From positions 1 through 64,000 of the forward strand of contig NDWX01000003.1 of NCBI GenBank assembly GCA_002855745.1: DNA of 64,000 nt, given 5' to 3'. Shown piece after piece: positions 1 to 64,000 of this stretch. The notes under the pieces were generated by a model that worked only from the letters and a program-made list of their open reading frames with translations, made no database searches and was not told the origin of the DNA. A program made the translations under genes and the position numbers. Numbering within the stretch: the first letter of the stretch is position 1; each line of letters begins with the position of its first letter. Source of the stretch: Thermofilum sp. NZ13. Lineage in GTDB: Archaea; Thermoproteota; Thermoprotei; Thermofilales; Thermofilaceae.

Positions 1-72
1 AGCCTCATCCATGAAGCTCACAGCAGCGCCGCGAGGAGGAACGCCGCTGCTGTGAGCTTCATGGATGAGGCT
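1..72. repeat. Perfect 28-bp inverted repeat at the window edge
   Basis: Bases 1-28 are the exact reverse complement of bases 45-72, with a 16-base spacer. The repeat lies inside the 3' part of the nuoL-like gene, and the inverted arm introduces its stop codon at 18-20. The second arm (45-72) fits the expected protein, but the first arm does not continue the family sequence. The simplest reading is a fold-back assembly or amplification artefact at a contig end. A real hairpin insertion is less likely. Confidence 0.9.
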
Positions 73-1277
73 AGGCCACCCATGTCGTCTATGAAGCGGC
101 TGTGCACCGCGTGTATCACCGCTCCGGCCGCCAGGAAGAGCGCCGCCTTGAAAACCGCGTGGCTCATCAGGTGGGCTAGACCCGCTGTGAGGCCGCCTAT
201 CGACCCAAGGGCCAGGGTGCCCACGGCTACGCCCATGAACATGTATCCCAGCTGGCTCGCCGTAGAGAACGCTAGGATGAGCTTCAGCTCCCTGCTGACG
301 AGCGCCATCGTAGCCATCATGAACGCCGTGAAGGCGCCGATAAGGGCGAGGCTCTCGAGGAAAGAGGGTATGGCTTGCGGCGCGCCAGCGGCTGCCAGCG
401 CCGCGTGGGCGGCCACGAGGATCGGGGCGAAGCGGAGAAGGAAGTACACGCCCGCCTTGACCATCGTAGCGGCGTGGATCAGAGCACTGACAGAGGTTGG
501 GCCGGTCATCGCGGTGACGAGCCACTCGTGGAAGGGGAACTGGGCGCTCTTGGCCATGGCGCCGAGGAAGAGCAGCCAGAGGAAAGCGGGCAGGACACCC
601 CTAGTGAGCAGGCTTGCGGCCCACGTGCCCCGCGCGACCTCGCTCAGGAGCGTTGTCCCGAGGAGCGTGTGCAGCGTCGCGACCCCGAATACCATGCCGA
701 CGTCGCCTAGCCTCGTGAAGACTAGGGCTCTGAGCCCTGAGTGGCTGGGCTCGAACCACATGGGCACGCCTAGCGCCCTGCGGCCTGGGTCTCCGACCCA
801 CCTCTCTTCCTCGTCTGTGAACCAGTGGCCGATCAGCGCGTAGCTCGCAAGGCCTGTGCCCTCCCAACCTATGAACATGGTGAGGAGGTTGTCTGAGAGG
901 ATGAGGAGCATCATGCTGCCGACGAAGAACGTGAAGAAGAGCCAGTACCTCGTCTCTCCCCCTTCTCCGCGCATGTACTCGTAGCTGTAGACCGCTATGA
1001 GGAAGCTGAGCCAGGAGACCACGGCCGCCATGATCGAGGAGAGGCCGTCGAAGAGCACGCCGATGTTGACGCCCAGGGTTTTGACCCACTGGTAGTGCGC
1101 TTGGACCTCGTGGCCCTGAGCCACCTCTAGGAGGCCGACGGTCGAGGCTAGGGCTGAGAGTAGGAGCGCGGTGATGGAGACCAGTGACTTGGCTCGCCAG
1201 GACGACTTGCTGAGCACCATTACGGTTGCGGTCGCGAGGTAGGGTGCGAGCCAGGCTAGTAGTAGCGCTTCCTGCAA
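18..1277 (-). CDS. nuoL: NuoL/MrpA-like antiporter subunit of complex I, 3'-truncated
   Basis: This is a membrane antiporter-like subunit thought to move protons or sodium in a complex I-type assembly. The 419 residues are almost entirely transmembrane helices. Family hallmarks are visible: GWEGTGLASY near residue 140, KSAQFPFHEWL near 245 and PTSVSALIHAATMVKAGVY near 260. Full-length NuoL proteins exceed 600 residues, and the sequence stops in the middle of a helix (FLLAAL) where the adjacent paralogue at 9076-10755 continues. The stop lies in the inverted repeat at the window edge, so the truncation is probably artificial. It is the last visible gene of the nuo operon, 14 nt after nuoM. The start is the Met at 1277. 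Confidence 0.85.
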   Translation of the reverse strand: MQEALLLAWLAPYLATATVMVLSKSSWRAKSLVSITALLLSALASTVGLLEVAQGHEVQAHYQWVKTLGVNIGVLFDGLSSIMAAVVSWLSFLIAVYSYEYMRGEGGETRYWLFFTFFVGSMMLLILSDNLLTMFIGWEGTGLASYALIGHWFTDEEERWVGDPGRRALGVPMWFEPSHSGLRALVFTRLGDVGMVFGVATLHTLLGTTLLSEVARGTWAASLLTRGVLPAFLWLLFLGAMAKSAQFPFHEWLVTAMTGPTSVSALIHAATMVKAGVYFLLRFAPILVAAHAALAAAGAPQAIPSFLESLALIGAFTAFMMATMALVSRELKLILAFSTASQLGYMFMGVAVGTLALGSIGGLTAGLAHLMSHAVFKAALFLAAGAVIHAVHSRFIDDMGGLASSMKLTAAAFLLAALL

Positions 1278-1291
1278 CGTCCTTCACCCTT

Positions 1292-2815
1292 TTAGCCGCG
1301 GATCACCTGCGATAGCTGAGTCACTAGGGGGTCTATTAGGGGGGATGCGAGCAGGAAGGAGGCGATGCCCATTGCCGCTAGGAGGGCTAGGGGCAGTAGG
1401 AGCTGGCTCTTCGCCTCGTGCGCCTCGCTCAAGCGCAGTGGGCCGTAGAATATCCTCCGCATCGTGAGGAAGGCGTAGGCTGTTGAGAGCCCTATGCCCA
1501 CCAGGAGTGCCAGCGCTGTGCCCGTGTACCACGCGGGGCCAGCCTGCAGCGTCCGCTCGACCGCGCCCCTAACTATCAGGTACTCGCTCCAGATGCCGGC
1601 CGTGGGGGGTATGCCCGTGATGTGCATGAAGCCGAGCAGGGCGAGTGCCGCCGTGTAGGGCATCTTCTCGGCGAGTCCTCCCATCTTGGTTATGTCCCGC
1701 AGCCCGTGGTAGGTCGCTATCAGTGCTCCCGCGACGCCGAAGAGGACTGCTTTGCCGAAGGCGTGGACCATGTAGTGCAGGAACGTGCCTGCAACCCCGT
1801 AGGCCGTCACTGTTGAGAGGCCTAGTAGCAGGTAGCCCATCTGGGAGATGCTGCTGTAGGCTAGGAGCCTCTTGAAGTCGGTCTGGCTCAGGGCCATGAG
1901 GCCCCCGTAGATGATCGTGGCTAGGGCCCACACCGTGAGGATGGGGCTGTTGGCGGCGAAGGTGCTGGGGAAGAGGACGTAGACGATCCTGAACATCATG
2001 GCTCCTCCCAGGCCGATGAGGTTGGGGCTCAGGAGGGCTGAGATCGGGGTTGGAGCCTCGGCGTGGGCGTAGGGTAGCCACATGTGGACGCCTAAGACCG
2101 CCAGCTTGACGGAGAGGCCCAGGATCATGAGCCAGAAGGCGTACTGCGCTAGCGCTACCCCCTCGCCCGCCGCGAGCCTGTAGCCGCCCGCAACGTCAAT
2201 GAAGTCGAAGCCCCTCTGGAAGCCCACGGTCAGGGCGCCGATAAGGAACAGCAGGGCGCCGACGTGGGTCCAGAGGAGGTACATTATCGCTATTCTGATC
2301 CTGTCGCCGTAGCCGTAGAAGGCTATAAGGAGGAAGCTCGGGATTAGCGTGAGCTCCAGGAACACGTAGAACTCGATAATGTTCGTGGACAGGACTGCCC
2401 CGATCATGGCCTGCGAGAAGAGCGTGTACAGGAAGTAGTAGGACCCCCAGCCCGGCGGCCTGACGCCCTCATGCTCCATCTCCTCGAAGCGGTGCTCCAT
2501 GTACGGGATGCTGTAGAGAGCGATCAGCGCTGTGGTGATGGCTATCGAGAACGCAACAAGGAAGGAGGGGGCGTCGAGCAGTAGGCCGAATGTTCCGAGC
2601 CCGTCAACTGTGAAGCTTAAGGGGTCTGCCCACGGCTTGCTGGACGCGTGGAGCGCGTAAGCTGCCAGCAGGGATGCTGCCGAAGTAAATAGCGCGAGGG
2701 AGTTGATTGCTCCAGCGGCTTTCTTCCTGTTTCCCAGGAACACTGTTAGGACGGCTGAAGCTAGCGGCGCTAGCACGGCCAGCCATAAAAACGGGACACT
2801 ACTCATTTTCACCAC
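1292..2815 (-). CDS. nuoM: NuoM-like antiporter subunit of complex I
   Basis: This is a 507-residue polytopic membrane protein of the NuoM/MrpD antiporter family, the expected full length. Motifs include EFYVFLELTLIPSFLLI near residue 150, a HMWLPYAHAEAPTPISALL segment near 245 and FKRLLAYSSISQMGYLLLG near 315, containing the lysine and histidine residues that line the ion path in this family. It overlaps the end of nuoK by 17 nt. An alternative Met three codons downstream (2806) would cut the overlap to 8 nt. It presumably acts as one of the ion-translocating modules of the Ni-free complex encoded here. Confidence 0.92.
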   Translation of the reverse strand: MVKMSSVPFLWLAVLAPLASAVLTVFLGNRKKAAGAINSLALFTSAASLLAAYALHASSKPWADPLSFTVDGLGTFGLLLDAPSFLVAFSIAITTALIALYSIPYMEHRFEEMEHEGVRPPGWGSYYFLYTLFSQAMIGAVLSTNIIEFYVFLELTLIPSFLLIAFYGYGDRIRIAIMYLLWTHVGALLFLIGALTVGFQRGFDFIDVAGGYRLAAGEGVALAQYAFWLMILGLSVKLAVLGVHMWLPYAHAEAPTPISALLSPNLIGLGGAMMFRIVYVLFPSTFAANSPILTVWALATIIYGGLMALSQTDFKRLLAYSSISQMGYLLLGLSTVTAYGVAGTFLHYMVHAFGKAVLFGVAGALIATYHGLRDITKMGGLAEKMPYTAALALLGFMHITGIPPTAGIWSEYLIVRGAVERTLQAGPAWYTGTALALLVGIGLSTAYAFLTMRRIFYGPLRLSEAHEAKSQLLLPLALLAAMGIASFLLASPLIDPLVTQLSQVIRG

Positions 2816-3107
2816 CTCTTAAACCCGGAACCTCATAAACATCAACACTCCTAGTCCTCCTGAGGAGGAGGACGAATATCGATATCAGAACACCTACTTC
2901 AACACCGCTGAGAGAGATCGCGAGCAGGGCGAGCGATGAGGCCTCGTCAGGTACTCTGGAGGCCAGCATGAGGAGAGCCAGAAGGGCGCCGTTGAACATC
3001 ACCTCGAGCGATATCAGCGCTTTTACCGCACTCCTGCTCGTGATGGCGCCTAGGGCGCCTAACCCCATGAGAACCGCGGGGACAACAAGCAGTACAGGCG
3101 ACTCCAT
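2799..3107 (-). CDS. nuoK: NuoK-like subunit of complex I
   Basis: This is a 102-residue protein with three transmembrane helices, the size and topology of NuoK/MrpC. It carries the family's two membrane glutamates, in SLEVMFNGALL near residue 35 and SGVEVGVLISIFVLLLRR near 70, which are needed for ion translocation in studied complexes. The gene abuts nuoJ with no spacing and overlaps nuoM, consistent with translational coupling. Confidence 0.92.
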   Translation of the reverse strand: MESPVLLVVPAVLMGLGALGAITSRSAVKALISLEVMFNGALLALLMLASRVPDEASSLALLAISLSGVEVGVLISIFVLLLRRTRSVDVYEVPGLRGGENE

Positions 3108-3614
3108 CTACACCACCTCTCGTGCATCCGAGGAGCCTCCGGACGCGAGCATGACCCCTGCGATGACCAACACGGCCAGGGAGGCCCCAAGGTAGAAAAC
3201 GGCGAGCGGGTGCTCCTCGAAGAGGATCTCCTGCACCCTCGAGGGGTTGAGCGCGGCGACAGGTGTGGTGCCCTGCGAGATGCCTGTGAGGAACAGGTAG
3301 AGCGCCAGCGTCAGCAGGAGCGACGCGAGGGCTGCGGGGGCGAGGGACTTCCTCTCAAACCCACCTGTGCGGCCTATCAGCACGACCCCAAACACCACAA
3401 ACATGACCGTCGCGCCGACGTAGACCAGCGCGTGGAAAACTCCTACGAATCCGTAGCCCAGGAGCGCGATCAAGGACGCGGTTGCGAGGCCGGCCAGCCC
3501 GAGCATGACAGCGGAGTAGAAGTCCTCGCGCGATTTCACGGCAAGGCCCGCGGCCACCACTGCCGCGAGCGACGCTAGGGCCAGGTATACATCAAACAGA
3601 TTAAGCCAGCTCAT
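3108..3614 (-). CDS. nuoJ: NuoJ-like subunit of complex I
   Basis: This is a 168-residue membrane protein with about five helices and the NuoJ hallmark LGYGFVGVFHALVYVGATVM near residue 55. NuoJ has no redox centre and holds the antiporter-like arm together. The start at 3614 overlaps the last codons of nuoI by 14 nt. The C-terminus (LASGGSSDAREVV) is hydrophilic. Confidence 0.9.
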   Translation of the reverse strand: MSWLNLFDVYLALASLAAVVAAGLAVKSREDFYSAVMLGLAGLATASLIALLGYGFVGVFHALVYVGATVMFVVFGVVLIGRTGGFERKSLAPAALASLLLTLALYLFLTGISQGTTPVAALNPSRVQEILFEEHPLAVFYLGASLAVLVIAGVMLASGGSSDAREVV

Positions 3615-4080
3615 GCCTCAACCCCCTCTCCTCGTCAAAAACCGTTTTAAGCCTCCTAGCCCCGCCCGCCACCGCGGGTGAGACGGGCTCCTGCGAGAAC
3701 CTCTCCGGCGGCACTACGAGCTCGTTTAGGGACTCGTAGGCTACGTCGTGGACCTTGGTCATCTCAAGGGCGTTCTGGGGGCATATGTCCACGCAGAAGC
3801 CGCAGAAGATGCACCTCTGGTAGTTGACGCCCGGCCTCCCCTTCCTGTCGGCCTTGGTCCTATACATCTTCATTGCAGAGGCCGGGCATATCATCGCGCA
3901 GAGGCCGCACTGTATGCACCTCTCAGGGTAGTAGCGGATCAGCCCCCTGTAGCCCTCCGGGGGCTCGACATACTCCTCGGGGTAGTAGACCGTGATCCTG
4001 TTGGGGAAGAGCAGGTACTTCAGCCCTGTTGCAACCGCTCTCAAGTGCAGCTTGAATGAGGATACGGGTTTAGACAACAC
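3601..4080 (-). CDS. nuoI: NuoI-like 2x[4Fe-4S] ferredoxin subunit
   Basis: This 159-residue electron-transfer subunit has two ferredoxin motifs, CIQCGLCAMICP near residue 55 and CIFCGFCVDICP near residue 90. Both have the CxxCxxCxxxCP spacing for [4Fe-4S] clusters. It would carry electrons toward the NuoB cluster at the cytoplasmic face of the membrane. The start is GTG at 4080, overlapping nuoH by 11 nt. As no NuoEFG genes are present, ferredoxin or another reduced carrier is the likely electron donor (inference). Confidence 0.93.
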   Translation of the reverse strand: MLSKPVSSFKLHLRAVATGLKYLLFPNRITVYYPEEYVEPPEGYRGLIRYYPERCIQCGLCAMICPASAMKMYRTKADRKGRPGVNYQRCIFCGFCVDICPQNALEMTKVHDVAYESLNELVVPPERFSQEPVSPAVAGGARRLKTVFDEERGLRHELA

Positions 4081-5101
4081 CCACCACCCTTAGGAGTATG
4101 GATATTAAAAGGGAGATTAGAGAGAGCGGCAGGTAAATCCTCCACCCCGCTCTGAGCGCCTGGTCAAGGCGGTACCTGCCGTAAACCGACCTTAGGAAGA
4201 CGATGAAGAGCATTAGGAGGTAGGCCTTGGCGAACAGGAGGACACCTCCGAGGCCGGGGTAGAGGCTGTAGAGCGGGGCAACCACGGGCTCCCAGCCGGA
4301 GAGGAAGAGAAGGGTGTAGATGAGGGTGAAGGAGTAGAGCTTGAGGTACGCTAGGCCCATCCCTATGCCGAATATTATCCCGCTGTACTCCACGTAGGGA
4401 CCAGCCACTATCTCCTGCTCGCCCTCAACGATGTCGAAGGGCAGCTTGCCCGCGCTCATGACCATGCCCACGAAGAACGCGAAGGCGGCCACGGGGTTCA
4501 GGAGAAGGCCGGGGAGCCACTGCCTGGAAACGGCTTCCTCGAGGTCCAGCGTCCCGTAGAGCACGCCCATGGAGAGAGCGCTGATGAAGACGACGGCCTC
4601 GTAGGCCAGACCCATGAACGCCTCCCTGACGGCACCCTGGATGGCGAACTTGTTGTTGGAAGACCACCCCATGAGCAGGACTGAGAGCGGTACAGCCGAG
4701 ATCGCCGCCAGGGCGGCTGGCAGGGAGTAGGGTGATTTTATGGGCGAGAAGCCTGGCGCAGCTGGGATGAAGGCGAAGGGCACTATGGCAAGGGTTAACG
4801 CCAGGACCGGTGCAAACAGGAAAGGTAGCCTGTCAGCGGTGGCGGGGATTATGAACTCCTGGAACATGTAGCGCGTGCCGTCAGCCAGCATCTGCAGCAC
4901 GCCACCGAGCCTCCTTGTCACGTACAGCGGCCCCACGCGCATCTGCACGCGTGCCGCTATCTTCCTCTCAGCCCAGATCACCGTGAGCAGGACGATGAGC
5001 GCTGTCAGCAAGCCCGGGAATACCAGGGGCGCGAAAACCTGCGGGCTGAGGAGGAGCCTCAAAAGCCAGGATAATGCGTCTCCCCAACCCATGCCGATCA
5101 C
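4070..5101 (-). CDS. nuoH: NuoH-like membrane anchor subunit
   Basis: This is a 343-residue protein with about eight membrane helices of the complex I subunit 1 family, which forms the quinone-pocket floor and anchors the peripheral arm. Diagnostic segments are WAERKIAARVQMRVGP near residue 45, GWSSNNKFAIQGAVR near 145 and the acidic loop LPFDIVEGEQEIVAGPYVEYSG near 220. The start codon overlaps the stop of nuoD by 4 nt. Length is typical. Confidence 0.94.
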   Translation of the reverse strand: MIGMGWGDALSWLLRLLLSPQVFAPLVFPGLLTALIVLLTVIWAERKIAARVQMRVGPLYVTRRLGGVLQMLADGTRYMFQEFIIPATADRLPFLFAPVLALTLAIVPFAFIPAAPGFSPIKSPYSLPAALAAISAVPLSVLLMGWSSNNKFAIQGAVREAFMGLAYEAVVFISALSMGVLYGTLDLEEAVSRQWLPGLLLNPVAAFAFFVGMVMSAGKLPFDIVEGEQEIVAGPYVEYSGIIFGIGMGLAYLKLYSFTLIYTLLFLSGWEPVVAPLYSLYPGLGGVLLFAKAYLLMLFIVFLRSVYGRYRLDQALRAGWRIYLPLSLISLLISILLRVVGVV

Positions 5102-6318
5102 CTGTCCGCCTCAGGCGGGAAGTAGTCTAGGCTACCGTAAATCGCCGGGAAGTCCATAAACCTGTGCCCGGGCATCAGGTACCTGAAGAGTATGACGTTG
5201 CGGAAGGAGGGGGTTACGACGCGGAGCCTGTAGGGCTTCGTGGAGCCGTTCCCGGTCACGTGATAGAATATCTCCCCGTGGCCCATCTCCACCCGGCTAA
5301 CCGCGTCACCCTCCGGCAGCTTGAGTGAAGCGAACACTCCGGGGAACTTCACCCTCCCGGTCTTCGCAACCTGCTCGCGGAGAGGAGGCGGGAGGAGGCG
5401 CAGGTACTTTTCCGAGAAGAAGGGGCCGTCGGGGATCTTCCTCAAAACCTGTCGTATGATGCTCATGCTCTGCTTTATCTCCTCGACCCTCACGAGCATC
5501 CTGGCGAGGGCGTCGCCCTCCTCGCGTACCGGCACCTCGAACTCCAGCTCGCTGTAGGCGGCGTAGTCCTCGGCCAGCCTCGCGTCGTATTTGATGCCGC
5601 TGGCCCTCAGGTTCGGCCCGACTATCCCGAGCCTGCTGGCCTCGCTCTTCCTCAGAACACCAACACCCTCGTACCTCGCCCGAACCTGGGGGTTGTCGAG
5701 GAATATCGCCATGTAGTCTCTGAGCCTCTTCTCCATGTACCTTATCGCCTTCTCAGCTTTATCCGCGAAGCCCTGGGGTAGGTCGCGCCTCACCCCGCCG
5801 GGCACGCTGTATGTGTGGGTTAGCCTCGAGCCGGTCAGATCCTCCGCTAGCTGTATCCACACCTCTCTGTCCCCGAAAGCCCACATGAACATTGTTGAGT
5901 GGTTGAGCATGATCCCGGCTATCCCCATCCCGTAGAGGTGGCTGGCGATCCTGTTGATCTCGCTGAGCAGGGTGCGCAGGTACCTGGCTCGTGGGGGCGG
6001 CTCCACGTCCAGCAGCTTCTCGAGCGCGCGTACCAGGCCTAACGTCACGTTGTGGCTGTCGATTATCGTCATCCTCTCGAGGAGCGGTATGGACTTAATG
6101 ACCTCGCGGCCCTCGGCCAGCTTCTCCATGGTGCGGTGGACGTAGCCTATGTCCGGGTCCACGCTCACTATGATGTCCCCCTCAAGGCGTACTATGAAGC
6201 GCATATGCCCTGAAGCGGGGTGCTGAGGACCTATGAAGAGCTCGTACGTTGACTCGTCTCCCTCCTTAGCAATGAGCCTGCTGTAAACCACTCCGCCTGC
6301 CTCACTCGACCTCAACAT
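5098..6318 (-). CDS. nuoD: NuoD-like 49-kDa subunit, without Ni ligands
   Basis: This is a 406-residue homologue of the [NiFe] hydrogenase large subunit family, in the complex I (NuoD) branch. It has the N-terminal GPQHPASGHMRF motif near residue 30. The position that is CxxC in hydrogenases reads LLERMTIIDSHN, and the C-terminus has no DPCxxC motif, so it cannot hold the NiFe centre. This separates it from the true hydrogenase subunit at 13145-14773. It starts at ATG 6318, overlapping nuoC by 17 nt. It is expected to form the quinone or carrier site with NuoB. Confidence 0.95.
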   Translation of the reverse strand: MLRSSEAGGVVYSRLIAKEGDESTYELFIGPQHPASGHMRFIVRLEGDIIVSVDPDIGYVHRTMEKLAEGREVIKSIPLLERMTIIDSHNVTLGLVRALEKLLDVEPPPRARYLRTLLSEINRIASHLYGMGIAGIMLNHSTMFMWAFGDREVWIQLAEDLTGSRLTHTYSVPGGVRRDLPQGFADKAEKAIRYMEKRLRDYMAIFLDNPQVRARYEGVGVLRKSEASRLGIVGPNLRASGIKYDARLAEDYAAYSELEFEVPVREEGDALARMLVRVEEIKQSMSIIRQVLRKIPDGPFFSEKYLRLLPPPLREQVAKTGRVKFPGVFASLKLPEGDAVSRVEMGHGEIFYHVTGNGSTKPYRLRVVTPSFRNVILFRYLMPGHRFMDFPAIYGSLDYFPPEADR

Positions 6319-6781
6319 AGGTACCCTCCTCCACCACCTTGAAATCCTTCCTTAGCGGCGGGGGCCCGGACCAGTCTGGGGGTAGTAGTAGCCTGCGCAG
6401 GTCCGGGTTCCCCTCGAAAACCACCCCGAGCATCTCCCACGTCTCCCTCTCCAGGAGTATGGCGTTTGGCCAAACGTCGATGAGGCTCGGGAGCTTCGGG
6501 TCGTCGCGGGGAACGCGCACCCTTATCTCGACGAGCACGCCTCTCAGGTCCTCGCGGTAGCTTTCAGCGTGGTAGACGACCTCTACGAGCCCCTCCTGAG
6601 GCCAGTCTACACCCTCAACGGAGGCGAGGTGGTCGAAGCCCAGGTTAACTGTCTCCTCCGCGAGCTCGCGCAGCCTATCAGGGGTCGCTCTCACCTTGAC
6701 TACTCCGCGCGCAGCGGCTGCCTCGAACCCCTTTTCCCTCAGCTTCTGCTCAACCAGGCTAACGGGTTCTGCTCCACTCAC
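6302..6781 (-). CDS. nuoC: NuoC-like 30-kDa subunit
   Basis: This is a 159-residue protein with the complex I 30-kDa fold. The family signature is seen as ERETWEMLGVVFEGNPDLRRLLLPPDW near residue 110, followed by PLRKDFKV. It is a structural subunit of the peripheral arm that packs on NuoD. The GTG start at 6781 overlaps nuoB by 23 nt. In the neighbouring hydrogenase operon the equivalent domain is fused to the large subunit; here it is separate. Confidence 0.92.
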   Translation of the reverse strand: MSGAEPVSLVEQKLREKGFEAAAARGVVKVRATPDRLRELAEETVNLGFDHLASVEGVDWPQEGLVEVVYHAESYREDLRGVLVEIRVRVPRDDPKLPSLIDVWPNAILLERETWEMLGVVFEGNPDLRRLLLPPDWSGPPPLRKDFKVVEEGTYVEVE

Positions 6782-7304
6782 CCTTCCTCACCTTCTCCTG
6801 GAGCATCAAAATCGCACGGGCGACTGCTTCAGGCCTGGGCGGGCAACCGGGTATGAAGTACTCGACGGGTAGAATGTCCTTGGGCTTCACGATGTTGTAG
6901 CTGTTGTAGAACAGCCCCCCGTCTATGGCGCACGCGCCCATGGCTATCACGAACTTGGGCCAAGGCATCTGGTCGTAGACTATCTTCGCGGCTTCGCCCA
7001 TCTTCCTCGTGAGCGTTCCCTCGATCACGAGCAGGTTGGTCTGCCTTGGGGAGTTGAAGGGTAGGAATCCGAAGCGCTCCGCGTCGAAGCGTGGCGCGCT
7101 AGCCGCGGCGAACTCGGCTCCGCAGCAGGAAGTGGTGAAGTGGACGGGCCAGAGGCTGAACGCTATAGCCCAGTCGCGTAGGGACCTGATCGGGGTTTTC
7201 TCCACGAGCCACTTTGTGGCCTTCCTGGCGGACTCCTCGATGTTCCCCACAAGCACGAACCCGAAGGGACACGACATAAGCTCATCCTCGGCTAAATCCT
7301 CCAA
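6759..7304 (-). CDS. nuoB: NuoB-like N2-cluster subunit
   Basis: This is a 181-residue protein related to the small subunit of [NiFe] hydrogenases. The four ligands of the terminal [4Fe-4S] cluster are visible: the tandem pair in TSCCGAEF near residue 60, the Cys in GACAIDGG near 123 and the Cys in IPGCPPRPE near 155. It would pass electrons from NuoI to the carrier-binding site. It overlaps nuoA by 13 nt at its start. Confidence 0.95.
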   Translation of the reverse strand: MEDLAEDELMSCPFGFVLVGNIEESARKATKWLVEKTPIRSLRDWAIAFSLWPVHFTTSCCGAEFAAASAPRFDAERFGFLPFNSPRQTNLLVIEGTLTRKMGEAAKIVYDQMPWPKFVIAMGACAIDGGLFYNSYNIVKPKDILPVEYFIPGCPPRPEAVARAILMLQEKVRKGEWSRTR

Positions 7305-7648
7305 TCCTCGATCTTGTCAGACATGGCGACACCCCAGGCGACGACGGGGAGGAGCAGAGCCAGGACCGAGGCTACGGGGATGAGAGAAGCCTTGGAGCTG
7401 GAGAAGGGGAGCAAGTAGAGAAGCACGACCAGGGGCTCGAACCCGAGGTACAGGATCACGTAACCGTAGTACTGGAAAGGCAACCTGGTCTTGGCCTCCC
7501 CGGAGGGCGGGTTGCCTGCCTCGTACCTGACGCGCTTGAACCTGCCCTCTGGACCCCTCTCGAGGATCAACGCCAGCAGTACAACTAACGCGCCCGCAAG
7601 GAGACCTACCGACGTGACGAGGAATAGCGTCGTAGCGGGGCTAGGCAT
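7292..7648 (-). CDS. nuoA: NuoA-like subunit of complex I
   Basis: This is a membrane protein of 118 residues with three predicted helices, the size of NuoA. It shows FKRVRYEAGNPPSGEAKTR in the loop after the first helix and YLGFEPLVVLLYLLPF in the second, matching NuoA organisation. The ATG at 7648 was chosen over an upstream Met at 7726, because the intervening 26 codons cross the AT-rich promoter and a TATA-like box sits 28-36 nt upstream. It is the first gene of the Ni-free complex I operon. Confidence 0.9.
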   Translation of the reverse strand: MPSPATTLFLVTSVGLLAGALVVLLALILERGPEGRFKRVRYEAGNPPSGEAKTRLPFQYYGYVILYLGFEPLVVLLYLLPFSSSKASLIPVASVLALLLPVVAWGVAMSDKIEDWRI

Positions 7649-7675
7649 GAGGCTCCCTTCATACTCCCGCGCCGC

Positions 7676-7684
7676 GTATATAAA
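7676..7684 (-). promoter_or_regulatory. TATA box for the nuoA-L operon
   Basis: On the minus strand TTTATATAC lies 28-36 nt upstream of the nuoA ATG, which predicts a leader of only a few bases. The surrounding 7650-7776 segment is AT-rich and free of genes. A second TATA-like stretch (CTTAAAAAGTG) lies about 35 nt further upstream. The box marks this operon as separately transcribed from the hydrogenase operon that ends at 7777. Confidence 0.6.
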
Positions 7685-7776
7685 CCTTAAGTTACTAGAC
7701 ATATATACACTTTTTAAGTTAGACAATGAACTCAGAACACCTTTCTTTTACATGTATCAGGATTGTCTTTACAAAG

Positions 7777-9075
7777 TTAAAGAGATGGTAAAAAATTCTC
7801 AAGCACCTTGGCGTAGAGGAGGAAAACGAGGATGCTCGCTGACACCAGGCTCAGTGCTAGAGTAGAGGGTAAACGCTTCCCGTGTAGAGGTTCTCTGCTT
7901 CCAGCAGCTAGGGTGTACACGACTCTGAGGTAGTACGCGAAGGAGATCACGACGGAGGCTAGGAAGCCTAGCCCGAGAGCGGGACTACTCTGGAACAGCC
8001 CGACACCCATGTAAAGCTCGCTCCAGAAAGTCGGGAGTGGTGGGGCTCCGGTTAGGCCCACTGCCGCCAGCACCACTGTGAACTTCAAGACATTGTCCCT
8101 CGAGGCTGCGCCCGACAGCCTTGAGAGCGACCTCGTGCCGTAGACGGCTAAGAGAACCCCTGCAACGATGAAAAGCGAGGCCTTCAGGAGGCCGTGGGCT
8201 AGTATGTGGAGGAAAGCGTATCTTGTGGCGAGCGCGTTCCCTGTGGACCACGCGAGCAGGATGTAGTTCACGTTCGCCACGCTACTGTAGGCTAGGAGCC
8301 TTTTTAGGTCGTCCTGCCTGAGGGCCGACATGTTCCCTACCAGCGCCCCCGCCAGCGCGCGGGGCGCGATAATGGTCCTCATGAGCTGGTCTCCGCCCAC
8401 AAGCCTGTAAACGAGGACAGCCGCCGACTCTATAGCTATGCCTGACAGGACTGCGCTCGCGGTGCTGGGTGCAGTCATGTGCGCATCTGGGAGCCAGAAG
8501 TGCAGGGGGAAGAGCGCGGCTTCGACGCCGAAGCCTGCAAGCAAGAGCGTTTTCGCCAGCGGGCTTGCGGATCGGGTTGCCTCGATCGACGTGTTGCCTG
8601 TCTCCACCACTGTAAGCGCGATTCCCGCCAGCGCTAGCGCTGTTCCAGCTCCGCACAGCATTATGTACTTCAGGGCGGCTTCGGCACCCTCCTTGTCCCT
8701 ATGGTAGGCGGTGAGGGCAACGACGGAGACGCTGAGAATCTCCCAGGCGATGAAGAGCCTTATGAGGTCCGTCGAAGCCGCGAGCAGTGTGGCGGAGGAG
8801 CAGAGAGCCACTGTTAACGCGTTGTGGGCTGAAACATCCTCGCTGAGCAGGCTATAGGCCGCCAGGACTGCAACCAGCCCTATCGCCGTTGAGGTTAAGC
8901 CGATGAAGCCCGCCAGCGATCTTTCAAAGGCGGAGCAGAGAAGAAGGTAGGCCAGCACGCTGGCGGCAGCTATTGTCGATGCTACTCGTCGAGCCTCCCC
9001 GCTGATAACTCTGGTCAAGATCAGCGATAGCTCCCCTGCGAGAGTAGTGATAATAACAGTTTCTTCAAGCGTCAT
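7777..9075 (-). CDS. NuoN/HyfF-like antiporter subunit of the hydrogenase
   Basis: This is a 432-residue polytopic membrane protein of the complex I/Mrp antiporter family. It shows the conserved HFWLPDAHMTAPSTASAVLSG segment near residue 190 and LKRLLAYSSVANVNYILL near 255. It is the last gene of the hydrogenase operon and starts directly after the NuoL-like gene, whose stop is at 9076. The role is probably ion pumping driven by hydrogen evolution or uptake. It is shorter than NuoM, closer to NuoN or HyfF. The ORF ends just before the nuoA promoter. Confidence 0.88.
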   Translation of the reverse strand: MTLEETVIITTLAGELSLILTRVISGEARRVASTIAAASVLAYLLLCSAFERSLAGFIGLTSTAIGLVAVLAAYSLLSEDVSAHNALTVALCSSATLLAASTDLIRLFIAWEILSVSVVALTAYHRDKEGAEAALKYIMLCGAGTALALAGIALTVVETGNTSIEATRSASPLAKTLLLAGFGVEAALFPLHFWLPDAHMTAPSTASAVLSGIAIESAAVLVYRLVGGDQLMRTIIAPRALAGALVGNMSALRQDDLKRLLAYSSVANVNYILLAWSTGNALATRYAFLHILAHGLLKASLFIVAGVLLAVYGTRSLSRLSGAASRDNVLKFTVVLAAVGLTGAPPLPTFWSELYMGVGLFQSSPALGLGFLASVVISFAYYLRVVYTLAAGSREPLHGKRLPSTLALSLVSASILVFLLYAKVLENFLPSL

Positions 9076-10755
9076 CTACGTCACCCCCAGGACAACCATC
9101 AGAAGAACTAGGAGCAAGCCCATAAGCCACAGGGTGTTGACCGATGGGATGCCTCTCTGAAGCTTAACAGAGATACTGGAGAGGGTTCCAGTCAACCAGG
9201 AGGCGATAGCTGTGTAGGCGGCGTCAACGTAGAAGCCCCTATCGGCTATGCGTGCAATCGGCAACATCGCTTTCCTGAGACTCCATCCCTTCGCCCTGTC
9301 CCAGACGGCATAGGACAGCAGCAGGCCCGCGACGAGCGCTAGGAGCGCGAGGGGGTTTATATCGTAGAACTCCGGCTCAGCCCTGAGTAGCTTAGAGGCC
9401 TCGACGAGAACGAGGTACCCGCCGAGCGTTAAGGAGGCCAGAAGCACTATAGGTAGCAACATAGGCAGGTTGTGCTCGTGAATCCTTCGGGCACCGCAGC
9501 AACCGGAGAACAGCCTGAAGAACAGCCTGAAGATGTACATGGCTGAGAGAAGTGAAAACGTGAAGACTAGCAGATCTCCCGGTAAGCCTGGGTACTTCTC
9601 CTCGAGAGCCGTGAATATGAGCTCTTTTGTGAAGAAGCCAGGTAAGGGTGGGACACCTGCGAGGCTGAGCGCTCCGATGAGGAAGGCCACCCCCGTTATT
9701 TTCATCCCGCTGTCCCACAAGCCCCACACTTTGTCCAAGTCACGTGTTCCGACTTCGTGTATTATGAGGCCTGCGCAGAGGAAGAGCAGGGCCTTGAATA
9801 GCGAGTGGGAGACCAGGTGGAGCTGGGCGGCTGTCCACGCTCCTAGGCCGAGAGCGAGGAACATGAGTGCAAGGTGGTTAATGGTGCTGTAAGCCAGGAC
9901 TTTCTTCACGTCGGATGCTCCTAGAGCGGACAGGGCAGACAGCAAGGCGGTGATCGTTGAGAGCCACACGATCATCGAGAGCGCTACTTCGCTTGAGGCG
10001 ATGAGCGGGTAGAACCTGGAGATCAGGTAGACTCCGGCTTTAACCATTGTTGCAGCGTGTATGAGCGCGCTGACGGAGGTTGGCCCCTCCATCGCGTCGG
10101 GAAGCCACACGAAGAGCGGGAACTGGGCCGATTTGCCTACAGCGGCGAGGAGGAGCAGGAGTGCAACCAGTGTGGTCTGCCCGCCGAGCCTCGTGGAGGA
10201 CGACAGGATGGATGGAATCTGCGTTGTACCTAGAGTTGAGAGGATGATCGCCGCGGCCACTATGAAGCCGATGTCCCCGATCCTCGTGACCGTGAAGGCT
10301 TTTAGGCCAGCCCTCCTGGCCTCGGGCTTCTCCCACCAGAACGAGATCAGGAGCGCGCTGCACACGCCGACGAGCTCCCAGGACATGTAGAGGATAATGA
10401 GGTCGGTTGAGAGCACCAGTAGGCTCATCGATGCTATAAAGAAGAGCATCAGGGAGTAGTACCTCACGAACCCTGGGTCGTGCTCCATGTAGCCGAGGCT
10501 GTACACGATGATCAGCGACCCAAGGATGTTTACCACGCACAGCATCAGCTTCGACAGAGGGTCATTGTAGAGCTGGAGCCCAAGCAGTGAAGGCTGATCG
10601 GAGGAAAACACGTACAGAACCGACAGCGCGGCCGCGGCGAGCGAAGAGGCTACGCTGAGTGCTTCCACCGCCTTCCTGCTCCTACCTAGAATGGTCACGA
10701 GCGCTGACGCCGCAAACAGCTCAAATACCAGGGAGTCCGCGAGCATGCTCACCAC
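9076..10755 (-). CDS. NuoL/HyfB-like antiporter subunit of the hydrogenase
   Basis: This is a 559-residue membrane protein of the NuoL family. Motifs include YMSWELVGVCSALLISFWWE near residue 125, GKSAQFPLFVWLPDAMEGPTSVSALIHAATMVKAGVYL near 205 and DVKKVLAYSTINHLALMFL near 280. It is clearly paralogous to the truncated gene at 18-1277 and shows what that gene is missing after GVAFLIGALSLAGVPPLPGF. It overlaps the NuoK-like gene by 7 nt. The likely role is ion translocation coupled to the NiFe hydrogenase. Confidence 0.9.
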   Translation of the reverse strand: MVSMLADSLVFELFAASALVTILGRSRKAVEALSVASSLAAAALSVLYVFSSDQPSLLGLQLYNDPLSKLMLCVVNILGSLIIVYSLGYMEHDPGFVRYYSLMLFFIASMSLLVLSTDLIILYMSWELVGVCSALLISFWWEKPEARRAGLKAFTVTRIGDIGFIVAAAIILSTLGTTQIPSILSSSTRLGGQTTLVALLLLLAAVGKSAQFPLFVWLPDAMEGPTSVSALIHAATMVKAGVYLISRFYPLIASSEVALSMIVWLSTITALLSALSALGASDVKKVLAYSTINHLALMFLALGLGAWTAAQLHLVSHSLFKALLFLCAGLIIHEVGTRDLDKVWGLWDSGMKITGVAFLIGALSLAGVPPLPGFFTKELIFTALEEKYPGLPGDLLVFTFSLLSAMYIFRLFFRLFSGCCGARRIHEHNLPMLLPIVLLASLTLGGYLVLVEASKLLRAEPEFYDINPLALLALVAGLLLSYAVWDRAKGWSLRKAMLPIARIADRGFYVDAAYTAIASWLTGTLSSISVKLQRGIPSVNTLWLMGLLLVLLMVVLGVT

Positions 10756-11048
10756 CTCAGCTCGGAGACCTCCTGCGGATCGATAGTCTTGAAGCGCTCC
10801 CAGACGAGTATGATGATGGCCATGGCGAGGGCTTCGGTTGCCGCGGCTGCTGTTGCGACGAGAAGGAAAATGTCCTGAGCCGTAGCCCCGGAGTTCGCGC
10901 AGGCAAGGCTCAGGATGAGGAGCGAGCCGAGGACCATGGACTGGAGCCCCATTATCACCTTCACCATGTTTCTCGTGGCGGCTATAGCCGCGAGGCCCGC
11001 TGTTACCAGTGTGAGAGCCGTACCCACGATCACGAGCTCACCACTCAT
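10749..11048 (-). CDS. NuoK/HyfE-like subunit of the hydrogenase
   Basis: This is a 99-residue protein with three membrane helices of the NuoK/MrpC family. It has a conserved acidic residue in the third helix (AAAAATEALAMAIIILVWERF). The first-helix glutamate seen in the paralogue at 2799 is replaced by glutamine here (GLQSMVLGS). It overlaps both neighbours by a few bases, so it is translationally coupled within the hydrogenase operon. Confidence 0.85.
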   Translation of the reverse strand: MSGELVIVGTALTLVTAGLAAIAATRNMVKVIMGLQSMVLGSLLILSLACANSGATAQDIFLLVATAAAATEALAMAIIILVWERFKTIDPQEVSELRW

Positions 11049-11491
11049 TCTCCACCACCTCGGACTGTGTGAACACCCCCGAGAAGCGCAACCAGCAACA
11101 GGATTGTGAGAAGTGAGAAGTCGCGGTAGTCGGCTTCCCTCAAGACAGCTCTCCCAGCGAGGCTAGCCTGATTGCTGGAAACGAGGAGCAGCACTGCGAG
11201 CACTATGAGGAACATGAACACTAGCGCGAGCGTGTAGATCGTGTCTATCCTTGCCTTCTCCCCTGCGACTACTATAACCCAGACAGTCATCAGCGCAACG
11301 AGAGCACCAGCGTACAGCGATGCCACCAGCATTGCGGGGACCCATCCCGCCAGCTCTGAGATGGCGAAGGCCACCATTATGCTCCCGGCTGAAAGCGAAA
11401 GCAGGCTGAACGTAGTTCTCCTAGAGAAGAGCCCCCAGAGCACAAGGGCAAGGCCCAGTAGGCAGAAAACCTCTACTAGCATGCAAACCAC
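11045..11491 (-). CDS. NuoJ-like membrane subunit of the hydrogenase
   Basis: This is a 148-residue protein with five hydrophobic helices at the operon position where complex I clusters carry NuoJ. MLVASLYAGALVALMTVWVIVV near residue 65 corresponds to the HALVYVGATVM segment of the NuoJ at 3108-3614. Typical Hyc/Hyf hydrogenases often lack a clear NuoJ, so its presence makes this enzyme more complex I-like. The start Met overlaps the hycD-like gene by 16 nt. Confidence 0.75.
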   Translation of the reverse strand: MVCMLVEVFCLLGLALVLWGLFSRRTTFSLLSLSAGSIMVAFAISELAGWVPAMLVASLYAGALVALMTVWVIVVAGEKARIDTIYTLALVFMFLIVLAVLLLVSSNQASLAGRAVLREADYRDFSLLTILLLVALLGGVHTVRGGGE

Positions 11492-12447
11492 CTTAGGAGA
11501 AGAGCGAGAACCAGCTGGATAAGAGTGAGGGGGAACAGCCTACCCCAAAAGCGCCTGGCAAGCCCCACTGCCCTTATACGGCCGCTCGAGGCGCTGACCA
11601 GGGTGATTGCAATGCTCACCAGGAGGGCTTTCAGGCCGAACCACAGGAAGCCTGCATCAGGGCCTAACTCCGGGTACCCCGGCCCGAGCGGCCCGCCTAG
11701 GTAAAATGTTGTGACGAGCGAGATGCCCCAAGTCATGCTTAAGTCGCTGTACAGCCTGAGGTACGCGAGGCTTCTTCCGGAGAACTCCGTTTGCCACCCT
11801 GCTGCGATCTCCTGCTTGGCGTGAGGGAGGTCGAAGGGCCTCTTCTCCAGTTTAGCCAGGAGGGCTATTAGGGCCACCGCGAAGCCTATAGGCTGGTACA
11901 GCGCGAGGGGGCCGTGAAGGGCCTGGTAGGTCACTATGCCTTCGAGGCTTAGAGCCGAGGCCTGAACCGCTGCCGCTGCGATGCATAGGGCGAAAACGCT
12001 CTCGTACATGGAGTACTGTATGAGGAGTCTCCCGACGCCCAGGGAGGTGTATGGGGTAGTCGCGCTGTATCCGGCTAGCGCTATCGTGAACGCCGACAGC
12101 GCTAAAAGCAGGAGGACGAGGAGGACGTCTCCCTGGAAGCTCAGCGGCATGGACGTCGAGGCTACGGGGATGTACGTCATTCCGAATACGGGAATTGTAA
12201 CCGCTATGACCGGGGCCAGCTGGAACAGCAACGGGTCTGCGTTACGCGGGATAAGCTCCTCTTTTCCAAGGAGTTTCAGGAAGTCGTACACGGGCTGCAG
12301 GAGCCCCTTCGGCCCAGCGTAAAGGGGGCCTACGCGCGTCTGCACTCTTGCTGTGATTTTCCTCTCAATGTACTCGAACCAGAAAGCCATGGTCACTGAG
12401 AAAAAGAGCCCAGGGAACACCAACGCCTGAAGCAACGCCTCCAGCAC
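11476..12447 (-). CDS. hycD: NuoH/HycD-like membrane anchor of the hydrogenase
   Basis: This is a 323-residue protein with about eight helices of the NuoH/HycD family. It shows FEYIERKITARVQTRVGPLYAGPKG near residue 25 and KLEKRPFDLPHAKQEIAAGWQTEFSGR near 205, the equivalents of the anchor loops of NuoH. The start is GTG at 12447, 6 nt after the stop of the NuoA-like segment. It would hold the NiFe and FeS subunits on the inner face of the membrane. Confidence 0.92.
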   Translation of the reverse strand: MLEALLQALVFPGLFFSVTMAFWFEYIERKITARVQTRVGPLYAGPKGLLQPVYDFLKLLGKEELIPRNADPLLFQLAPVIAVTIPVFGMTYIPVASTSMPLSFQGDVLLVLLLLALSAFTIALAGYSATTPYTSLGVGRLLIQYSMYESVFALCIAAAAVQASALSLEGIVTYQALHGPLALYQPIGFAVALIALLAKLEKRPFDLPHAKQEIAAGWQTEFSGRSLAYLRLYSDLSMTWGISLVTTFYLGGPLGPGYPELGPDAGFLWFGLKALLVSIAITLVSASSGRIRAVGLARRFWGRLFPLTLIQLVLALLLRWFAC

Positions 12448-12453
12448 GGCTGA

Positions 12454-13148
12454 TCACCCCTCTCGGAGTAGGTTAAGGCCCTCCACGAGGATCGCGAGTA
12501 GGACGGTGATCGCGAGTAGGGCTACCTGCGGCTGGGGCTTCAACACAAGCATGAAGGCTACAGACTCAACGACCAAGAAGAAGAGTATGAAAGCGAAGAT
12601 GCTGGGAACGTAGTATTTTTCCCAGCGGGGGGGGCTACAGGCACACCGCCTGTGAAGGGCTCCCGCGCCTTCTCGGAGTGCACACCCCGCGGTGCCAGAG
12701 CGCCGGCTATAGCGTATACCGCTAACGCGACAAGGAAGATTGAGAGGAAGGCTACCACTGCTCCTACGCGGGGGTCAAGCGGGGTTGTGGCTAGAGCTAG
12801 TGCGGGCAACACTTCTAGAGGGGAGCCTTTAGCCATCTCAATCGCTTTCGCCGGGCAAACGTCCGCGCAGAGGCCACAGTATATGCACTTGTAGTAGTCG
12901 AACTCTGGGGCTTGCTTGTCAACCTCCTTTCCGCCGACAACCCTCTTTCCGATGCTCCTCATCATTATTGCCCCTGGCGGGCATGAGCGCGCACACAGGC
13001 CGCACCCGAGACACTTCTCTGGGTTTACCTTAGGGTAGCCGCGTGTTGCCCCGTTTCGAGCCGCGCGTGCTAAGTCTAAAGTTACGGGTTTCCCGAGGAG
13101 GCTCCTAAGCGACATCACTACAACCTTCAGAGAGCTGTTTGCCTTCAT
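12454..13148 (-). CDS. Ferredoxin-like NuoI/HycF subunit fused to a NuoA-like domain, with a frame break
   Basis: The first 90 residues carry two [4Fe-4S] motifs, CLGCGLCARSCPP and CIYCGLCADVCP. Next come a membrane helix (VGAVVAFLSIFLVALAVY) and a loop ending PFTGGVPVAPP. At that point a run of eight G on the plus strand (12627-12634) breaks the frame. As read, the protein ends at 12558 with a Ser-rich tail. With one extra base the reading continues as RWEKYYVPSIFAFILFF and a further helix to a stop at 12454, just before hycD, giving a NuoA-like domain with three helices. A homopolymer sequencing error or frameshifting is more likely than true loss. The uninterrupted ORF is 12558-13148. Confidence 0.75.
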
Positions 13149-14773
13149 ACCATCACCCTTCTTCCTCTAGTTTTCCGAACAAGATCGTCTAGCGTTAAAA
13201 CGCGCGGAGCTCCATCACCCGTGTCATATACCTGAACTCGGTCCATACAGCTGAAGCATGGGTCTATGCTCGTCACGATTAGGGGTAGGTCCGAAAGAGT
13301 TGCCCCTTCCAGTATGCTCGCCGCTAGCTGGATGTTGGGAAGCGTGGGTGTTCTAATCTTAACCCTGTATGGTGAGTGCGTGTTGTTCGAGTTGACATAG
13401 TAGAAGAGCTCTCCTCTGGGAGGCTCTGTTCTGGCGTAAGCCTCGCCTTCTGGAACAGTCCCCATGAAGTACCTCTGTGGTACAGGGTTTCCGGAGGGCA
13501 TCTTGGCCACGATTTGCCCGACTAGCCTGGCTGACTCTTCTAGCTCTTTGAGCCTTACGAGAACTAGGTTGAAGACATCACCCTTGTTGCTCGTTACAAC
13601 CTCGAAGTCCAGCTCTCCGTATGCTCCGTAGGGCTCAATCCTCCTTATATCGTAAGGGTCACCTGCCGCGCGCCTAACAGGGCCGACGGTCACGTAGCTC
13701 CTGGCCTGGTCTATATTGTAGGAGCCCACATTCCTCGTCCGTTCGATAAACTCGTCGATGCTCACAATCTCTTCAAGCACCCTGCTCACCGATTTCTCGA
13801 ACTCCGCGACCCTCTGAGCGACGCTTTTCAGCTTCTCGTCGCCGACATCCCTCCTCACCCCACCGATTGTGACGAAAGACTTGTGCACTCTGTTACCGGT
13901 CAGCTCTTCCAGTATGTCCATTATTGTCTCACGCATCCCCCAAACCCACATGAACATCGACTCGAAGCCCATCCAGTAACCCACTAGACCGAGCCACAGG
14001 GAGTGAGAGTGCATCCTCTCGAGCTCGGCTACAAGTGTGCGGAGGTAGTGCGCTCTCTTGGGGGGGTCGATCCCGAGAAGCCTCTCAACAGCCTCAACGA
14101 AAGTCCAAGCGTGGTGGGTGCTACAGATCCCGCAGACGCGTTCAAGTAAGAAGACGTCCCTGAGGAATGTTCTCGACTCTGCCGCCTTTTCGATGCCCCT
14201 GTGTACGAAGCCTATCCTGACGAAAGCCTTCTTTATCACTTCTCCCTCAACTACCAGGCTGAGGTGCTCTGGCTCCTTCAGGGCAGGGTGGTAGGGCCCA
14301 AAAGGGACGACGACGCTTTCGGGGGATAGAGGTGCCTGCATTGTAACGGCTTGAACCTCGCATGTGGTCGCCTTCGACAGGTACTCTTTTACAGTCTCTG
14401 GCTTCGTGTCCTTGAGGAGGGGTGGCGGAGCCTCTCGTGGGTAGCAGTCTGGCAGTATGAACCTGCCCTGCTCGCCTAGACCCTCGAACCTTACTCCGAA
14501 GAGATCGGAGACTTCTCGCTCGTAGAAAGCCGCTCCTGGGACTAAGGGCGAGATGTCAGGTAGGACGGGGTTAGCCTTGGGCAACTCAACTGAGAGGTGC
14601 TCAACTCTCCCAGACAGATCTCCAAGATGGTACAGGGCTTCGATGTAGTTCCCCCTGTCGACAGCTGTTATAGCTATCAGGTGAGTGTAGCCGTGAGCCA
14701 TGAAATCCCTGAGTCTCTGGCTGAGCTCGTTTGGCGTTACCCTGTGCTTTTCCTGCAGTTTAGCGCTTCCCAC
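13145..14773 (-). CDS. hycE: Group 4 [NiFe] hydrogenase large subunit with fused NuoC domain (HycE-like)
   Basis: This is a 542-residue fusion. Residues 1-160 form a NuoC/30-kDa domain (AFYEREVSDLFGVRFEG near 105). The rest is a NiFe hydrogenase catalytic subunit. Both nickel-binding motifs are present, RVCGICSTHH near residue 214 and DPCFSCMDR near 510, so this is a real hydrogenase, unlike the NuoD at 5098-6318. About 20 residues follow the second motif, a tail that could be removed by a maturation protease. The order NuoC-large subunit is that of HycE/HyfG of formate hydrogenlyase. No formate dehydrogenase gene lies in the window. Confidence 0.95.
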   Translation of the reverse strand: MGSAKLQEKHRVTPNELSQRLRDFMAHGYTHLIAITAVDRGNYIEALYHLGDLSGRVEHLSVELPKANPVLPDISPLVPGAAFYEREVSDLFGVRFEGLGEQGRFILPDCYPREAPPPLLKDTKPETVKEYLSKATTCEVQAVTMQAPLSPESVVVPFGPYHPALKEPEHLSLVVEGEVIKKAFVRIGFVHRGIEKAAESRTFLRDVFLLERVCGICSTHHAWTFVEAVERLLGIDPPKRAHYLRTLVAELERMHSHSLWLGLVGYWMGFESMFMWVWGMRETIMDILEELTGNRVHKSFVTIGGVRRDVGDEKLKSVAQRVAEFEKSVSRVLEEIVSIDEFIERTRNVGSYNIDQARSYVTVGPVRRAAGDPYDIRRIEPYGAYGELDFEVVTSNKGDVFNLVLVRLKELEESARLVGQIVAKMPSGNPVPQRYFMGTVPEGEAYARTEPPRGELFYYVNSNNTHSPYRVKIRTPTLPNIQLAASILEGATLSDLPLIVTSIDPCFSCMDRVQVYDTGDGAPRVLTLDDLVRKTRGRRVMV

Positions 14774-15182
14774 TCGTGCTCACCCCTCGGAGCCTCGACA
14801 AGTAAGAGAGAAGTGTACCAGGGTTGGCTGGGCACCCGGGGATCTTGACGTCTACGGGAACGACCTTGTCGGCGCCACCAATGACGTTGTAGCAGCTCGA
14901 GAAAATGCCGCCCGTGCACGCACAGGTCCCGAGCGCTATGACGATTTTCGGCTCAGGCCTCTGATCGTACACGGTTTTGAGGGAGCTGGCTGAGAGTGCG
15001 GTTACGGGCCCTGTCACTACCAGGACGTCAGCGTGCCTTGGGCTTGGGACTAATTGGACGCCTAGCCTTTCGAGGTCGTAGCGCGGGGTTAGGGAGGCGA
15101 CGAACTCTATGTCACAACCGTTGCAACCTCCTGAATTGAAGTGGTAAAGCCACAGACTTCTACGCCTTACACCGCTTATCAT
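14760..15182 (-). CDS. hycG: [NiFe] hydrogenase small subunit (HycG/NuoB-like)
   Basis: This FeS subunit of about 140 residues has the four cluster ligands in GGCNGCDIEF near residue 18, GTCACTGG near 80 and IPGCPANP near 115. It transfers electrons between the ferredoxin-like subunit and the NiFe site. The ATG at 15182 is preferred over TTG 15194, as it starts MISGVRRRSLWLYHFNSGG. It is the first gene of the hydrogenase operon. The 14-nt overlap with the large-subunit gene suggests coupled synthesis. AT-rich DNA upstream (15183-15240) probably holds the promoter, but no single clear TATA box stands out. Confidence 0.93.
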   Translation of the reverse strand: MISGVRRRSLWLYHFNSGGCNGCDIEFVASLTPRYDLERLGVQLVPSPRHADVLVVTGPVTALSASSLKTVYDQRPEPKIVIALGTCACTGGIFSSCYNVIGGADKVVPVDVKIPGCPANPGTLLSYLSRLRGVSTSGKR

Positions 15183-15400
15183 ATAGTCGCACAATTTACT
15201 TATCGTAAAAACTACATATCAAGCTTCATTAAACATCACGGTTATTAATTTTTTAGCTTTCTCTTTACATAAGTCAGATGGGGTATCCAGAGCTAGCAAA
15301 AACCATATATTGGACAAAGAGAGACTCACCGGTTTTCCAGTCGTTGATGAGTTTCAAAGTGTAATCTAGTTAGCTATAGGATACAGAGACTTATCATAAA

Positions 15401-15409
15401 CTATATATT
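15401..15409 (+). promoter_or_regulatory. TATA box for the AbrB-PhoU gene at 15439
   Basis: CTATATATT lies 30-38 nt upstream of the ATG at 15439, the normal archaeal spacing for a very short leader. The region 15195-15400 between the divergent hydrogenase operon and this gene is AT-rich, and I see no other gene in it. Confidence 0.55.
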
Positions 15410-15438
15410 CACGTTTTGCGAAAGAAGATTGATAGAAA

Positions 15439-16452
15439 ATGAGCATGATGAAGCTCGTCAGGAGGGTTCAGCTTACAGGCGGCTCCACGTTTATAGTCTC
15501 TATACCCAAGGAGTGGGCTGCGAGCGTTGGAATAACCAAGGGTAGCCTCGTGACGCTCACTTTGGAACATGACGGTACGATCCGCGTTATACCCAGCGTT
15601 AAGAAGCCTCAGGCAATTACTTCGGCAGAAGTTGTGGTGGCGAAGAACGCCTCTCACGGCGCTGTTTTGCGCGAAGTCATGTCGAAGTACCTCGTGGGGT
15701 ATAAAACCATCCACCTGAAGTTCTCCCACGATGACCCGGAGCTTAGGAGGAAGCTAAAGGAGGTTGCCGTCAGGAAGCTGATAGGTGCCGAGGTTCTGCA
15801 CGAGAGCTCTCACGAGATGACGATACAGGTTCTCGTCAACGTTGAGGATCTACCTATCTCGAATATAATCCTCAAGATGAAAGACACGAACAAGAGCACG
15901 CTTTACGACACGATCGATGCTCTAAGGAAAGGGGCCTCCAGCTCGCTGAGCACCGAAGAGATTTTCGCCCGCGACGACATCGTTGACAAGCTGTACCTCT
16001 ACGGTCTCAGACAGCTGAACACTGCACTCAAGGGCTACATCGGCTTAGACGAGATCGGGCTCTCAAGGCCTGAGGAGGTTTTGTCGTACGGGATGGTTTT
16101 GAAGAACCTGGAGCGCATCGGGGACCACGCGGCCAGCATCGCTACACAGGCTATGAAGATCACCAGCGAGTTCCCTGGCTTTGAGGAGATGGTATCCTAC
16201 GGTGAAAGAGTATCTGAGATGTTTGAGGAAAGCGTTAAAACGTTCCTCGAGAGAAACAAGAAGCTCGCCAACGACCTACTCGACGGCAAGGTTGAAGAAT
16301 TGAAGGAGATCGAAAAGAGGCTTTCAACGGTGTACACTATGAGCGATGCCCTCCTCCTCACCACGCTCAGGATGATTATTGGGAGCTACAGGCGTATAGC
16401 TGACTACAGCTCCGACATCCTTGAAGCGACGATAGACCTGCACGACATCTGA
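15439..16452 (+). CDS. AbrB-domain PhoU-family regulator
   Basis: This is a 337-residue protein. Residues 5-45 form a SpoVT/AbrB swapped-hairpin DNA-binding domain (LTGGSTFIVSIPKEWA, GSLVTLTLEHDGTIRV). The rest is a helical PhoU domain with the metal-binding-type stretch LKNLERIGDHAASIATQA near residue 225. Archaeal proteins of this build are thought to regulate phosphate uptake or metal homeostasis. A paralogue lies at 19008-19991 and a pst operon at 32.9 kb, which supports a phosphate role. It is divergent from the hydrogenase operon, so an effect there is possible but unproven. Confidence 0.88.
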   Translation: MSMMKLVRRVQLTGGSTFIVSIPKEWAASVGITKGSLVTLTLEHDGTIRVIPSVKKPQAITSAEVVVAKNASHGAVLREVMSKYLVGYKTIHLKFSHDDPELRRKLKEVAVRKLIGAEVLHESSHEMTIQVLVNVEDLPISNIILKMKDTNKSTLYDTIDALRKGASSSLSTEEIFARDDIVDKLYLYGLRQLNTALKGYIGLDEIGLSRPEEVLSYGMVLKNLERIGDHAASIATQAMKITSEFPGFEEMVSYGERVSEMFEESVKTFLERNKKLANDLLDGKVEELKEIEKRLSTVYTMSDALLLTTLRMIIGSYRRIADYSSDILEATIDLHDI

Positions 16453-16823
16453 ACCTAAGTGTTCCCAAAAAACTCTCGGGGTTTTGCTTCTCCTCTCCTT
16501 TTTCCAGTGTGTGGCTCTTTCAACTGCTCCTGGCGAGACACCATCTTTTCCGCTTAGTAAGTGGCTTTTGGTCCCGCTAAGGTAGTACATCGGGTTCTTT
16601 GTTATGCCCTTAGTTTGATTACGTGGAGGTGCACGTGTATTCTGCCCTATACTGAAAGTGAAATGACATTACAGTTCCTTCTGTGTGTGGATACCACGTG
16701 ACCAGCGTTAAAGCGGAACCACTATAGTTCGTATTTCCCACCGTTCATTCAGGGGAGGGGTATCCGTCGAGTTATGGTAACCCGCCCCCTGGAAAAGTAT
16801 ATATGCGTCCGTATTAGCATTTT
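16453..16823. other. Intergenic stretch with a T-rich terminator-like tract and a TATA box
   Basis: No gene was recognised here. A pyrimidine-rich run with five T at about 16497-16505 could end transcription of the AbrB-PhoU gene. Near the right end, GGAAAAGTATATATG (16791-16805) looks like a BRE/TATA element 20-30 nt upstream of the next start codon. No tRNA-like T-arm was found. Confidence 0.5.
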
Positions 16824-17276
16824 ATGTGCATGAATGATCTAAAAGTTACTTTAGTGGACATTTCATCGATAAAACCACATGAAATGTACATGGAAGACCA
16901 CGTGAGGCTTATTCTCGAGGACTTGAAGAGTAGAGAGGTCCTGGTTAAACCCGTAGTTGTCGAGCGGGAAAAGCTCGTTCTTCTTGACGGCCACCACCGT
17001 TTCGAGGCTTTCAGGAGGCTTCGGCTGAAGGTTATACCAGCGGTTCTGGTGGACTACTGGGATCCGAGGATCGTCGTGAAGAGCTGGAGGAACGGAGTTG
17101 AGTTTGACAAACGGGAAGTCTTAAGGAGGGCTGTTAAGGGGGAGCTCTTTCCCCCGAAAACCACTCGCCACGTGTTTGTAGATGGTGGGGTCGAGAGGCA
17201 CATCTCGGAAGTGGTTCCCGTTGTGAATGTAAGCCTCTCGAGGCTCGCGGCCGTCAAGTGGGTTGAAGTTCGATGA
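16824..17276 (+). CDS. ParB/Srx-fold protein, SerK-like
   Basis: This is a 150-residue protein with the ParB/sulfiredoxin fold motif LLDGHHRFEAFRR near residue 52, followed by a VLVDYWDPRIVVKSW segment and FPPKTTRHVF near 110. The same order is known in archaeal free serine kinases (SerK) and related ParB-like enzymes, which are usually about 240 residues, so this is a short version. The transcript may start at the ATG itself, since TATA lies about 25 nt upstream. A second Met two codons later is equally good. Alternative: a DNA-binding ParB-like protein, though no HTH is visible. Confidence 0.65.
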   Translation: MCMNDLKVTLVDISSIKPHEMYMEDHVRLILEDLKSREVLVKPVVVEREKLVLLDGHHRFEAFRRLRLKVIPAVLVDYWDPRIVVKSWRNGVEFDKREVLRRAVKGELFPPKTTRHVFVDGGVERHISEVVPVVNVSLSRLAAVKWVEVR

Positions 17277-17691
17277 GCTCTCTGTAATCGCAGTTCCTGC
17301 AGAGCTCTAGTTCTTTGATGTCGAACGCCCCCCTGACTTCTAGCTTTAAGGACTCTTCCCCCACGATCGGCAGCTTCAAAACCACTCTCCTCTCCATGCT
17401 CGAGGGGGCGAGGTGCAGTACGAACCACCTGCCCCCGTCTGGGAGGCTTCCCTCGAGCCCACTGGGGCCGGATTTCGCCACTATTGCGAGTGTTCTCTCG
17501 AATGTTATCTCCCTTTCCCCGTCGAAGCCCCCTCTGCTGTTCCTCTTCCCGAGGTTTAGCAGCATCTTGCCGTCAGCCATTAGGACGAAGAAGCCCCGGT
17601 AGACCTTCCTCCCGGCGCGGACCCGCTTGTGAAGCTCCCCCGCTATCCTGACTTTAACCAAAGCGTGCTCAGGTTTTGCCTTCTCATTCAC
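17254..17691 (-). CDS. Uncharacterised protein with a C-terminal Cys pair
   Basis: This is about 145 residues from a GTG at 17691, 13 nt after the stop of the GlmU-like gene. The longer open frame upstream overlaps that gene and was discarded. The sequence is rich in beta-strand patterns (ALVKVRIAGELHKRV, YRGFFVLMADGKMLL, RWFVLHLAPSS) and ends LELCRNCDYRELIEL, where a CxxC pair could bind metal. It overlaps the convergent SerK-like gene by 23 nt. No family was recognised. The operon with a sugar nucleotidyltransferase is the only functional clue. Confidence 0.6.
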   Translation of the reverse strand: MNEKAKPEHALVKVRIAGELHKRVRAGRKVYRGFFVLMADGKMLLNLGKRNSRGGFDGEREITFERTLAIVAKSGPSGLEGSLPDGGRWFVLHLAPSSMERRVVLKLPIVGEESLKLEVRGAFDIKELELCRNCDYRELIELQPT

Positions 17692-17704
17692 GATGTTTAT
17701 AAAG

Positions 17705-18964
17705 CTATCGCCTGCCGTAGCGGTCGGAGTAGAACTTCGCGTAGTAGCTCCGCTCCTCAGCTGTGGCCTCGTAAACGTGGCGCAGGATAGCAACCTCGCC
17801 GCTGGTGAGCTTTCTCCCCCTCCTCCCCATCATCCTGTCTATGGCGCTGAGCGCCTCCTTCAGCGGGATCTCCTCGAGCTTCATCCTGTGGAGGCGCGTG
17901 AAGCTTGGGATGTACTTGGGCGCCATCTCGGGCGCTACGACGTTTGCGGCGACGCCGACAATCGTCCCGGCGTTCAGCATGGTGCCGATGCTTACCCGCG
18001 CGTGGTCGCCTATGAAGGAGCCGACCTTTGTCTCGCCGGTTTTAGTAGGTCCCCTGGGTGTGTAAACCACTATCTCCCCGTAGTCGTTACGCAGGTTCCC
18101 GGTTATCGCGCCAGCGGCGATGTTCACCCACTCTCCCACGTAGGAGTTTCCCAGGAAGCCGTCGTGGGCCTTGTTGCTGTACCCGTGGATGATGCTCTCT
18201 GAGACTTCTCCGCCTACCCTGCAGGCCTCTCCGATGCTGGAGCCGGCTCTGATGACTGTTGAAACCCTGACCCTTGTCTCGGGGCCTATGTAGGCTGGTC
18301 CCTCGATGTATGTGAAGGGGCCTACAACCGCTCTCGCCTCGACTATAACGGGGCCCTTGGTGGTGTCTACGGTGACAGGTGGTATTACCCTGCTCTCGGG
18401 GTGCAAGAGCAGCCGCGAGGGTTCGCCGATCACGTTAACGCCGTGGGGAGGAGCGCTCGCCCACGTGACCCTGGCGGCTTCCCGGGGTATCGTGACGTGG
18501 GGGAGCTTAGAGAGGTCCCAGAGCCTGCCTACAGTCAGAGCGTTGCTGAGTTCCTGCCTTCCTAGGCCCGCTGCAACCTTCTCAACAGTCTCCGCGAGTG
18601 AGAGCGGGTCGCCGACGCTGAGCTCCCTCAGGCACGCGTAGACCAGCTTGCCCCTGTGGAAGTACGCCTCGTCGTTGCCGCACGCTACACTCTGTTGCGG
18701 GAGGTAGCTAGCGTTGACCACGAGGACGTTCTTGTACAGGCCCTTCGGGTTCACAGGGATACCTGTCAGTGACTGGACGTGCTCAGCGAGGTACGCCCTC
18801 GTGTAGAGGGCTCTGGGAGCGCCGACAGCCGCCTCTATCTCCTCAAGTATTGTCCTCGGGCCGACCTTGAGGAGGAAAACTGGGCGCGTGAGCGTCAAGG
18901 GCTGGAGGTTCACGACGTCGTCGAGGCTCTCGAAAACTATGACTACCCTGTTTTCCGCATGCAT
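17705..18964 (-). CDS. GlmU-like sugar nucleotidyltransferase with left-handed beta-helix
   Basis: This is a 419-residue protein. The N-terminal half resembles the GlmU-like nucleotidyltransferase family (ESLDDVVNLQPLTLTRPVF near residue 10). The C-terminal half has hexapeptide-repeat character (GPVIVEARAVVGPFTYIEGPAYIGP, VKVGSFIGDHARVSIGTMLNAG). Such proteins make or acylate nucleotide sugars for surface polymers. The ATG at 18964 was chosen. An upstream extension to 19030 would run through the end of the neighbouring gene and an AT-rich promoter-like segment (TTATTTTAAA on the minus strand near 19005). The exact sugar is unknown. Confidence 0.75.
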   Translation of the reverse strand: MHAENRVVIVFESLDDVVNLQPLTLTRPVFLLKVGPRTILEEIEAAVGAPRALYTRAYLAEHVQSLTGIPVNPKGLYKNVLVVNASYLPQQSVACGNDEAYFHRGKLVYACLRELSVGDPLSLAETVEKVAAGLGRQELSNALTVGRLWDLSKLPHVTIPREAARVTWASAPPHGVNVIGEPSRLLLHPESRVIPPVTVDTTKGPVIVEARAVVGPFTYIEGPAYIGPETRVRVSTVIRAGSSIGEACRVGGEVSESIIHGYSNKAHDGFLGNSYVGEWVNIAAGAITGNLRNDYGEIVVYTPRGPTKTGETKVGSFIGDHARVSIGTMLNAGTIVGVAANVVAPEMAPKYIPSFTRLHRMKLEEIPLKEALSAIDRMMGRRGRKLTSGEVAILRHVYEATAEERSYYAKFYSDRYGRR

Positions 18965-19007
18965 GAACTCAATCCCGCAAGCTAAGGCAGATCGGTTTAA
19001 AATAAGT

Positions 19008-19991
19008 TTATTTTTGGGGCGAGGTTGCATCGAGGCGGTGGAGGGACCTAGAGGAGAATTCTTTGAAAACCTCCAGCTCTACTCTTGACTCCAGCATGTC
19101 TAGCGCTAGCGACAAGATGTTCCCTAGTAGGTGGTCGAGGAGGCTCGAGGGGTCGAAGCGGTCGAAGTACTCTCTGTATGTTTTCGTTATCTCCATTTTG
19201 GCCTCTTGGTCTCCGGTTTTAAATGCTCTTACCGCGTTCTCGAAGGATGTTCTGATAAGCTGCACGTGCTCCTTGGTTATGTCGACGAGGTGCGCTATTC
19301 TAGCGAGGCTGGCGATCACGTCCCCCACGCGCTCAAGGGTTTTCCCGTAGTTGAAGAGGGGCATGAGCAGGGTTCTGTCCTGAACACCGACCTTAGAGGA
19401 GTACCAGCTGTACATGATAGAGAGGGCTACCTGGCGGCTAAGGAGGAAGTAGAACTTGTCTATCTCTTCGTCTCTCTCGATAATGTCCTTCAGATAGGAG
19501 GTGTCACCGGTAGCGGCGAACTCCTCTAGATCCTTGATGCTGTTGAGGATGAGCACCTCCATCCTGCTTAGCACCTTCGGGATCTCAACCGTTGATGCGT
19601 CTGCGATCATCTGTAGGAGTATGTAGTCGGAGCCCTCCTCGAAGACCTCCAGGCCCACGAGCCTCTTCAGCGTCCTGCGTATGGTTTCGCGCAACTCCGG
19701 TGTCACTCTCCCAGACCTCGAGACGACTTTTATCGAAGCGTAGCCTGCCTGGTACAGCGCGATGATCATCCTCTCAACGGAGTCCTCGTCACCATGAGTG
19801 GCCTCCAGCACCTTTACCTCTTCCCGGAACTCCTCGCGCGGACGAGCAGGGGTTATAAGAAGGTGGGTGTCGTAGTCCTCGACAAAGACGGTGTCCCCCT
19901 CCTTCAGGTTGTTCTTCTCAACCCACCTTCTAGGCAGGGTCACGGACAAGCTACTCTTCCCGAGCCTCACGAGCCTCCTAGCCTGACTCAT
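19008..19991 (-). CDS. AbrB-domain PhoU-family regulator, second copy
   Basis: This is a 327-residue paralogue of the gene at 15439. It has an N-terminal AbrB domain (RLVRLGKSSLSVTLPRRWV; EGDTVFVEDYDTHLLI) and a PhoU helical domain with FNYGKTLERVGDVIASLARIAH near residue 220. The ATG at 19991 lies 6 nt from a perfect 16-bp palindrome, which suggests autoregulation. It is divergent from guaB. Having two such regulators plus pstSCAB suggests layered control of phosphate, but targets cannot be read from the sequence. Confidence 0.87.
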   Translation of the reverse strand: MSQARRLVRLGKSSLSVTLPRRWVEKNNLKEGDTVFVEDYDTHLLITPARPREEFREEVKVLEATHGDEDSVERMIIALYQAGYASIKVVSRSGRVTPELRETIRRTLKRLVGLEVFEEGSDYILLQMIADASTVEIPKVLSRMEVLILNSIKDLEEFAATGDTSYLKDIIERDEEIDKFYFLLSRQVALSIMYSWYSSKVGVQDRTLLMPLFNYGKTLERVGDVIASLARIAHLVDITKEHVQLIRTSFENAVRAFKTGDQEAKMEITKTYREYFDRFDPSSLLDHLLGNILSLALDMLESRVELEVFKEFSSRSLHRLDATSPQK

Positions 19992-19996
19992 ACATA

Positions 19997-20012
19997 GCAT
20001 GTATATACATGC
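19997..20012. promoter_or_regulatory. 16-bp perfect palindrome, candidate operator
   Basis: GCATGTATATACATGC reads identically on both strands and begins 5 bases upstream of the start codon at 19991, in the short region shared with divergent guaB. Its placement over the start of the AbrB-PhoU transcript fits a repressor site. AbrB-type dimers would be a natural ligand, but this is inference. Confidence 0.5.
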
Positions 20013-20073
20013 TTGAATAAATAATTTTTGTATAGAGATTACACATATAGGCTAAGCGCCGCGTAGCTTTGAT

Positions 20074-21123
20074 ATGGGGTCGTTCCTAGAGAAGCTAAGG
20101 AGCTCTGAGCTCGCGCTGAGCTTCGACGACGTCCTGATACTTCCCAGGTACTCAGACGTGAGGATAGAGGAGGTCGACATCTCCACGCGGCTGAGCCCCC
20201 GCCTGACGCTTAAAATACCAATCGTGAGCTCTCCCATGGACACCGTCACGGGCAGAGAGATGGTCCACGCGCTTGGAAAGCTCGGCGGCTTGGGCGTTCT
20301 TCCCAGAAACATGCCCCTGGACGAAGCGATAGCAGTCGTGCGTGAGGCAGTCGAGGCGAAAATCCCGGTCGGCGTGGCTGTGGGGCCTTTCGACGATGAG
20401 AGAGTGAGCAAGCTCGTTAGTGCCGGGGCCTCTCTAATCGTAATTGACACGGCGCATGGTCACAGCAAGAACGTTATCGAGGCGACGAAGAGGTTTGCCT
20501 CGATGGGGGCTGAGGTGATGGCCGGGAACATCGTCACGGGGGAGGCGGCTGAGGCTTTGATCGCAGCCGGTGCGTCCTCGCTCAGGGTCGGCGTGGGGCC
20601 TGGACACGCCTGCACCACGCGCGAAGTCGCGGGCGTCGGGTGCCCCCAGCTAACTGCTGTGGCCGCTGTGGCGGACACTGCGAGAAGCTACGGCGTATCA
20701 GTGGTTGCGGACGGCGGTATCGAGAAGCCAGCCGACGCAGTTAAGGCGCTGGCCGCTGGAGCCGACGCGGTAATGCTGGGGTACCTGCTGGCGGGTACCG
20801 ATGAGGCCCCTGGCGCACTCGTCTTGCGCGATGGAAGGTGCTTTAAAGTCTACCGCGGGATGGGTAGCCGGGGGGCTCTGGCTAGTGGGTCCGCGCGGTA
20901 CGGGGAATTCAAGAGGGTGCCTGAGGGGGTTGAGGGGCTCGTTGAGTGTCGTGGTAGCGTTTCAAAGGTGGTTGAGTGGATTGTGGGCGGAATAAAGCAG
21001 GGGATGGGCTACGTCGGGGCTAGGAGCCTGGCGGAGCTGAGGGAGAAGAGCGTCTTCGTTAGGCTAACCGGAGCCGGCGTGAGGGAGAGCGGGCCCAGGG
21101 GGCTTTACGAGGTGAGGTACTGA
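20074..21123 (+). CDS. guaB: IMP dehydrogenase-like protein without CBS domains
   Basis: This is a 349-residue TIM-barrel enzyme that would oxidise IMP to XMP in guanine nucleotide synthesis. It shows [16 protein letters not shown] at residue 13, the active-site loop [20 protein letters not shown] near 172 with its catalytic Cys, [27 protein letters not shown] near 210 and the flap [10 protein letters not shown] near 265. The usual CBS pair is absent, making it about 130 residues shorter than bacterial enzymes. GMP reductase has a similar layout, but the downstream guaA favours IMP dehydrogenase. Its stop overlaps the next start by one base. Confidence 0.88.
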
Positions 21124-22217
21124 TGGGCGTTATCGAAATAGGGGAGCTTCTGGACCACGGCGTGGTCAGGAGAAGGGTTAAGATCCGCTATGAGGGGTCT
21201 GAGGACTTTTACTTCGAGAGCGCCGTGTCCCCGGGTCTCGCCGACGCCCACGCGCACCCGCAAGTCGTGGACGTCGGCGAGCGGAGGATGTGGAGACACT
21301 CTTACGAGTGGCTTGAAGGGAGGAGGCTGAGGGTCGACGAGGCGGGCTTGAGGAGGGACAAGGAGCTTTCGTCCATGCTGGCTAAGGCGACGATACTGCG
21401 GTCTCTCGTAGACGGCGTTACTCTCCTCGCACTGACCGGCAGCCTTGAGGGGAATGTCTCCGCGCTACTCACCCTACCTGTTTCACCGCGCGTCGTGCTG
21501 CTCCCTACGGTTATGGAGGCAGAGGGGTGGAGCACGCCTGAGCGCGTCTTCGCGGAGTACGTGCGCAACCTAGCGAAGTGGGATGGCTTCTTTAACATGG
21601 GGTTCTTCGTGCACTCTCTCAGGAAAGCCGGGCAGTCCTACCTGTTGGCATCCTACAAGACCGCGTCTAAGCTCGGCGTGCCCTTCGCCCTACACCTCTC
21701 CGAGGGCATCGACGAGAGCGAGACACTCGTCGAGCTTCTAGGGGATGCTCCGAGGAACGTCATAGCGGTGCACTGCATCGAGGGAGCTGAGAAGTGCAAG
21801 CGGATGGGGCTCAGGGTTGTCCACTGCCCGACCTCAAACCTCTACCTCTACGGCAGAACCCTGCGGGGGCTTGAGTTCTTCGACTCGCTTGGGAGCGACT
21901 GGCCTCTAGTCACGGGCACAGTGCTCCGCACCTACAGGGATGCCGTCGCGGTGCACGGCCCGAGCGTACGCCTCCTTGAGAAAGCGACTGTGGGAGGATA
22001 CGCGGTTTTCGGCATGAGGGGCTCGGGCGACCTCGTAGCCTTCGACCGGAGCCTCGAGAAAGTCATCGCTGGGGAGGCTGAGGCTAGGGCTGTCTTCATC
22101 GATGGCAAACTCGTGATGGATGAGGGCACTGTTGTTCAGATGGGCCTGGGCAAAAGGGACGTTGAAAGGTTTAAAGAGGAGGCTGTGAGGCTGGCGTTCG
22201 AGAAGTATGGAGTCTAG
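21123..22217 (+). CDS. Amidohydrolase-superfamily enzyme in the purine operon
   Basis: This is a 364-residue metal-dependent hydrolase. Expected metal ligands are visible: the HxH pair in DAHAHPQ near residue 41, His in FALHLSEG near 190, His in IAVHC near 217 and an Asp in GSDWPLVTGT near 260. The arrangement is that of the deaminase/chlorohydrolase group. It overlaps guaB by one base at its start and guaA by 11 bases at its end, so all three genes are probably co-translated. A purine or nucleobase deaminase is a reasonable guess, but the substrate cannot be assigned. Confidence 0.75.
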   Translation: MGVIEIGELLDHGVVRRRVKIRYEGSEDFYFESAVSPGLADAHAHPQVVDVGERRMWRHSYEWLEGRRLRVDEAGLRRDKELSSMLAKATILRSLVDGVTLLALTGSLEGNVSALLTLPVSPRVVLLPTVMEAEGWSTPERVFAEYVRNLAKWDGFFNMGFFVHSLRKAGQSYLLASYKTASKLGVPFALHLSEGIDESETLVELLGDAPRNVIAVHCIEGAEKCKRMGLRVVHCPTSNLYLYGRTLRGLEFFDSLGSDWPLVTGTVLRTYRDAVAVHGPSVRLLEKATVGGYAVFGMRGSGDLVAFDRSLEKVIAGEAEARAVFIDGKLVMDEGTVVQMGLGKRDVERFKEEAVRLAFEKYGV

Positions 22218-23769
22218 GCGGAGCGTGTTAGTATTCGACTTCGGCGGGCAGTACACCCACCTCATCGCCAGGAGGGTTAGGGAGCTGAACTTCTACTCCG
22301 TTCTTGTGCCTCACAGCGTTTCCCTCGAGGAGTTTCTGCGCTTGAACCCGACCGCCGTCATATTCTCGGGCGGGCCTTCTAGCATATACGTCGAGAACAG
22401 TCCTAAGCCAGAAGTAGAGGTGTTCAACTACATTGTTCGAAGCAGGATACCCTTACTAGGGATATGCTACGGGCACCAGCTCATCGCCAGCTTGCTCGGC
22501 GGGCGCGTTTCGCGTAAGGAGAAGGCCGAGTACGGCCTTAGTGTTCTAAGGGTCTTAAGGGACGACCCTCTCTTCAGCGGAACCCCTGAGACACAGGTTG
22601 TGTGGATGTCTCACCGGGACGCTGTCGATTGGCTCCCAGAGGAGTTCGTGACCCTGGCCTCCACAGAGTACTCTGAGGTGGCGGCTTTCAGGCACAGATC
22701 GCTGCCCATCTACGGCGTCCAGTTCCACCCGGAGGTCCGGCACACCGAGTATGGGAGAGCGATCCTCGAGAACTTCCTGAAAAGGGTGGCTGGGCTAGAG
22801 CCCAACTGGTTCGTCGAGGACGTGGCCGCTGAGGTGATCTCGCGCCTGAAAAAGGAGCTTCGTGGGAAGGCCCTGACGGCCGTAAGCGGGGGCGTCGACT
22901 CCTTGACAGCCGCTGTTATGGTGCAGAAGGCTGTGGGCAGCGATAACATCTACGTGATCCACGTTAACACGGGGCTGCTCCGCGAGGGGGAGAGCGAGAG
23001 AACACTCGAGGTTTTGAGGAGGATGGGGTTCAAGAACTTGTTTTACGTGGACGCGAGCAGCCTTTTCCTCGACCGGCTGAGGGGTGTGACAGACCCAGAG
23101 GAGAAGAGGAGGGTGGTCGCTAAGACCTTTGCAGACGTCTTCGCGGAGAAGGCTCTTGAGCTGAACAGGGAGGTCGGCGGGTTCAGGTACCTGGTTCAAG
23201 GCACCATTTACCCTGACAGGGTTGAGAGCGGTGCGACGGGGAAGGCTACCGCGAAGATAAAGAGCCACCACAACGTCGTCATGGAGGCTATCCCGGGGCT
23301 GGAGATAGTCGAGCCGCTGGCGGAGTTCTACAAGGACGAGGTTAGGAGGATCGCGAGGAGCCTAGGACTGCCGGAGGAGGTCATCACCCAGCACCCCTTC
23401 CCGGGTCCCGGCCTCGCAGTCAGGATTGTGGGGGAGGTCACGGAGGAGAAGCTGAGGATACTCCGCAAGGCGACGGGGATCGTTGAGGAGGAGTTCAGGA
23501 AGGCGGGCCTGTACGAGAAGGTGTGGCAGGCATTCCCTGTGCTGCTCTCGGTCAAGACGGTTGGAGTTAAGGGCGATGAGAGGAGCTACGAGTATGCTTT
23601 AGCCCTCAGGGTTGTTGAAAGCGAGGACGCCATGACGGCGAGCTTCGCGAAGTTGCCATGGGACTTCCTCGAGAGGCTTGCCGAGAGGCTGGTGAACGAG
23701 GTCGAGGGGGTGAATAGGGTCCTCTACGACGTCACCCACAAGCCGCCGGCAACGATCGAGTTCGAGTGA
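22207..23769 (+). CDS. guaA: GMP synthase (glutamine-hydrolysing)
   Basis: This is a 520-residue two-domain enzyme converting XMP to GMP. The N-terminal class I glutamine amidotransferase has GICYGHQLIAS near residue 82 (nucleophile Cys) and YGVQFHPEV near 172. The C-terminal ATP pyrophosphatase has the PP-loop SGGVDSLTAAV near 230, and its end is DVTHKPPATIEFE. In many archaea the two domains are separate genes; here they are fused, as in bacteria. The ATG at 22207 lies within the end of the amidohydrolase gene. Confidence 0.96.
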   Translation: MESRRSVLVFDFGGQYTHLIARRVRELNFYSVLVPHSVSLEEFLRLNPTAVIFSGGPSSIYVENSPKPEVEVFNYIVRSRIPLLGICYGHQLIASLLGGRVSRKEKAEYGLSVLRVLRDDPLFSGTPETQVVWMSHRDAVDWLPEEFVTLASTEYSEVAAFRHRSLPIYGVQFHPEVRHTEYGRAILENFLKRVAGLEPNWFVEDVAAEVISRLKKELRGKALTAVSGGVDSLTAAVMVQKAVGSDNIYVIHVNTGLLREGESERTLEVLRRMGFKNLFYVDASSLFLDRLRGVTDPEEKRRVVAKTFADVFAEKALELNREVGGFRYLVQGTIYPDRVESGATGKATAKIKSHHNVVMEAIPGLEIVEPLAEFYKDEVRRIARSLGLPEEVITQHPFPGPGLAVRIVGEVTEEKLRILRKATGIVEEEFRKAGLYEKVWQAFPVLLSVKTVGVKGDERSYEYALALRVVESEDAMTASFAKLPWDFLERLAERLVNEVEGVNRVLYDVTHKPPATIEFE

Positions 23770-23795
23770 GGGCTGAAGCGAACGCTTTATGTAGT

Positions 23796-23805
23796 TATTT
23801 ATGTA
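23796..23805 (+). promoter_or_regulatory. TATA-like element for the DUF134 gene
   Basis: TATTTATGTA sits in a short AT-rich island between guaA and the DUF134 gene, centred about 26 nt before the GTG at 23826. It predicts a leaderless transcript and supports that start over an ATG at 23766. Confidence 0.45.
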
Positions 23806-23825
23806 ATTCGAGAGGCAGAGGGCCT

Positions 23826-24146
23826 GTGCATGGACCACCGTGGATCTGGAGGAGGGGTTGCCGGAGGGGCAGGCCGCCGAAAAGCAGGTGGATCTGGGGG
23901 CCAGTCCCAAAGCTCACCTTCATACCCGTTGACGAGAACGGAGTGGAGGTACGGGGGGAGCCCATCGTGCTCACGCCGGATGAGGTGGAGGCTCTCCGGC
24001 TCGTGTACTTGGAGGACCTCACCCAGGATGAAGCTGCGGTGAAAATGGGGGTTTCGCGTGGAACACTCTGGCGGATCGTCGAGGCTGCCAGGAAGAAGCT
24101 GGTTCAGGCCTTAGTCGAGGGGAGGCCGATTATCGTTACACCGTAG
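23826..24146 (+). CDS. DUF134 family HTH protein
   Basis: This is a protein of about 106 residues. A basic N-terminal patch (RRGRPPKSRWIWG) resembles the GRP motif that begins DUF134 proteins. It is followed by VLTPDEVEALRLVYLEDLTQDEAAVKMGVSRGTLWRIVE, a sigma-factor region 4-like helix-turn-helix, and a tail ALVEGRPIIV. These small proteins are taken to be DNA-binding regulators. The GTG start was chosen because a TATA element precedes it at leaderless spacing. The upstream extension to 23766 is not family-like. Confidence 0.8.
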   Translation: MHGPPWIWRRGCRRGRPPKSRWIWGPVPKLTFIPVDENGVEVRGEPIVLTPDEVEALRLVYLEDLTQDEAAVKMGVSRGTLWRIVEAARKKLVQALVEGRPIIVTP

Positions 24147-24311
24147 GGAAATCAGACTTGTCACCATTCTTCACCTTTTCGGCCGCGCCTGGCACATTTA
24201 CCCCTTCACTGATCCGGGGCCCCCTTTAAGGGTTTTCATGGGCTCCGCGCCTTCGGCCAACCCCGCCAGCTTGGGCTGTGCGGCGGGGCCCTGCCTCGGC
24301 GCCTCTTCGCC

Positions 24312-25775
24312 TCATCGCGCCGCGCGCGGCACCCGGCGGGCGGCCGTGTGGCCGTGCCGGGAACTGAGGCCTGCTGGCCTTTCTCTGGTGCCGTGGGTCG
24401 AGGCTCTGGGGTGCTGGCTGAGCCACGCGCTCAGAGCCTGGAGGTGCTTTTCTGCTCTGCATGCTTTTAGGAAGAACTTCGCGGCGTTGTAGCTTGCTGC
24501 CCAGTCCCTGGTCCACTCCAAGCCACATTTAGGGCAACGGTAGTAGCGCTTCCTCAGCTCTACTCCCCGCGAGCCGCAGAGGGGGCACTGCTTCCCGCTG
24601 ACGTTGTTCTCCGGCTGGAACCACTTGGCGCCCTCGTACCAGGCCATGTTCTCAAGCCTCTCCGCCACTCTGAGCAGCGTTCTCTGTAGCTTCGTTCCCC
24701 TCAGGGACTCGGCCCGGGGCACATCCGCAACGAGTACGACGGTGTAGCCCCAGTCCCGCAGCTTTCTCACAAGCTCTCTCAGCTCCCTGAGCACGCCCCT
24801 GACCCAGTCGTTGTTGAGCTTCCTCACTTTCCTCGACGCCTGCCCCGCTACTCTCTCAGCCCTCTCCGGCGTTAGGTTCATCTTCACTCTCAGCCTCTCG
24901 GCGAGCCTCAGTGCCTTCTCCACAGCGGAGCCTCTCCCTTCTCTCTGCAGCCTCCTGACGTTCCTCCTCAGCTTGAACCTCTCTACGGCTCGCTCCCAGC
25001 TCTTAACCTCGGAGTAGCTGGTCATGATTGCTGCCAGGAGCCGTAGCATTGTGGTGTTGGGAGGCTTAAAGACGCGCTGAGCTACCAGCTTGGCTTCGCT
25101 GTCGAAGGCGAAGACCATCAGGTAGAGCCCGTGCGAGCTGTTCACGTCCACCGCTATGACAGCCAGCCTGCCCTCTCCGTCCCACCACGCCTGCTTCACC
25201 TTGCGGTGAGCCACCAGCCTCAGCCTACCCTTTGCGGTGAGCTGCAGCGTCAGCTTAACGTCCTCGAAGCACTGTATGTCCTCAAGCACTGCTCTGATCA
25301 AGGACGGCTTCAGCCTTATTGCAACGCCTGCGCTACTAATGCGTAGCCTGCCCCTGGAGGCGTCAAGCACCGCAACGGCAGCGGTGTTGCCGTGGAGCAC
25401 CTCGCCGTCCTTGACCACCTTGACGATCAGCGGCACCGGCGGCGGAGTGAACCTGCTGCGAAGCTTCGACTTCTCCCTAGCCTCCGCGAGTATCTTGCAC
25501 CACTCCGCGGCGTACCAGAACAGCCCCTTCGGTAGCCCAGACGTCTTTGAGGCCTCTTCTATCAGCTCTCTGCCGAACCTCTCCGGCTTCTTTCTGAACG
25601 CGTCGCCGTACATCCTCTCGAGCTCCTCGCTGGCCCGCTCAACGGCAAGGGTGATGTCGGAGTAGAGCTTTCGGAGCCGAAGCCTCAGCTCCCTGCTCGC
25701 CTTTACCTCCCAGACCCTGTAGGCGTCAATCGGCTCCTTGCGCTTCCCGCCATCCTCACCATTCCCTCTGCTCAC
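24312..25775 (-). CDS. tnpB: TnpB-family (IS200/IS605 OrfB-like) protein
   Basis: This is about 487 residues from a GTG at 25775, preceded by a strong GGAGGTG ribosome site. TnpB is the RNA-guided nuclease of IS200/IS605-type elements. RuvC-I is LAVIAVDVNSSHG (Asp present). A zinc ribbon follows, with CPLCG and CPKCG pairs, and RuvC-III is RDWAASYNAAKFF (Asp present). At RuvC-II, where IED is usual, it reads VVLVADVPRAES, so the catalytic Glu seems replaced or moved. The last 50 residues are low-complexity and Arg/Ala/His-rich, running into GC-rich DNA where a guide RNA would be expected. No TnpA is adjacent. Confidence 0.85.
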   Translation of the reverse strand: MSRGNGEDGGKRKEPIDAYRVWEVKASRELRLRLRKLYSDITLAVERASEELERMYGDAFRKKPERFGRELIEEASKTSGLPKGLFWYAAEWCKILAEAREKSKLRSRFTPPPVPLIVKVVKDGEVLHGNTAAVAVLDASRGRLRISSAGVAIRLKPSLIRAVLEDIQCFEDVKLTLQLTAKGRLRLVAHRKVKQAWWDGEGRLAVIAVDVNSSHGLYLMVFAFDSEAKLVAQRVFKPPNTTMLRLLAAIMTSYSEVKSWERAVERFKLRRNVRRLQREGRGSAVEKALRLAERLRVKMNLTPERAERVAGQASRKVRKLNNDWVRGVLRELRELVRKLRDWGYTVVLVADVPRAESLRGTKLQRTLLRVAERLENMAWYEGAKWFQPENNVSGKQCPLCGSRGVELRKRYYRCPKCGLEWTRDWAASYNAAKFFLKACRAEKHLQALSAWLSQHPRASTHGTRERPAGLSSRHGHTAARRVPRAAR

Positions 25776-25981
25776 GCTCCCACCTCCAGGGAGCCTGGCT
25801 CGCTGCGCCCCGAGCCCTCCCTGCGCTTCAGCCCCACACTCCACTGCGCTACGCGGCCTTATATCCCTGCGCCGAAAATAAACGCCGAAAGTGAAAACGC
25901 ATGAAACAAGGAAGTAGTTATGCTGGCTCAGTGCGGCTGTAACCGTTTCTCTCACTGAGAAGGCTCTCTGGGTGCTCTCGT

Positions 25982-26137
25982 TTGAGGGCTAGGAGGGAGG
26001 AGGGCAGGCTGGCTTTGGCGCTGGTGAGGTGCGCCTTCTACGGCTACTGCGGTGACAGGGTAGTCGAGGAGCGCGGGGACCTCCTGGAGGCTCTAGGCGA
26101 GCTCCACTCCTCTTTCCCGGATAAGCCTGCTAAGTGA
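25982..26137 (+). CDS. Possible 51-residue small protein
   Basis: A TTG-started frame encodes about 51 residues with codon use like real genes here. It includes ALVRCAFYGYCGDRVVEERG and a C-terminal acidic helix LLEALGELHSSF. It lies between the tnpB promoter and the SWIM-like gene, in the part of module A missing from copy B. No family was recognised. The 25776-25981 segment to its left holds the tnpB upstream region and nothing else that I can name. Confidence 0.3.
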   Translation: MRARREEGRLALALVRCAFYGYCGDRVVEERGDLLEALGELHSSFPDKPAK

Positions 26138-26172
26138 TTCTACAGGGCCACGTACAGGCTTTGGCTGGGAGG

Positions 26173-26382
26173 ATGGAGAAAGTTAGCGTGGAGCACTGGC
26201 TCGTGAAGGGGCTGCCCGAGTTGGGCGACACCTACCCCTGGTACAACGTCTGGATAAGCGATGGAAAATATAGGTGCGACTGCCTCTTCAGGGCCTACGG
26301 CTACGTGAGGAGGGCGAGGATATACACGCACATAGCGACGGTCATGCTACACCCGAGGCAGCTCAGGCTCTGCGCCAAATGA
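26173..26382 (+). CDS. Small SWIM-like zinc-finger protein, one ligand missing
   Basis: This is a 69-residue protein from the ATG at 26173. YNVWISDGKYRCDCLFRAYG followed by IYTHIATVML follows the SWIM pattern CxC-xn-CxH, but the third Cys is Tyr here. SWIM domains bind DNA or proteins. Its 3' end overlaps the convergent winged-helix gene by 20 nt. A broken copy is at 50262-50450, where the same Cys is also absent. Either this is a diverged subfamily or the gene is decaying. A longer frame to 26134 is open but has no better start. Confidence 0.5.
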   Translation: MEKVSVEHWLVKGLPELGDTYPWYNVWISDGKYRCDCLFRAYGYVRRARIYTHIATVMLHPRQLRLCAK

Positions 26383-26676
26383 GCCTCAAGGCGGCCTCGC
26401 CGCACATCAGCTCCTCAGGGCTGTAGCCGAGCAGCAAGAGGAGGCCGCAGGCACGCTCCGCCAGGTAGACGTAGCGCGTGTCGCCGACCACAACTTCTTT
26501 GACGAAGCCCGCTGAGCGGAGCCTCTCCAGCGCCGAGGCGATGTACCTCGAATTCCTTGTGCCGAAGGCTTTGGTGACGGGTCTCGGCTGCCTTAGGCGC
26601 CACAGCGTCCTTACAAGGCCGGTAAGCTCGAGCCACTCGCGACGCAGCCCCAGACCTCCCTGTCTACTTCGACCAT
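26363..26676 (-). CDS. Winged-helix HTH protein, module copy A, with apparent -1 frame break
   Basis: The domain is TGLVRTLWRLRQPRPVTKAF, then NSRYIASALERLRSAGFVKEVV and VYLAERACGLLLLLG, a winged-helix layout of about 95 residues. A TATA box at 26700-26705 predicts a leaderless start at ATG 26676. That frame reads MVEVDREVW and then leaves the domain frame at a GGGG run near 26650. A -1 step there joins the two parts smoothly (EVWGLRREWLEL). The copy at 50455-50756 has the same step. The uninterrupted domain frame alone is open as far as 26821. Confidence 0.6.
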
Positions 26677-26699
26677 CACAGCAACGGGCGGGGATAGGG

Positions 26700-26723
26700 T
26701 TATAAGCGCTCACACATGCTGTG
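26700..26723 (-). promoter_or_regulatory. TATA box and inverted repeat upstream of wHTH copy A
   Basis: TTATAA at 26700-26705 (same on both strands) is followed on the plus strand by CACACATGCTGTG (26711-26723), with CACA/TGTG arms. On the minus strand the repeat sits just upstream of the TATA box, where an activator or self-repressor would bind. Copy B has the same arrangement with longer arms. Confidence 0.45.
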
Positions 26724-26893
26724 CCGGCTAAGAGCCTGAGCTTTGCAAGCGGTGATCGAAAATCTCTGCTCCCAGCCCTCTCAAACTCCACCGGAAGCGA
26801 GGGAAGATGCAGGTCGAACACGGGAAGAAACTAGGGAAAAATTTAAAAAGCGCCATTGCTATCATCATCTGAGGAAGAATAGCGGGAAAGGAG

Positions 26894-28444
26894 TTATAAA
26901 TTTGCTACTTTAGCTTCAGCGACCTGCCCCTGCGCGAGAAGGGCTGAGGGACCTGCTTCGCGCATTATTCTTTCGATCTCCCTGGTCTTTGACTTCACGT
27001 AGAGCAGGAACGCTTCGAAGAGCAGTCTCAACGGCAGGTGCTTCGGCGACCTGAGGTACATCTTGAAGGCTATGTCCTCACCCCAATGCAGGGAGTGCTG
27101 AAGCGCGCGCCACATCACTTCGACATGGGCTTCTGTGATCCTCTCCCTGATGAAGCCCTGCTGGTCCTTGAAGTAGCCCATGGGCACGAAGAACATGGGC
27201 ACTACGAGGCTCCTGTAGCCCTTTATTTTGTCAAGGAGCTCGGCTGTCTCCATGAGGTCATCCTCGGTCTCGCCAGGCACGCCGAGGATCAGCGTGAGCG
27301 CTGGGACAATGCGGTGGTCGTGCATTATCGCCAGCGCGTCCTCCACCACCTCGTGCCACCTGTCGAGCGGGTAGGGGGCGGCTTTCCCTGGCATTATGAT
27401 CCTGGCGAGCCTCCTGGAGCCCGTCTCGAGGCCAACTTGCACGCCGAGCCAGTCCTGGTAGTCGTCGTAGATGATATCTGTTAGCTTCGATATCAGCCTG
27501 TACTTCTCCTCCGCGTACTTCACTCCAGCCAGCGTCACGTGGCTCCACGCCATCGCCCTGTAGTACCTTTTTACGAGGCTGTGAAGCTTTAGGAGCGCAT
27601 CCGGGTTTGGTTCGATGCCCCTAGCGCCGTAGAGGAGGATGTCCTCAGAGTGAATGACCCCGGACCTTATGCCTGCCTTCACGTTGACCTGTAGCTCCCT
27701 CTCTATCTTCTCCAGCGGGTAGTACCTCACTGGCCTCAGGGTCACGGGGCAGAACCTGCACCTCCTGGGGCACCCCCTCATCACCTCAACTAGACCGTTG
27801 ATGCTCGCGCCTCTAATCTCGGGTATCTCGTCGAGGCTGGGGGCGTCCTCTGGGCCGACGTAAACGTAGGCCGGGAGCTCCTCGCCTTCCAGCGCCTTGC
27901 GCACGATATCGCCTATAACCCTCTCAGCCTCAACGTCGATAACTGTGTCCACGCCGAACTCCCTCCAGTACTCGGTCCTCCAGAGCCACTGCCAAGCCGC
28001 CGGCCCGCCTGCTATGATCTTAAGCCCCCTGCTCTTAGCCTCTCGTATGCTTGGCCTGCGCATGAGCCTCTTGAAGCTCCTGCTGTTCACAGGCTCCTGC
28101 CCGGTTATTGCCCACCACTCGACGCTGGGGGAGTTCATGGCGAAGTAGTCGTGGTGCCCCACCATGAGCACTTTCGCGCTCTTCAGGTAGCGGTCGATGT
28201 AGTCCGGGTCCACTACGGCCGCGTTGAAGCCCTCCTCCAGGAGCTTCGCCTCAACCTTCCGCAGACCGTAGGGCGCCTCCAGCGGCCTACCGAACTTGTC
28301 GACCTTTGGCCTCGGAGCGCTGAGCCACATCCAAGCCCACTCCGGCAACCCGACGGGGGGAGCGGTCGTGAAGAAGCCGATGAACTCCTTCCTGTGGTGG
28401 TTCGTCATCATGGAGCGGTCGGTGGTTATTACGACGTCAAGCAC
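26894..28444 (-). CDS. Radical SAM protein, function unassigned
   Basis: This is a 516-residue enzyme with the radical SAM cluster motif GCPRRCRFCP (CxxxCxxC) near residue 228. Before it lies a Rossmann-like region that could be a degenerate cobalamin-type domain (VGHHDYFAMNS, GLKIIAGGPAAWQWL). After the cluster, LGVQVGLETGSRRLARI and LTLILGVPGETEDDLMETAELL are typical of this superfamily. The protein family is found in archaea without a known reaction. It starts 8 nt inside the small gene at 28437-28631 and probably shares a transcript with it and the HTH gene. Confidence 0.8.
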   Translation of the reverse strand: MLDVVITTDRSMMTNHHRKEFIGFFTTAPPVGLPEWAWMWLSAPRPKVDKFGRPLEAPYGLRKVEAKLLEEGFNAAVVDPDYIDRYLKSAKVLMVGHHDYFAMNSPSVEWWAITGQEPVNSRSFKRLMRRPSIREAKSRGLKIIAGGPAAWQWLWRTEYWREFGVDTVIDVEAERVIGDIVRKALEGEELPAYVYVGPEDAPSLDEIPEIRGASINGLVEVMRGCPRRCRFCPVTLRPVRYYPLEKIERELQVNVKAGIRSGVIHSEDILLYGARGIEPNPDALLKLHSLVKRYYRAMAWSHVTLAGVKYAEEKYRLISKLTDIIYDDYQDWLGVQVGLETGSRRLARIIMPGKAAPYPLDRWHEVVEDALAIMHDHRIVPALTLILGVPGETEDDLMETAELLDKIKGYRSLVVPMFFVPMGYFKDQQGFIRERITEAHVEVMWRALQHSLHWGEDIAFKMYLRSPKHLPLRLLFEAFLLYVKSKTREIERIMREAGPSALLAQGQVAEAKVANL

Positions 28445-28631
28445 TCCTAACCACCCTCACCTCAACCGTGAAGGGTATGATTTCGCCCAGCGCCTCCCTC
28501 ACGACCTCGGCGGCCTCTGCAGGGCTTTGGGCGACTACCTCGAGCACAAGCCTTTTAGCCCTGTTCTTGATGGCCGCGTTGACCGCCTCTACCGCCTCGC
28601 TCTTAGATGCTACTCTCACTCTTACCTCCAT
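28437..28631 (-). CDS. Small conserved-looking protein of 64 residues
   Basis: The frame from ATG 28631 encodes an alternating strand-helix-strand protein (MEVRVRVASKSEAVEAV, KRLVLEVVAQSPAEAAEVV, FTVEVRVVRSA). It overlaps the HTH gene upstream by 29 nt and the radical SAM gene downstream by 8 nt, which supports it as a real operon member. No family was recognised. A longer start at 28688 is possible, but lies fully inside the HTH gene. Confidence 0.55.
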   Translation of the reverse strand: MEVRVRVASKSEAVEAVNAAIKNRAKRLVLEVVAQSPAEAAEVVREALGEIIPFTVEVRVVRSA

Positions 28632-29058
28632 GGAGACCAGCCTCGAGTGAGCGTATAGCTTTAAAGAGCTCCGAGTCGAGGAGCGCAACGCGCTCCCCGA
28701 GCTCTGGGGCGCGAGCCGATATCTCCCTGAGCCTCTCCCTGGCTGTCTTAAGCATCCTTATATGCGCCTCAGCCACAAGCCTCCCGAGCGGGATCGAGGG
28801 AGCGTAGAAGTTCCTCCGCCCGCTTCTAAACCTGTGGACCAGCCTGTGGCTCTCGAGGACGCGTAGAGCCGCCGAAACCGCTGACTTGCTGTAGCCTGTG
28901 ACGCGCTGGATCTCGACGCAGTCGAGGGGCTTCCCCAAGGTGTAGAGCAGAGCGAGAACCATGGCGCTCGACTTAGGCAGGTTGAGGGGTGAAAACGCCC
29001 CCGACAGCACGGACAAGGCCTCATGGAGAACACCACCCGGTAGATCAACGGGAATCAT
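28603..29058 (-). CDS. MarR/GbsR-like winged-helix regulator
   Basis: This is a 151-residue protein. Residues 30-95 form a winged helix: MVLALLYTLGKPLDCVEIQRVTGYSKSAVSAALRVLESHRLVHRFR. A helical C-terminus (LKTARERLREISARAPELGE) could dimerise. ATG 29058 was chosen over 29100, because the extra 14 residues cover the AT-rich promoter area. A TAACTTAAGTTA palindrome lies about 50 nt upstream and may be its operator. It probably controls its own operon with the radical SAM gene. Confidence 0.75.
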   Translation of the reverse strand: MIPVDLPGGVLHEALSVLSGAFSPLNLPKSSAMVLALLYTLGKPLDCVEIQRVTGYSKSAVSAALRVLESHRLVHRFRSGRRNFYAPSIPLGRLVAEAHIRMLKTARERLREISARAPELGERVALLDSELFKAIRSLEAGLHGGKSESSI

Positions 29059-29108
29059 AGCTTTCCACAGAGATCTGGAAAAACTGTAAATCCAAAACAT
29101 TTGCTTAG

Positions 29109-29120
29109 TAACTTAAGTTA
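29109..29120. promoter_or_regulatory. 12-bp palindrome upstream of the HTH regulator
   Basis: TAACTTAAGTTA is perfectly self-complementary and lies between the end of the metallo-beta-lactamase gene and the HTH gene, 50 nt before the ATG. A TAAGTTA half-site also occurs in the nuoA upstream region (near 7687-7690). Autoregulation is a guess from position. Confidence 0.35.
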
Positions 29121-29951
29121 TTAATGATCGACCTCGAGCATGAAGCCCACCCGCAGCTCCTCCCCCTGGAACGCCTCCAGCAGCCTCGTCGCCGCCACGC
29201 GCCCGGTGCAGTGACCCGGGTAAACTCTGACAACGCCCAGCTCGCGTAGCTTTTCCTCGACGACCCTGAGGTAGTCTAATGGCTTCCCCGCGAGGTGGAA
29301 GCCGCCGAGAACTGCTGTCACCGGCTTACCCAGAGCCTTCTCGGCGTGCAGAGTAACGTTTACCAAGCCGCTGTGGCCGCACCCCGTCGCCACCAGCAGC
29401 TCCTCACCGAGATCCACCGCCAACGCCGTGTCATCGGTGAAGGTGTGGGGCGCGAGCCTACCGCCTTCCAGCACGTAGGTGTCAGGGAGGTGGCTGGTCA
29501 GCTCCGGGTAGTACCTGGGAACCTCCCCAAGGAAGAATACGCCCGGCGACACTTCCAGGACCCCCTTCTCAAGCATCAGGCTGAAGTGCTCCTCCAGGAA
29601 GCTCTGAGAGTAGGGGATGCCGATGTACCTCCTCGAGCCCTCCTCGAGCTTTACTGCGGGCTTTAACGCGAGCGGGTGTGCTACCAGGAGCGGTTTTGTC
29701 TTCAGCACACGGGTTAAAGCGTAGATGCCGCCTGTGTGGTCGTAGTGCCCGTGCGAGAGCACCACGGCGGTGAGGCGCGCCAGGTCTGCTCCGAGTTGCT
29801 GCGCGTTTAGCAGGAGAGGCATTCCGGTCTGCCCCGTGTCGAGGAGAACTAGGTTGCCCTTGTAGTACACGAGCATCGAGAAGCCGTGCTCCGCGAGCAG
29901 GCCCCTGCTTCCGAAGGCGGAGTCGTCCACGAGAACCGTTATCTTCAGCAT
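29121..29951 (-). CDS. Metallo-beta-lactamase-fold hydrolase (COG1237-like)
   Basis: This is a 276-residue MBL-fold protein. It has the metal motif HGHYDHTGG near residue 67, GCGHSGLVN near 190 and GGFHLAGK near 217, ending in YPGHCTG near 245. This order matches archaeal COG1237 proteins, some of which are annotated as acting in methanopterin-type pterin synthesis. Whether this organism makes such a cofactor cannot be told from the window. It lies 27 nt after birA on the same strand and may share its transcript. Confidence 0.8.
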   Translation of the reverse strand: MLKITVLVDDSAFGSRGLLAEHGFSMLVYYKGNLVLLDTGQTGMPLLLNAQQLGADLARLTAVVLSHGHYDHTGGIYALTRVLKTKPLLVAHPLALKPAVKLEEGSRRYIGIPYSQSFLEEHFSLMLEKGVLEVSPGVFFLGEVPRYYPELTSHLPDTYVLEGGRLAPHTFTDDTALAVDLGEELLVATGCGHSGLVNVTLHAEKALGKPVTAVLGGFHLAGKPLDYLRVVEEKLRELGVVRVYPGHCTGRVAATRLLEAFQGEELRVGFMLEVDH

Positions 29952-29978
29952 TGTGCCTGTATCGGTTCCATCGGATTT

Positions 29979-30755
29979 CTACTTTGCGTCATGGAAGAGG
30001 TGCTCGACGTCCCCCGCCTCCAGCACCACCACTCTCTCGTCCTCGGTTTTCACGATTAAGCGCCCGAGGCTGTCGACATCGACAGCATAGCCCTTCACCT
30101 CCCCTCCTCCAGGCAACGCCACCCTGACTCTTCGCCCGATGGTAGCGGACAGCGCCCTCACCTCACTGATGATGCCTTCGCTCCGCGCCTCAGCTAGGAA
30201 GCCAAGATACCCTCTGAGCTCCCGTAGGATCTCCACGAGTAGTGCTTGAGGGTCAAAGGCCTTACCAGTCTCCTCGAGGAGGGTGGTAGCGGTCGCGCGC
30301 AGCTCGCTGGGCAACGGGTTGCTGACGTTGACCCCCACACCCAGGAGTAGCTCAAGCCCCTCCCCGAGCTGGGATGCCTCGAGAAGCACACCGGCCACCT
30401 TCTTTCCCCCCACGAGAACGTCGTTGGGCCACTTAATCCTGGCCTCAACCCCTGCGAGCTTCGTTAAGGCCTTCGCTACTGAGAGGCCCCCAGCAAGCGC
30501 CAGGAGCCAGGGGTTCTCTAGTCGGAGGGGTCCTAGCGCCAGGGTGAACCAGAGGCCCCCTCTGGGAGCGTACCACTTTCTCCCGAGCCTGCCGCGCGCG
30601 TTCAGGATTTCCTCGCAGATCACGAGGCAGGGGGTGCCCGGGCGGTGAAGGCCGCGCGCGAGGTCCTGCGAGGAGGCGGAGCAAGTCTCGAAGCGGTGTA
30701 CTTCGAGGCCTGGCCACACCGACGGAAGATCCTCAAAGGTAGGTTTCCCGCCCAT
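29979..30755 (-). CDS. birA: Biotin-protein ligase
   Basis: This is a 258-residue enzyme that attaches biotin to carboxylase carrier domains. The catalytic loop reads NARGRLGRKWYAPRGGLWFTLAL near residue 52, followed by KWPNDVLVGGKKVAGVLLEA near 105 and LLLGVGVNVSNP near 135. There is no N-terminal HTH, so it is a plain ligase, not a repressor. The C-terminal small domain ends near LEAGDVEHLF. No biotin carboxylase genes are in the window. Confidence 0.93.
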   Translation of the reverse strand: MGGKPTFEDLPSVWPGLEVHRFETCSASSQDLARGLHRPGTPCLVICEEILNARGRLGRKWYAPRGGLWFTLALGPLRLENPWLLALAGGLSVAKALTKLAGVEARIKWPNDVLVGGKKVAGVLLEASQLGEGLELLLGVGVNVSNPLPSELRATATTLLEETGKAFDPQALLVEILRELRGYLGFLAEARSEGIISEVRALSATIGRRVRVALPGGGEVKGYAVDVDSLGRLIVKTEDERVVVLEAGDVEHLFHDAK

Positions 30756-30804
30756 ACGTGCTTGTGGAAGAGGTGCGAGGGGTCACTTGAACGTTTTCGC
30801 GCGG

Positions 30805-31731
30805 CTACCATTGCTTTGCTCTGGCCAGGAGTATCAGGTCTCTCAGGCCATCCTCTAGCCCTATTTTCGGTTCGAAGCCGAGCGTTTTCCGCGCCTTGCT
30901 GATGTCGGCGTAGCTGTGCTTGATGTCTCCCGGCCTGGGCGGCTGGTACTCGACGCCGCAATCGGGGCAAGCCAGCTTCCTGACCAGGAGGGCTAGCTCG
31001 TTGATCGTGGTCGGCTTACCGCTAGCTATGTTGAAAACCTCACCCGACGCCCCCTTCTCGAGAACCAGCTCCACAGCCCTGGCCACGTCTGTCACGTGCA
31101 CGAAGTCCCGTGTCTGGGTCCCGTCCCCGTATATGGTGAGCTTTTCGCCCGCTAGCGCTCTTTCGATAAACCTGGTTACCACTCCAGCGTAGCTGCTGGT
31201 CTGGCCGGGGCCGTAAACGTTGAAGAGCCTAAAGATGGTGTACTTCAGACCCTGCCCGCGGTAGAGCTCGAGTATTTGCTCGCCGAACAGCTTGCTCAGC
31301 CCGTAAGGTGAGAGGGGCTTAGTGGAGTGGCTCTCGTCGATGGGTAGGCGCTGCGGCTCGCCGTACACAGAGGCCGAGCTGAAGTAGAGCAAGGGCACGC
31401 CCGATTCGAGGCATGCCCTAGCTACCGATAACGCTCCGAGGACGTTGTTCTCCATGTATAGCTCAGGTTTCTCGACAGACTCCTCCACGCTCACGTACGC
31501 CGCCGCGTGGACGACGAGGTCCGCGCCGCGCGCAACATCGGCCACGGCCGCCCTATTCCTCACATCCGCACGGATCACGGGCAGGCCCGCGCGCCTAAGC
31601 CTCTCGAGGGCGAGCGGTGAGGCTCTCTCGAGCGTGTCCACGAGAGTGACTGTGTGCCCCCTCTCTTTAAGGAAAAGCCCAAGGTTGTGCCCAATGAAGC
31701 CAGCGCCCCCGGTGATTACTACCGAGCCCAC
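30805..31731 (-). CDS. galE: NAD-dependent sugar epimerase (GalE family)
   Basis: This is a 308-residue extended short-chain dehydrogenase. It has the nucleotide-binding loop GGAGFIGHNLG at residue 7, the active-site Ser region YFSSASVYG near 120 and catalytic YGLSK near 145. It is probably a UDP-glucose 4-epimerase or close relative supplying sugars for glycans. It starts 49 nt upstream of birA, transcribed in the same direction. Substrate specificity cannot be read reliably. Confidence 0.88.
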   Translation of the reverse strand: MGSVVITGGAGFIGHNLGLFLKERGHTVTLVDTLERASPLALERLRRAGLPVIRADVRNRAAVADVARGADLVVHAAAYVSVEESVEKPELYMENNVLGALSVARACLESGVPLLYFSSASVYGEPQRLPIDESHSTKPLSPYGLSKLFGEQILELYRGQGLKYTIFRLFNVYGPGQTSSYAGVVTRFIERALAGEKLTIYGDGTQTRDFVHVTDVARAVELVLEKGASGEVFNIASGKPTTINELALLVRKLACPDCGVEYQPPRPGDIKHSYADISKARKTLGFEPKIGLEDGLRDLILLARAKQW

Positions 31732-31959
31732 GCGAACGGTTGCCCGCAGAGCTATTTAAGCGACGCGCCCGATCCCAGCAGTGCATTACCAGAAGTAGCC
31801 TGTGCCGATTTCGGCTTGAGCTCGAAGTGGCTGGTGAGAGGGCTAGCGGAGACGGCGAACACTGACTCACAATTACCTCGCCAACCCGGTGGGAACAGGA
31901 GCATAGATTGAGCGCGGGAAAACTGAGAGGCGTAATAACTGCGGGGAGAGGGGTTTTTC

Positions 31960-32736
31960 TCACTCTTCCTCGCTTAAAACCTTCTTGATCCTCTTGGAGA
32001 CGCTCTCAGGCAGGGCTTCGTCCTCCATCCTGCGCGACAGGGGGTTCAGCAGAACCAGGCCTTTGCCGTCGATTACGGCGATCTCCCAGGCTCGGAGGTC
32101 GTGGGGGGTTTGCCGCATCTTCTCGACAATGATGTACCTTGTGAGAACGCCGTTGATCACCCTGCGCTTGAAGTGTATGATGCCGTCGGCGATGTGCTCG
32201 AGGCCCCAGCCGAATGCGCCTCCCGTGGTTATGGCGTACTGGGACGTGGCGTAGACTGTGAGATCCCACTTGGCGAGGATCCTCTTCACCGTGTAGCTCT
32301 CCTCCCTTGCCTTCACAGGGGCCCTCAGCCAGAAGGCGCTCATCGAGTCAATCACCAGCCTTCTAGCCTTTGAGCCGAGCCTCTTCTTGGCCTCTATCAC
32401 CTTGTCCAGCATCTCCTCGACGGTGACGAGGTTCAGGTTCCACTCGTCGCTGGTGCTCCGCATGAGCGCGTCGATTATTATGAGCCTGCCCTCACGGTAG
32501 GCTTTGTCGAAGTCCATCCCGAACTGGGATGCCTGCCTTATTATGCTCTCCCTGCTCTCCTCCGTCGTCACGTAGATCGCCTTCTCGCCGCGCAGGAGAC
32601 CGGCGTTGACGAAGTGCAGGCAGGCGATCGTCTTCCCTGTTCCGGGCATGCCGACCAAGGCCACGAAGAAGCCCTCTGGTACACCGCCGGCAAGTATGTC
32701 GTCGAGCCCTTTGATGCCTGTGGAGAGCCTCTCCAC
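31960..32736 (-). CDS. KaiC/RadA-like RecA-superfamily ATPase
   Basis: This is a 258-residue single-domain ATPase. It begins STGIKGLDDILAGGVPEG, has Walker A GMPGTGKT near residue 29 and the acidic YVTTEE strand near 55, and a Walker B-like RRLVIDSMSAF near 130. Archaea carry many such KaiC-domain proteins; most are uncharacterised, and several act in signalling or motility. It is divergent from pstS with 122 nt between starts. The C-terminal tail (SVSKRIKKVLSEEE) is charged. Confidence 0.82.
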   Translation of the reverse strand: MERLSTGIKGLDDILAGGVPEGFFVALVGMPGTGKTIACLHFVNAGLLRGEKAIYVTTEESRESIIRQASQFGMDFDKAYREGRLIIIDALMRSTSDEWNLNLVTVEEMLDKVIEAKKRLGSKARRLVIDSMSAFWLRAPVKAREESYTVKRILAKWDLTVYATSQYAITTGGAFGWGLEHIADGIIHFKRRVINGVLTRYIIVEKMRQTPHDLRAWEIAVIDGKGLVLLNPLSRRMEDEALPESVSKRIKKVLSEEE

Positions 32737-32822
32737 GCTCTTCGAAGAAGAAGTTGGTACGCAGAGCTAAAAGGTTTCCGCCCCGTCGTTCCATATATAT
32801 TTCTATGTAGATAGGGGGTAGA

Positions 32823-32830
32823 TTTATATA
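32823..32830 (+). promoter_or_regulatory. TATA box for pstS
   Basis: TTTATATA is centred 32 nt upstream of the pstS ATG. A GGGGGTAGA stretch just before it fits the BRE position. A second AT box (CCATATATATTTC near 32793) on the left probably serves the divergent KaiC-like gene. Confidence 0.55.
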
Positions 32831-32858
32831 GAGGTATTTAGTTGTAGGCACGACCAGC

Positions 32859-33971
32859 ATGAAAAAACTGGTAGCAATCGGATCGGTCGTGCTGGCGGCA
32901 GTGGCCTTAGCGTTGCTCGGTCTGCTCCTCCGGCCCACCGTTACAAGCCAAACCGCGCAACCCAACTACCCTAGCGCAACGCTGTCGGGGAGCGGCGCGA
33001 CCTTCCCGCAAGCCCAGATAAACGTCTGGGTCTCGGAGTTCAGCAAGAAGTACCCTACGATCAAGGTGGAGTACGCCGGCGGCGGTAGCGGCAAAGGCCA
33101 GTCAGACTTCATTCAGGGCGTCGTCGACTTCGCCTGTAGCGACGTCCCGCTAAAGACCGCTGACTGGGAGAAAGCCAGAAGCGCTTACGGCGCGGTGTAC
33201 CAGATCCCGTGGGTTGCAGGGGGTGTGGCGTTCGTGTTCAACATCCCGGAGCTGGGCAACGCCACCCTGAGGCTTTCCCAGAGTGTACTGGTGAACGTGC
33301 TTCTCGGTAGGGTAGAGTACTGGGACGACCCGAGCATTGCCAGCCTCAACCCTGGATTAAAGCTACCACACCAGAAGATAATCTTCGTTCACAGGAGTGA
33401 TGCCAGCGGAACGACCAACGTCGTGACGGCCTTCCTGTCAAAGGTATCCCAGGAGTGGAGGGAGCGGGTAGGAGCCGGTCTCACTGTTCAGTGGCCTCTA
33501 GACTCTGTAGGCAGGGGGGTTGGCGCGCAGGGCAACCAGGGCGTAGCGCAGACTGTTAGGAATACACCGTACTCGCTCGGTTACGTCGAGCTCGCGTACA
33601 CGAAAAACCTCGGGGTGGTCGCGCTCGAAAACGCTCTCGGCGAGTACATTATTCCCACCCCTGAGTCTGTGGCGAAGGCGCTGGAAGGGGTGAGCGTGAA
33701 GCTGGATCCCGCCTCAGACGTGAGCAAGCTAAACCTCCTCGACCAAACGCTGAACGTGAAGGCGAGCGGCGCGTACCCAATAGTCTCCGTCAGCTACCTT
33801 ATCGTGAAGAGCCCGAGCGCCTACCCTCGGGAGAAGGCTAAGGCGCTTTCGCTTTTCCTCGAGTGGGTTTTCACAGAGGGCCAGAGGTACATCGCCGAGG
33901 GCTATGCACCCGTAGCAGGCACCTTCCTCGAGGCAGGCAGGAGCGTCGCGAAGCTGCTCTCGGGTCAATAG
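32859..33971 (+). CDS. pstS: Phosphate ABC transporter substrate-binding protein
   Basis: This is a 370-residue exported protein with an N-terminal signal/anchor helix (VVLAAVALALLGLLL, residues 10-25). The PstS signature LSGSGATFPQAQINVW begins near residue 43. It is followed by GGGSGKGQSDFIQGVVDFACSDVP and, near 183, HRSDASGTTNVV, which supply phosphate-binding residues. It captures phosphate outside the cell for PstCA. The gene leads the pstSCAB run, which is probably regulated by one or both AbrB-PhoU proteins in this window (inference). Confidence 0.95.
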   Translation: MKKLVAIGSVVLAAVALALLGLLLRPTVTSQTAQPNYPSATLSGSGATFPQAQINVWVSEFSKKYPTIKVEYAGGGSGKGQSDFIQGVVDFACSDVPLKTADWEKARSAYGAVYQIPWVAGGVAFVFNIPELGNATLRLSQSVLVNVLLGRVEYWDDPSIASLNPGLKLPHQKIIFVHRSDASGTTNVVTAFLSKVSQEWRERVGAGLTVQWPLDSVGRGVGAQGNQGVAQTVRNTPYSLGYVELAYTKNLGVVALENALGEYIIPTPESVAKALEGVSVKLDPASDVSKLNLLDQTLNVKASGAYPIVSVSYLIVKSPSAYPREKAKALSLFLEWVFTEGQRYIAEGYAPVAGTFLEAGRSVAKLLSGQ

Positions 33972-34011
33972 ACTATTAAAATAGCCTTCTTTCTATATAC
34001 AGCTGAGGTTA

Positions 34012-34021
34012 AATTTATATT
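34012..34021 (+). promoter_or_regulatory. Second TATA-like box before pstC
   Basis: AATTTATATT lies in the gap between pstS and pstC, about 35 nt before the TTG at 34053, and GAGGTTA precedes it. It would give pstCAB its own promoter. Its position also argues against the TTG at 34020 as start codon. Confidence 0.45.
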
Positions 34022-34052
34022 GATACATAGTTTTCAAACGCTGGGTGATGAT

Positions 34053-34925
34053 TTGCACGTAGACAGCTTCATCAAGGTGTCGATCCCGTTCGTCGCCATC
34101 GTCCTACTCGCTTTAGCTGCCTTGGTAGCCACCCTGGCCGTAAACTCTGCCCCAGCGATACTCCGCTACGGCCTCAACCTTATCACAACTTCTGGGTGGT
34201 CGCCCAGTGAGGAAGTGTACGGCCTTCTACCAGCCCTGCTGGGAACCCTTTACGTCTCCGCCTTGGCCACGGGGCTGGTCGCGCTGATTGTACCCGGAGT
34301 TGTGGCCTTAGCTTGGGAGTATGCGCCGGCTAGCTTGCGGGGGTTACTGCGTGGCTTGATGTTCTACGGAACTGCGCTACCAACCGTCGTGTTCGGGTTG
34401 TGGGGGCTCGACTACGTGGCGCCGCTGTTGCGCAGTCTAAGAGTACCTGGGGTGTGCGAGAACGCTTCGCCGACAGGCCAGTCGATCCTTACTGGAGCCG
34501 TGGTGCTAGCCCTGATGAACGCGCCCTTCGCCTCCTTGATCCTCTACGAGGCGTACAGGTTCGTGCCATTCACTTACCGCGAGGCTCTATTCAGCCTGGG
34601 GGCCACAGGCTACGAGAGGTTCAGAGTCCTGTGGGGTCTCATTAAGGGAGCGTTCCTGGGCGCCCTCCTCCTCACGTTCGGCAAGAGCGTCGGCGAAACA
34701 ACAGCCGTGAGCTTGGTAGTGGGTAACTCTTTCAATATACCCCTCTGCCCCCTCGAGCCGGGGATTACGGTTTCGAGCCTAATTGTGAACTACGTCACGG
34801 AGGCCTCTCTCTACAGCTACATGCTGAGCACCCTCTTCAGCGCCGCTCTAGTAATGCTCCTGGTAAACGCGCTGTTTGTGGCTGTTGGCCTCTGGCTTGC
34901 CAGGAAGGCTGGTGGTTGGCGATGA
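34053..34925 (+). CDS. pstC: Phosphate ABC transporter permease
   Basis: This is a permease of about 290 residues with six helices. Its permease loop, EALFSLGATGYERFRVLWG near residue 180 followed by TFGKSVGETTAVSLVVGN, contacts the ATPase. TTG 34053 was chosen because TATA lies about 35 nt before it and a GGTGAT ribosome site precedes it. The frame is open from a TTG at 34020. The stop overlaps the pstA ATG (ATGA). Confidence 0.92.
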   Translation: MHVDSFIKVSIPFVAIVLLALAALVATLAVNSAPAILRYGLNLITTSGWSPSEEVYGLLPALLGTLYVSALATGLVALIVPGVVALAWEYAPASLRGLLRGLMFYGTALPTVVFGLWGLDYVAPLLRSLRVPGVCENASPTGQSILTGAVVLALMNAPFASLILYEAYRFVPFTYREALFSLGATGYERFRVLWGLIKGAFLGALLLTFGKSVGETTAVSLVVGNSFNIPLCPLEPGITVSSLIVNYVTEASLYSYMLSTLFSAALVMLLVNALFVAVGLWLARKAGGWR

Positions 34926-35761
34926 GGTTGAGGAGAGCCGTAGCCGACAGGGCTTTCCTCGTCTACTCGCTGGTTACAGCCGTTACCCTCCTCGCGGTAA
35001 TCTTACACATAGCGTTTTCCTCGATCCTGAGCCTGGCGCGCGTCCTAGTGGCCGAGGGTTTAGGGTTTTTCGTCCTGCCTCCAGGCGAGCCCGGAGGGAG
35101 TGTCGGGGGACTTGGCCCCGTGATCCTGAACACGGCGATTATGACGGCTCTAGCCCTAGCCTTTTCCGCACCCGTCGGGGTGGCTGTGGGGGTGTACCTC
35201 GGCGAGGAGAGGATGTCGAGGCTCGCTAGCATTGCTTCCGCTACGGTGCAGATGCTCGCGGAGATCCCTACCGTGATTATCGGGCTCTTCGTTTTCGCAA
35301 CTATCTGCTTGTCGCTGAAAAGCTACTCGCTACTCGCCGGCGCAGTCAGCCTGGCCATAACGGTTCTTCCCTTCGTAATCGAGCAGGTCAAGGAGGCTGT
35401 CACCTCGATACCGGAGGAGTACCGGGAGGCGGCCTACGCGCTCGACCTCCCCCGCTGGAAAACAGTCTGGCTCGTGCTCGTCCCCATGTGCAGGACCGGC
35501 ATCGCCTCGGGCGTCCTGCTGGGCTACACGAAGGCTCTAGGCGAGACGGCGCCTGTTCTGCTCACCGCGGGCTTCGCGCTCTACGGCTTCTACGGCCTTA
35601 CGGGGCCCTCAAGCACACTATCCCTGGTCGTCTACCGCTTCGCGATGATGCCCTACGAGAACCTCAGGTCGCTGGCGTGGGCCGCATCGGGTCTCCTCCT
35701 CATCGCCTCCGTCGCGCTTACGTACCTTGTTGGGAGGCTCGCGGGCGAGGTGAAGTTCTGA
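34922..35761 (+). CDS. pstA: Phosphate ABC transporter permease
   Basis: This is a permease of about 279 residues and the partner of PstC. It has the family loop EEYREAAYALDLPRWKTVWLVLVP near residue 160 and KALGETAPVLLTAGFALYG near 200. The ATG at 34922 overlaps the pstC stop and the TGA overlaps the pstB ATG by one base, so synthesis of the three proteins is coupled. Confidence 0.93.
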   Translation: MRLRRAVADRAFLVYSLVTAVTLLAVILHIAFSSILSLARVLVAEGLGFFVLPPGEPGGSVGGLGPVILNTAIMTALALAFSAPVGVAVGVYLGEERMSRLASIASATVQMLAEIPTVIIGLFVFATICLSLKSYSLLAGAVSLAITVLPFVIEQVKEAVTSIPEEYREAAYALDLPRWKTVWLVLVPMCRTGIASGVLLGYTKALGETAPVLLTAGFALYGFYGLTGPSSTLSLVVYRFAMMPYENLRSLAWAASGLLLIASVALTYLVGRLAGEVKF

Positions 35762-36546
35762 TGAGCGGTGCCGCTGTAAGGTTTAGTAACGTGAACGTGT
35801 GGTACGGGGAATCCCGCATCCTGTGGAACGTGAACCTAGAGGTGCCCGAGAGGACGATCTTTGCCGTGATGGGGCCCTCTGGTTGCGGGAAGTCTACTCT
35901 CCTTCGGACTGTCAACAAGCTCGTGCTCTTGAGAGACGGAGCACGGGTCAGCGGCAAAGTAGAGGTAATGGGCCACGACGTGTACAACTCCACTAGCCCC
36001 GACACGCTGGCACGCCTGACCGGGATGGTCTTCCAGACCCCGAACCCCTTCCCACACCTCAGCATCTACAACAACGTCGTCATCGGCCCGAGGCTCCATG
36101 GCCTCGCTAGGGGAAGGGAGCTCGAGCGGCTCGTGAGGTGGGCTCTCGAGAGGGCAGCGCTGTGGGACGAGGTTAAGGATCGTCTCCGCGAGCCGGCTTC
36201 CAGGCTTAGCGGCGGGCAGCAGCAACGCCTGTGCATCGCAAGGGCCCTCGCGTTGAAGCCGAAGGTCCTTCTGCTGGACGAGCCCACCGCCAGCCTCGAC
36301 CCCGTGAGCGCCGGTAAGGTGGAGGAGGTCGTGAAGGAGCTGAAAGAGGAGGTGACGGTGATCCTGGTCACGCACGACCCCGGTCAGGCGGAGAGGCTGG
36401 CAGACAGGGGGGTGGTGCTCTTCTCCGGTAGGATCGTCTGGGAGGGAGCTATAGGTAGCCACTACGCGGAGCACTACCGCAAGCTGATACACAAGCTAAC
36501 CCTCGAAGCCCGGGAAGCGGCGCTTCGCGTTCCGGCCACCTCGTAG
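35761..36546 (+). CDS. pstB: Phosphate ABC transporter ATPase
   Basis: This is a 261-residue ATPase. It has Walker A GPSGCGKST near residue 37, the Q-loop GMVFQTPNPFPHLSIYNNV near 85 (NPFP is typical of PstB), the signature LSGGQQQRLCIARALA near 145 and Walker B VLLLDEPTASLDP near 170. The ATG at 35761 was chosen; longer frames upstream overlap pstA. It drives phosphate import. Confidence 0.96.
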   Translation: MSGAAVRFSNVNVWYGESRILWNVNLEVPERTIFAVMGPSGCGKSTLLRTVNKLVLLRDGARVSGKVEVMGHDVYNSTSPDTLARLTGMVFQTPNPFPHLSIYNNVVIGPRLHGLARGRELERLVRWALERAALWDEVKDRLREPASRLSGGQQQRLCIARALALKPKVLLLDEPTASLDPVSAGKVEEVVKELKEEVTVILVTHDPGQAERLADRGVVLFSGRIVWEGAIGSHYAEHYRKLIHKLTLEAREAALRVPATS

Positions 36547-36579
36547 CAATCGCAGAGCGGGTAAATACCATCGCTATGA

Positions 36580-38535
36580 TTATAGGCTGATCATCAAACC
36601 TGTCTCGCCGTCAACCTTGTAGCCGGGGTACGCGTCGAGGCTCTTCTGCGAGAGGCTCTTCAGGGCCTCCACTAGCCGCGCGACCTCGGGCTTCCTGAGA
36701 GAGTCTTTCCTCAAAAGTACGTCGTACCTCTCCCAGGCGATACTCACGAACCCTAAGCCGTACTTCTCGGCTACCAGCCTCAGCGCGACACCGACGTCCG
36801 CGACACCCTTGGCTACAAGGTAGGCGACGGCCTCGTGCGTTTTCACCTCGAATGTGTAGCCGTTGAGCTTGGACTTGAGCTCCTCGACCGGCACTCCTCT
36901 CTTCGCCGCCTCGTCCTCGAGCATCTTGTCGACGAGCACCCGCGTGCCGCTCCCCGGGTTGCGGTTGACGAACTTCAGGCCTCGATCGATTACGTCTGAT
37001 AGCGAGGCCACTTCCCCGAACTCCTTTCTGTAGACGAAGCCCTGCTCTCTCAGGTAACCCCTCAGCAGGACAGCTTCCCTGATCTCGTACCTCCTCACGT
37101 ACGGTACGTTGTACTCGCCCGTCTCGGGATCCAGGAGGTGCGTGCCAGCCAAGTCGGCAACGCCGCTCTTCACCGCCTGGAGCCCGCCTGTGCTGCCCAC
37201 GTTCACAAGCCTCGCGGCCTCACCTACGACGTCTCGAACGAGATCCTGAAGCAGGGGGTCATGGCTCCCTATGATGTTCACCGCGTAGGGCCTGGCGAAG
37301 GGGTTCGGTATGACCTCTGCGACCGCGCCCTGGGGCTTGAACTCCTCGCTCTCACGGACGACTATGAAGCCGTCGAAGAGAGCCATGGAGGACACGCGCC
37401 CGCTGTGTCCCGGTAGGGGGAAGGCTCTCAGCCTCTCCCCGTCGCTGGTGAGGATCGCTGGAACGAAGACGCGTATACCCGGCTCCCCCCTCAGCGGGAG
37501 CGCAACCTCGGCGCTCAGACTTTTGACGGGTGGGGTCCGGAGACCTTGAAGCTTCGAGACCACGGGGATGAGGTAGAGGTACACCGTCAAGAGGCAGGAC
37601 ATGGGGAAGCCGGGGAGGCCGAGGAGGATCTTGTCCCCGTGGAGCGCGACGACGAGGGGACGGCCTGGCTTCTCGCGCACGCCGTGGACCAGTATGCCGG
37701 GGTTCAGCTTCGACATAGCGCGGAAGGTGTAGTCCTCGAGGCCCGCGCTCGTGCCGCCGATAGTGACCACGACATCGTTCTCCTCCAGCGCCCTGTGTAT
37801 GAGCTCCTCTATCAGGGAGGAGTCGTCCGGGACCCGTTCATAGATCCTCGGCTGAGCCCCCAGGAGCTTCATGAAGCTGTACACCATGTAGGAGTTCGAG
37901 TCGTAGACCTGCCCGTACTCGAGGCGTTGCCCCGGGGGCCTCACCTCGTTGCCCGTGGGTATTATCCCCACCCTAACCCGCCTGTAGACCCAGACCCTGT
38001 CAACCCCGGTGGTAGCGAGAAGGGAGACGAGGAGGGGTGTCACGACGTCGCCTCTCCAAGCCAGTATCTCCCCGAGCGCGATGTCCGAGCCGGCCACGTC
38101 CACGTTCTCGCCGTGGGCCACGCTCCTGTAGAACACGACCTGCCCCTCGGACTGGTGCGTGTACTCAACCGGCACGACGGCGTCCGCGGGGTAGGGCACG
38201 ATGGCACCCGTAGAGACCTCGACGGTCTCCCCCCTGCTTATCCTGATCAGCCTCGTCTCGCCCGTGGACAGCTTGTCGACAAGCTTCAGCGCGCGCGGCC
38301 TGTCCTCGTAAACGCCCACGAGGTCGGAGCTGATGACCGCGAAGCCGTCCACGAGTGCCCTGGTGTAGGGCGGGTAGTCCATGGGGGAGAACACGTTCCT
38401 GCTCAGGACTCTACCCACGGCTTCCGGTAGGGGGACCTCCTCCTCCCCGAGGGGCTCCAGCCTCCGGTGCGACTCGAGGATTTTAAGGACGTCGTCGACT
38501 GAGACCAAGCTACGGTAGATTTTCCTCTCCGGCAT
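36580..38535 (-). CDS. moeA: MoeA-like molybdopterin protein with C-terminal PBP-like domain
   Basis: This is a 651-residue fusion. Residues 1-410 are a MoeA domain that inserts molybdate or tungstate into molybdopterin (ALVDGFAV near residue 63, TIGGTSAGLEDYTF near 260, VHGVREKPGRPLVVAL near 285). From 430 on it resembles the LysR-substrate/periplasmic-binding type domain (NIIGSHDPLLQDLV, RNPGSGTRVLVDKML, ADVGVALRLVAEKYGLGFVSI), which may bind the oxyanion. This fusion is known in archaea. The start overlaps the stop of the second moeA by one base. Confidence 0.9.
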   Translation of the reverse strand: MPERKIYRSLVSVDDVLKILESHRRLEPLGEEEVPLPEAVGRVLSRNVFSPMDYPPYTRALVDGFAVISSDLVGVYEDRPRALKLVDKLSTGETRLIRISRGETVEVSTGAIVPYPADAVVPVEYTHQSEGQVVFYRSVAHGENVDVAGSDIALGEILAWRGDVVTPLLVSLLATTGVDRVWVYRRVRVGIIPTGNEVRPPGQRLEYGQVYDSNSYMVYSFMKLLGAQPRIYERVPDDSSLIEELIHRALEENDVVVTIGGTSAGLEDYTFRAMSKLNPGILVHGVREKPGRPLVVALHGDKILLGLPGFPMSCLLTVYLYLIPVVSKLQGLRTPPVKSLSAEVALPLRGEPGIRVFVPAILTSDGERLRAFPLPGHSGRVSSMALFDGFIVVRESEEFKPQGAVAEVIPNPFARPYAVNIIGSHDPLLQDLVRDVVGEAARLVNVGSTGGLQAVKSGVADLAGTHLLDPETGEYNVPYVRRYEIREAVLLRGYLREQGFVYRKEFGEVASLSDVIDRGLKFVNRNPGSGTRVLVDKMLEDEAAKRGVPVEELKSKLNGYTFEVKTHEAVAYLVAKGVADVGVALRLVAEKYGLGFVSIAWERYDVLLRKDSLRKPEVARLVEALKSLSQKSLDAYPGYKVDGETGLMISL

Positions 38536-39743
38536 TAGACAACACCCCTTATGAGGTGGACCTCAACCTCTTCACCCTCCTCGTAGCCCTCCACCCCCTC
38601 TGGCACGATAACGAAGCCGTTCCCGCGCAGCAGGCTCGTGAGGGAGCCCGAGCCCCCGACCATCAGCGGCTCAGCGCACAGTCCCTCAGAGCACCGGTAA
38701 ACCCTGACCCTGGCGAAGCCCACGACGCCCATCTTCACCGTGATCCTCCTCGTCAGCACGGCCCTGACCCTCGGGTAGTCCGGCACCTCCAGTCCTAGGT
38801 CGCGGAGCATAGGCTTCACCACGACCTCGAGCGTCGACAGCGCCGCCACAGGTAGCCCGCTCATGGCCACGATGGGCTTCCCGTCCTTTACGGCGAGGCA
38901 GGCCGTCTTCCCGGGTTGCACGGCAAAGCCGTGCACCATGTACTCGGGGTTGAGGCCCTCCACGGCCCTCACGGTGAAGTCGTGCCCGCCCATCGACGTC
39001 CCGCCCAGCAGGACGCTCATGTACGCCCCGCTCCTGCTCAGCCAGCCCGCGATCTCCCCGATGTCGTCGCGGGCAAGCGAGAGCTCTTGAACCCTGAAGC
39101 CGTGCTGCTCGAACCAGCCCTTGACGAACACGTGGGTGAAGGGCTTGAAGAAGGTCCCTGAGACTATCTCGTCCCCCACGTTCAGAATCCCGACCGTGGC
39201 GTCAAACACCCTGACCGTTTCCCTGCCCTCCAAGATCAAGCCGGCGATCGACTGGGGCCTGATCCTCTCCCCCCTCCTCACAACCACTAAACCCTCGTCG
39301 TACTCCTCACCCGGCAGGGAGACGTTCTCGTACACCGCTACTCGCCGTAGCACGTAGACCCTGCCATCCTCCTCGAAGGCGTCCTCAACCGGCACGACCG
39401 CGTCCGCGCCCTCCGGCAGCAGGGCTCCGGTTTCAATCTTCACAGCCTCGCCGGGGGCCAGCCTGACGGGAGCCTCACCCGTTGGCCTGAGAACGCCCCC
39501 CGAGAGCTTCAGGGGGACGGGGGAGCTGGGCGACGCCGGCTCCACGTCCGTGGCGCGGACAGCGTAGCCGTCCACCACGCTCTTCGGCTTAGGGGGCAGC
39601 TTGAAGGTCGAGACAACGGTCTCCGCCGAGTACAAGCCCAGCGCGCCCCCAACAGGCACCTCCACCTCTCCAGGGAGCTTAAGGTACCTCCGCACCTCGC
39701 GCAGGACCGCCGAAACGCTGTGCAACTCCCTCAAAGCCGTCAA
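38535..39743 (-). CDS. moeA: MoeA, molybdopterin molybdenumtransferase
   Basis: This is a 402-residue single-domain MoeA. Motifs are KSVVDGYAVRATD near residue 40, EDAFEEDGRVYVLR near 115, LGGTSMGGHDFTVRAVE near 240 and VHGFAVQPGKTACLA near 270. Paired with the longer MoeA downstream, it suggests separate steps or separate metals (Mo and W) in cofactor synthesis. That division of labour is inference. Confidence 0.93.
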   Translation of the reverse strand: MTALRELHSVSAVLREVRRYLKLPGEVEVPVGGALGLYSAETVVSTFKLPPKPKSVVDGYAVRATDVEPASPSSPVPLKLSGGVLRPTGEAPVRLAPGEAVKIETGALLPEGADAVVPVEDAFEEDGRVYVLRRVAVYENVSLPGEEYDEGLVVVRRGERIRPQSIAGLILEGRETVRVFDATVGILNVGDEIVSGTFFKPFTHVFVKGWFEQHGFRVQELSLARDDIGEIAGWLSRSGAYMSVLLGGTSMGGHDFTVRAVEGLNPEYMVHGFAVQPGKTACLAVKDGKPIVAMSGLPVAALSTLEVVVKPMLRDLGLEVPDYPRVRAVLTRRITVKMGVVGFARVRVYRCSEGLCAEPLMVGGSGSLTSLLRGNGFVIVPEGVEGYEEGEEVEVHLIRGVV

Positions 39744-39853
39744 CCTTGCTTCGGTTCCTGCAAAGGTGCTTTTTAGCTTTTCCCTAGTCTCCTACCGCGC
39801 TCAGCCGCAGCGGTAAGGGCGAGCGCTGTGTCTGAAGGAGGCAACGGGTTAAG

Positions 39854-40096
39854 TTGATCAGGCCGTCGAGGATGCTTCAGCGTCTTAGGCTGCTCAAGGC
39901 CATCAGCAGGGTGTCCGGCGCGGAGGGCGACAGGTACGTCGCCTCGGCGCCGGGGAGGCTCTACGCCTTCAGGCTTCTGCAGGACCCAAGCTTCTCCACC
40001 ACGCCAGTTAAAGTAATTTACGCCTTCTCCCCCGTAGGCGGTAAAGATCAAGCGCGTCTCATCGCGGCTCGATGTGGGGGGGGGATATCAATTTAA
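39854..40096 (+). CDS. Possible small basic protein
   Basis: A TTG-started frame of 80 codons divergent from moeA. For the first 55 codons the third positions are strongly G/C, like real genes nearby (MLQRLRLLKAISRVSG; YVASAPGRLYAFRLLQ). The last part becomes AT-rich and ends in a G run, and may not be coding. No family was recognised. Confidence 0.35.
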   Translation: MIRPSRMLQRLRLLKAISRVSGAEGDRYVASAPGRLYAFRLLQDPSFSTTPVKVIYAFSPVGGKDQARLIAARCGGGISI

Positions 40097-40099
40097 ATT
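40090..40099 (+). promoter_or_regulatory. TATA box for the DUF2293-like gene
   Basis: AATTTAAATT is centred about 33 nt upstream of the GTG at 40128, giving a short leader. The local AT content (40085-40125) contrasts with the GC-rich flanks. Confidence 0.5.
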
Positions 40100-40127
40100 C
40101 ATTTTGTTCTCTAAATTTTGAGTAACG

Positions 40128-40799
40128 GTGTCGGAAACGGGTACAGAGAGAGCATGGATCTACAAAACTACAGCCAAGAAGAGATACGGCCTAACCGATA
40201 ATCAAATCGATGTTGCTATCAGAGAGAACATCGTCAGGCATAAAGTCGTTCAAAACCCTCACCGCCGCTCGGCCCCTGCCATACTGCTAAGCGTGCAGGA
40301 CATTGAAAAGAACCTCGAGGCGATAAGGTCTTTCCCTAGATACTCCGAGGAGGAGAAAACCAGAAGAAGAGACTATCAGAGAAGGTACAGGAGAAGGAAG
40401 AAGGCGCTCGAAGAGCTGGCTTTCTACTGTCCCAGATGCGGTCGTACGGTGTACCCCCAACGCGACTCCCGCACGCTCACTGAGGTCGTTGATGAAACAT
40501 TAGACATCGACACCGCCAAAACAATTTTCATGATAGCCCATTACAGGCACGCTCACACCAGCTATGACGCCGACAGGCGCAACGTCGAGAAGTGGTTAAA
40601 AGGCGATGAGTTGAGGGAGTGGCGCGACATCATCAAGCACTACGAGAGACGTAAGCACAGGATGGATAGGGACGAAAGAGAGATGTACTTAGAGGAAATA
40701 AGGTCGTACAAGTCCCTTGCGAATGAAAGAGCGAAGGAGCACTACAATAACGTCGCGAGGCAGCTACTGATCGAAGACGGCCTGCTGAAGCCGGCATGA
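40128..40799 (+). CDS. Basic zinc-ribbon protein with a DUF2293-like motif
   Basis: This is a 223-residue, strongly basic protein from a GTG. Residues 1-60 may form a small HTH-like domain (KKRYGLTDNQIDVAIRENIV). A Lys/Arg-rich linker follows (RRRDYQRRYRRRKK near 85), then a CPRCG half zinc ribbon near 100 and IAHYRHAHTSYDADRR near 135, which recalls the HxRHxHTxYD motif of DUF2293. The end is a charged helix. It lies 190 nt left of the CRISPR array's old end. Its lower GC content and codon use differ from neighbours, which hints at transfer. Function unknown. Confidence 0.6.
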   Translation: MSETGTERAWIYKTTAKKRYGLTDNQIDVAIRENIVRHKVVQNPHRRSAPAILLSVQDIEKNLEAIRSFPRYSEEEKTRRRDYQRRYRRRKKALEELAFYCPRCGRTVYPQRDSRTLTEVVDETLDIDTAKTIFMIAHYRHAHTSYDADRRNVEKWLKGDELREWRDIIKHYERRKHRMDRDEREMYLEEIRSYKSLANERAKEHYNNVARQLLIEDGLLKPA

Positions 40800-40988
40800 G
40801 CGCCGCTCAAATCACAACCCGTTTCCGCCGATTTGCCGACTGCTAGCAGCTCCACAGAGGCCGCCCGGGTTAGCCTTTCCAACACCATTGACATGCGATG
40901 TCAGCCCAAACCTAATAACACTTCCAATCATCAACTGAGCTCTCTAGTACAACAGCTTGACGTCTGGTTATCCCATCCGCGGCGTTTT

Positions 40989-42892
40989 CTTTCAATCGTC
41001 TCTTGACTTCTGCTCAAGCTCCTTCTCGTAAAACTCCACCATCTTTTTCTTTCAATTGTCTCTTGACTTCTGCCCCTGCTCATGGCTTCGGGGATGTACG
41101 GCGACGCTAAGCGCGTGCTTTCAATTGTCTCTTGACTTCTGCGCTGGCCGATGATGCCGAAGAATATCTGACCCACTAAGAGCTTTCAATTGTCTCTTGA
41201 CTTCTGCCTTCACGAAATACGAGGCTCCTGTCTGATACTGCACATAGCTTTCAATTGTCTCTTGACTTCTGCGTGTACAGCATAGGCACCTTCTCCGTGC
41301 CCTCAACGCTCACTTTCAATTGTCTCTTGACTTCTGCGGCGAAACCGGCTGGCGAAACCAGTTTCGCTGAGGAACTTTCAATTGTCTCTTGACTTCTGCA
41401 TTAGGGGTGGGATTATGGGGCTTGAGGAGCTTCGGGATGCGCTTCTTTCAATTGTCTCTTGACTTCTGCACATGCAAAGACAATGCTAAAACATGCAAAC
41501 GGGGTAGAAAACTTTCAATTGTCTCTTGACTTCTGCAGTAGAAGGTCACCCGTAGCGTGTAGTTGCCTTCCAAAAGCAACTTTCAATTGTCTCTTGACTT
41601 CTGCCCCCGGAGGGCATACGCTTTCGTTTCTTCGTCATCGACCCGGAGGAGCTTTCAATTGTCTCTTGACTTCTGCCCGAGAATCAATACCATAGCCTCG
41701 AGCCAGAACCATACGCTGCTTTCAATTGTCTCTTGACTTCTGCCCGCCAAATAGGGCTAGAAACGGGGATGAGTCACGAAACCGTCTACAACTTTCAATT
41801 GTCTCTTGACTTCTGCACGCACCCTTCGCCGTCCCCATCTCACTCTGGGACATTCTGCTTTCAATTGTCTCTTGACTTCTGCCTATGATGAAGTGCCACG
41901 TCTTGTAGCTCCACTGGGTACCTTTCAATTGTCTCTTGACTTCTGCACGGTGTCGATGCTGGCACATTGTTTGCCTGCGATGAGCAGGATGGCTTTCAAT
42001 TGTCTCTTGACTTCTGCCTCTTTCTCCTGCTTCTCCTACGGGAGCCAGTCACTCCCATCGGGCTTTCAATTGTCTCTTGACTTCTGCTCCAGAACTCAGG
42101 GCCCAGTTCCTCGAGCAACTCGGGCGCCTTTCAATTGTCTCTTGACTTCTGCTCCAGAACTCAGGGCCCAGTTCCTCGAGCAACTCGGGCGCCTTTCAAT
42201 TGTCTCTTGACTTCTGCGGAGGGGAATAAGCTCAGCATACAGCTGTTGCCTAAGATTCTTTCAATTGTCTCTTGACTTCTGCCTCTCGGAGAGACAGCTT
42301 AGACAACTGCCTCCAGTGGCTACTTTCAATTGTCTCTTGACTTCTGCTAAAAAATAGAAAAGCTTTTTTCTCCCATCCGCGTTAACAGCTGTACTTTCAA
42401 TTGTCTCTTGACTTCTGCCATAAGGACAACTTCGACCCCAATGCCACCAGCATCACGTCGGGCTTTCAATTGTCTCTTGACTTCTGCGCTTTACTTTCCT
42501 CATCTCCCCCCACCTAGTATTTAGAGCTTTCAATTGTCTCTTGACTTCTGCTTTGAAGGATAAGGGCGGCTACTCAGAGTTTTCGGTGAGGCTTTCAATT
42601 GTCTCTTGACTTCTGCCCAGTAGCAGGAAAACACACGTCTTCTTGTCGAAGAAATAGCTCAATGCCTTTCAATTGTCTCTTGACTTCTGCACCCAAACCA
42701 GTTTTCGAGGTGGTGGAGTGATGGCGGGCGGTGAGCTTTCAATTGTCTCTTGACTTCTGCTCTCCGTCACCTCGAGGGCTAGAACACTAAACTTGGAGAG
42801 CTTTCAATTGTCTCTTGACTTCTGCTCTCCTCCTGCCTCAATACTTCACGTCCAAGATTAGCAAAGACTTTCAATTGTCTCTTGACTTCTGC
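40989..42892 (-). CRISPR. CRISPR array: 29 repeats of 25 nt, 28 spacers
   Basis: On the plus strand the repeat begins CTTTCAATTG and ends TTGACTTCTGC. On the minus strand it ends ATTGAAAG, the 8-nt crRNA 5' tag usual for archaeal type I-A/I-B systems, so transcription runs right to left. The leftmost repeat (40989-41013) has a T-to-C change, as expected for the old end. Spacers are 35-49 nt. The spacers at 42088-42127 and 42153-42192 are identical, so one repeat-spacer unit was duplicated. No cas gene lies in the window. Confidence 0.98.
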
Positions 42893-43137
42893 TGTTAAGT
42901 GTTGTGGGAGGAGTTATTTAAACGTTCCCTTTTAGCCTGTTCCTTGTTCTCGTGCGAACACGCGTTTTGCAGGGTGACTTTTCCCGTGGTTGTGATTTCT
43001 AACCCTCCCTCTATTTTAAATGTTCGCGACGTTAATGAAACTTGAGTTATAAAATAACAGGGTTATGTTCCACTTCAGTCTTCTCAGGAAAAACTTTAAA
43101 TATTTCAGATTTTTTCACTGTTGAAAATAACTTTCAA
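42893..43137 (-). promoter_or_regulatory. CRISPR leader and promoter region
   Basis: The DNA right of the newest repeat is AT-rich and gene-free. On the minus strand it holds two TATA-like boxes, TTATTTTATAA (43048-43058) and ATTTAAAAT (about 43013-43021), both oriented toward the array. Length and composition fit a crenarchaeal leader. The right limit is approximate. Confidence 0.65.
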
Positions 43138-43230
43138 CCAGCAGCGGCTCCAGCATCTGCACTTTTCCACTCTTCGCCTCGCTACGGGCACGGAGCATGG
43201 GGTCCCTACCCGCGTCTTATCGTGCGCGAC

Positions 43231-43323
43231 GCATCTCCTACGGGGGGCTGGGCTTTAGCTACGGCTCCCCCGCATCTTGATCCTCCGGTAGCGGGTGGGG
43301 TAGCGAGACGGTGGAGGAGATGC
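43231..43323. other. Nested inverted repeats, possible structured RNA or DNA
   Basis: GCATCTCCT (43231-43239) pairs with AGGAGATGC (43315-43323). Inside, CGGGGG and CCCCCG bracket a loop. The segment lies between the CRISPR leader and acylphosphatase in a GC-rich stretch with no convincing gene. A fold can be drawn, but GC richness makes chance pairing likely. Confidence 0.25.
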
Positions 43324-43351
43324 ACCCAGGGTTGGGTGAGGGGCGGGGCTA

Positions 43352-43633
43352 TCACCTGCGTATGTGGAAGTCGCGGAACTCCCCCCTGTACTCCTCCCAC
43401 TTGACCTCGACGTTCTCAACCCTAGCGAGCGGGGGGCCGCGCCAGGCCCACTCGATCAGCCTCCGGACCTTGTCCTCGTCTCCCTCGACAACCGCCTCAA
43501 CCCTGCCGTCGGGCAGGTTCCTCACCCACCCCGTGACGCCGAGGCTCCTCGCGACCTCCTGCATGGACGCCCGGAAGAAGACTCCCTGCACGAGGCCTGA
43601 GACGTAGATGTGCGCCCTTACGAGCTTTGCCAC
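43352..43633 (-). CDS. acyP: Acylphosphatase
   Basis: This is a protein of about 93 residues that hydrolyses acyl phosphates. The family signature is complete: [17 protein letters not shown] (catalytic Arg in GVFFR) followed by [25 protein letters not shown], with the catalytic Asn in VRNLPDG. GTG 43633 was chosen to match family length. A GTG at 43657 is open, but lies too close to the TATA-like ATAAATCTT (43664-43672). Confidence 0.93.
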
Positions 43634-43843
43634 GCCCGACACCGAGCACTTTAACACGCTACGGGAAGATTTATCGGTTGCGGTGCGGTACCCCGTAACG
43701 TGGCGACCACCTGGAACACGGCTTTCTCGTCCATCTCAAGTGTCCACTTTTGGTCTTCTCTCATCTTTAACTCCCCCGATGGGGTTGGCTTACAGATACC
43801 TGCCGAGATTGAACGTGTGGAGCCTTTTGTGACCGTCATTCTC
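43634..43843. other. Stretch with no assignable gene
   Basis: A minus-strand frame (ends 43651) would encode a peptide [20 protein letters not shown] and continue for about 37 residues, directly before acylphosphatase. It has no recognisable family. The segment also holds the acyP promoter box at about 43664-43672. Confidence 0.3.
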
Positions 43844-44106
43844 TCATTTATTCAGCTCATGCGATATTGCAGTCTCGCCGAGGACGTACGCTCGTATCAC
43901 CTCTCCCTACGCCCTTCATCGACTATTCTCGCAAGCTCGTAGGGTTCTACCTTACCCCTTAACCTCTCCCATATGGCATCCAGCTACATCCCAACCTCTT
44001 CCAGCTCGAGTCTTCGAGCCCCTACCAGGAAGCTTCTCCTAAGCACTTCAGCAGCATCTACTCCACGCTTCCCGAGTTTCTCCCTGAGCCGTCTGGGTAT
44101 CCTCAC
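43844..44106 (-). pseudogene. Decayed VapB antitoxin and truncated VapC start
   Basis: From a GTG at 44106 the minus strand reads VRIPRRLREKLGKRGVDAAE, then EVLRRSFLVGARRLELEEVGM, like a VapB antitoxin. A TAG at 43984-43986 interrupts it. The same frame continues LDAIWERLRGKVEPYELARIV to a stop at 43897, where VapB proteins normally end. A second frame starts at GTG 43900 (IRAYVLGETAIS) in the VapC position and stops after 18 residues. A TATA box (TTTATACT) about 28 nt upstream shows the promoter is intact. This is a broken toxin-antitoxin locus. Confidence 0.6.
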
Positions 44107-44379
44107 ACCATAACTTTGCTCGCAATTTTAAGTATAAACTTTAGCTGTAGCATCTCTCCCCCCACTGTTCATACCCGGGCAAACATCCGTACACTTCTTT
44201 TACTGAGGTTGCAAGCGAGAAGAGAGAACATCTCGCCTCTCCGAGCGAGATCATGAAGCATCCTCGGCGGGAGGTTTCCCGGCGCTCGGTCTGTGAGCTC
44301 GAGAGAGCCGCGCAGAGGAACGTGGATAAGTTTGAGGCCGAGTAGGAGGCCTTGCCTTCAAGGGGCTGTGGGGTTTGGG
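44107..44379. other. Intergenic stretch without an assignable gene
   Basis: It holds the TATA box of the VapB remnant near 44132-44140. A plus-strand frame of about 45 codons ends EVSRRSVCELERAAQRNVDK before a stop near 44345. It looks like the tail of a lost gene, but could not be assigned. Confidence 0.3.
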
Positions 44380-45270
44380 TTAGAGGAGCAGAACAGCTGG
44401 CTTCCACGATATTCCCGTGACGGTGACGTGCGCCCCCAGGTTCCTCAGAACGCTTGAGACCGCGTCGGCCTCCTCGACGGGGACAACGGTGAAGACGGTG
44501 TCGCCGACCATGGCCTGCCCGGCTAGGGGGAAGCCTCTCATCTCGAGCTCCTCGTAAGCCTTCCTCACGTTTGGGGTCGCGAGGCCTGTCTCGAGCGAGA
44601 AGCTCTTCGAGAAGGCTAGGAGGTTCTCGATCGTGGGCTCCCTGAGGAGGGCTTCCACGTAGAAGCGACCCCTCCTGTTTACCTCCGCTAGGCTGGTGGA
44701 CCTCAGAACGCTGCTTTTCCGAATTGGCCCGAAGAAGCCGACTACGACGACGCGGTCCTGGCCGACGAGTATTCTGTCCACCCTGTCTGAGCCCGGGGGA
44801 CCGGGCTCCGCGACTATGCAGGCTCCTCCCACCGCTAGGCCTGAAACTGTCCCCAGCCCGGTGCCGGTCTCGACCTCCACCTTGTGGGCTATCCTCGCGA
44901 GAGAGGTGTAGCTGAGCTTCACGCCCAGAAGGCTGGCGGTCGCCAGCACCGTTGCGAGGGCGCTTGCACCGCTAGTGCCGAGGCCCCCGCCGATGGGGAC
45001 CTCCACTGTCTGCCTAACCGTGAGGCCCCCGGTGTAGCCCGCTAGCCGCGCAACCTCTAGGGCGGCTCTGCGGGCGACCTCGTAGTCGCCCCTAACGCCG
45101 TTCAGGAGGGTCTCCACACCCCCTTCTGAAGTGCAAACCTCGACCGTAACCCCCTTCTCGAGAGCTAGGCCGGCCCCCCTGGCGCCGGACTTCAGCGGGT
45201 CGCCTTCAACGACGCACGCCTCGAAGAGGGCCGAGAGGCCTGCTGGGCTCCAGGCCTTCGCGCACCTCAG
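44380..45270 (-). CDS. Pantoate kinase (GHMP family), non-canonical start
   Basis: This is a kinase of about 296 residues that phosphorylates pantoate in the archaeal route to coenzyme A. The GHMP ATP loop is PIGGGLGTSGASALATVL near residue 95, and the C-terminal glycine-rich motif is AGQAMVGDTVF near 245. The first conventional start (GTG 45117) would drop the conserved N-terminus (WSPAGLSALFEA, DPLKSGARGAGLALEKGV). The full frame begins with CTG overlapping the TGA of the upstream gene (CTGA). Either CTG is the start or a base is miscalled. Confidence 0.85.
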   Translation of the reverse strand: MRCAKAWSPAGLSALFEACVVEGDPLKSGARGAGLALEKGVTVEVCTSEGGVETLLNGVRGDYEVARRAALEVARLAGYTGGLTVRQTVEVPIGGGLGTSGASALATVLATASLLGVKLSYTSLARIAHKVEVETGTGLGTVSGLAVGGACIVAEPGPPGSDRVDRILVGQDRVVVVGFFGPIRKSSVLRSTSLAEVNRRGRFYVEALLREPTIENLLAFSKSFSLETGLATPNVRKAYEELEMRGFPLAGQAMVGDTVFTVVPVEEADAVSSVLRNLGAHVTVTGISWKPAVLLL

Positions 45271-46001
45271 TCCCGGTCACCCCACGCGAGGCCCACTCTC
45301 CTGAGCGCTTTGACCAGAGGCGGAGCTAGGAGTGCTATGAAGGGCACCTCTGTGAGGTAGGTCCAGAGGAACCAAACCAGGGCTGCCCACGCCGGCAGGG
45401 CCTGCTGGCCGCTTGGTAGCGTGAAGTACTGGCTGAAGAGCCACACCCCGACGCCGATGATCGCCGAGCCGAGGAGTAGCCCTGTTGAGCCCGCGAACAC
45501 CACTCTTAAGGACTCGCCCTTAAAAATCAGGGCGAATGCCAGGGTTAGCCCCAGTGTCGCGGCTATGGCTACCGAGGCGGCGTACAGGAAAGCCTGATCG
45601 ACAAAGCTGTTCTGCGCCGAGAGTGCGAGGAGAAGGGATGCTACCAGGATCTCTGCGGCGGTCAGGGCTAGTGCGAGCCTGGCGTCCCTGACCTTCCTGT
45701 ATGTCAGGCCGACGGTGTAGAAGCCGAGGAAGTTCGCCGGGACCCCCACGCTGAGGCTCAGCAGGGCGTTGCCGTGTATCAGCATGTCGCTGATGAAGAT
45801 GCCTATCGCGGCTCCGAGCCCGCCGACGAGCGGCGAGAAAGTGACCGCGAAAACCGCTGGAATGAAGACGCTGGGCCAGAACCTGACTGTTCCAATGGCG
45901 GGGGCGAATATCCCTAGGAAGGTTAAATAGCCCGTCACCGCATACAGTGCGGCGTTGATCGCCGCCAATGACAGCTGGAGGGATCTGGGCTTGCTTCTCA
46001 C
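45267..46001 (-). CDS. ECF-type transporter substrate-binding (S) component, possibly for a CoA precursor
   Basis: This is a 244-residue protein with about seven helices. The N-terminal segment LQLSLAAINAALYAVTGYLTF and the FIPAVFAVTFSPLVGGLGAAIG loop resemble S-components of ECF vitamin importers. It directly overlaps the pantoate kinase start, so a CoA precursor (pantoate or pantothenate) is a reasonable substrate guess. The ATPase and T-component would have to be shared from elsewhere, for example the module at 55.3-57.7 kb. Confidence 0.65.
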   Translation of the reverse strand: MRSKPRSLQLSLAAINAALYAVTGYLTFLGIFAPAIGTVRFWPSVFIPAVFAVTFSPLVGGLGAAIGIFISDMLIHGNALLSLSVGVPANFLGFYTVGLTYRKVRDARLALALTAAEILVASLLLALSAQNSFVDQAFLYAASVAIAATLGLTLAFALIFKGESLRVVFAGSTGLLLGSAIIGVGVWLFSQYFTLPSGQQALPAWAALVWFLWTYLTEVPFIALLAPPLVKALRRVGLAWGDRD

Positions 46002-46067
46002 GTGGTTTGAAAGCTCCCGCTGTTTAAGAAAGTTAAGTTTAACAGGTTAAACAGCTTAATCTAGCCG

Positions 46068-46652
46068 ATGAAGCCAGAGAGAGTATTCCACGCACTGCTG
46101 TTTGCCGGGCCTCTCGCCTTCGTGGTGTTCACTATAGGTGTATTCTTAGCCTCGCAGGCGAACCCCTGGTGGGACTTCTTCAGAGATGCTTTCAGCGACC
46201 TGGGCGGGCCGAGGGCCAGCGCGCCTTGGATATTCAACACGACTTTAATCGTTGTCGGAGCGCTCTTCAGCCTGTACTCGCTTGGGCTCCTCGGGGTCTC
46301 GGGATCTAAGGTGTCTTCGTTCGCTTCAGGGCTGCTTTTCACAGCCGGCTTGTTTCTAGCACTGATAGGAGTTTACCCCAGCGGGACGCCACCGCACGCG
46401 TTCATCCCGCTCTGGTTCTACATCCAGAGCTACATTGGCATGTGCGCGCTAGGCCTGGGCCTTCTTCTCGAGAGGAAAACCTCGTGCGGAGCGGCGCTTC
46501 TCGCCCTGGGGGCTCTCCCGATACCCCTAGCCCAAGCGGTAGAGATGGTCGTCGGATGGCCTAGCGTCGCGATGCTCGAGCTCGCGGGCGCCATTTTCAT
46601 CCTTGCAGCCGCGCTCGTAGTGCTCGTTTGTGTTTTCCATAAAAAGGAATAA
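46068..46652 (+). CDS. DUF998 family membrane protein
   Basis: This is a 194-residue protein with six helices. It carries the family pattern DFFRDAFSDLGGPRASAPW after the first helix and GVYPSGTPPHAF in a later loop. DUF998 proteins are integral membrane proteins of unknown function. It is divergent from the ECF S-component gene. A T-rich run (TTTATTTTTTC near 46670) after its stop may be the terminator. Confidence 0.8.
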   Translation: MKPERVFHALLFAGPLAFVVFTIGVFLASQANPWWDFFRDAFSDLGGPRASAPWIFNTTLIVVGALFSLYSLGLLGVSGSKVSSFASGLLFTAGLFLALIGVYPSGTPPHAFIPLWFYIQSYIGMCALGLGLLLERKTSCGAALLALGALPIPLAQAVEMVVGWPSVAMLELAGAIFILAAALVVLVCVFHKKE

Positions 46653-46667
46653 AATCGAGTGCGGTCT

Positions 46668-46680
46668 CTTTATTTTTTCG
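46668..46680 (+). terminator. T-rich tract after the DUF998 gene
   Basis: A TCTTTATTTTTTC run starts 15 nt past the stop codon. Archaeal termination commonly uses such U-runs without a hairpin. Confidence 0.4.
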
Positions 46681-46738
46681 TAATTACTTTAGTTTCACGA
46701 TAAGTTTATTAGACCTTCTTCCTCAAGTACGGCATACG

Positions 46739-47554
46739 ATGAAAAAGTTGGAGTTCTACAGGCAGTATAACCTCGGCAGAATGGTGTTCACGGAGAAGGG
46801 GAAGCCTTACTTCTTCGAAGTTACGCTTTCGCCATACGCGCTTGATAACCCGGAGCTTCTGCATCGAATTCTCGCGGTTTTCAAGTCGTATGGGACAAAC
46901 GTGCTGACGCTGAGGGTTTCCGCTCCCTCGAGGGGGGAGGAGGTCAGAGTCCTCGTGTCAGCGGATCTCAGCGCGGCTGAGAGCCTAGTCAAGAGCATCG
47001 TGAGGGACCTGGAGTCTGTGGAGGGCGTGGTGGAGGTCAGGTACGCTCCCCCGCTGTTAAACGGCGTTGCCGTGGACGCGTGGAGCCACCCCCTGGTCTT
47101 CGCAGGTGCGAGGGCCGTGATCCTGGACGAGCACTTCTTCAAGAGCCTCCTCATGGAGGGGTTCGGCAAGCTTGGGGATGGCTTTGGGGGTGTGCTTTTC
47201 TATATATTCTACATGACGGGTCGCGGCATGTTCGAGGAGTGGGTCGGCAAGCTCGCCCGGAGAGTCGAGGACCAGGTGGCGCTGTTCGCTGAGGTGTTCA
47301 GGCTGCACGGGTGGGGCGTGCTGGACTTCAGGGGCTTCTTCGGGAACGAGGCGGTTTTCCACGTCTACGACGGACTCGAAGCAAACATTCTGCGGGGGAG
47401 CGACGTGGAGGCGGAGTTCGCCACGCGCGGGCTTATCGCGGGTTTCATGTCTGGTGTCTGGGGGCTTCCATACGGGAAGGTTGCCGTGAGGGAGACGCGC
47501 TGCATTCGAAGGGGCGACCCCTTCTGCGAGATCCGGGTTGAGAGGAAAGCCTAG
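46739..47554 (+). CDS. V4R-domain sensor/regulator with ACT-like N-terminus
   Basis: This is a 271-residue protein. Residues 20-105 look like an ACT-type small-molecule domain (YFFEVTLSPYALDNPELLHRIL; NVLTLRVSAPSRGEEVRVLV). Residues 150-265 form a V4R (4-vinyl reductase) domain, ending in YGKVAVRETRCIRRGDPFCEIRV with the two conserved Cys of that family. V4R proteins bind small hydrophobic molecules or metals and often regulate transcription. No separate HTH is visible. The stop overlaps the convergent apgM by 4 nt. Confidence 0.75.
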   Translation: MKKLEFYRQYNLGRMVFTEKGKPYFFEVTLSPYALDNPELLHRILAVFKSYGTNVLTLRVSAPSRGEEVRVLVSADLSAAESLVKSIVRDLESVEGVVEVRYAPPLLNGVAVDAWSHPLVFAGARAVILDEHFFKSLLMEGFGKLGDGFGGVLFYIFYMTGRGMFEEWVGKLARRVEDQVALFAEVFRLHGWGVLDFRGFFGNEAVFHVYDGLEANILRGSDVEAEFATRGLIAGFMSGVWGLPYGKVAVRETRCIRRGDPFCEIRVERKA

Positions 47555-48828
47555 GCCTTTTCTTTCAGCTCTTTCAGGATCCTGGGTAGCATTTCCCAGC
47601 CGTGCTGGAGCACTCCCAGGCTACCCTTCGAGCACTCTTTCTCGGTGAACCTTTCCAGGCCGTCGGGCCTTAGCCGGTGGTGGTAGAGGATCAGCGGGAC
47701 GGGGTCGTCTGTGTGTGTCTTCCTCGTGTACGGTGTCGCGTGGTCGGCGGTGACTATCACAGCCGCTTGCTCCTCCTCGACGAGCTCGAGGAGGGGGGAG
47801 ACGTAGTAGGCGTCTATCGCCTCTATGCTCTCAACCTTGGCTTTGAAGTCGCCGTCGTGGCCCGGCTCGTCGGGGCCCTTCAGGTGAACGTAGACGGCGT
47901 CGTTGCGCTCCAGGAGCCTCCTTGTGGCCTCGAGCCTAGCCCTGTAGTCCGCCTTCTTGTCGCCGGTCGGTGGAGGCACGGCTTCGACGTCCATCTTGAG
48001 GACTCGAGCTATCCCTATCTCCACGGGCATCTCCGCGACGGCCCCGAACCTTAAGCCGTACCGCTCGCTTATCGGCTGCAGCCTGGGGAGCCTGCCGCCG
48101 GAGTCGCGGAGTAGGATGGCGTTCGCCGGTAGCTTGCCCTCCCTCTGTCTCCTGACGTTGACGGGGTGGTCGCGAAGGGTCGAGACGGCTAGCCTTGTGA
48201 ACGCGTCAACGAGCTCGGCCGTCCTCCTGGCCTCCTCCGTGGGCTCGAGGGGCTTGGCTTTGGCTATGAAGGGCTCGAACTCGCGCCTGGCCACCGAGAC
48301 GTAGCCCTGCTTTGAGTACGCTGGATCCGTGTTGTCCACAGCGTCGCTCAGCTTGAAGCTCCTGCTCCCAATGACGACGACAGCCCTGTGGCCAACCGTG
48401 GCGACGACCCTGGCGTAAGCGTCGTAGGCGCCGAGCTCGACCCCGTCGAGCGCCCTGGCCAGCTCGCGGGCCTCCTCGCTCGTGAGGTTCCGCCCGCACC
48501 TCCTGTCTATGATCCTCAAGGTGTCGGGGTCGACGGTAGCGAAGTTCGCGCGGAACGCCACCTCGTAGCCCTCCCTTATGCTGAGGCCCGCCCCCATGGC
48601 CTCCAGTGGTCCGCGCCCAGTGTACTCCTCGTGGGGGTTGTAGCCTAGAATCGATATCACCGCGGCGTCGCTCTCGGGCGCCACCCCCCTGCCTATAGTG
48701 TACATCAGCCCCGCCCTGGACTTCCTGGCAAGCTCGTCTAGGGCCGGGTGGTTGGAGGCCTCGAGAGACGTAACCCCGTCAGCAGGGTTGTCGGCTACAC
48801 CGTCTAGAACGAGGTATATGAGCTTCAT
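47551..48828 (-). CDS. apgM: Cofactor-independent phosphoglycerate mutase, archaeal type
   Basis: This is a 425-residue alkaline-phosphatase-superfamily enzyme interconverting 3- and 2-phosphoglycerate in glycolysis and gluconeogenesis. It begins KLIYLVLDGVADNP (metal Asp). It has the nucleophile region SDAAVISILGYNPHEEYTGRGPLEAMGAG near residue 55, HLKGPDEPGHDGD near 310 and VTADHATPYTRKTHTDDPVP near 360. Length is normal for the archaeal family. It is downstream of a small gene in what is probably a two-gene operon. Confidence 0.95.
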   Translation of the reverse strand: MKLIYLVLDGVADNPADGVTSLEASNHPALDELARKSRAGLMYTIGRGVAPESDAAVISILGYNPHEEYTGRGPLEAMGAGLSIREGYEVAFRANFATVDPDTLRIIDRRCGRNLTSEEARELARALDGVELGAYDAYARVVATVGHRAVVVIGSRSFKLSDAVDNTDPAYSKQGYVSVARREFEPFIAKAKPLEPTEEARRTAELVDAFTRLAVSTLRDHPVNVRRQREGKLPANAILLRDSGGRLPRLQPISERYGLRFGAVAEMPVEIGIARVLKMDVEAVPPPTGDKKADYRARLEATRRLLERNDAVYVHLKGPDEPGHDGDFKAKVESIEAIDAYYVSPLLELVEEEQAAVIVTADHATPYTRKTHTDDPVPLILYHHRLRPDGLERFTEKECSKGSLGVLQHGWEMLPRILKELKEKA

Positions 48829-48868
48829 ACACAGTAAAGGGTGATCGCCGGTTATATTGTGTTTTTTG

Positions 48869-49153
48869 CTAACTCGTGTTACTACGCTCCGTCAATTCAA
48901 TGTACTTCAGCCAGCCTTCCAGGACCTTGGGGTCCACCTCCTCCCGGACGCCTCCTCGCCCGACGGCGACGCGGTCCACGTCTAGATTCCCCCCAACCAC
49001 CCGTCCAGACACGACGATCTCCGCGTTCTCGCCGAGCACTTCCTCCAGCACCACGGACGAGAAGGTGATCGTCACCCTGTCCCCGCTCTCCTCGATGGAG
49101 TACAAGCCGCTCCGACGCGTGAAAGAGAGCAGCTTCTCCAAGCTCACCAGCAT
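48869..49153 (-). CDS. Uncharacterised 94-residue protein
   Basis: It starts at ATG 49153, 53 nt from divergent nadE, and ends 40 nt before apgM. The sequence mixes strands and a C-terminal helix (YSIEESGDRVTITFSSVVLEE; VVSGRVVGGNLDVDRVAV; LEGWLKYIELTE). No Cys or His cluster and no membrane segment was seen. Codon pattern and operon position support a real gene. No family was recognised. Confidence 0.6.
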   Translation of the reverse strand: MLVSLEKLLSFTRRSGLYSIEESGDRVTITFSSVVLEEVLGENAEIVVSGRVVGGNLDVDRVAVGRGGVREEVDPKVLEGWLKYIELTERSNTS

Positions 49154-49206
49154 CCGTCTTCGAAACTCATTTATCGCGTGGATCGTATTTAAAGGATTTG
49201 AGCGGT

Positions 49207-50004
49207 ATGCTTCCCAAGATAGACCTCGAGCTCGCGCGCGCCTCGATTGTAAGGGGCCTCAGAAGCTACGTGCTCGAGACGGCCGGGAAGAGGGGCGGTG
49301 TTGTGGGTGTCAGCGGGGGTGTTGACAGCGCCGTGGTCGCGGTGCTGGCTTCGCAGGCCCTGGGTCCCGAGAACGTTCACGCCCTGATCCTGCCCAGCGC
49401 CTCAACGCCGGAGGCTGACGTGAGGGACGCTTTCACGGTCGTTGAGAAAGCCGGTATACCGGACTCGAATGTCGAGCTGATAGAGATCGAGCCCATACTG
49501 GCCTGCTTCGACAAGGCGCTTGGGAGCATGAGCAACGTGGAGAGGGGGAACCTAGCCGCGCGCGTCAGGATGGCTATCCTTCATCAGCGGGCCTACAGGC
49601 TCAACAGCCTCGTGGTGGGCACGGGGGACAGAAGCGAGATCCTGATAGGCTACTTCACGAAGTACGGCGACGGGGGCGTGGATGTCCTGCCTATAGGTGG
49701 CCTCTACAAGACCTACGTCAGGCAGCTCGCCCTCCACCTTGGGCTACCCGAAAGCATAGCACTCAAGCCGAGTAGCCCGCGCCTCTGGCCGGGCCATGAG
49801 GCCGAGAAGGAGCTTGGGCTCAGCTACGAGGTCCTAGACGAGGTCCTCTACTGGCTCTTCGACGTGGGTCTGGAGCCCGAGGAGGTTAGCTCAGTCGCCG
49901 GGGTGGACAGGAAGATTGTCGAGAGGGTGGTTGAGATGCACAGGAAGAGCTCGCACAAGCGCGAGCCACCCAAGGTGATCAAGCCAGCTATACGCTACCT
50001 TTAA
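49207..50004 (+). CDS. nadE: NAD synthetase
   Basis: This is a protein of about 265 residues that amidates deamido-NAD. It has the PP-loop VVGVSGGVDSAVVAVLASQ near residue 30, GTGDRSEILIGYFTKYGDGGVD near 138 and LPIGGLYKTYVRQLA near 163. The C-terminal end is SSHKREPPKVI. There is no glutaminase domain, so it uses ammonia. The ATG at 49207 follows TATTTAAAGG at near-leaderless distance; a TTG at 49198 is also open. Confidence 0.95.
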   Translation: MLPKIDLELARASIVRGLRSYVLETAGKRGGVVGVSGGVDSAVVAVLASQALGPENVHALILPSASTPEADVRDAFTVVEKAGIPDSNVELIEIEPILACFDKALGSMSNVERGNLAARVRMAILHQRAYRLNSLVVGTGDRSEILIGYFTKYGDGGVDVLPIGGLYKTYVRQLALHLGLPESIALKPSSPRLWPGHEAEKELGLSYEVLDEVLYWLFDVGLEPEEVSSVAGVDRKIVERVVEMHRKSSHKREPPKVIKPAIRYL

Positions 50005-50261
50005 GCTCCTCCTTTTCTGCCCCCACTGGCCCCCTAAATTTGTCGTCATCCTTGCTCGGCCTCGGGGTCGCCCCACGGGGGCGGCGCATCGCCCAGTGGG
50101 CCTGCCCCTCTCGGGGCCTCCGGGGAGGAGCAACCGGCGGCCGCCACGCCTCGCCGGCAGCAGCGGCCAACAGCCCTACCCGTTACAGGCGGTGCTTTAG
50201 GAGTTTATCTCCCTTTCGCCGTGAACGCTGAAGGTGAGCCACTCGAGCACCTCCCAGAAGG

Positions 50262-50450
50262 ATGGAGAGGGCTTAGAGCGGGGCACCGGCTGGTAAGGGA
50301 CCTCGAGAAGCTAGCGACACGTGCCCGTCGTACAACGTCTGGGTAAGTGATGGAAAATGCATGTGCGACTGCCTCTCCAGCCTACGGCTACGTCCGTAAG
50401 GCCAGATGAGCAGCCACATCGTTACAATGATGCTGTCCGGAGGCAACTGA
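50262..50450 (+). pseudogene. Broken copy of the SWIM-like gene
   Basis: It starts ATGGAGAGG like the intact copy at 26173 but meets TAG at its fifth codon. Later it retains YNVWVSDGKCMCDCL, then shifts frame before a HIVTMML tail that matches HIATVML of copy A. The CxC pair survives and the third metal-binding Cys is absent. Confidence 0.65.
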
Positions 50451-50454
50451 GGCT

Positions 50455-50756
50455 TCACGCCATGAGCTTAAGCATCTGCTCGCTGCACGCCAGCTTCCCG
50501 CCGCTGCGGCCGAGCGGTACTGAAGGCCGTGCCCTCTCAGTCAGGTGGGGGTACCTCAAGTTGCCCACAACCTTTTTCGCGAAGCCGGCTACGCGCAACC
50601 TCTTTAGAACGCCGGTGGTGTACCTCATGTTCCTCGTGGCAGAGGCCTTAGTGATGGGTGTAGGATGCCTGAAGCGCCACAGTACCCTTACGAGGCCCGT
50701 CGCCTCTAGCCACCTGGCGACGCAATCCAGACCTCTCTGTCTACCTTGACCGTCAC
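50455..50756 (-). CDS. Winged-helix HTH protein, module copy B, with apparent -1 frame break
   Basis: The domain TGLVRVLWRFRHPTPITKAS, then RYTTGVLKRLRVAGFAKKVV, aligns over its whole length with the protein at 26363-26676. A leaderless GTG at 50756 is predicted from the TTATAA box at 50777-50782. It gives VTVKVDREVW, after which a -1 step near 50727 is needed to enter the domain frame (EVWDCVARWLEATG). The C-terminus differs from copy A. The domain frame without the step is open to 50844. It is either expressed by frameshifting, started internally, or decaying. Confidence 0.5.
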
Positions 50757-50776
50757 GGTTAAATGTAAGAGAGTGG

Positions 50777-50802
50777 TTATAATTCTTCACACATATTGTG
50801 AA
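50777..50802 (-). promoter_or_regulatory. TATA box and TTCACA/TGTGAA inverted repeat, copy B
   Basis: TTATAA at 50777-50782 is followed by a perfect 6-bp inverted repeat with a 5-base centre (TTCACA CATAT TGTGAA, 50786-50802). Copy A has the same layout with 4-bp arms. Conservation of box and repeat between copies suggests a real binding site. Confidence 0.5.
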
Positions 50803-50936
50803 TGTTAAGAAGAGTCGAGAGTCGCATAGATGTTGCTCGAACATCCACCCTCAACCCTTCTCCAAACCCGCAGGGAGTAAGACAAAGCGTGGGTCGAACA
50901 CAGGAGGAAGCTAGGGATAGCTTAAAAGCATCATCG

Positions 50937-52184
50937 CTACTTACCTTTAAGCTGAGCGTCAACGCGGAGGGTCATCTCCCTGAAGAGCGCCAGGAGCAGG
51001 GGGGTCAAGAGGACTCTCAGCAGGAGGCTTGCGGTGAAGGGGGTCTGGGGGCCAAGGGAGCTGTACATCCAGCCTCCTATCATCGCGCCGATGCTCCACG
51101 CGATGGTTGGCGGTATTTCTAGGAGAGCGTATATCCTCCCCCTGTGCTCCTTAGGCACGAGGTCTGCGCGCAGCGAGCCCCAAGCTAACCCGTAGAGGGG
51201 GCCCCCTAGCGACCCTATCACGGACGACAGCGCTAGCAGTGGTAGAGCGGTTGGCGCTCTGGGCGGTGTAGCGACGAATACAAGGAGGCTTATCGTGCCG
51301 AGGAGGTACCCCCATGTGAGGGAGGGACCTCTCCCGCGCTTGTCCACTATGTAGCCAGCGGGCAAAGTGAATAGGAGGCCTGTGACCCCTCCCAGGGTAG
51401 CCAGCACTCCTAGCCCCGTTTTGTCTATTCCGAGGTAGTAGAACATGTAGTAGTTTCCGAGGAATGTCATCGCACCCACCAGGTTTTGGATGACATCGAT
51501 GACCAGTAGGTACACGATGTTACCTCTCAGAATCCTCAAGCTGCTGCGGTATGCTTCCAGGAAGCCCTCACCGTTGGTGTTCGGTGGGAGGGTTTCCACC
51601 ATGTACTTGAGCCTGATCCACGCTATGACGAAGCCGACTAGCCCGCTGAGCACAAAGCTTAGCCTGACGCCGTCGACCAGTCCAAGGGTGTTCACCACTG
51701 CAGCGCCTCCGAGCGGCGCTATGGAGGATACAAGGCCGCTTGCGAACTGGATGAAGGCGTACGTTCTGCCTCTCGCCTCTAGAAGCACCGAGTCCGCCTG
51801 TATGCTTTCCAGCGCGGGTTGGTAGAACAGGGAGAGGCTGTTGAGGCTTGAGGCGAAGGCGTAGAAGCGCCAGTCCTCCGCTACGGCCATGAGCAGGTAG
51901 GTGGCCGCCACGAGCAAGGTGCCCACCCATATTATCTTCTTCCTGCCGTGCCTGTCGGCGAAGTAGCCTCCAACTATCCTCGCCACGGCGTTCGCGTACT
52001 GCTGGAGGGACTGCACTAGCGATAGATCCTCGGGCGCGGCTCCTAGCCTGCTGAGGTAGAGTTGCACGTAAGGCCCGGCCATGGACTGAACCGGCGACCA
52101 GAAAAGCCACCCTGTTGCCAGAACCCATATGTTCCTGTGGATGCGCTTCAGCGATGATGCGAGTTGTGAGAGCCTGCCCGCCAT
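50937..52184 (-). CDS. Major facilitator superfamily transporter
   Basis: This is a protein of about 415 residues with 12 helices. The MFS loop 2-3 motif is seen as GGYFADRHGRKKIIWVGTLL near residue 75, and its second-half counterpart is GYIVDKRGRGPSLTWGYLL near 285. ATG 52184 was chosen. Substrate cannot be predicted; drug or metabolite efflux is common for this subgroup. Its 3' end touches the right edge of module copy B. Confidence 0.85.
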   Translation of the reverse strand: MAGRLSQLASSLKRIHRNIWVLATGWLFWSPVQSMAGPYVQLYLSRLGAAPEDLSLVQSLQQYANAVARIVGGYFADRHGRKKIIWVGTLLVAATYLLMAVAEDWRFYAFASSLNSLSLFYQPALESIQADSVLLEARGRTYAFIQFASGLVSSIAPLGGAAVVNTLGLVDGVRLSFVLSGLVGFVIAWIRLKYMVETLPPNTNGEGFLEAYRSSLRILRGNIVYLLVIDVIQNLVGAMTFLGNYYMFYYLGIDKTGLGVLATLGGVTGLLFTLPAGYIVDKRGRGPSLTWGYLLGTISLLVFVATPPRAPTALPLLALSSVIGSLGGPLYGLAWGSLRADLVPKEHRGRIYALLEIPPTIAWSIGAMIGGWMYSSLGPQTPFTASLLLRVLLTPLLLALFREMTLRVDAQLKGK

Positions 52185-52256
52185 GCGCAACCCAACTGAA
52201 GGCTCAGGCGTGTACGCACTTAAATTTTATTTATGAGCCTTTCGTATAGCACCGGA

Positions 52257-52922
52257 ATGCGCGGCCCTAGGCTAAAGCTCCTGCTCGCCGCAAGCGGGCT
52301 AATCGCGCTAGCGAGCTTGCTCCTTCTTCTCCTCACCGCGCCAAGCGGGGACCACCGCGCGCTCCTCGGCGAGGCGAGGAGGAGGGTTCTCAACTCCACC
52401 GGGTGGAGGTTCGTCGAGAGCGTTAACTGCTCCGACAGCTTCGCGCTCGTAACGGGCAACGTTAGCCTCAAAGAGCACAGGCTCTGGACGAGCGTCACCG
52501 TTTTGCCTAAAACGGGGGCGCCTCAAGCGTACTTCTTCTACGCCAACAAAACCGCCTCGTTCGTAAGCCTGGAGGGCGCGTGGGTTAGAAGCGGAGGCGG
52601 CTGGAGGGTCGAGGAAACGGTCCTCGTCAGGCTCCTTGAGCTGGCATCTCAGGCCCAGGAGGTTTACGTGCGCAGGAGCAACGCGGAGGTCAGGTTGCTG
52701 TTCAACGGCACGTGCTCTTCGGAGTGCACTGCCCTCTTTAACAGCATCGCCACGCTCGCGGGTTCGAGGGTCGAGAGCCCAGCGCAGGTCTCTGGCTCGG
52801 TAGTCTTGATCGGTGGAGCACCTAGGAGCGTGTTTTCCGTATTCAGGGGCACGAGCGGCTTCTGCGCGGTCAACTACACAGTCTTCGAGTTTAATGCCGA
52901 AATTGAGGTCAGGGGACCATAG
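52257..52922 (+). CDS. Membrane-anchored extracytoplasmic protein of unknown function
   Basis: This is about 221 residues from ATG 52257. It has one N-terminal hydrophobic segment (LKLLLAASGLIALASLLLLLL) and then a soluble domain rich in beta strands. That domain has four or five Asn-x-Ser/Thr sites (NSTG, NCSD, NVSL, NKTA, NGTC) and several Cys, consistent with an S-layer-side, possibly glycosylated, protein. A TATA-like TTTTATTT lies about 30 nt before the start. No family was recognised. Confidence 0.6.
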   Translation: MRGPRLKLLLAASGLIALASLLLLLLTAPSGDHRALLGEARRRVLNSTGWRFVESVNCSDSFALVTGNVSLKEHRLWTSVTVLPKTGAPQAYFFYANKTASFVSLEGAWVRSGGGWRVEETVLVRLLELASQAQEVYVRRSNAEVRLLFNGTCSSECTALFNSIATLAGSRVESPAQVSGSVVLIGGAPRSVFSVFRGTSGFCAVNYTVFEFNAEIEVRGP

Positions 52923-53359
52923 ATCCAGGTTTAGCATGCGGCCATGTGCTCCGCGTCCCGGGGCTTTGGGGCACCTGGGTCGCTCAGGACGCTGGGAGCA
53001 GTGGCTAAGCTCTCTCAAATTTTACCTAAGCTAGCTCTGGAAGGCGTGGGCCTGGTTCCACGAAGACTGCTCACTCTACCGCTGGGGCACACCAGCACCT
53101 GCCGTCCCACATGAAAATCACCGAGGGCCCTCCTGAGAGAGGAGCCTCGTTTCCCATAAAGCCTTCTCAACCGCTATTTCCACCATCTTCAAGCCCCTCC
53201 ATCTGAGCGAGAACCCCCTCAAGCTGAAGAGGCTCTCATGGTCCCAGTTCTCCTATCTGTACCATGCCTCGTCGCTTTTACACCAACCACGTGCCAGCGC
53301 TGGTAGTGGTTTTAGTTGACATATACGCTTTTATCCCTCAAACACCAATCCTAGACGCT
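52923..53359. other. Gene-poor stretch, possibly a transposase remnant
   Basis: No intact gene was found. Plus-strand fragments read AWAWFHEDCSLYRWGTPAPA and, in another part, IFKPLHLSENPLKLKRLSWS, with stops between. This looks like a degraded coding region, possibly of a transposase, but I cannot name the family. Near 53316-53335 an AT-rich box probably serves the UbiA gene. Confidence 0.3.
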
Positions 53360-54214
53360 ATGAAGGTGAGCTTTAAGGAGCTGATGCTCGACTTCTTCAA
53401 GATAAAGCAGAGCCTGCTGCTGCTGTGGACTGGGGTTTTCGCGTTCCTGGCTGGCTCAGGTCCGGGTGTCGACGTTTTAGCGTTCACGCTAACGACCTTG
53501 TCGATACTGCTCACGGTCATCGGCACGACGGGCTTTAACATGGTTCTAGACGCGGACATCGACGCTAAGATGTTCAGGACGAGCAAAAGGCCTGTCCCTG
53601 CGGGTAAGCTCAGCAAGTCTGAGGGAGCTCTGCTCAGCTCGGCCGTGCTCCTCGCCGGCCTAGCGCTGGCCCTAATGGTCAACGTGTGGGTCTTCGTCGC
53701 AGGGCTTCTCGGGTTTCTGATAGACATTCTGCTCTACACGTACCTGCTGAAGCGCAGGAGCCCCTGGAGCACGGTCTTCGGAGGCTTCGCCGGCGGGATG
53801 CCAGCACTCGGCGGGTGGGCAGGTGCCACAGGCTCTTTCGGCGTCCCTGGAGCCCTCTTCATGCTGCTCGTAGCGCTGTGGAGCAACGTGCACATCTGGA
53901 CGCTCGCTACTTACTACGTCGAAGACTACAGGAGGGCGGGGGTTCCGATGCTACCAGCCGCCAAGGGGGAGAGAGCAGGGGTGCTCGGCTCCCTCGTGGT
54001 GCTGGTTTTAGTGGCGGTCATCGCCGTCGCGACGTGGGCTGTGGGGGTTCTCTCGCCTATCGGCCTCGTCGCGTCGCTGGCTCTTCTAGCAGTTGCGGGC
54101 TTCTACCTGGTAAAGGGCCTCCGCAGCGGCGAGTACGGCAGGTGGGCGTACAAGGCGTTCAAGTTCGTTAACATGTTCATGGCGGTCTTCTTCTTGCTCC
54201 TTGTAGTAAAGTAA
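53360..54214 (+). CDS. UbiA-family prenyltransferase (CyoE/heme O synthase-like)
   Basis: This is a protein of about 284 residues with about eight helices. The prenyl-diphosphate site reads NMVLDADIDAKMFRTSKRPVPAG near residue 60, close to the CyoE pattern, and a second polar site has YLLKRRSPWSTVFGGFAGGMPALGGW near 130. CyoE makes heme O from protoheme; a different aromatic acceptor is possible in an anaerobe. ATG 53360 was chosen because the extra 32 upstream codons lack a membrane or family match. It is convergent with a second UbiA gene. Confidence 0.82.
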   Translation: MKVSFKELMLDFFKIKQSLLLLWTGVFAFLAGSGPGVDVLAFTLTTLSILLTVIGTTGFNMVLDADIDAKMFRTSKRPVPAGKLSKSEGALLSSAVLLAGLALALMVNVWVFVAGLLGFLIDILLYTYLLKRRSPWSTVFGGFAGGMPALGGWAGATGSFGVPGALFMLLVALWSNVHIWTLATYYVEDYRRAGVPMLPAAKGERAGVLGSLVVLVLVAVIAVATWAVGVLSPIGLVASLALLAVAGFYLVKGLRSGEYGRWAYKAFKFVNMFMAVFFLLLVVK

Positions 54215-54251
54215 AAACAAAATTGAGTGAGACGTAACTTTTTAGGCAGGG

Positions 54252-55148
54252 CTAAATTCTTAGGAGGGCTCCTAGGATTATTCCGATGGCTAAAAGCGTG
54301 CCGAAGTTTTGGACTAGCTGTGCTGTCATGGGGTCTGCTGCTGGGGGGATCTCCCGATGGAAGGTTCTCACAAGCCTGACCGCTTGGGGTATTGTTAGGA
54401 GCGGTAGGAGCGCGAGGAGGGGCAGGAGCCCCGCTAGGACGAGTAGAGCGAGGGCTAGGTACGCCGCGTAGATCTCGAAGTACTCGAAGAACTTGAGTCC
54501 CTTCTCCCTGTCCAGGAGCACCTCCAGCGTTACTGCGCCCCTGCTCTTGTCGAACTCTATGTCCCTCAGGTTGTTGGCCGTGAGGACCGCGGCTACGAGG
54601 AGTCCCACTGGGATGCTCGCAAGAACGGGCTTGCAGTCGAGGAATCCTGTCTGCACGTAGAATGTTCCAAGCCACATCAGGGGGCCCCAGCTGAGGAACA
54701 CAGCCAGCTCCCCGAGCGCCCTGTACTTTAGGCCCGGTGGGCCGGAGTAGCCGATGACGAAGAGGACGCCGGCGAGCGCCAGTATGACCACGATTAAGGT
54801 CCTGTACACAGCGAACGCGAGGGCGAAGAGCAGGCCTCCCGCTAGGAGCGCTAGGCCGTAGTTTCTCAAACCCTTGGGGGTTGTGAAGCCTGTTATAAGC
54901 GGGTGGGGTCTGTAGGTAGTTGTGGGAGCGCCTGGGACGTCAACGCCCTTCATAGTGTCGTAGTAGTCGTTCAGCACGTTTGCAGAGGCGTGGAGTAGAG
55001 TTACGCCCAAGACCGTCGCGACGTAGAAAGCCAAGCTGAATACGCCCGTAGCGTAGTAAGCGTAGGCTGTAGCTGCCGTGACAGATATTACCGTCATTAC
55101 GAACGACCAAGGTCTCGTCGCCATAAACCAGCCTTTGAGTTGCGGCAT
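54252..55148 (-). CDS. UbiA-family prenyltransferase (MenA-like)
   Basis: This is a 298-residue protein with about eight helices. The active-site motif is NVLNDYYDTMKGVDVPGAP near residue 60 and the second one NNLRDIEFDKSRGAVTLEVLL near 190. This pattern is that of MenA/1,4-dihydroxy-2-naphthoate prenyltransferases. If correct it would point to a menaquinone-type carrier, relevant to the complex I operon, but other menaquinone genes are not in the window. Another possibility is archaeal lipid prenyl transfer. Confidence 0.85.
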   Translation of the reverse strand: MPQLKGWFMATRPWSFVMTVISVTAATAYAYYATGVFSLAFYVATVLGVTLLHASANVLNDYYDTMKGVDVPGAPTTTYRPHPLITGFTTPKGLRNYGLALLAGGLLFALAFAVYRTLIVVILALAGVLFVIGYSGPPGLKYRALGELAVFLSWGPLMWLGTFYVQTGFLDCKPVLASIPVGLLVAAVLTANNLRDIEFDKSRGAVTLEVLLDREKGLKFFEYFEIYAAYLALALLVLAGLLPLLALLPLLTIPQAVRLVRTFHREIPPAADPMTAQLVQNFGTLLAIGIILGALLRI

Positions 55149-55273
55149 GCTAGATCAGGGTATCGGGGTGTTCAAGAACTTTAAATATTTCCCTGTTGGT
55201 ATTACTAGAATACCCAAGTATATTATCGGGCGAAAAGTTTATACTTTTTGCAACAAATCTTACACTGACCTCT

Positions 55274-55897
55274 ATGCACATACCCGACGGGTACCTTGAC
55301 CCTTTGACGTGTGCTGTGACGTACATCATCTCGCTTGCCGTAGGCCTTCTCGCGGTTAAGAAAGCCCGTAGCGCACCGGAGGAGGCGAAGACATTACTAC
55401 CGGTTATGGCAGCTGCGATATTCGTCGCGCAGATGCTGAACTGGCCCATACCTGGCGGAACCTCGCTCCACCTCGTTGGAGGCGCGCTCGCGGCCATCTT
55501 AATGGGGCCCTGGCTGGGCTACCTCGCGCTCACCCTTGTTCTGATCACGCAGGCGCTCGTGTTCCACGACGGGGGGATCACGACCCTCGGGGCAAACGTG
55601 CTCAACATGGCTGTCGTAGCCGTGTTCACAGGCTACGTGGTCTACAAGGCTTTCCCGGAGAGGTACAGGGTCTTGGCCAGCTTCCTAGCAGGCTGGCTGA
55701 GCATCACCCTCGCTGGGATCGTATGCGGGATTGAGCTCGGCACCTCGGCGAGCTTCCTCTACGGTCTTAGCGTCACGGTCCCTGTGATGGGGGGCTGGCA
55801 CGCGCTCCTGGGGGTCGTTGAGGGATTGATAACGGCGGGTGTCTACTCCTACCTGAGATCCAGCCACCCGGAGCTTGTTAAGGGGGTGAGAGCATGA
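55274..55897 (+). CDS. cbiM: CbiM/NikM-like substrate-binding component of a nickel/cobalt ECF importer
   Basis: This is a protein of about 207 residues with about seven helices. The N-terminus MHIPDGYLDPLTC carries the metal-binding His2 that must follow the start Met in this family, which fixes the start at 55274. GGTSLHLVGGALAA and LVFHDGGITTLGANVLNMAVV near residues 65 and 95 are further hallmarks. It begins a four-gene cbiM-N-Q-O operon. Nickel is favoured over cobalt because a NiFe hydrogenase is encoded nearby (inference). Confidence 0.94.
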   Translation: MHIPDGYLDPLTCAVTYIISLAVGLLAVKKARSAPEEAKTLLPVMAAAIFVAQMLNWPIPGGTSLHLVGGALAAILMGPWLGYLALTLVLITQALVFHDGGITTLGANVLNMAVVAVFTGYVVYKAFPERYRVLASFLAGWLSITLAGIVCGIELGTSASFLYGLSVTVPVMGGWHALLGVVEGLITAGVYSYLRSSHPELVKGVRA

Positions 55898-56187
55898 GGG
55901 AGTACTTCGCCAAGCACAGGAAAGCCTTCCTAACAATCGCAGTGCTTATAATCCTGAGCCCGATCTTTGGAGTATTTCTCGCAAACCTGGTGGGCTACCA
56001 CGAGCCGCTAGACCTCGCGGCAGAGGCTCTCGGGCTCTACGAGACCACGGAAGAGATCAACTGGACGCCACTCCTAGACTACACTGTACCGGGCCTGCCG
56101 GACTGGCTCGGCTACATGGTTTCAGGCGTTATCGGCGTGGCAGTAGTCCTAGGACTGGCGTTCCTAATCGTGAAGGTCCTGAGGTAG
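55894..56187 (+). CDS. CbiN/NikN-like PDGLE-domain membrane protein
   Basis: This is a 97-residue protein with a helix at each end and a central extracytoplasmic loop (PLDLAAEALGLYETTEE; LDYTVPGLPDW) in the manner of PDGLE/CbiN accessory subunits. It overlaps cbiM by 4 nt and is followed by cbiQ. It probably assists metal loading in the ECF importer. Confidence 0.85.
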   Translation: MREYFAKHRKAFLTIAVLIILSPIFGVFLANLVGYHEPLDLAAEALGLYETTEEINWTPLLDYTVPGLPDWLGYMVSGVIGVAVVLGLAFLIVKVLR

Positions 56188-56191
56188 GAGC

Positions 56192-56941
56192 TTGGCAAAA
56201 AAGAAGGTTTTTTCCCCGACTCTTACCTTCCTGCGCGCAGTACCCTCTGTGCTCGACGCACTGTCTTCGGGCCGCGCGTCAAGCCTGAACAGCACCCTGG
56301 CTCTACTGCTAGGGGTTCTGACGACAGCGTCCGCGGCCTTCAGCGCCCGGCTTTGGGCTCTCGCGACGGCTGTGGTAGCCTCGGGCCTCTTAGCGCTGAT
56401 CGCTGGAAAGCTCAAGGAGTGGCTGTTCGTCTCCGCAGCAGCACTTGCCTTCGCAACCTCTGTTTCTGCCCCAGCCGTGCTCGGGGTGCTCCCGGCAAAG
56501 GGGGCGCCAGCCGCGGTCTTCATCGCTCGCGCCGTGACATCGGCCTCCCTGTTCACGGCGTTCTACAGCCTTACGGGCTGGCGGGGCTTCGTCGAGGGGC
56601 TCAGGAGGCTAGGCGCCCTGGGCTACCTGGGGGACGAGCTGGCGTTCACGCTCAGGTATATCCCGCTGTTCACCTGGAAGACCCTCCGCCTGCTTTCGGC
56701 GCGTGAAGCTAGGCTCTTCACGAGTAGCAGGCACCTCACGTGGCGCGTCGTGAACAGCGTTGCCGGGAGCATCCTGGCGGGAGCTTACGCGAAGGCCTAT
56801 TGGGCGCGCCTCGCTTACACCGCGAGAAGCTTCAGCCTCGAGGGCAATAGGAAGACGGCCCGGGTGAGGTTCAGTATGTGGGATGTGTTTTTAACTGCGC
56901 TTTCAGCTGGGCTTCTGGTGATCCTCGTGGGGGTGCTATGA
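56192..56941 (+). CDS. cbiQ: CbiQ-like transmembrane (T) component of the ECF importer
   Basis: This is a 249-residue membrane protein. The ATPase-coupling region appears as LRYIPLFTWKTLRLLSAREARLF near residue 155 and AKAYWARLAYTARSF near 195, matching the T-component coupling helices. The TTG start has a good GGTAGGAG ribosome site. It probably couples ATP hydrolysis by CbiO to transport and could serve other S-components, such as that at 45267. Confidence 0.9.
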   Translation: MAKKKVFSPTLTFLRAVPSVLDALSSGRASSLNSTLALLLGVLTTASAAFSARLWALATAVVASGLLALIAGKLKEWLFVSAAALAFATSVSAPAVLGVLPAKGAPAAVFIARAVTSASLFTAFYSLTGWRGFVEGLRRLGALGYLGDELAFTLRYIPLFTWKTLRLLSAREARLFTSSRHLTWRVVNSVAGSILAGAYAKAYWARLAYTARSFSLEGNRKTARVRFSMWDVFLTALSAGLLVILVGVL

Positions 56942-57669
56942 GCGGGGCGCTTGAGGCTGTGGACCTTTGGGTTTCGCTCCCGGTAGTCGGGGACGTGCTC
57001 AGAGGTGTGAGCGTCGAGGCGAGGCGCGGGGAGGTGGCGTGCCTGCTGGGGCCCAACGGCTCGGGTAAGACGACCCTTCTCCTCGCGATGGCGGGCCTCG
57101 TCAGGGTGAAGAGGGGGCGGGTGCTTCTGGATGGCGAGGACATTTACAGCCAGCTACCCCACGCTAGGAGGAGGATCGGCCTGGTGTTCCAGGACCCGGA
57201 CGACCAGCTCTTCAACCCCACTGTCCGCGATGAGCTGATGTTCGCCCTAGACCAGTTGGGCCTCACGGAGGCGGAGAAGGAGGAGAGGGTGGTGCGGGTG
57301 AGCAGGCGGCTGGGCATAGAGGGGTTGCTGGAGAGGCCTGTCCACGCTCTGAGCTTCGGCGAGAAAAGGAGGGTGGCTATCGCGTCGATCCTCGTTTACG
57401 ACCCAGACTTCATCCTGCTCGACGAGCCGACAGCGAACCTCGACGCGCGCAGCGTGAAGCTCCTCCTCGGGACCGTTTGCCAGCTACGCAGGGAGGGTAA
57501 GGCGTTACTCGTGGCGACGCAGGACGTGGAGCTGGCCAGGGTGATCGCAGACAGGGTGTATGTGCTCCGCGACGGCAGGGTTGTCTGGAGCGGTCCCCCA
57601 AGCGTGCCTGAGGAGGTGCTAGCCGAGGCGGGCCTGTCCGCCGAGTTTACAGGGTGTGGTGAAGGCTAA
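56938..57669 (+). CDS. cbiO: CbiO-like ATPase of the ECF importer
   Basis: This is a 243-residue ABC ATPase. It has Walker A GPNGSGKTTLLLAMAG near residue 37, Q-loop GLVFQDPDDQLFNPTV near 82 (DPDDQLF is typical of ECF A-subunits), signature ALSFGEKRRVAIASIL near 138 and Walker B FILLDEPTANLD near 160. The ATG overlaps the cbiQ stop (ATGA). A single ATPase implies a homodimer. Confidence 0.95.
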   Translation: MSGALEAVDLWVSLPVVGDVLRGVSVEARRGEVACLLGPNGSGKTTLLLAMAGLVRVKRGRVLLDGEDIYSQLPHARRRIGLVFQDPDDQLFNPTVRDELMFALDQLGLTEAEKEERVVRVSRRLGIEGLLERPVHALSFGEKRRVAIASILVYDPDFILLDEPTANLDARSVKLLLGTVCQLRREGKALLVATQDVELARVIADRVYVLRDGRVVWSGPPSVPEEVLAEAGLSAEFTGCGEG

Positions 57670-57696
57670 TATAGAGTTTCGAGAGGAGATTCTAAT

Positions 57697-59007
57697 GTGT
57701 GCGACACACTCGTAGCTTTAGGCGAGTACACGAAGAACGGTGTGACGATCTTCGCGAAAAACAGCGACAGAGACCCGAACGAGGCGCAGGTTGTAGAGTT
57801 CCTGCCGCGGAAAAGGCACGCGGAGAAGAAGGTTAAGTGCACGTACATTGAAGTAGAGCAGGTGGAGGAAACCTACGCCGCGGTTATTTCCCGACCGTGG
57901 TGGATGTGGGGCGCCGAGATGGGTGTGAACGAGTACGGTGTAGCCATCGGCAACGAGGCTGTTTTTACCAAGGAGCCGTACGCTGAAGGCGGCTTGACGG
58001 GGATGGACCTCGTCCGCCTTGGCTTAGAGCGCGCCAAGACCGCCAGAGAGGCCCTGGACGTGATAACCCGGCTACTGGAGGAGTACGGACAGGGTGGCAA
58101 CTGCAGGAGAAATGGGAAACTCTACTACCATAACTCGTTCATAATCTCCGACCCTCGGGAGGCGTGGGTTCTAGAAACCGCAGGCAAGTACTGGGTTGCT
58201 GAGAGGGTTAGAGGGGTGAGGAGCATTTCGAACGCTCTGTCGATCCACGACAGGTGGGACGAGGCATCGGAAAGCCTACGGGGCTACATGAGCTCAAGGG
58301 GTCTAGAAAGGCTGGACTTCGCCAGGCATTTCTCGGACTTCTTGTACACCAGGATGGCTAAGGGGGTGGAAAGGCAGAGGTTCACGCAGGGCTTCCTTGA
58401 GGCTCATAGGGGGGAGCTGGACTTCTGGAGGATCAGCCAGCTCATGAGAAGCCACGCCCGGGACGGCGGCTACTCTCCCGCAAAGGGTTCAATGAGGGAT
58501 ATCTGCATGCACGCGGGCGGCGTCACAAGGCCCAGCCAGACGGCTGGCTCCATGATAGCCTTGCTGTACGAGAAGGTTCCCGTAGTCTTCGTAACCGGGA
58601 CCTCCTCACCGTGTATATCCCTCTACAAGCCCGTCTTCCTAGAGGCAGGCCTCCCCGATCTAGGGGCAAGCCCCACGGATAGGTACGACCCGCAGAGCTA
58701 CTGGTGGGCGCACGAGGCCCTGCACAGGAAGATGCTCGCCTCCTACCCTAAGTACGCCGAAGCCATTAGGAGTGAGATCGATAAGCTGGAAAGGGAGCTG
58801 TTCGCTGAGGCTTTGCGGCTACGGGAGGATTTTCTGGCTGGGAGAGCTACCACTAAGGACCTGCTGGATTTGACGAGGCGGGCATTCGAGGTTGGGGCAA
58901 GGCTTGATAAGAAGTGGTCGGGTGTGGTTCGCAGAGGGGTGAGCCTGAACCTGCTCTTCGATATTTTCTGGCTGCGCGTGAACCGCGAAGCCGGCTTAGC
59001 CGTTTAG
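57697..59007 (+). CDS. Peptidase family C69 (secernin-like) protein
   Basis: This is a 436-residue Ntn-type hydrolase. The start MCDTLVALG places the catalytic Cys at residue 2, and NGVTIFAKNSDRDPNEAQ follows. Further family blocks are WGAEMGVNEYGVAIGNEAVF near 72 and HNSFIISDPREAWVLETAG near 145. It is probably a cytosolic dipeptidase used in peptide catabolism. It lies 27 nt after cbiO and may be read with it. Confidence 0.88.
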   Translation: MCDTLVALGEYTKNGVTIFAKNSDRDPNEAQVVEFLPRKRHAEKKVKCTYIEVEQVEETYAAVISRPWWMWGAEMGVNEYGVAIGNEAVFTKEPYAEGGLTGMDLVRLGLERAKTAREALDVITRLLEEYGQGGNCRRNGKLYYHNSFIISDPREAWVLETAGKYWVAERVRGVRSISNALSIHDRWDEASESLRGYMSSRGLERLDFARHFSDFLYTRMAKGVERQRFTQGFLEAHRGELDFWRISQLMRSHARDGGYSPAKGSMRDICMHAGGVTRPSQTAGSMIALLYEKVPVVFVTGTSSPCISLYKPVFLEAGLPDLGASPTDRYDPQSYWWAHEALHRKMLASYPKYAEAIRSEIDKLERELFAEALRLREDFLAGRATTKDLLDLTRRAFEVGARLDKKWSGVVRRGVSLNLLFDIFWLRVNREAGLAV

Positions 59008-59057
59008 CTCTAGGCATTGAAGAAAAAGAATAATACGTTCGGAGGGCTTATGTATGT

Positions 59058-59315
59058 GTGTGCGTAGTCAGCAGGAGTCTTGTCTGCGCGTCTTCGAAGA
59101 CATACGTCTTTACGATAAAGGCTGAGTGCGCCGACAGGGTCGTGGACCTCCTCGAGAGAGAGGGGAAAGTAACCGCGAGGTTCGGCCCACTCGTGAAGGG
59201 GGTGTACAAGGACGCCATAGTCACGGTGGTTAAGCCGGATAAGGTGCAGGTTATCCTCCAGTTCAGCAAGCTCACAGTGGACGAGGTTGAGCAGGTGCTG
59301 AGGTCGCTTGCCTGA
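59058..59315 (+). CDS. Small protein of unknown function upstream of DUF488
   Basis: This is an 85-residue frame from a GTG. Residues 12-80 look like an alternating alpha/beta domain (YVFTIKAECADRVVDLLERE; DAIVTVVKPDKVQVILQFSKL; VDEVEQVLRSL). It overlaps the DUF488 gene by 8 nt, supporting a shared operon. The true start is uncertain, since no ATG is in frame. No family was recognised. Confidence 0.5.
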   Translation: MCVVSRSLVCASSKTYVFTIKAECADRVVDLLEREGKVTARFGPLVKGVYKDAIVTVVKPDKVQVILQFSKLTVDEVEQVLRSLA

Positions 59316-59745
59316 GGTCGTGTACACGGTTGGCCACAGCAATAGGAGCCTAGAGGAGCTTCTAGCCCTGTTAAGGAAGCACGGGGTAGAGGTTGTGGTC
59401 GACGTCCGCCGGTGGCCGAAGTCCTCGAAGTTCCCTCACTTCAACACTACCCACCTGAGAGAGGCGCTGGAGCGGGAAGGCTTCAGGTACGTTTGGCTCG
59501 GCTCGGAGCTCGGCGGCTACCGGGAGGGTGGCTACGAGCGCTACATGGAGACGGCGGACTTCAAGAAGGGTTTGGAGGCCCTGGAGGCTCTGGCTCGCGA
59601 GGGGGTTGTGGCGGTGCTCTGCGCGGAGAGGCTGTGGTTCAGGTGTCACAGGAGATTTATAGCCGACGCTCTTGTAAGGGATGGTTTCCGAGTGATCCAC
59701 ATCGTCGACGAGGGGAGGGTGTACGAGCACAGGGGGAGGGGTTGA
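59308..59745 (+). CDS. DUF488 family protein
   Basis: This is a 145-residue protein. The family pattern is clear: VYTVGHSNRSLEELLALLRKHGV at the start, VVDVRRWPKSSKFPHFN near 33, LGSELGGYREGGYERYM near 65 and LLCAERLWFRCHR-type CAERLWFRCHRRFIADAL near 108 with its conserved Cys pair. DUF488 proteins are widespread and their function is unsettled. The TTG start overlaps the preceding gene. The stop overlaps the following reductase. Confidence 0.88.
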   Translation: MPEVVYTVGHSNRSLEELLALLRKHGVEVVVDVRRWPKSSKFPHFNTTHLREALEREGFRYVWLGSELGGYREGGYERYMETADFKKGLEALEALAREGVVAVLCAERLWFRCHRRFIADALVRDGFRVIHIVDEGRVYEHRGRG

Positions 59746-60781
59746 GAGGGTCGCTGTAGTCGGAGCGGGTCCCGCTGGGGCCTTCCTGGCCCGCCTCCTC
59801 ACCGACGCGGGTTTCAGCGTCAAGGTCTTCGAGGGGGCTCCCAAGCTCGCCTTGAAGCCCTGCGGGTGGGGGTTGCCCTTCACGGTCGAGCAGGTGTACA
59901 GGGTGCCTGAGGAGGCCGTGCTGGTTAAGGTCATGGGGTACGACGTGTATGTCGGGGAAAGGCTCTCTAAGTCCAGCCGCGGTAGGTTCTTCGGGTACAT
60001 CGTTGACAAGGAGGAGATGCTACGCTCCCTGCTGGAGGGCGTTGAGGTGGAGAGAAAGTGGGCTGACCCTTACTCTTTGAGGGGATTCGACCTCATAGTG
60101 GATGCGCGGGGACACGCCGCGTACCGTGGCAGGAAAGCCCTGGCCCTCCAGCTGGAGGGAAGGGTGAGGGAGCACCCGGGCGATGCCATCAGGGTTTACT
60201 TCCTGGAGGACCTCGTCGGGTACGCCTGGGTCTTCCCCCTCGGAGACTCCAAGGCGAAGGTGGGCGTCGGGGGGCTTGCCGGGCCCGAGGTACTAGCCGG
60301 CTACCTCAGGATGCTCGCCAAAAAGGTTGGGCTGGAGCCATCGGGTCCGCTGAGGGGTAGCGGGATAGCTTCTGGGGGGCTTCAGCTGAGGCTGGAGGGG
60401 GGCGTGGCGGTCATCGGGGAGGCCGCCGGCGCCGTGATGCCGCTCTCCGGGGAGGGAATTAGGCCGTCGATGATAACCGCCAAGGCGCTCTTCGAGGATA
60501 TCAGGGGCGAAAGGAGCTTCGCGGACGCTATATCGAGCTACGGCCTCGAGCTAAACGCGCGGGTCCAGCTCGGCATCTTAAGAGCCCTCGAAAACAGCCC
60601 TCCGAAAAGACGCGTAGAGATCTTCGAGAAAGCCCCCGTGGAGGTCCTCGAGTGCGTCACAGCAGGCTGCGTTACGCGGGCTTTCCTCGCTAGGGCCGTA
60701 GCGAGGTGGCCTGGCTTCTTCTTGAAGGTTGCGAGGCTTGGCGGCGTTAAGGAGCTTGTGAAGGATTCACTGAAAGTGTAG
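59741..60781 (+). CDS. Geranylgeranyl reductase-like flavoprotein, non-canonical start
   Basis: This is a protein of about 346 residues that would saturate the isoprenoid chains of archaeal lipids using FAD. The FAD fold is complete only if translation begins at about 59741: VAVVGAGPAGAFLARLL and then VKVFEGAP. Further blocks are YAWVFPLGDSKAKVGVGG near residue 160 and VIGEAAGAVMPLSGEGIRPSM near 225. No ATG, GTG or TTG exists in this frame between the last upstream stop and the FAD motif. The codon at the expected Met is GTT, overlapping the DUF488 stop. The first ATG-started frame (59852) lacks the FAD loop. Confidence 0.8.
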   Translation, partial: VERVAVVGAGPAGAFLARLLTDAGFSVKVFEGAPKLALKPCGWGLPFTVEQVYRVPEEAVLVKVMGYDVYVGERLSKSSRGRFFGYIVDKEEMLRSLLEGVEVERKWADPYSLRGFDLIVDARGHAAYRGRKALALQLEGRVREHPGDAIRVYFLEDLVGYAWVFPLGDSKAKVGVGGLAGPEVLAGYLRMLAKKVGLEPSGPLRGSGIASGGLQLRLEGGVAVIGEAAGAVMPLSGEGIRPSMITAKALFEDIRGERSFADAISSYGLELNARVQLGILRALENSPPKRRVEIFEKAPVEVLECVTAGCVTRAFLARAVARWPGFFLKVARLGGVKELVKDSLKV

Positions 60782-61441
60782 CGGCTTCGCGACGAGAGCA
60801 TAGACGCCGCAGCGTAGGCACTCCTCGTCCACGTAGAGCCTAGGCTTGCCTTCGGGAACTGCCAGCGGCTCGTAGTCGAGCGCCCAAGCCCTTGTGGAGA
60901 TGGAGTAGCCTGCCTCGAGCAGGAAGTCTTCGGCCTCGCGCCTCGAGTAGAACTTCGCTTTAGCCAGCACGGGGTCGAGGTTCTCGGAGGCCAGCCTCCT
61001 GTAAAGCTGGCCCCAGGGGCTTTCCCTCTCGATGGAGAGCACTGCCAGCACGCCGCCTTCTCTCAGGAGCCCCCTAACGGACTCGAGTACCTTGCGCGGG
61101 TTCTCTAGGAACTCGAGGACGGTCACCATGTAGGCAAAGCTCAGCGACCCGCTGCGTAGCGGCGGCTGCTCTCCAACCCCGACGACGAGGTGCTGGCACC
61201 TCCCGCGTGCGAGCCTCAGCATGGGCTCGGAGGGGTCGAGGCACACTATCTCCCGGTTCTCAGAGAGCTTCTCCGCGAAAACGCCGGTGCCGGCTCCTAT
61301 ATCCGCGCCAACACCCCGCGGGAGGAGGAGGTCGAGGAGGCTTGCCTCTGCCTCCAGCACCGCGGAGCCGGCGGGGGTCCTGTACCACGAGTCGTATGCT
61401 TCCGCGTTTTGGGAGAAAACCTCCACTACCTCTTCGACCAC
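60767..61441 (-). CDS. SAM-dependent methyltransferase, class I
   Basis: This is a 224-residue protein with the Rossmann motif GADIGAGTGVFAEKL near residue 43, the acidic strand end IVCLDPSEPML near 65, and YMVTVLEFLENPRKVL near 108 as motif IV. The C-terminus ends ECLRCGVYALVAKPL. It resembles the UbiE/small-molecule methyltransferases; the substrate is unknown. It converges with the geranylgeranyl reductase, overlapping by 15 nt. Confidence 0.82.
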   Translation of the reverse strand: MVEEVVEVFSQNAEAYDSWYRTPAGSAVLEAEASLLDLLLPRGVGADIGAGTGVFAEKLSENREIVCLDPSEPMLRLARGRCQHLVVGVGEQPPLRSGSLSFAYMVTVLEFLENPRKVLESVRGLLREGGVLAVLSIERESPWGQLYRRLASENLDPVLAKAKFYSRREAEDFLLEAGYSISTRAWALDYEPLAVPEGKPRLYVDEECLRCGVYALVAKPLHFQ

Positions 61442-61472
61442 AGTTATCTAAGGTCGGCGCGCGGGAAAAACC

Positions 61473-62195
61473 TTACGGGGTTACCGTGTAGTACACGCGC
61501 TTGCGCTTAGCCCCCTTGCTCTCCGTCTTCTGAAGCACCACCTCACCTACCTCGCAGGTGTTCTTCACGTGGGGGCCTCCGTCCGCCTGGATGTCGACGC
61601 CGGGGATCTCGACAACCCTAATCTCGTCGACCTCAGGTGGTAGGCGGCCGGCGAGCTTCACGATCCCGGGGATCTTCAGCGCCTCGTCCCTTTTCAGCCA
61701 GTAGACCTTCACTTCGATGCACCTCTTGAGGATGCTGTTAGTCTCGGACACGGCCTCCGCGAGCGCGGCCTTCCAGTCGACGACACCGGGTAAGTCGAAG
61801 TCGTCGCGGGCGCCCTCTGGCTGTATGTGCCCGCCAGTGACCATGGCCCCGTACTTGCTGTAAAGCACGGAGGCTAGGACGTGGCTAGCCGTGTGAAGCC
61901 TCATCATTCTGTACCTCCGCTCCCAGTCTATCACGCCCCTCACCCTGATGCCTGGCTCAAGGCCTGCCTGCTCCGCCACGATGTGCGCTACATCCCCGTT
62001 CTCCTCGACCGCTTGCACCACCTCGACCCTAAGCCCTGTTGGAAGCAACAGCCATCCCTTGTCCGTGTCCAGCCCGCCGCTGGGACCCGGGTGGAACGCT
62101 GTCTGATCGAGGAAGACCTTGTTTCCTTCAACCCTGGTGACCGTGGCCTCGAACTCCTTAAGGTAGCTGTCGACCTGGAAGAGCAGCTTCGGCAT
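61473..62195 (-). CDS. alaX: Alanyl-tRNA editing protein
   Basis: This is a 240-residue stand-alone editing domain that removes serine or glycine from tRNA(Ala). The zinc site is visible in RLHTASHVLASVLY near residue 105 (HxxxH). The second half appears as IPGVDIQADGGPHVKNTCEVG near 200, and the N-terminal strand FHPGPSGGLDTDKG is typical. The size puts it with the longer AlaX group. The ATG at 62195 was taken as start. Confidence 0.92.
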   Translation of the reverse strand: MPKLLFQVDSYLKEFEATVTRVEGNKVFLDQTAFHPGPSGGLDTDKGWLLLPTGLRVEVVQAVEENGDVAHIVAEQAGLEPGIRVRGVIDWERRYRMMRLHTASHVLASVLYSKYGAMVTGGHIQPEGARDDFDLPGVVDWKAALAEAVSETNSILKRCIEVKVYWLKRDEALKIPGIVKLAGRLPPEVDEIRVVEIPGVDIQADGGPHVKNTCEVGEVVLQKTESKGAKRKRVYYTVTP

Positions 62196-62395
62196 CAACT
62201 CCTCCCAGCGCGTAGGGGGCTTTTAACCGTTTCCTTATCTTTTTTGAATTACATCTTTCCAAGAACTCCTACTGCAACGATGCAACTTCTTGAAAACCCT
62301 GCACGGTTAAAATATCCTAAAAAGAGAGTTAGGGAGTTCAGTCCGCGGTAATCCGGCTCACCGATCGCCGGGGGGCAAGCTTAGTCATCATCACA

Positions 62396-63799
62396 TCAAG
62401 GACCGTGCGGTGCTTGATAAAATCTTCTCCGCTCTAGGGCTCTCCTGACTATGTCCACCAGTATCAGTGGGGATTCGGCGAGGATCACCAGCGAGGGCTC
62501 GAGGTTGGGTATGTCGTGGTAGTAGAACGCGGATCCCCAGGTCCCTGACTCTATGGCTTTGCTTACCGGGCACTCTGAGGCAAAGCTTGAGACGTCTACA
62601 GGGTTTATGCCGATGCCCTGCAGGGCTTCGAGGAACGCGGGGTCGGGTTTGACGTTAATGGCGGCTCGCATGTTGGGGTTTATCCTCGATGCCTCGATCA
62701 GCACCCTTGCCAGGTGCCTAGACGCCCCGAAGGTCGGCTTACCGCACACCCTAACCCCTCTCCTAGTCTTGATGAGCCTCCCATCGATCGCGGCCACGTC
62801 CTCCGGCTTCTCGGGCCTCGGCTTCGCGAAGGCTATGTTCGCCCCGACCTCCGGGATAAGCTGCTCGAAGCCTGGCAGAGCCATCAGGCTTCTCGCCGCG
62901 AGCTCGAGCTGCGCTAGCTCGAAGCTTCCCGGCGTGTAGGGGTTGTAGAGTTCCACCAGCGGCGAGACAGGGGGCTCAAGGTAGCGGGTAGACTTGTACA
63001 ACACTCCCACCCCAGGCCCCTTGACGGAGCCTATTTTCGAGCACGGAAGGCTCTTCTCACCGCACAGGGCCTCTAACTCCCGTGGGCTGTCGGTGAAGGC
63101 CAGTAGGACACCGTAGCTCGGTGCGGTGAAGGGGTCCACCCATTCCGGGAGGCCCGGGTGGAGCTTGACGCCCTCCGGCTGCAACTCTATCTCTAGGCTG
63201 TAGTACAGGCTGACCTCGACAAGCGCGCCGAGCACGCCGCCCTCCGAGACGTCGTGCATGAACTTGACCTCGGGGGCTTCCTGAAGCTGGAGAGCGTAGT
63301 CCAGGGGGGTCATCTCCCTCAGCGGCACGCTGCCGCCCAGAAGCCACGCCGCCTCCGCGCCCACCAGCCCCACCGCGTAGACGGTGTCCCCCGCGGAGGG
63401 TGCCGCTCGGTCCCGCACTTTCCTGCCTATCACCGTTGAGACCGCTAGGGGGTACTCGATGCCCTCGTAGCGGGCAGTGTGGCCCCCCGCGAGCCTCACG
63501 CCGTACCTTCCGCACTCCTCCGCGAAAACCCTCACGACCGCCTCGACCTCCTCGTCGCTCGCGCCCGGGGGCATCGTGACTGTAAGCGTGGCGTAGAGGG
63601 GCTGGGCGTGCGCGACGGCAACGTTCGCAGCGGAGTAGTGGAATGCGAAGAAGCCTAAAGACTCGCTGGGGACCCCTACAGCCGGGTTGGTTGACGCCAC
63701 CAAGTCGCCCTCCACGGGGTTAGCGTCGAGGCCGGGGGCTACGCCAGCATCCTTGAGGACTTCGATGACCCTGCTAAGTGGTATTTTACCGACCTTCAT
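62396..63799 (-). CDS. AIR synthase-related domain fused to a ThiN-like domain
   Basis: This is a 467-residue fusion. Residues 1-280 look like the PurM/HypE/ThiL superfamily (FFAFHYSAANVAVAHAQPLYATLTV; RLAGGHTARYEGIEYPLAVSTVIG; VKFMHDVSEGGVLGALVEVSLYY). Residues 290-455 resemble ThiN, the thiamine-phosphate synthase domain of archaea (LIPEVGANIAFAKP; GASRHLARVLIEASRINPNMRAAIN). A role in thiamine metabolism is the best guess. Involvement in hydrogenase maturation through the HypE-like half is less likely. ATG 63799 was chosen, the frame being open a little further. Confidence 0.7.
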   Translation of the reverse strand: MKVGKIPLSRVIEVLKDAGVAPGLDANPVEGDLVASTNPAVGVPSESLGFFAFHYSAANVAVAHAQPLYATLTVTMPPGASDEEVEAVVRVFAEECGRYGVRLAGGHTARYEGIEYPLAVSTVIGRKVRDRAAPSAGDTVYAVGLVGAEAAWLLGGSVPLREMTPLDYALQLQEAPEVKFMHDVSEGGVLGALVEVSLYYSLEIELQPEGVKLHPGLPEWVDPFTAPSYGVLLAFTDSPRELEALCGEKSLPCSKIGSVKGPGVGVLYKSTRYLEPPVSPLVELYNPYTPGSFELAQLELAARSLMALPGFEQLIPEVGANIAFAKPRPEKPEDVAAIDGRLIKTRRGVRVCGKPTFGASRHLARVLIEASRINPNMRAAINVKPDPAFLEALQGIGINPVDVSSFASECPVSKAIESGTWGSAFYYHDIPNLEPSLVILAESPLILVDIVRRALERRRFYQAPHGP

Positions 63800-63832
63800 C
63801 CCGTGAAAAAGGACGCACAACGAGGTTGTATA

Positions 63833-64000
63833 CTATTCGGTCCAGGGGAACGGGTAGCCTCTCTCCTTGAGCTTTTTGAGCTCCTCAGCCAGTTTCTTCT
63901 CGATCTCCTCGACCTTAGCCGGAGGGGGAGAGATCACTAGGGAGACGCCGATAACCAGTAGGATTAGCAGGAATGAGCCCACCGTGGCGAGGGCTGTCAG
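63833..64000 (-). CDS. Partial gene: small single-helix membrane protein
   Basis: The last 55 residues of a gene that enters from beyond the right edge. A hydrophobic helix (VGSFLLILLVIGVSLVI) is followed by PPPAKVEEIEKKLAEELKKL, a charged coiled-coil-like helix, and ends YPFPWTE. It probably encodes a small anchored protein. No family was recognised. It is on the same strand as the AIR-synthase/ThiN gene, 33 nt upstream of it. Confidence 0.6.
   Translation of the reverse strand: MTALATVGSFLLILLVIGVSLVISPPPAKVEEIEKKLAEELKKLKERGYPFPWTE

What the first reader, a model, noticed from the sequence alone, without database searches (positions are those of the whole stretch)
24312..25775. TnpB-like protein lacking the usual RuvC-II glutamate
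RuvC-I and RuvC-III aspartates and the four-Cys zinc ribbon are intact, but the RuvC-II strand reads VVLVADVPRAES where an IED-like motif with catalytic Glu is expected. The Glu may have moved four residues downstream (PRAES), or the protein may bind RNA and DNA without cutting. There is no TnpA next to it.
Basis: partly seen in the sequence, partly recalled or inferred. Interest (0 to 1): 0.5.

Follow-up and report, generated by a model that had tools for sequence, protein, structure and literature searches.

The report
TnpB-like gene with altered active site
A mobile DNA element of a heat-loving archaeon carries an RNA-guided, TnpB-like protein whose DNA-cutting site has an aspartate where its known cousins have a glutamate, together with a matching guide RNA, and its copies have spread although no known transposase of the usual two kinds was found in the genome; that makes it a good test of how far this enzyme's active site can be rearranged.

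Summary
On the minus strand (25775..24312) an intact 487-aa TnpB/Cas12f-like protein has RuvC-I D210, RuvC-III D424 and the four-Cys ribbon, but RuvC-II reads VVLVADVPRAES, with no Glu before the Asp. The residue before D351 is hydrophobic in 21 of 21 representatives. So D351 is the most constant RuvC-II acid, with E356 and E389 as possible helpers.

The gene lies in a 2.7-kb mobile element (24181-26861). Its 3' end is a conserved, covarying RNA (about 24181-24366) that stops sharply at flanking DNA, as an omegaRNA scaffold plus guide would. A same-species genome has this site empty, and has an exactly empty site for an element without tnpB. Neither Y1 nor serine transposase was found in the own genome, nor Y1 in the same-species one.

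Most likely it works like TnpB, as an RNA-guided nuclease with an altered RuvC-II acid. Binding without cutting is the main rival: Cas12m2, with Asp for the Glu, does not cut dsDNA. Active-site geometry and cleavage could not be tested here.

The parts
24181..26861 (-). whole mobile element, left end (LE) at 26861, right end (RE) at 24181
   Evidence: similarity among copies stops sharply at both ends; same-species genome G211 has the two flanks 23 bp apart with no element
26784..26861 (-). left end, TAGCAATG...
   Evidence: 32 DNA matches in the own genome at E 1 or better; 28 left ends aligned, sharp border
26363..26821 (-). small ORF with winged-helix look, next to LE
   Evidence: ORF; related ORFs in other copies; no Pfam match over cut-off and no PHROGs match; 'winged helix' is my reading of the sequence
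26134..26382 (+). small ORF resembling a SWIM zinc-finger protein (CxC..CxH), degenerate here (third Cys is Tyr)
   Evidence: ORF; longer related ORFs with CDC..CTH in other copies; no Pfam match; the name SWIM is recalled and comes from no call
24312..25775 (-). TnpB-like protein, 487 aa, GTG start
   Evidence: PF07282 36 bits, cut-off 26.3; Foldseek/VIA matches to TnpB and Cas12
25146..25148 (-). codon of D210, RuvC-I aspartate
   Evidence: 76 of 77 clade ORFs
24723..24725 (-). codon of D351, the most conserved RuvC-II acid
   Evidence: 76 of 77 clade ORFs; 12 of 12 at 40% clustering
   Evidence: 65 of 77 clade ORFs; 17 of 21 at 60% clustering
24609..24611 (-). codon of E389, 8 residues before the first ribbon Cys
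   Evidence: Glu (11) or Asp (2) in 13 of 13 own copies; Glu at this spacing in 12 of 21 clade representatives
24504..24506 (-). codon of D424, RuvC-III aspartate
   Evidence: 76 of 77 clade ORFs
24181..24366 (-). omegaRNA-like scaffold, overlapping the 3' end of the gene
   Evidence: 27 copies aligned; 97.1% of 837 pair cells paired, covariation 0.246 against 0.110 in shuffles and 0.097 or less when slid; no Rfam match over gathering score
24161..24180 (-). expected guide: first bases of flanking DNA after the scaffold
   Evidence: no conserved sequence from the third base after GCGCGG in 30 right ends; guide length assumed from known TnpBs

Best explanation
It is the RNA-guided protein of a mobile element in an archaeon of the Thermofilales (placed by a named relative of the same family). 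It belongs to a clade of TnpB-like proteins of the Thermoproteota that lack the canonical RuvC-II Glu and keep D210-D351-D424, probably completed by E356 (or E389). Shown by sequence: the gene, its clade-wide acids, a covarying 3' RNA that ends at the element border, movement within the species, purifying selection. Inferred: the protein binds this RNA, uses the flanking DNA as guide, recognises the site left empty when the element leaves, and cuts it, so that repair copies the element back, as proposed for TnpB. Not known: which acid holds the second metal ion, the TAM, and what enzyme moves the element.
For: PF07282 over its cut-off. AF2 model whose best PDB matches are Cas12f and TnpB. D210/D351/D424 76 of 77 each; N212 20 of 21 and each ribbon Cys 21 of 21 representatives. 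Median dN/dS 0.265 over 78 pairs of 13 copies. omegaRNA-like RNA in 27 copies with covariation; similar RNA after genes of another species, G002; other sharply ending conserved 3' stretches after 8 of 9 TnpB2 genes and, less clearly, after seven genes of family f9. Guides differ between copies. Empty sites in the same species. A role of TnpB in keeping the transposon is proposed in the abstract of PMC10278001 (listing).
Against: No cleavage data. Cas12m2, with Asp at the RuvC-II position (and His in RuvC-I), does not cut dsDNA (PMC10442227, passages). E356 is not Glu in 12 of 77 clade ORFs (Asp in one) and Glu at C-8 is absent in 9 of 21 representatives, so neither is a universal substitute. 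No clear TAM in 28 left flanks. The model is weakest just where it matters (residues 351-360 pLDDT 64, 361-370 72), and its coordinates are not given, so distances to the metal site could not be measured. The number of pairs with changes on both sides (8) is not above shuffles (143 of 500 as high).
Confidence: 0.6

Rival explanations
1. Nuclease-dead, DNA-binding TnpB-like protein (like TldR or Cas12m2): it binds the guide RNA and the target but does not cut, so it silences or blocks rather than cleaves.
For: Canonical Glu absent in the clade. Cas12m2, whose triad is His-Asp-Asp, binds one Mg and does not cut dsDNA; its RuvC-II Asp485 is too far from metal B (PMC10442227 passages).
Against: D210 and D424 stay in 76 of 77 ORFs. 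TldRs are described as inactivated and often domesticated (PMC13418256 passages), whereas this gene is multicopy, mobile, and its copies have different guides, which suits donor-site cutting better than fixed repression.
Confidence: 0.25
2. Ealt-type enzyme: the working Glu sits just before the zinc ribbon (E389), as in Fanzor and Ealt TnpB, and E356 is structural. (A sub-case of the nuclease reading.)
For: Glu/Asp at C-8 in 13 of 13 own copies; Glu in 12 of 21 representatives. The best solved-structure profile match is a Fanzor2 (9b0l, E 2.5e-6).
Against: Ealt lies six residues before the ribbon (PMC10711439 passages); here seven residues lie between. The Glu is absent in 9 of 21 representatives; four of six G002 copies have Arg there.
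Confidence: 0.15
3. A decaying transposon gene without function.
For: 5 of 14 near full-length copies have a stop in the matched stretch. Many tnpB-less copies exist.
Against: dN/dS 0.19-0.37 in all 78 pairs. The window copy is intact. RNA pairs hold in 97.1% of cells. Insertion differences within the species.
Confidence: 0.05

Closest known systems
TnpB of IS200/IS605 and IS607 (e.g. ISDra2 TnpB, ISFba1 TnpB)
   Same: fold, zinc ribbon, RuvC-I and RuvC-III Asp, 3' structured RNA overlapping the gene, guide expected from flanking DNA
   Different: RuvC-II Glu absent (Asp one place on); no TnpA beside it or found in the genome; far below the NCBIfam guided_TnpB cut-off (22 of 100 bits)
Ealt TnpB and Fanzor (PMC10711439, PMC10432273; passages seen)
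   Same: canonical Glu lost, a Glu shortly before the zinc ribbon in many members, Asp-x-Asn in RuvC-I like D383/N385 of SpuFz1, copies without the gene ('ghosts') in the genome
   Different: Glu at C-8 and not universal; D351 nearly invariant; RuvC-I DVN, neither DPG nor D-hydrophobic-G
Cas12m2 (PMC10442227; passages seen)
   Same: Asp in place of the RuvC-II Glu
   Different: RuvC-I is His there, Asp here; Cas12m2 is a CRISPR effector, this one sits in a mobile element with a flank as expected guide
TldR nuclease-dead repressors (PMC13418256; passages seen)
   Same: TnpB-like protein with altered active site and guide RNA
   Different: many TldRs are domesticated; here mobile, multicopy, with different guides and the two outer aspartates kept

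Membership tests
canonical TnpB | C-terminal TNB/zinc-ribbon domain PF07282 over gathering score | tested here: met
   36 bits, cut-off 26.3
canonical TnpB | TnpB/Cas12 fold with RuvC | tested here: met
   AF2 model, RuvC part mostly pLDDT 80-93; Foldseek 8iaz E 1.0e-7, 8h1j 7.6e-7, TM by query 0.33-0.34; VIA 8h1j Z 12.3 over 312 residues, rmsd 8.8
canonical TnpB | RuvC triad D-E-D with Glu on the RuvC-II strand | tested here: not met
   A350-D351; residue before D351 hydrophobic in 21 of 21 clade representatives
canonical TnpB | NCBIfam guided_TnpB score cut-off | tested here: not met
   22 bits, cut-off 100
canonical TnpB | omegaRNA at 3' end with guide from flanking DNA | tested here: met
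   by sequence and covariation only; expression and binding not testable here
canonical TnpB | RNA-guided dsDNA cleavage | not testable with these tools
   needs biochemistry
IS200/IS605 element | Y1 HUH transposase TnpA in the element or genome | tested here: not met
   0 matches to PF01797 in the own genome and in the one-contig same-species genome G211 up to E 10
IS200/IS605 element | insertion without target duplication | tested here: inconclusive
   exact to within one base at one of six sites compared (L137 element); length changes beside the left end at the other five
IS607 element | serine recombinase TnpA | tested here: not met
   0 matches to PF00239 in the own genome; not searched in G211
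Ealt TnpB / Fanzor | Glu six residues upstream of the zinc ribbon | tested here: not met
   seven residues lie between E389 and C397; Glu at C-8 in 12 of 21 and at C-7 in 2 of 21 representatives; definition from PMC10711439
Ealt TnpB / Fanzor | DPG or D-hydrophobic-G in RuvC-I | tested here: not met
   DVNSS; definition from PMC10711439
TldR | inactivated RuvC | tested here: inconclusive
   two of three catalytic acids kept, the third replaced by Asp
TldR | domesticated, outside a mobile element | tested here: not met
   multicopy with empty sites in the same species

The most novel reading that the evidence does not exclude
These elements spread without any TnpA: the only recognisable enzyme they carry is the guide-RNA protein with its D-D-D(+E) RuvC site, so either this protein (perhaps with the small winged-helix or SWIM-like protein) itself drives movement to new sites, or an undescribed transposase acts in trans. 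A TnpB-like protein would then be the transposition enzyme and not only its guard.
Probability: 0.15. Interest if true: 0.88.

Novelty: new variant of a known kind. Interest (0 to 1): 0.55.

Why it matters
TnpB is the likely ancestor of Cas12. An archaeal clade that kept signs of RNA guidance and mobility while replacing the RuvC-II Glu asks whether an Asp, with help from a displaced Glu, can hold the second metal. If it can, the active site is more plastic than the Cas12m2 case suggests; if it cannot, a mobile element is using RNA-guided binding. Some thirty left ends in a genome in which no Y1 or serine transposase was found make the question of what moves TnpB elements directly testable.

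Tried and rejected
A trade-off (members lacking E356 have the Glu at C-8 and the reverse) was considered and dropped: at 90% clustering 39 of 62 have both, 15 only E356, 6 only the C-8 acid, 2 neither, and independence predicts about 2.2 with neither. The regex itself required the Asp and put L015 and L017 wrongly among 'canonical'; one search was made without asking for any residue. A TAM was looked for in 28 left flanks: only G at -1 (22 of 28), which the exact empty site shows to belong to the element, and a weak C at -2 (15 of 28). Rfam gave one chance match far below its cut-off. PADLOC gave weak Cas12u4 and Cas12f matches to the C-terminal part (best E 1.3e-5) and PHROGs a transposase (E 7e-6). 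Viral contigs gave one relative, L174, in five scans; genome contigs gave one, L163, Thermofilales archaeon RSNS8. One same-genus genome (G005) has a Y1_Tnp; its locus L156 shows neither our left end nor our RNA. Papers: the rows listed by searches showed no report of this clade; the library is partial, and the PNAS 2023 TnpB census, which from memory reports rearranged catalytic sites in several TnpB branches, is not held, so this clade may be in it.

Active-site geometry: AF2 was run, but the tool returns no coordinates, so no distances. The second AF2 job was not used. The tree separates 24 clade rows from ten canonical-labelled rows (95/97; two of the 36 rows chosen were dropped for lack of the ribbon pattern), with long-branch warnings; one of the ten (L203, minus strand) looks Ealt-like.

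Full report
OBSERVATION. The ORF 24312..25775 lies on the minus strand, starts with GTG after a GGAGGTG, and is intact (487 aa). PF07282 (TNB, zinc ribbon) matches at 36 bits against a cut-off of 26.3; NCBIfam's guided_TnpB reaches only 22 of 100 bits. D210, D424 and the four cysteines are present. RuvC-II reads VVLVADVPRAES: A350-D351, no Glu-Asp.

COPIES. In the own genome (1.88 Mb, 98.94% complete, 33 contigs) 14 copies align over at least 450 of 487 residues: the window's own and 13 at 68-77% identity; 9 of the 14 have no stop in the matched stretch, 5 have one. A second subfamily in the same genome ('TnpB2', nine loci fetched) is 33-42% identical over the C-terminal part. Of 101 genomes searched with the protein (own and 100 relatives), 21 matched at E 1e-5 or better. 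Of 349 genomes of the phylum searched with profile A7, 115 matched at 1e-8, but the weak matches include ordinary TnpBs. The one named genome hit is a Thermofilales archaeon, whose contig has the length of one of G013, a genome of the window's own family; hence the placing.

THE ACIDS. Thirteen near-intact own copies (of the 14; L002, split by a stop, left out) keep D210, D351, E356 and D424 in 13 of 13, and Glu (11) or Asp (2) at 389; median dN/dS over their 78 pairs is 0.265, range 0.19-0.37. All ORFs held were then scored with profile A7 without asking for any residue: 77 distinct ORFs score over 150 bits and have letters at the three positions. D210 76, D351 76, D424 76, E356 65 of 77; at 90% clustering (67) 66, 66, 66 and 55. 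At 60% clustering (21): D351 20, E356 17, Glu at eight before the first ribbon Cys 12, N212 20, each ribbon Cys 21, and the residue before D351 is V, I, A, M or L in all 21. A tree of 34 C-terminal stretches puts 24 clade rows on one side of a 95/97 branch from ten canonical-labelled rows, with long-branch warnings. So the loss looks old and clade-wide. D351 is the most constant acid, E356 next.

STRUCTURE. An AF2 model (6 rows, four of them pieces of one gene) has mean pLDDT 69. By blocks of ten, residues 201-450 lie at 79-93 except 351-360 (64) and 361-370 (72), the stretch just after D351. Strand 344-351 ends at D351 and helix 362-380 follows. Foldseek: Cas12f 8dzj E 1.2e-8, ISFba1 TnpB 8iaz 1.0e-7, ISDra2 TnpB 8h1j 7.6e-7, TM-scores by query only 0.32-0.34; VIA Z 12.3 to 8h1j, rmsd 8.8 over 312 residues. 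In the profile alignment, D351 falls on the Asp after the canonical Glu (9yyg; my reading). No coordinates are given, so which acid reaches the metals is open. Cas12m2 is the caution: its RuvC-II Asp485 is too far from metal B and the enzyme does not cut dsDNA, though its RuvC-I is also changed and restoring DED did not restore cutting (PMC10442227, passages).

THE RNA. Downstream of the gene, overlapping its last codons, the 16 copies aligned share a G+C-rich stretch that ends sharply. Twenty-seven copies (of 34 right-end matches; seven short or odd ones left out) give a consensus with 31 pairs. 97.1% of 837 cells pair; covariation 0.246 against 0.110 +/- 0.009 in 500 shuffles and 0.041-0.097 with slid partners. 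Against this, the number of pairs with a change on both sides (8) is not above shuffles (143 of 500 as high), and related sequences can beat shuffles without structure, as the tool warns. The window copy alone folds at z -2.4. A helix of 8 pairs, mostly invariant, closes the 3' end. In 30 right ends (four of 34 lacked the anchor; one of the 30 was mis-anchored by my pattern) the sequence is fixed to GCGCGG, C at +2 in 28 of 30, and without majority from +3, apart from G at +11 in 18 of 29; the flanks are all different by eye. The profile of this RNA also matches downstream of three of six G002 loci at E 1 or better (the values were cut in print), and five G002 copies aligned share a stretch ending at CGGCGCGG; their proteins are 37-39% identical to ours. 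Different conserved 3' stretches follow 8 of 9 TnpB2 genes and, less clearly, seven genes of family f9. Rfam has no match over threshold. Expression is not shown.

THE ELEMENT. Borders are at 26861 (left end) and 24181. Besides the gene it holds a small winged-helix-like ORF and, on the other strand, a SWIM-like ORF that is degenerate in the window. In the own genome 47 stretches match the RNA's DNA (40 of 54 candidates scored) and 32 the left end, at E 1 or better; several elements have ends and RNA but no tnpB. In G211, a one-contig genome of the same species, the window's flanks (96% identical) lie 23 bp apart: the site is empty, with about 13 bp that the window lacks. Eight more joints were tested. 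The tnpB-less L137 element has an exactly empty site (flanks 98-100%). L079 and L080 are empty, with 26 and 64 bp of left flank missing in G211 (L079 at 84-92% identity); L071 and L072 have no element but 115 and 482 bp of other DNA; L081 and L139 are occupied in both; L155 is rearranged.

WHAT MOVES IT. Y1_Tnp: 0 in the own genome, 0 in G211 even at E 10, 0 in G002 and G013, which carry many copies; 5 of 41 genomes searched had one, G005 of the same genus among them. Resolvase PF00239: 0 in the own genome; not tested elsewhere. Absence of these two families does not exclude another transposase or a recent loss.

READING. Different flank guides, mobility, kept aspartates and maintained RNA fit a working TnpB-like system that cuts the site it left. 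Clade-wide absence of the Glu and the Cas12m2 precedent keep the binding-only reading alive. Membership: it works like TnpB, but two tested features of canonical TnpB elements (RuvC-II Glu, TnpA) are not met, so I file it as a TnpB-like variant clade. Rearranged TnpB sites are known (Ealt: PMC10711439, passages), so it is a new variant of a known kind.

Noticed in passing
L137 14651-16091, L146, L147, L149, L153, L154: Elements or element remnants with the omegaRNA-like stretch (some with left end or winged-helix ORF) but no tnpB match, resembling the 'ghost' elements described for SpuFz1.
   Followed up: partly
six insertion sites compared with G211 (L069, L071, L072, L079, L080, L137): The right border is precise or nearly so, but beside the left end five of six sites show length differences of about 13 to 482 bp between filled and empty alleles; this may be a feature of the insertion mechanism or later change.
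   Followed up: partly
alignment A6: The middle of the omegaRNA-like stretch exists in two alternative forms (GAGGCG..GGCGCCGAGG and GAGGGG..GCCCGCGGCG), combined with different 5' variants, as if modules recombine.
   Followed up: no
L082 4455-6393: A TnpB2 gene lies behind the same kind of left end and winged-helix ORF as the window's family, while TnpB2 genes have a different 3' RNA-like stretch: two guide systems may share one left module.
   Followed up: partly
window 26134-26382 (+), L214 5657-6097: SWIM-like small protein (CDC..CTH), convergent with the winged-helix ORF, found in several copies; no Pfam match for either, no PHROGs match for the L214 one.
   Followed up: partly
L174 4216-5340: A viral contig (IMGVR_UViG_3300026625_000045) carries a relative with DVPDDNS: Asn at the E356 position.
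   Followed up: no
G033: One f9-family genome gave 123 first-look candidates for the clade profile, a possible large expansion.
   Followed up: no
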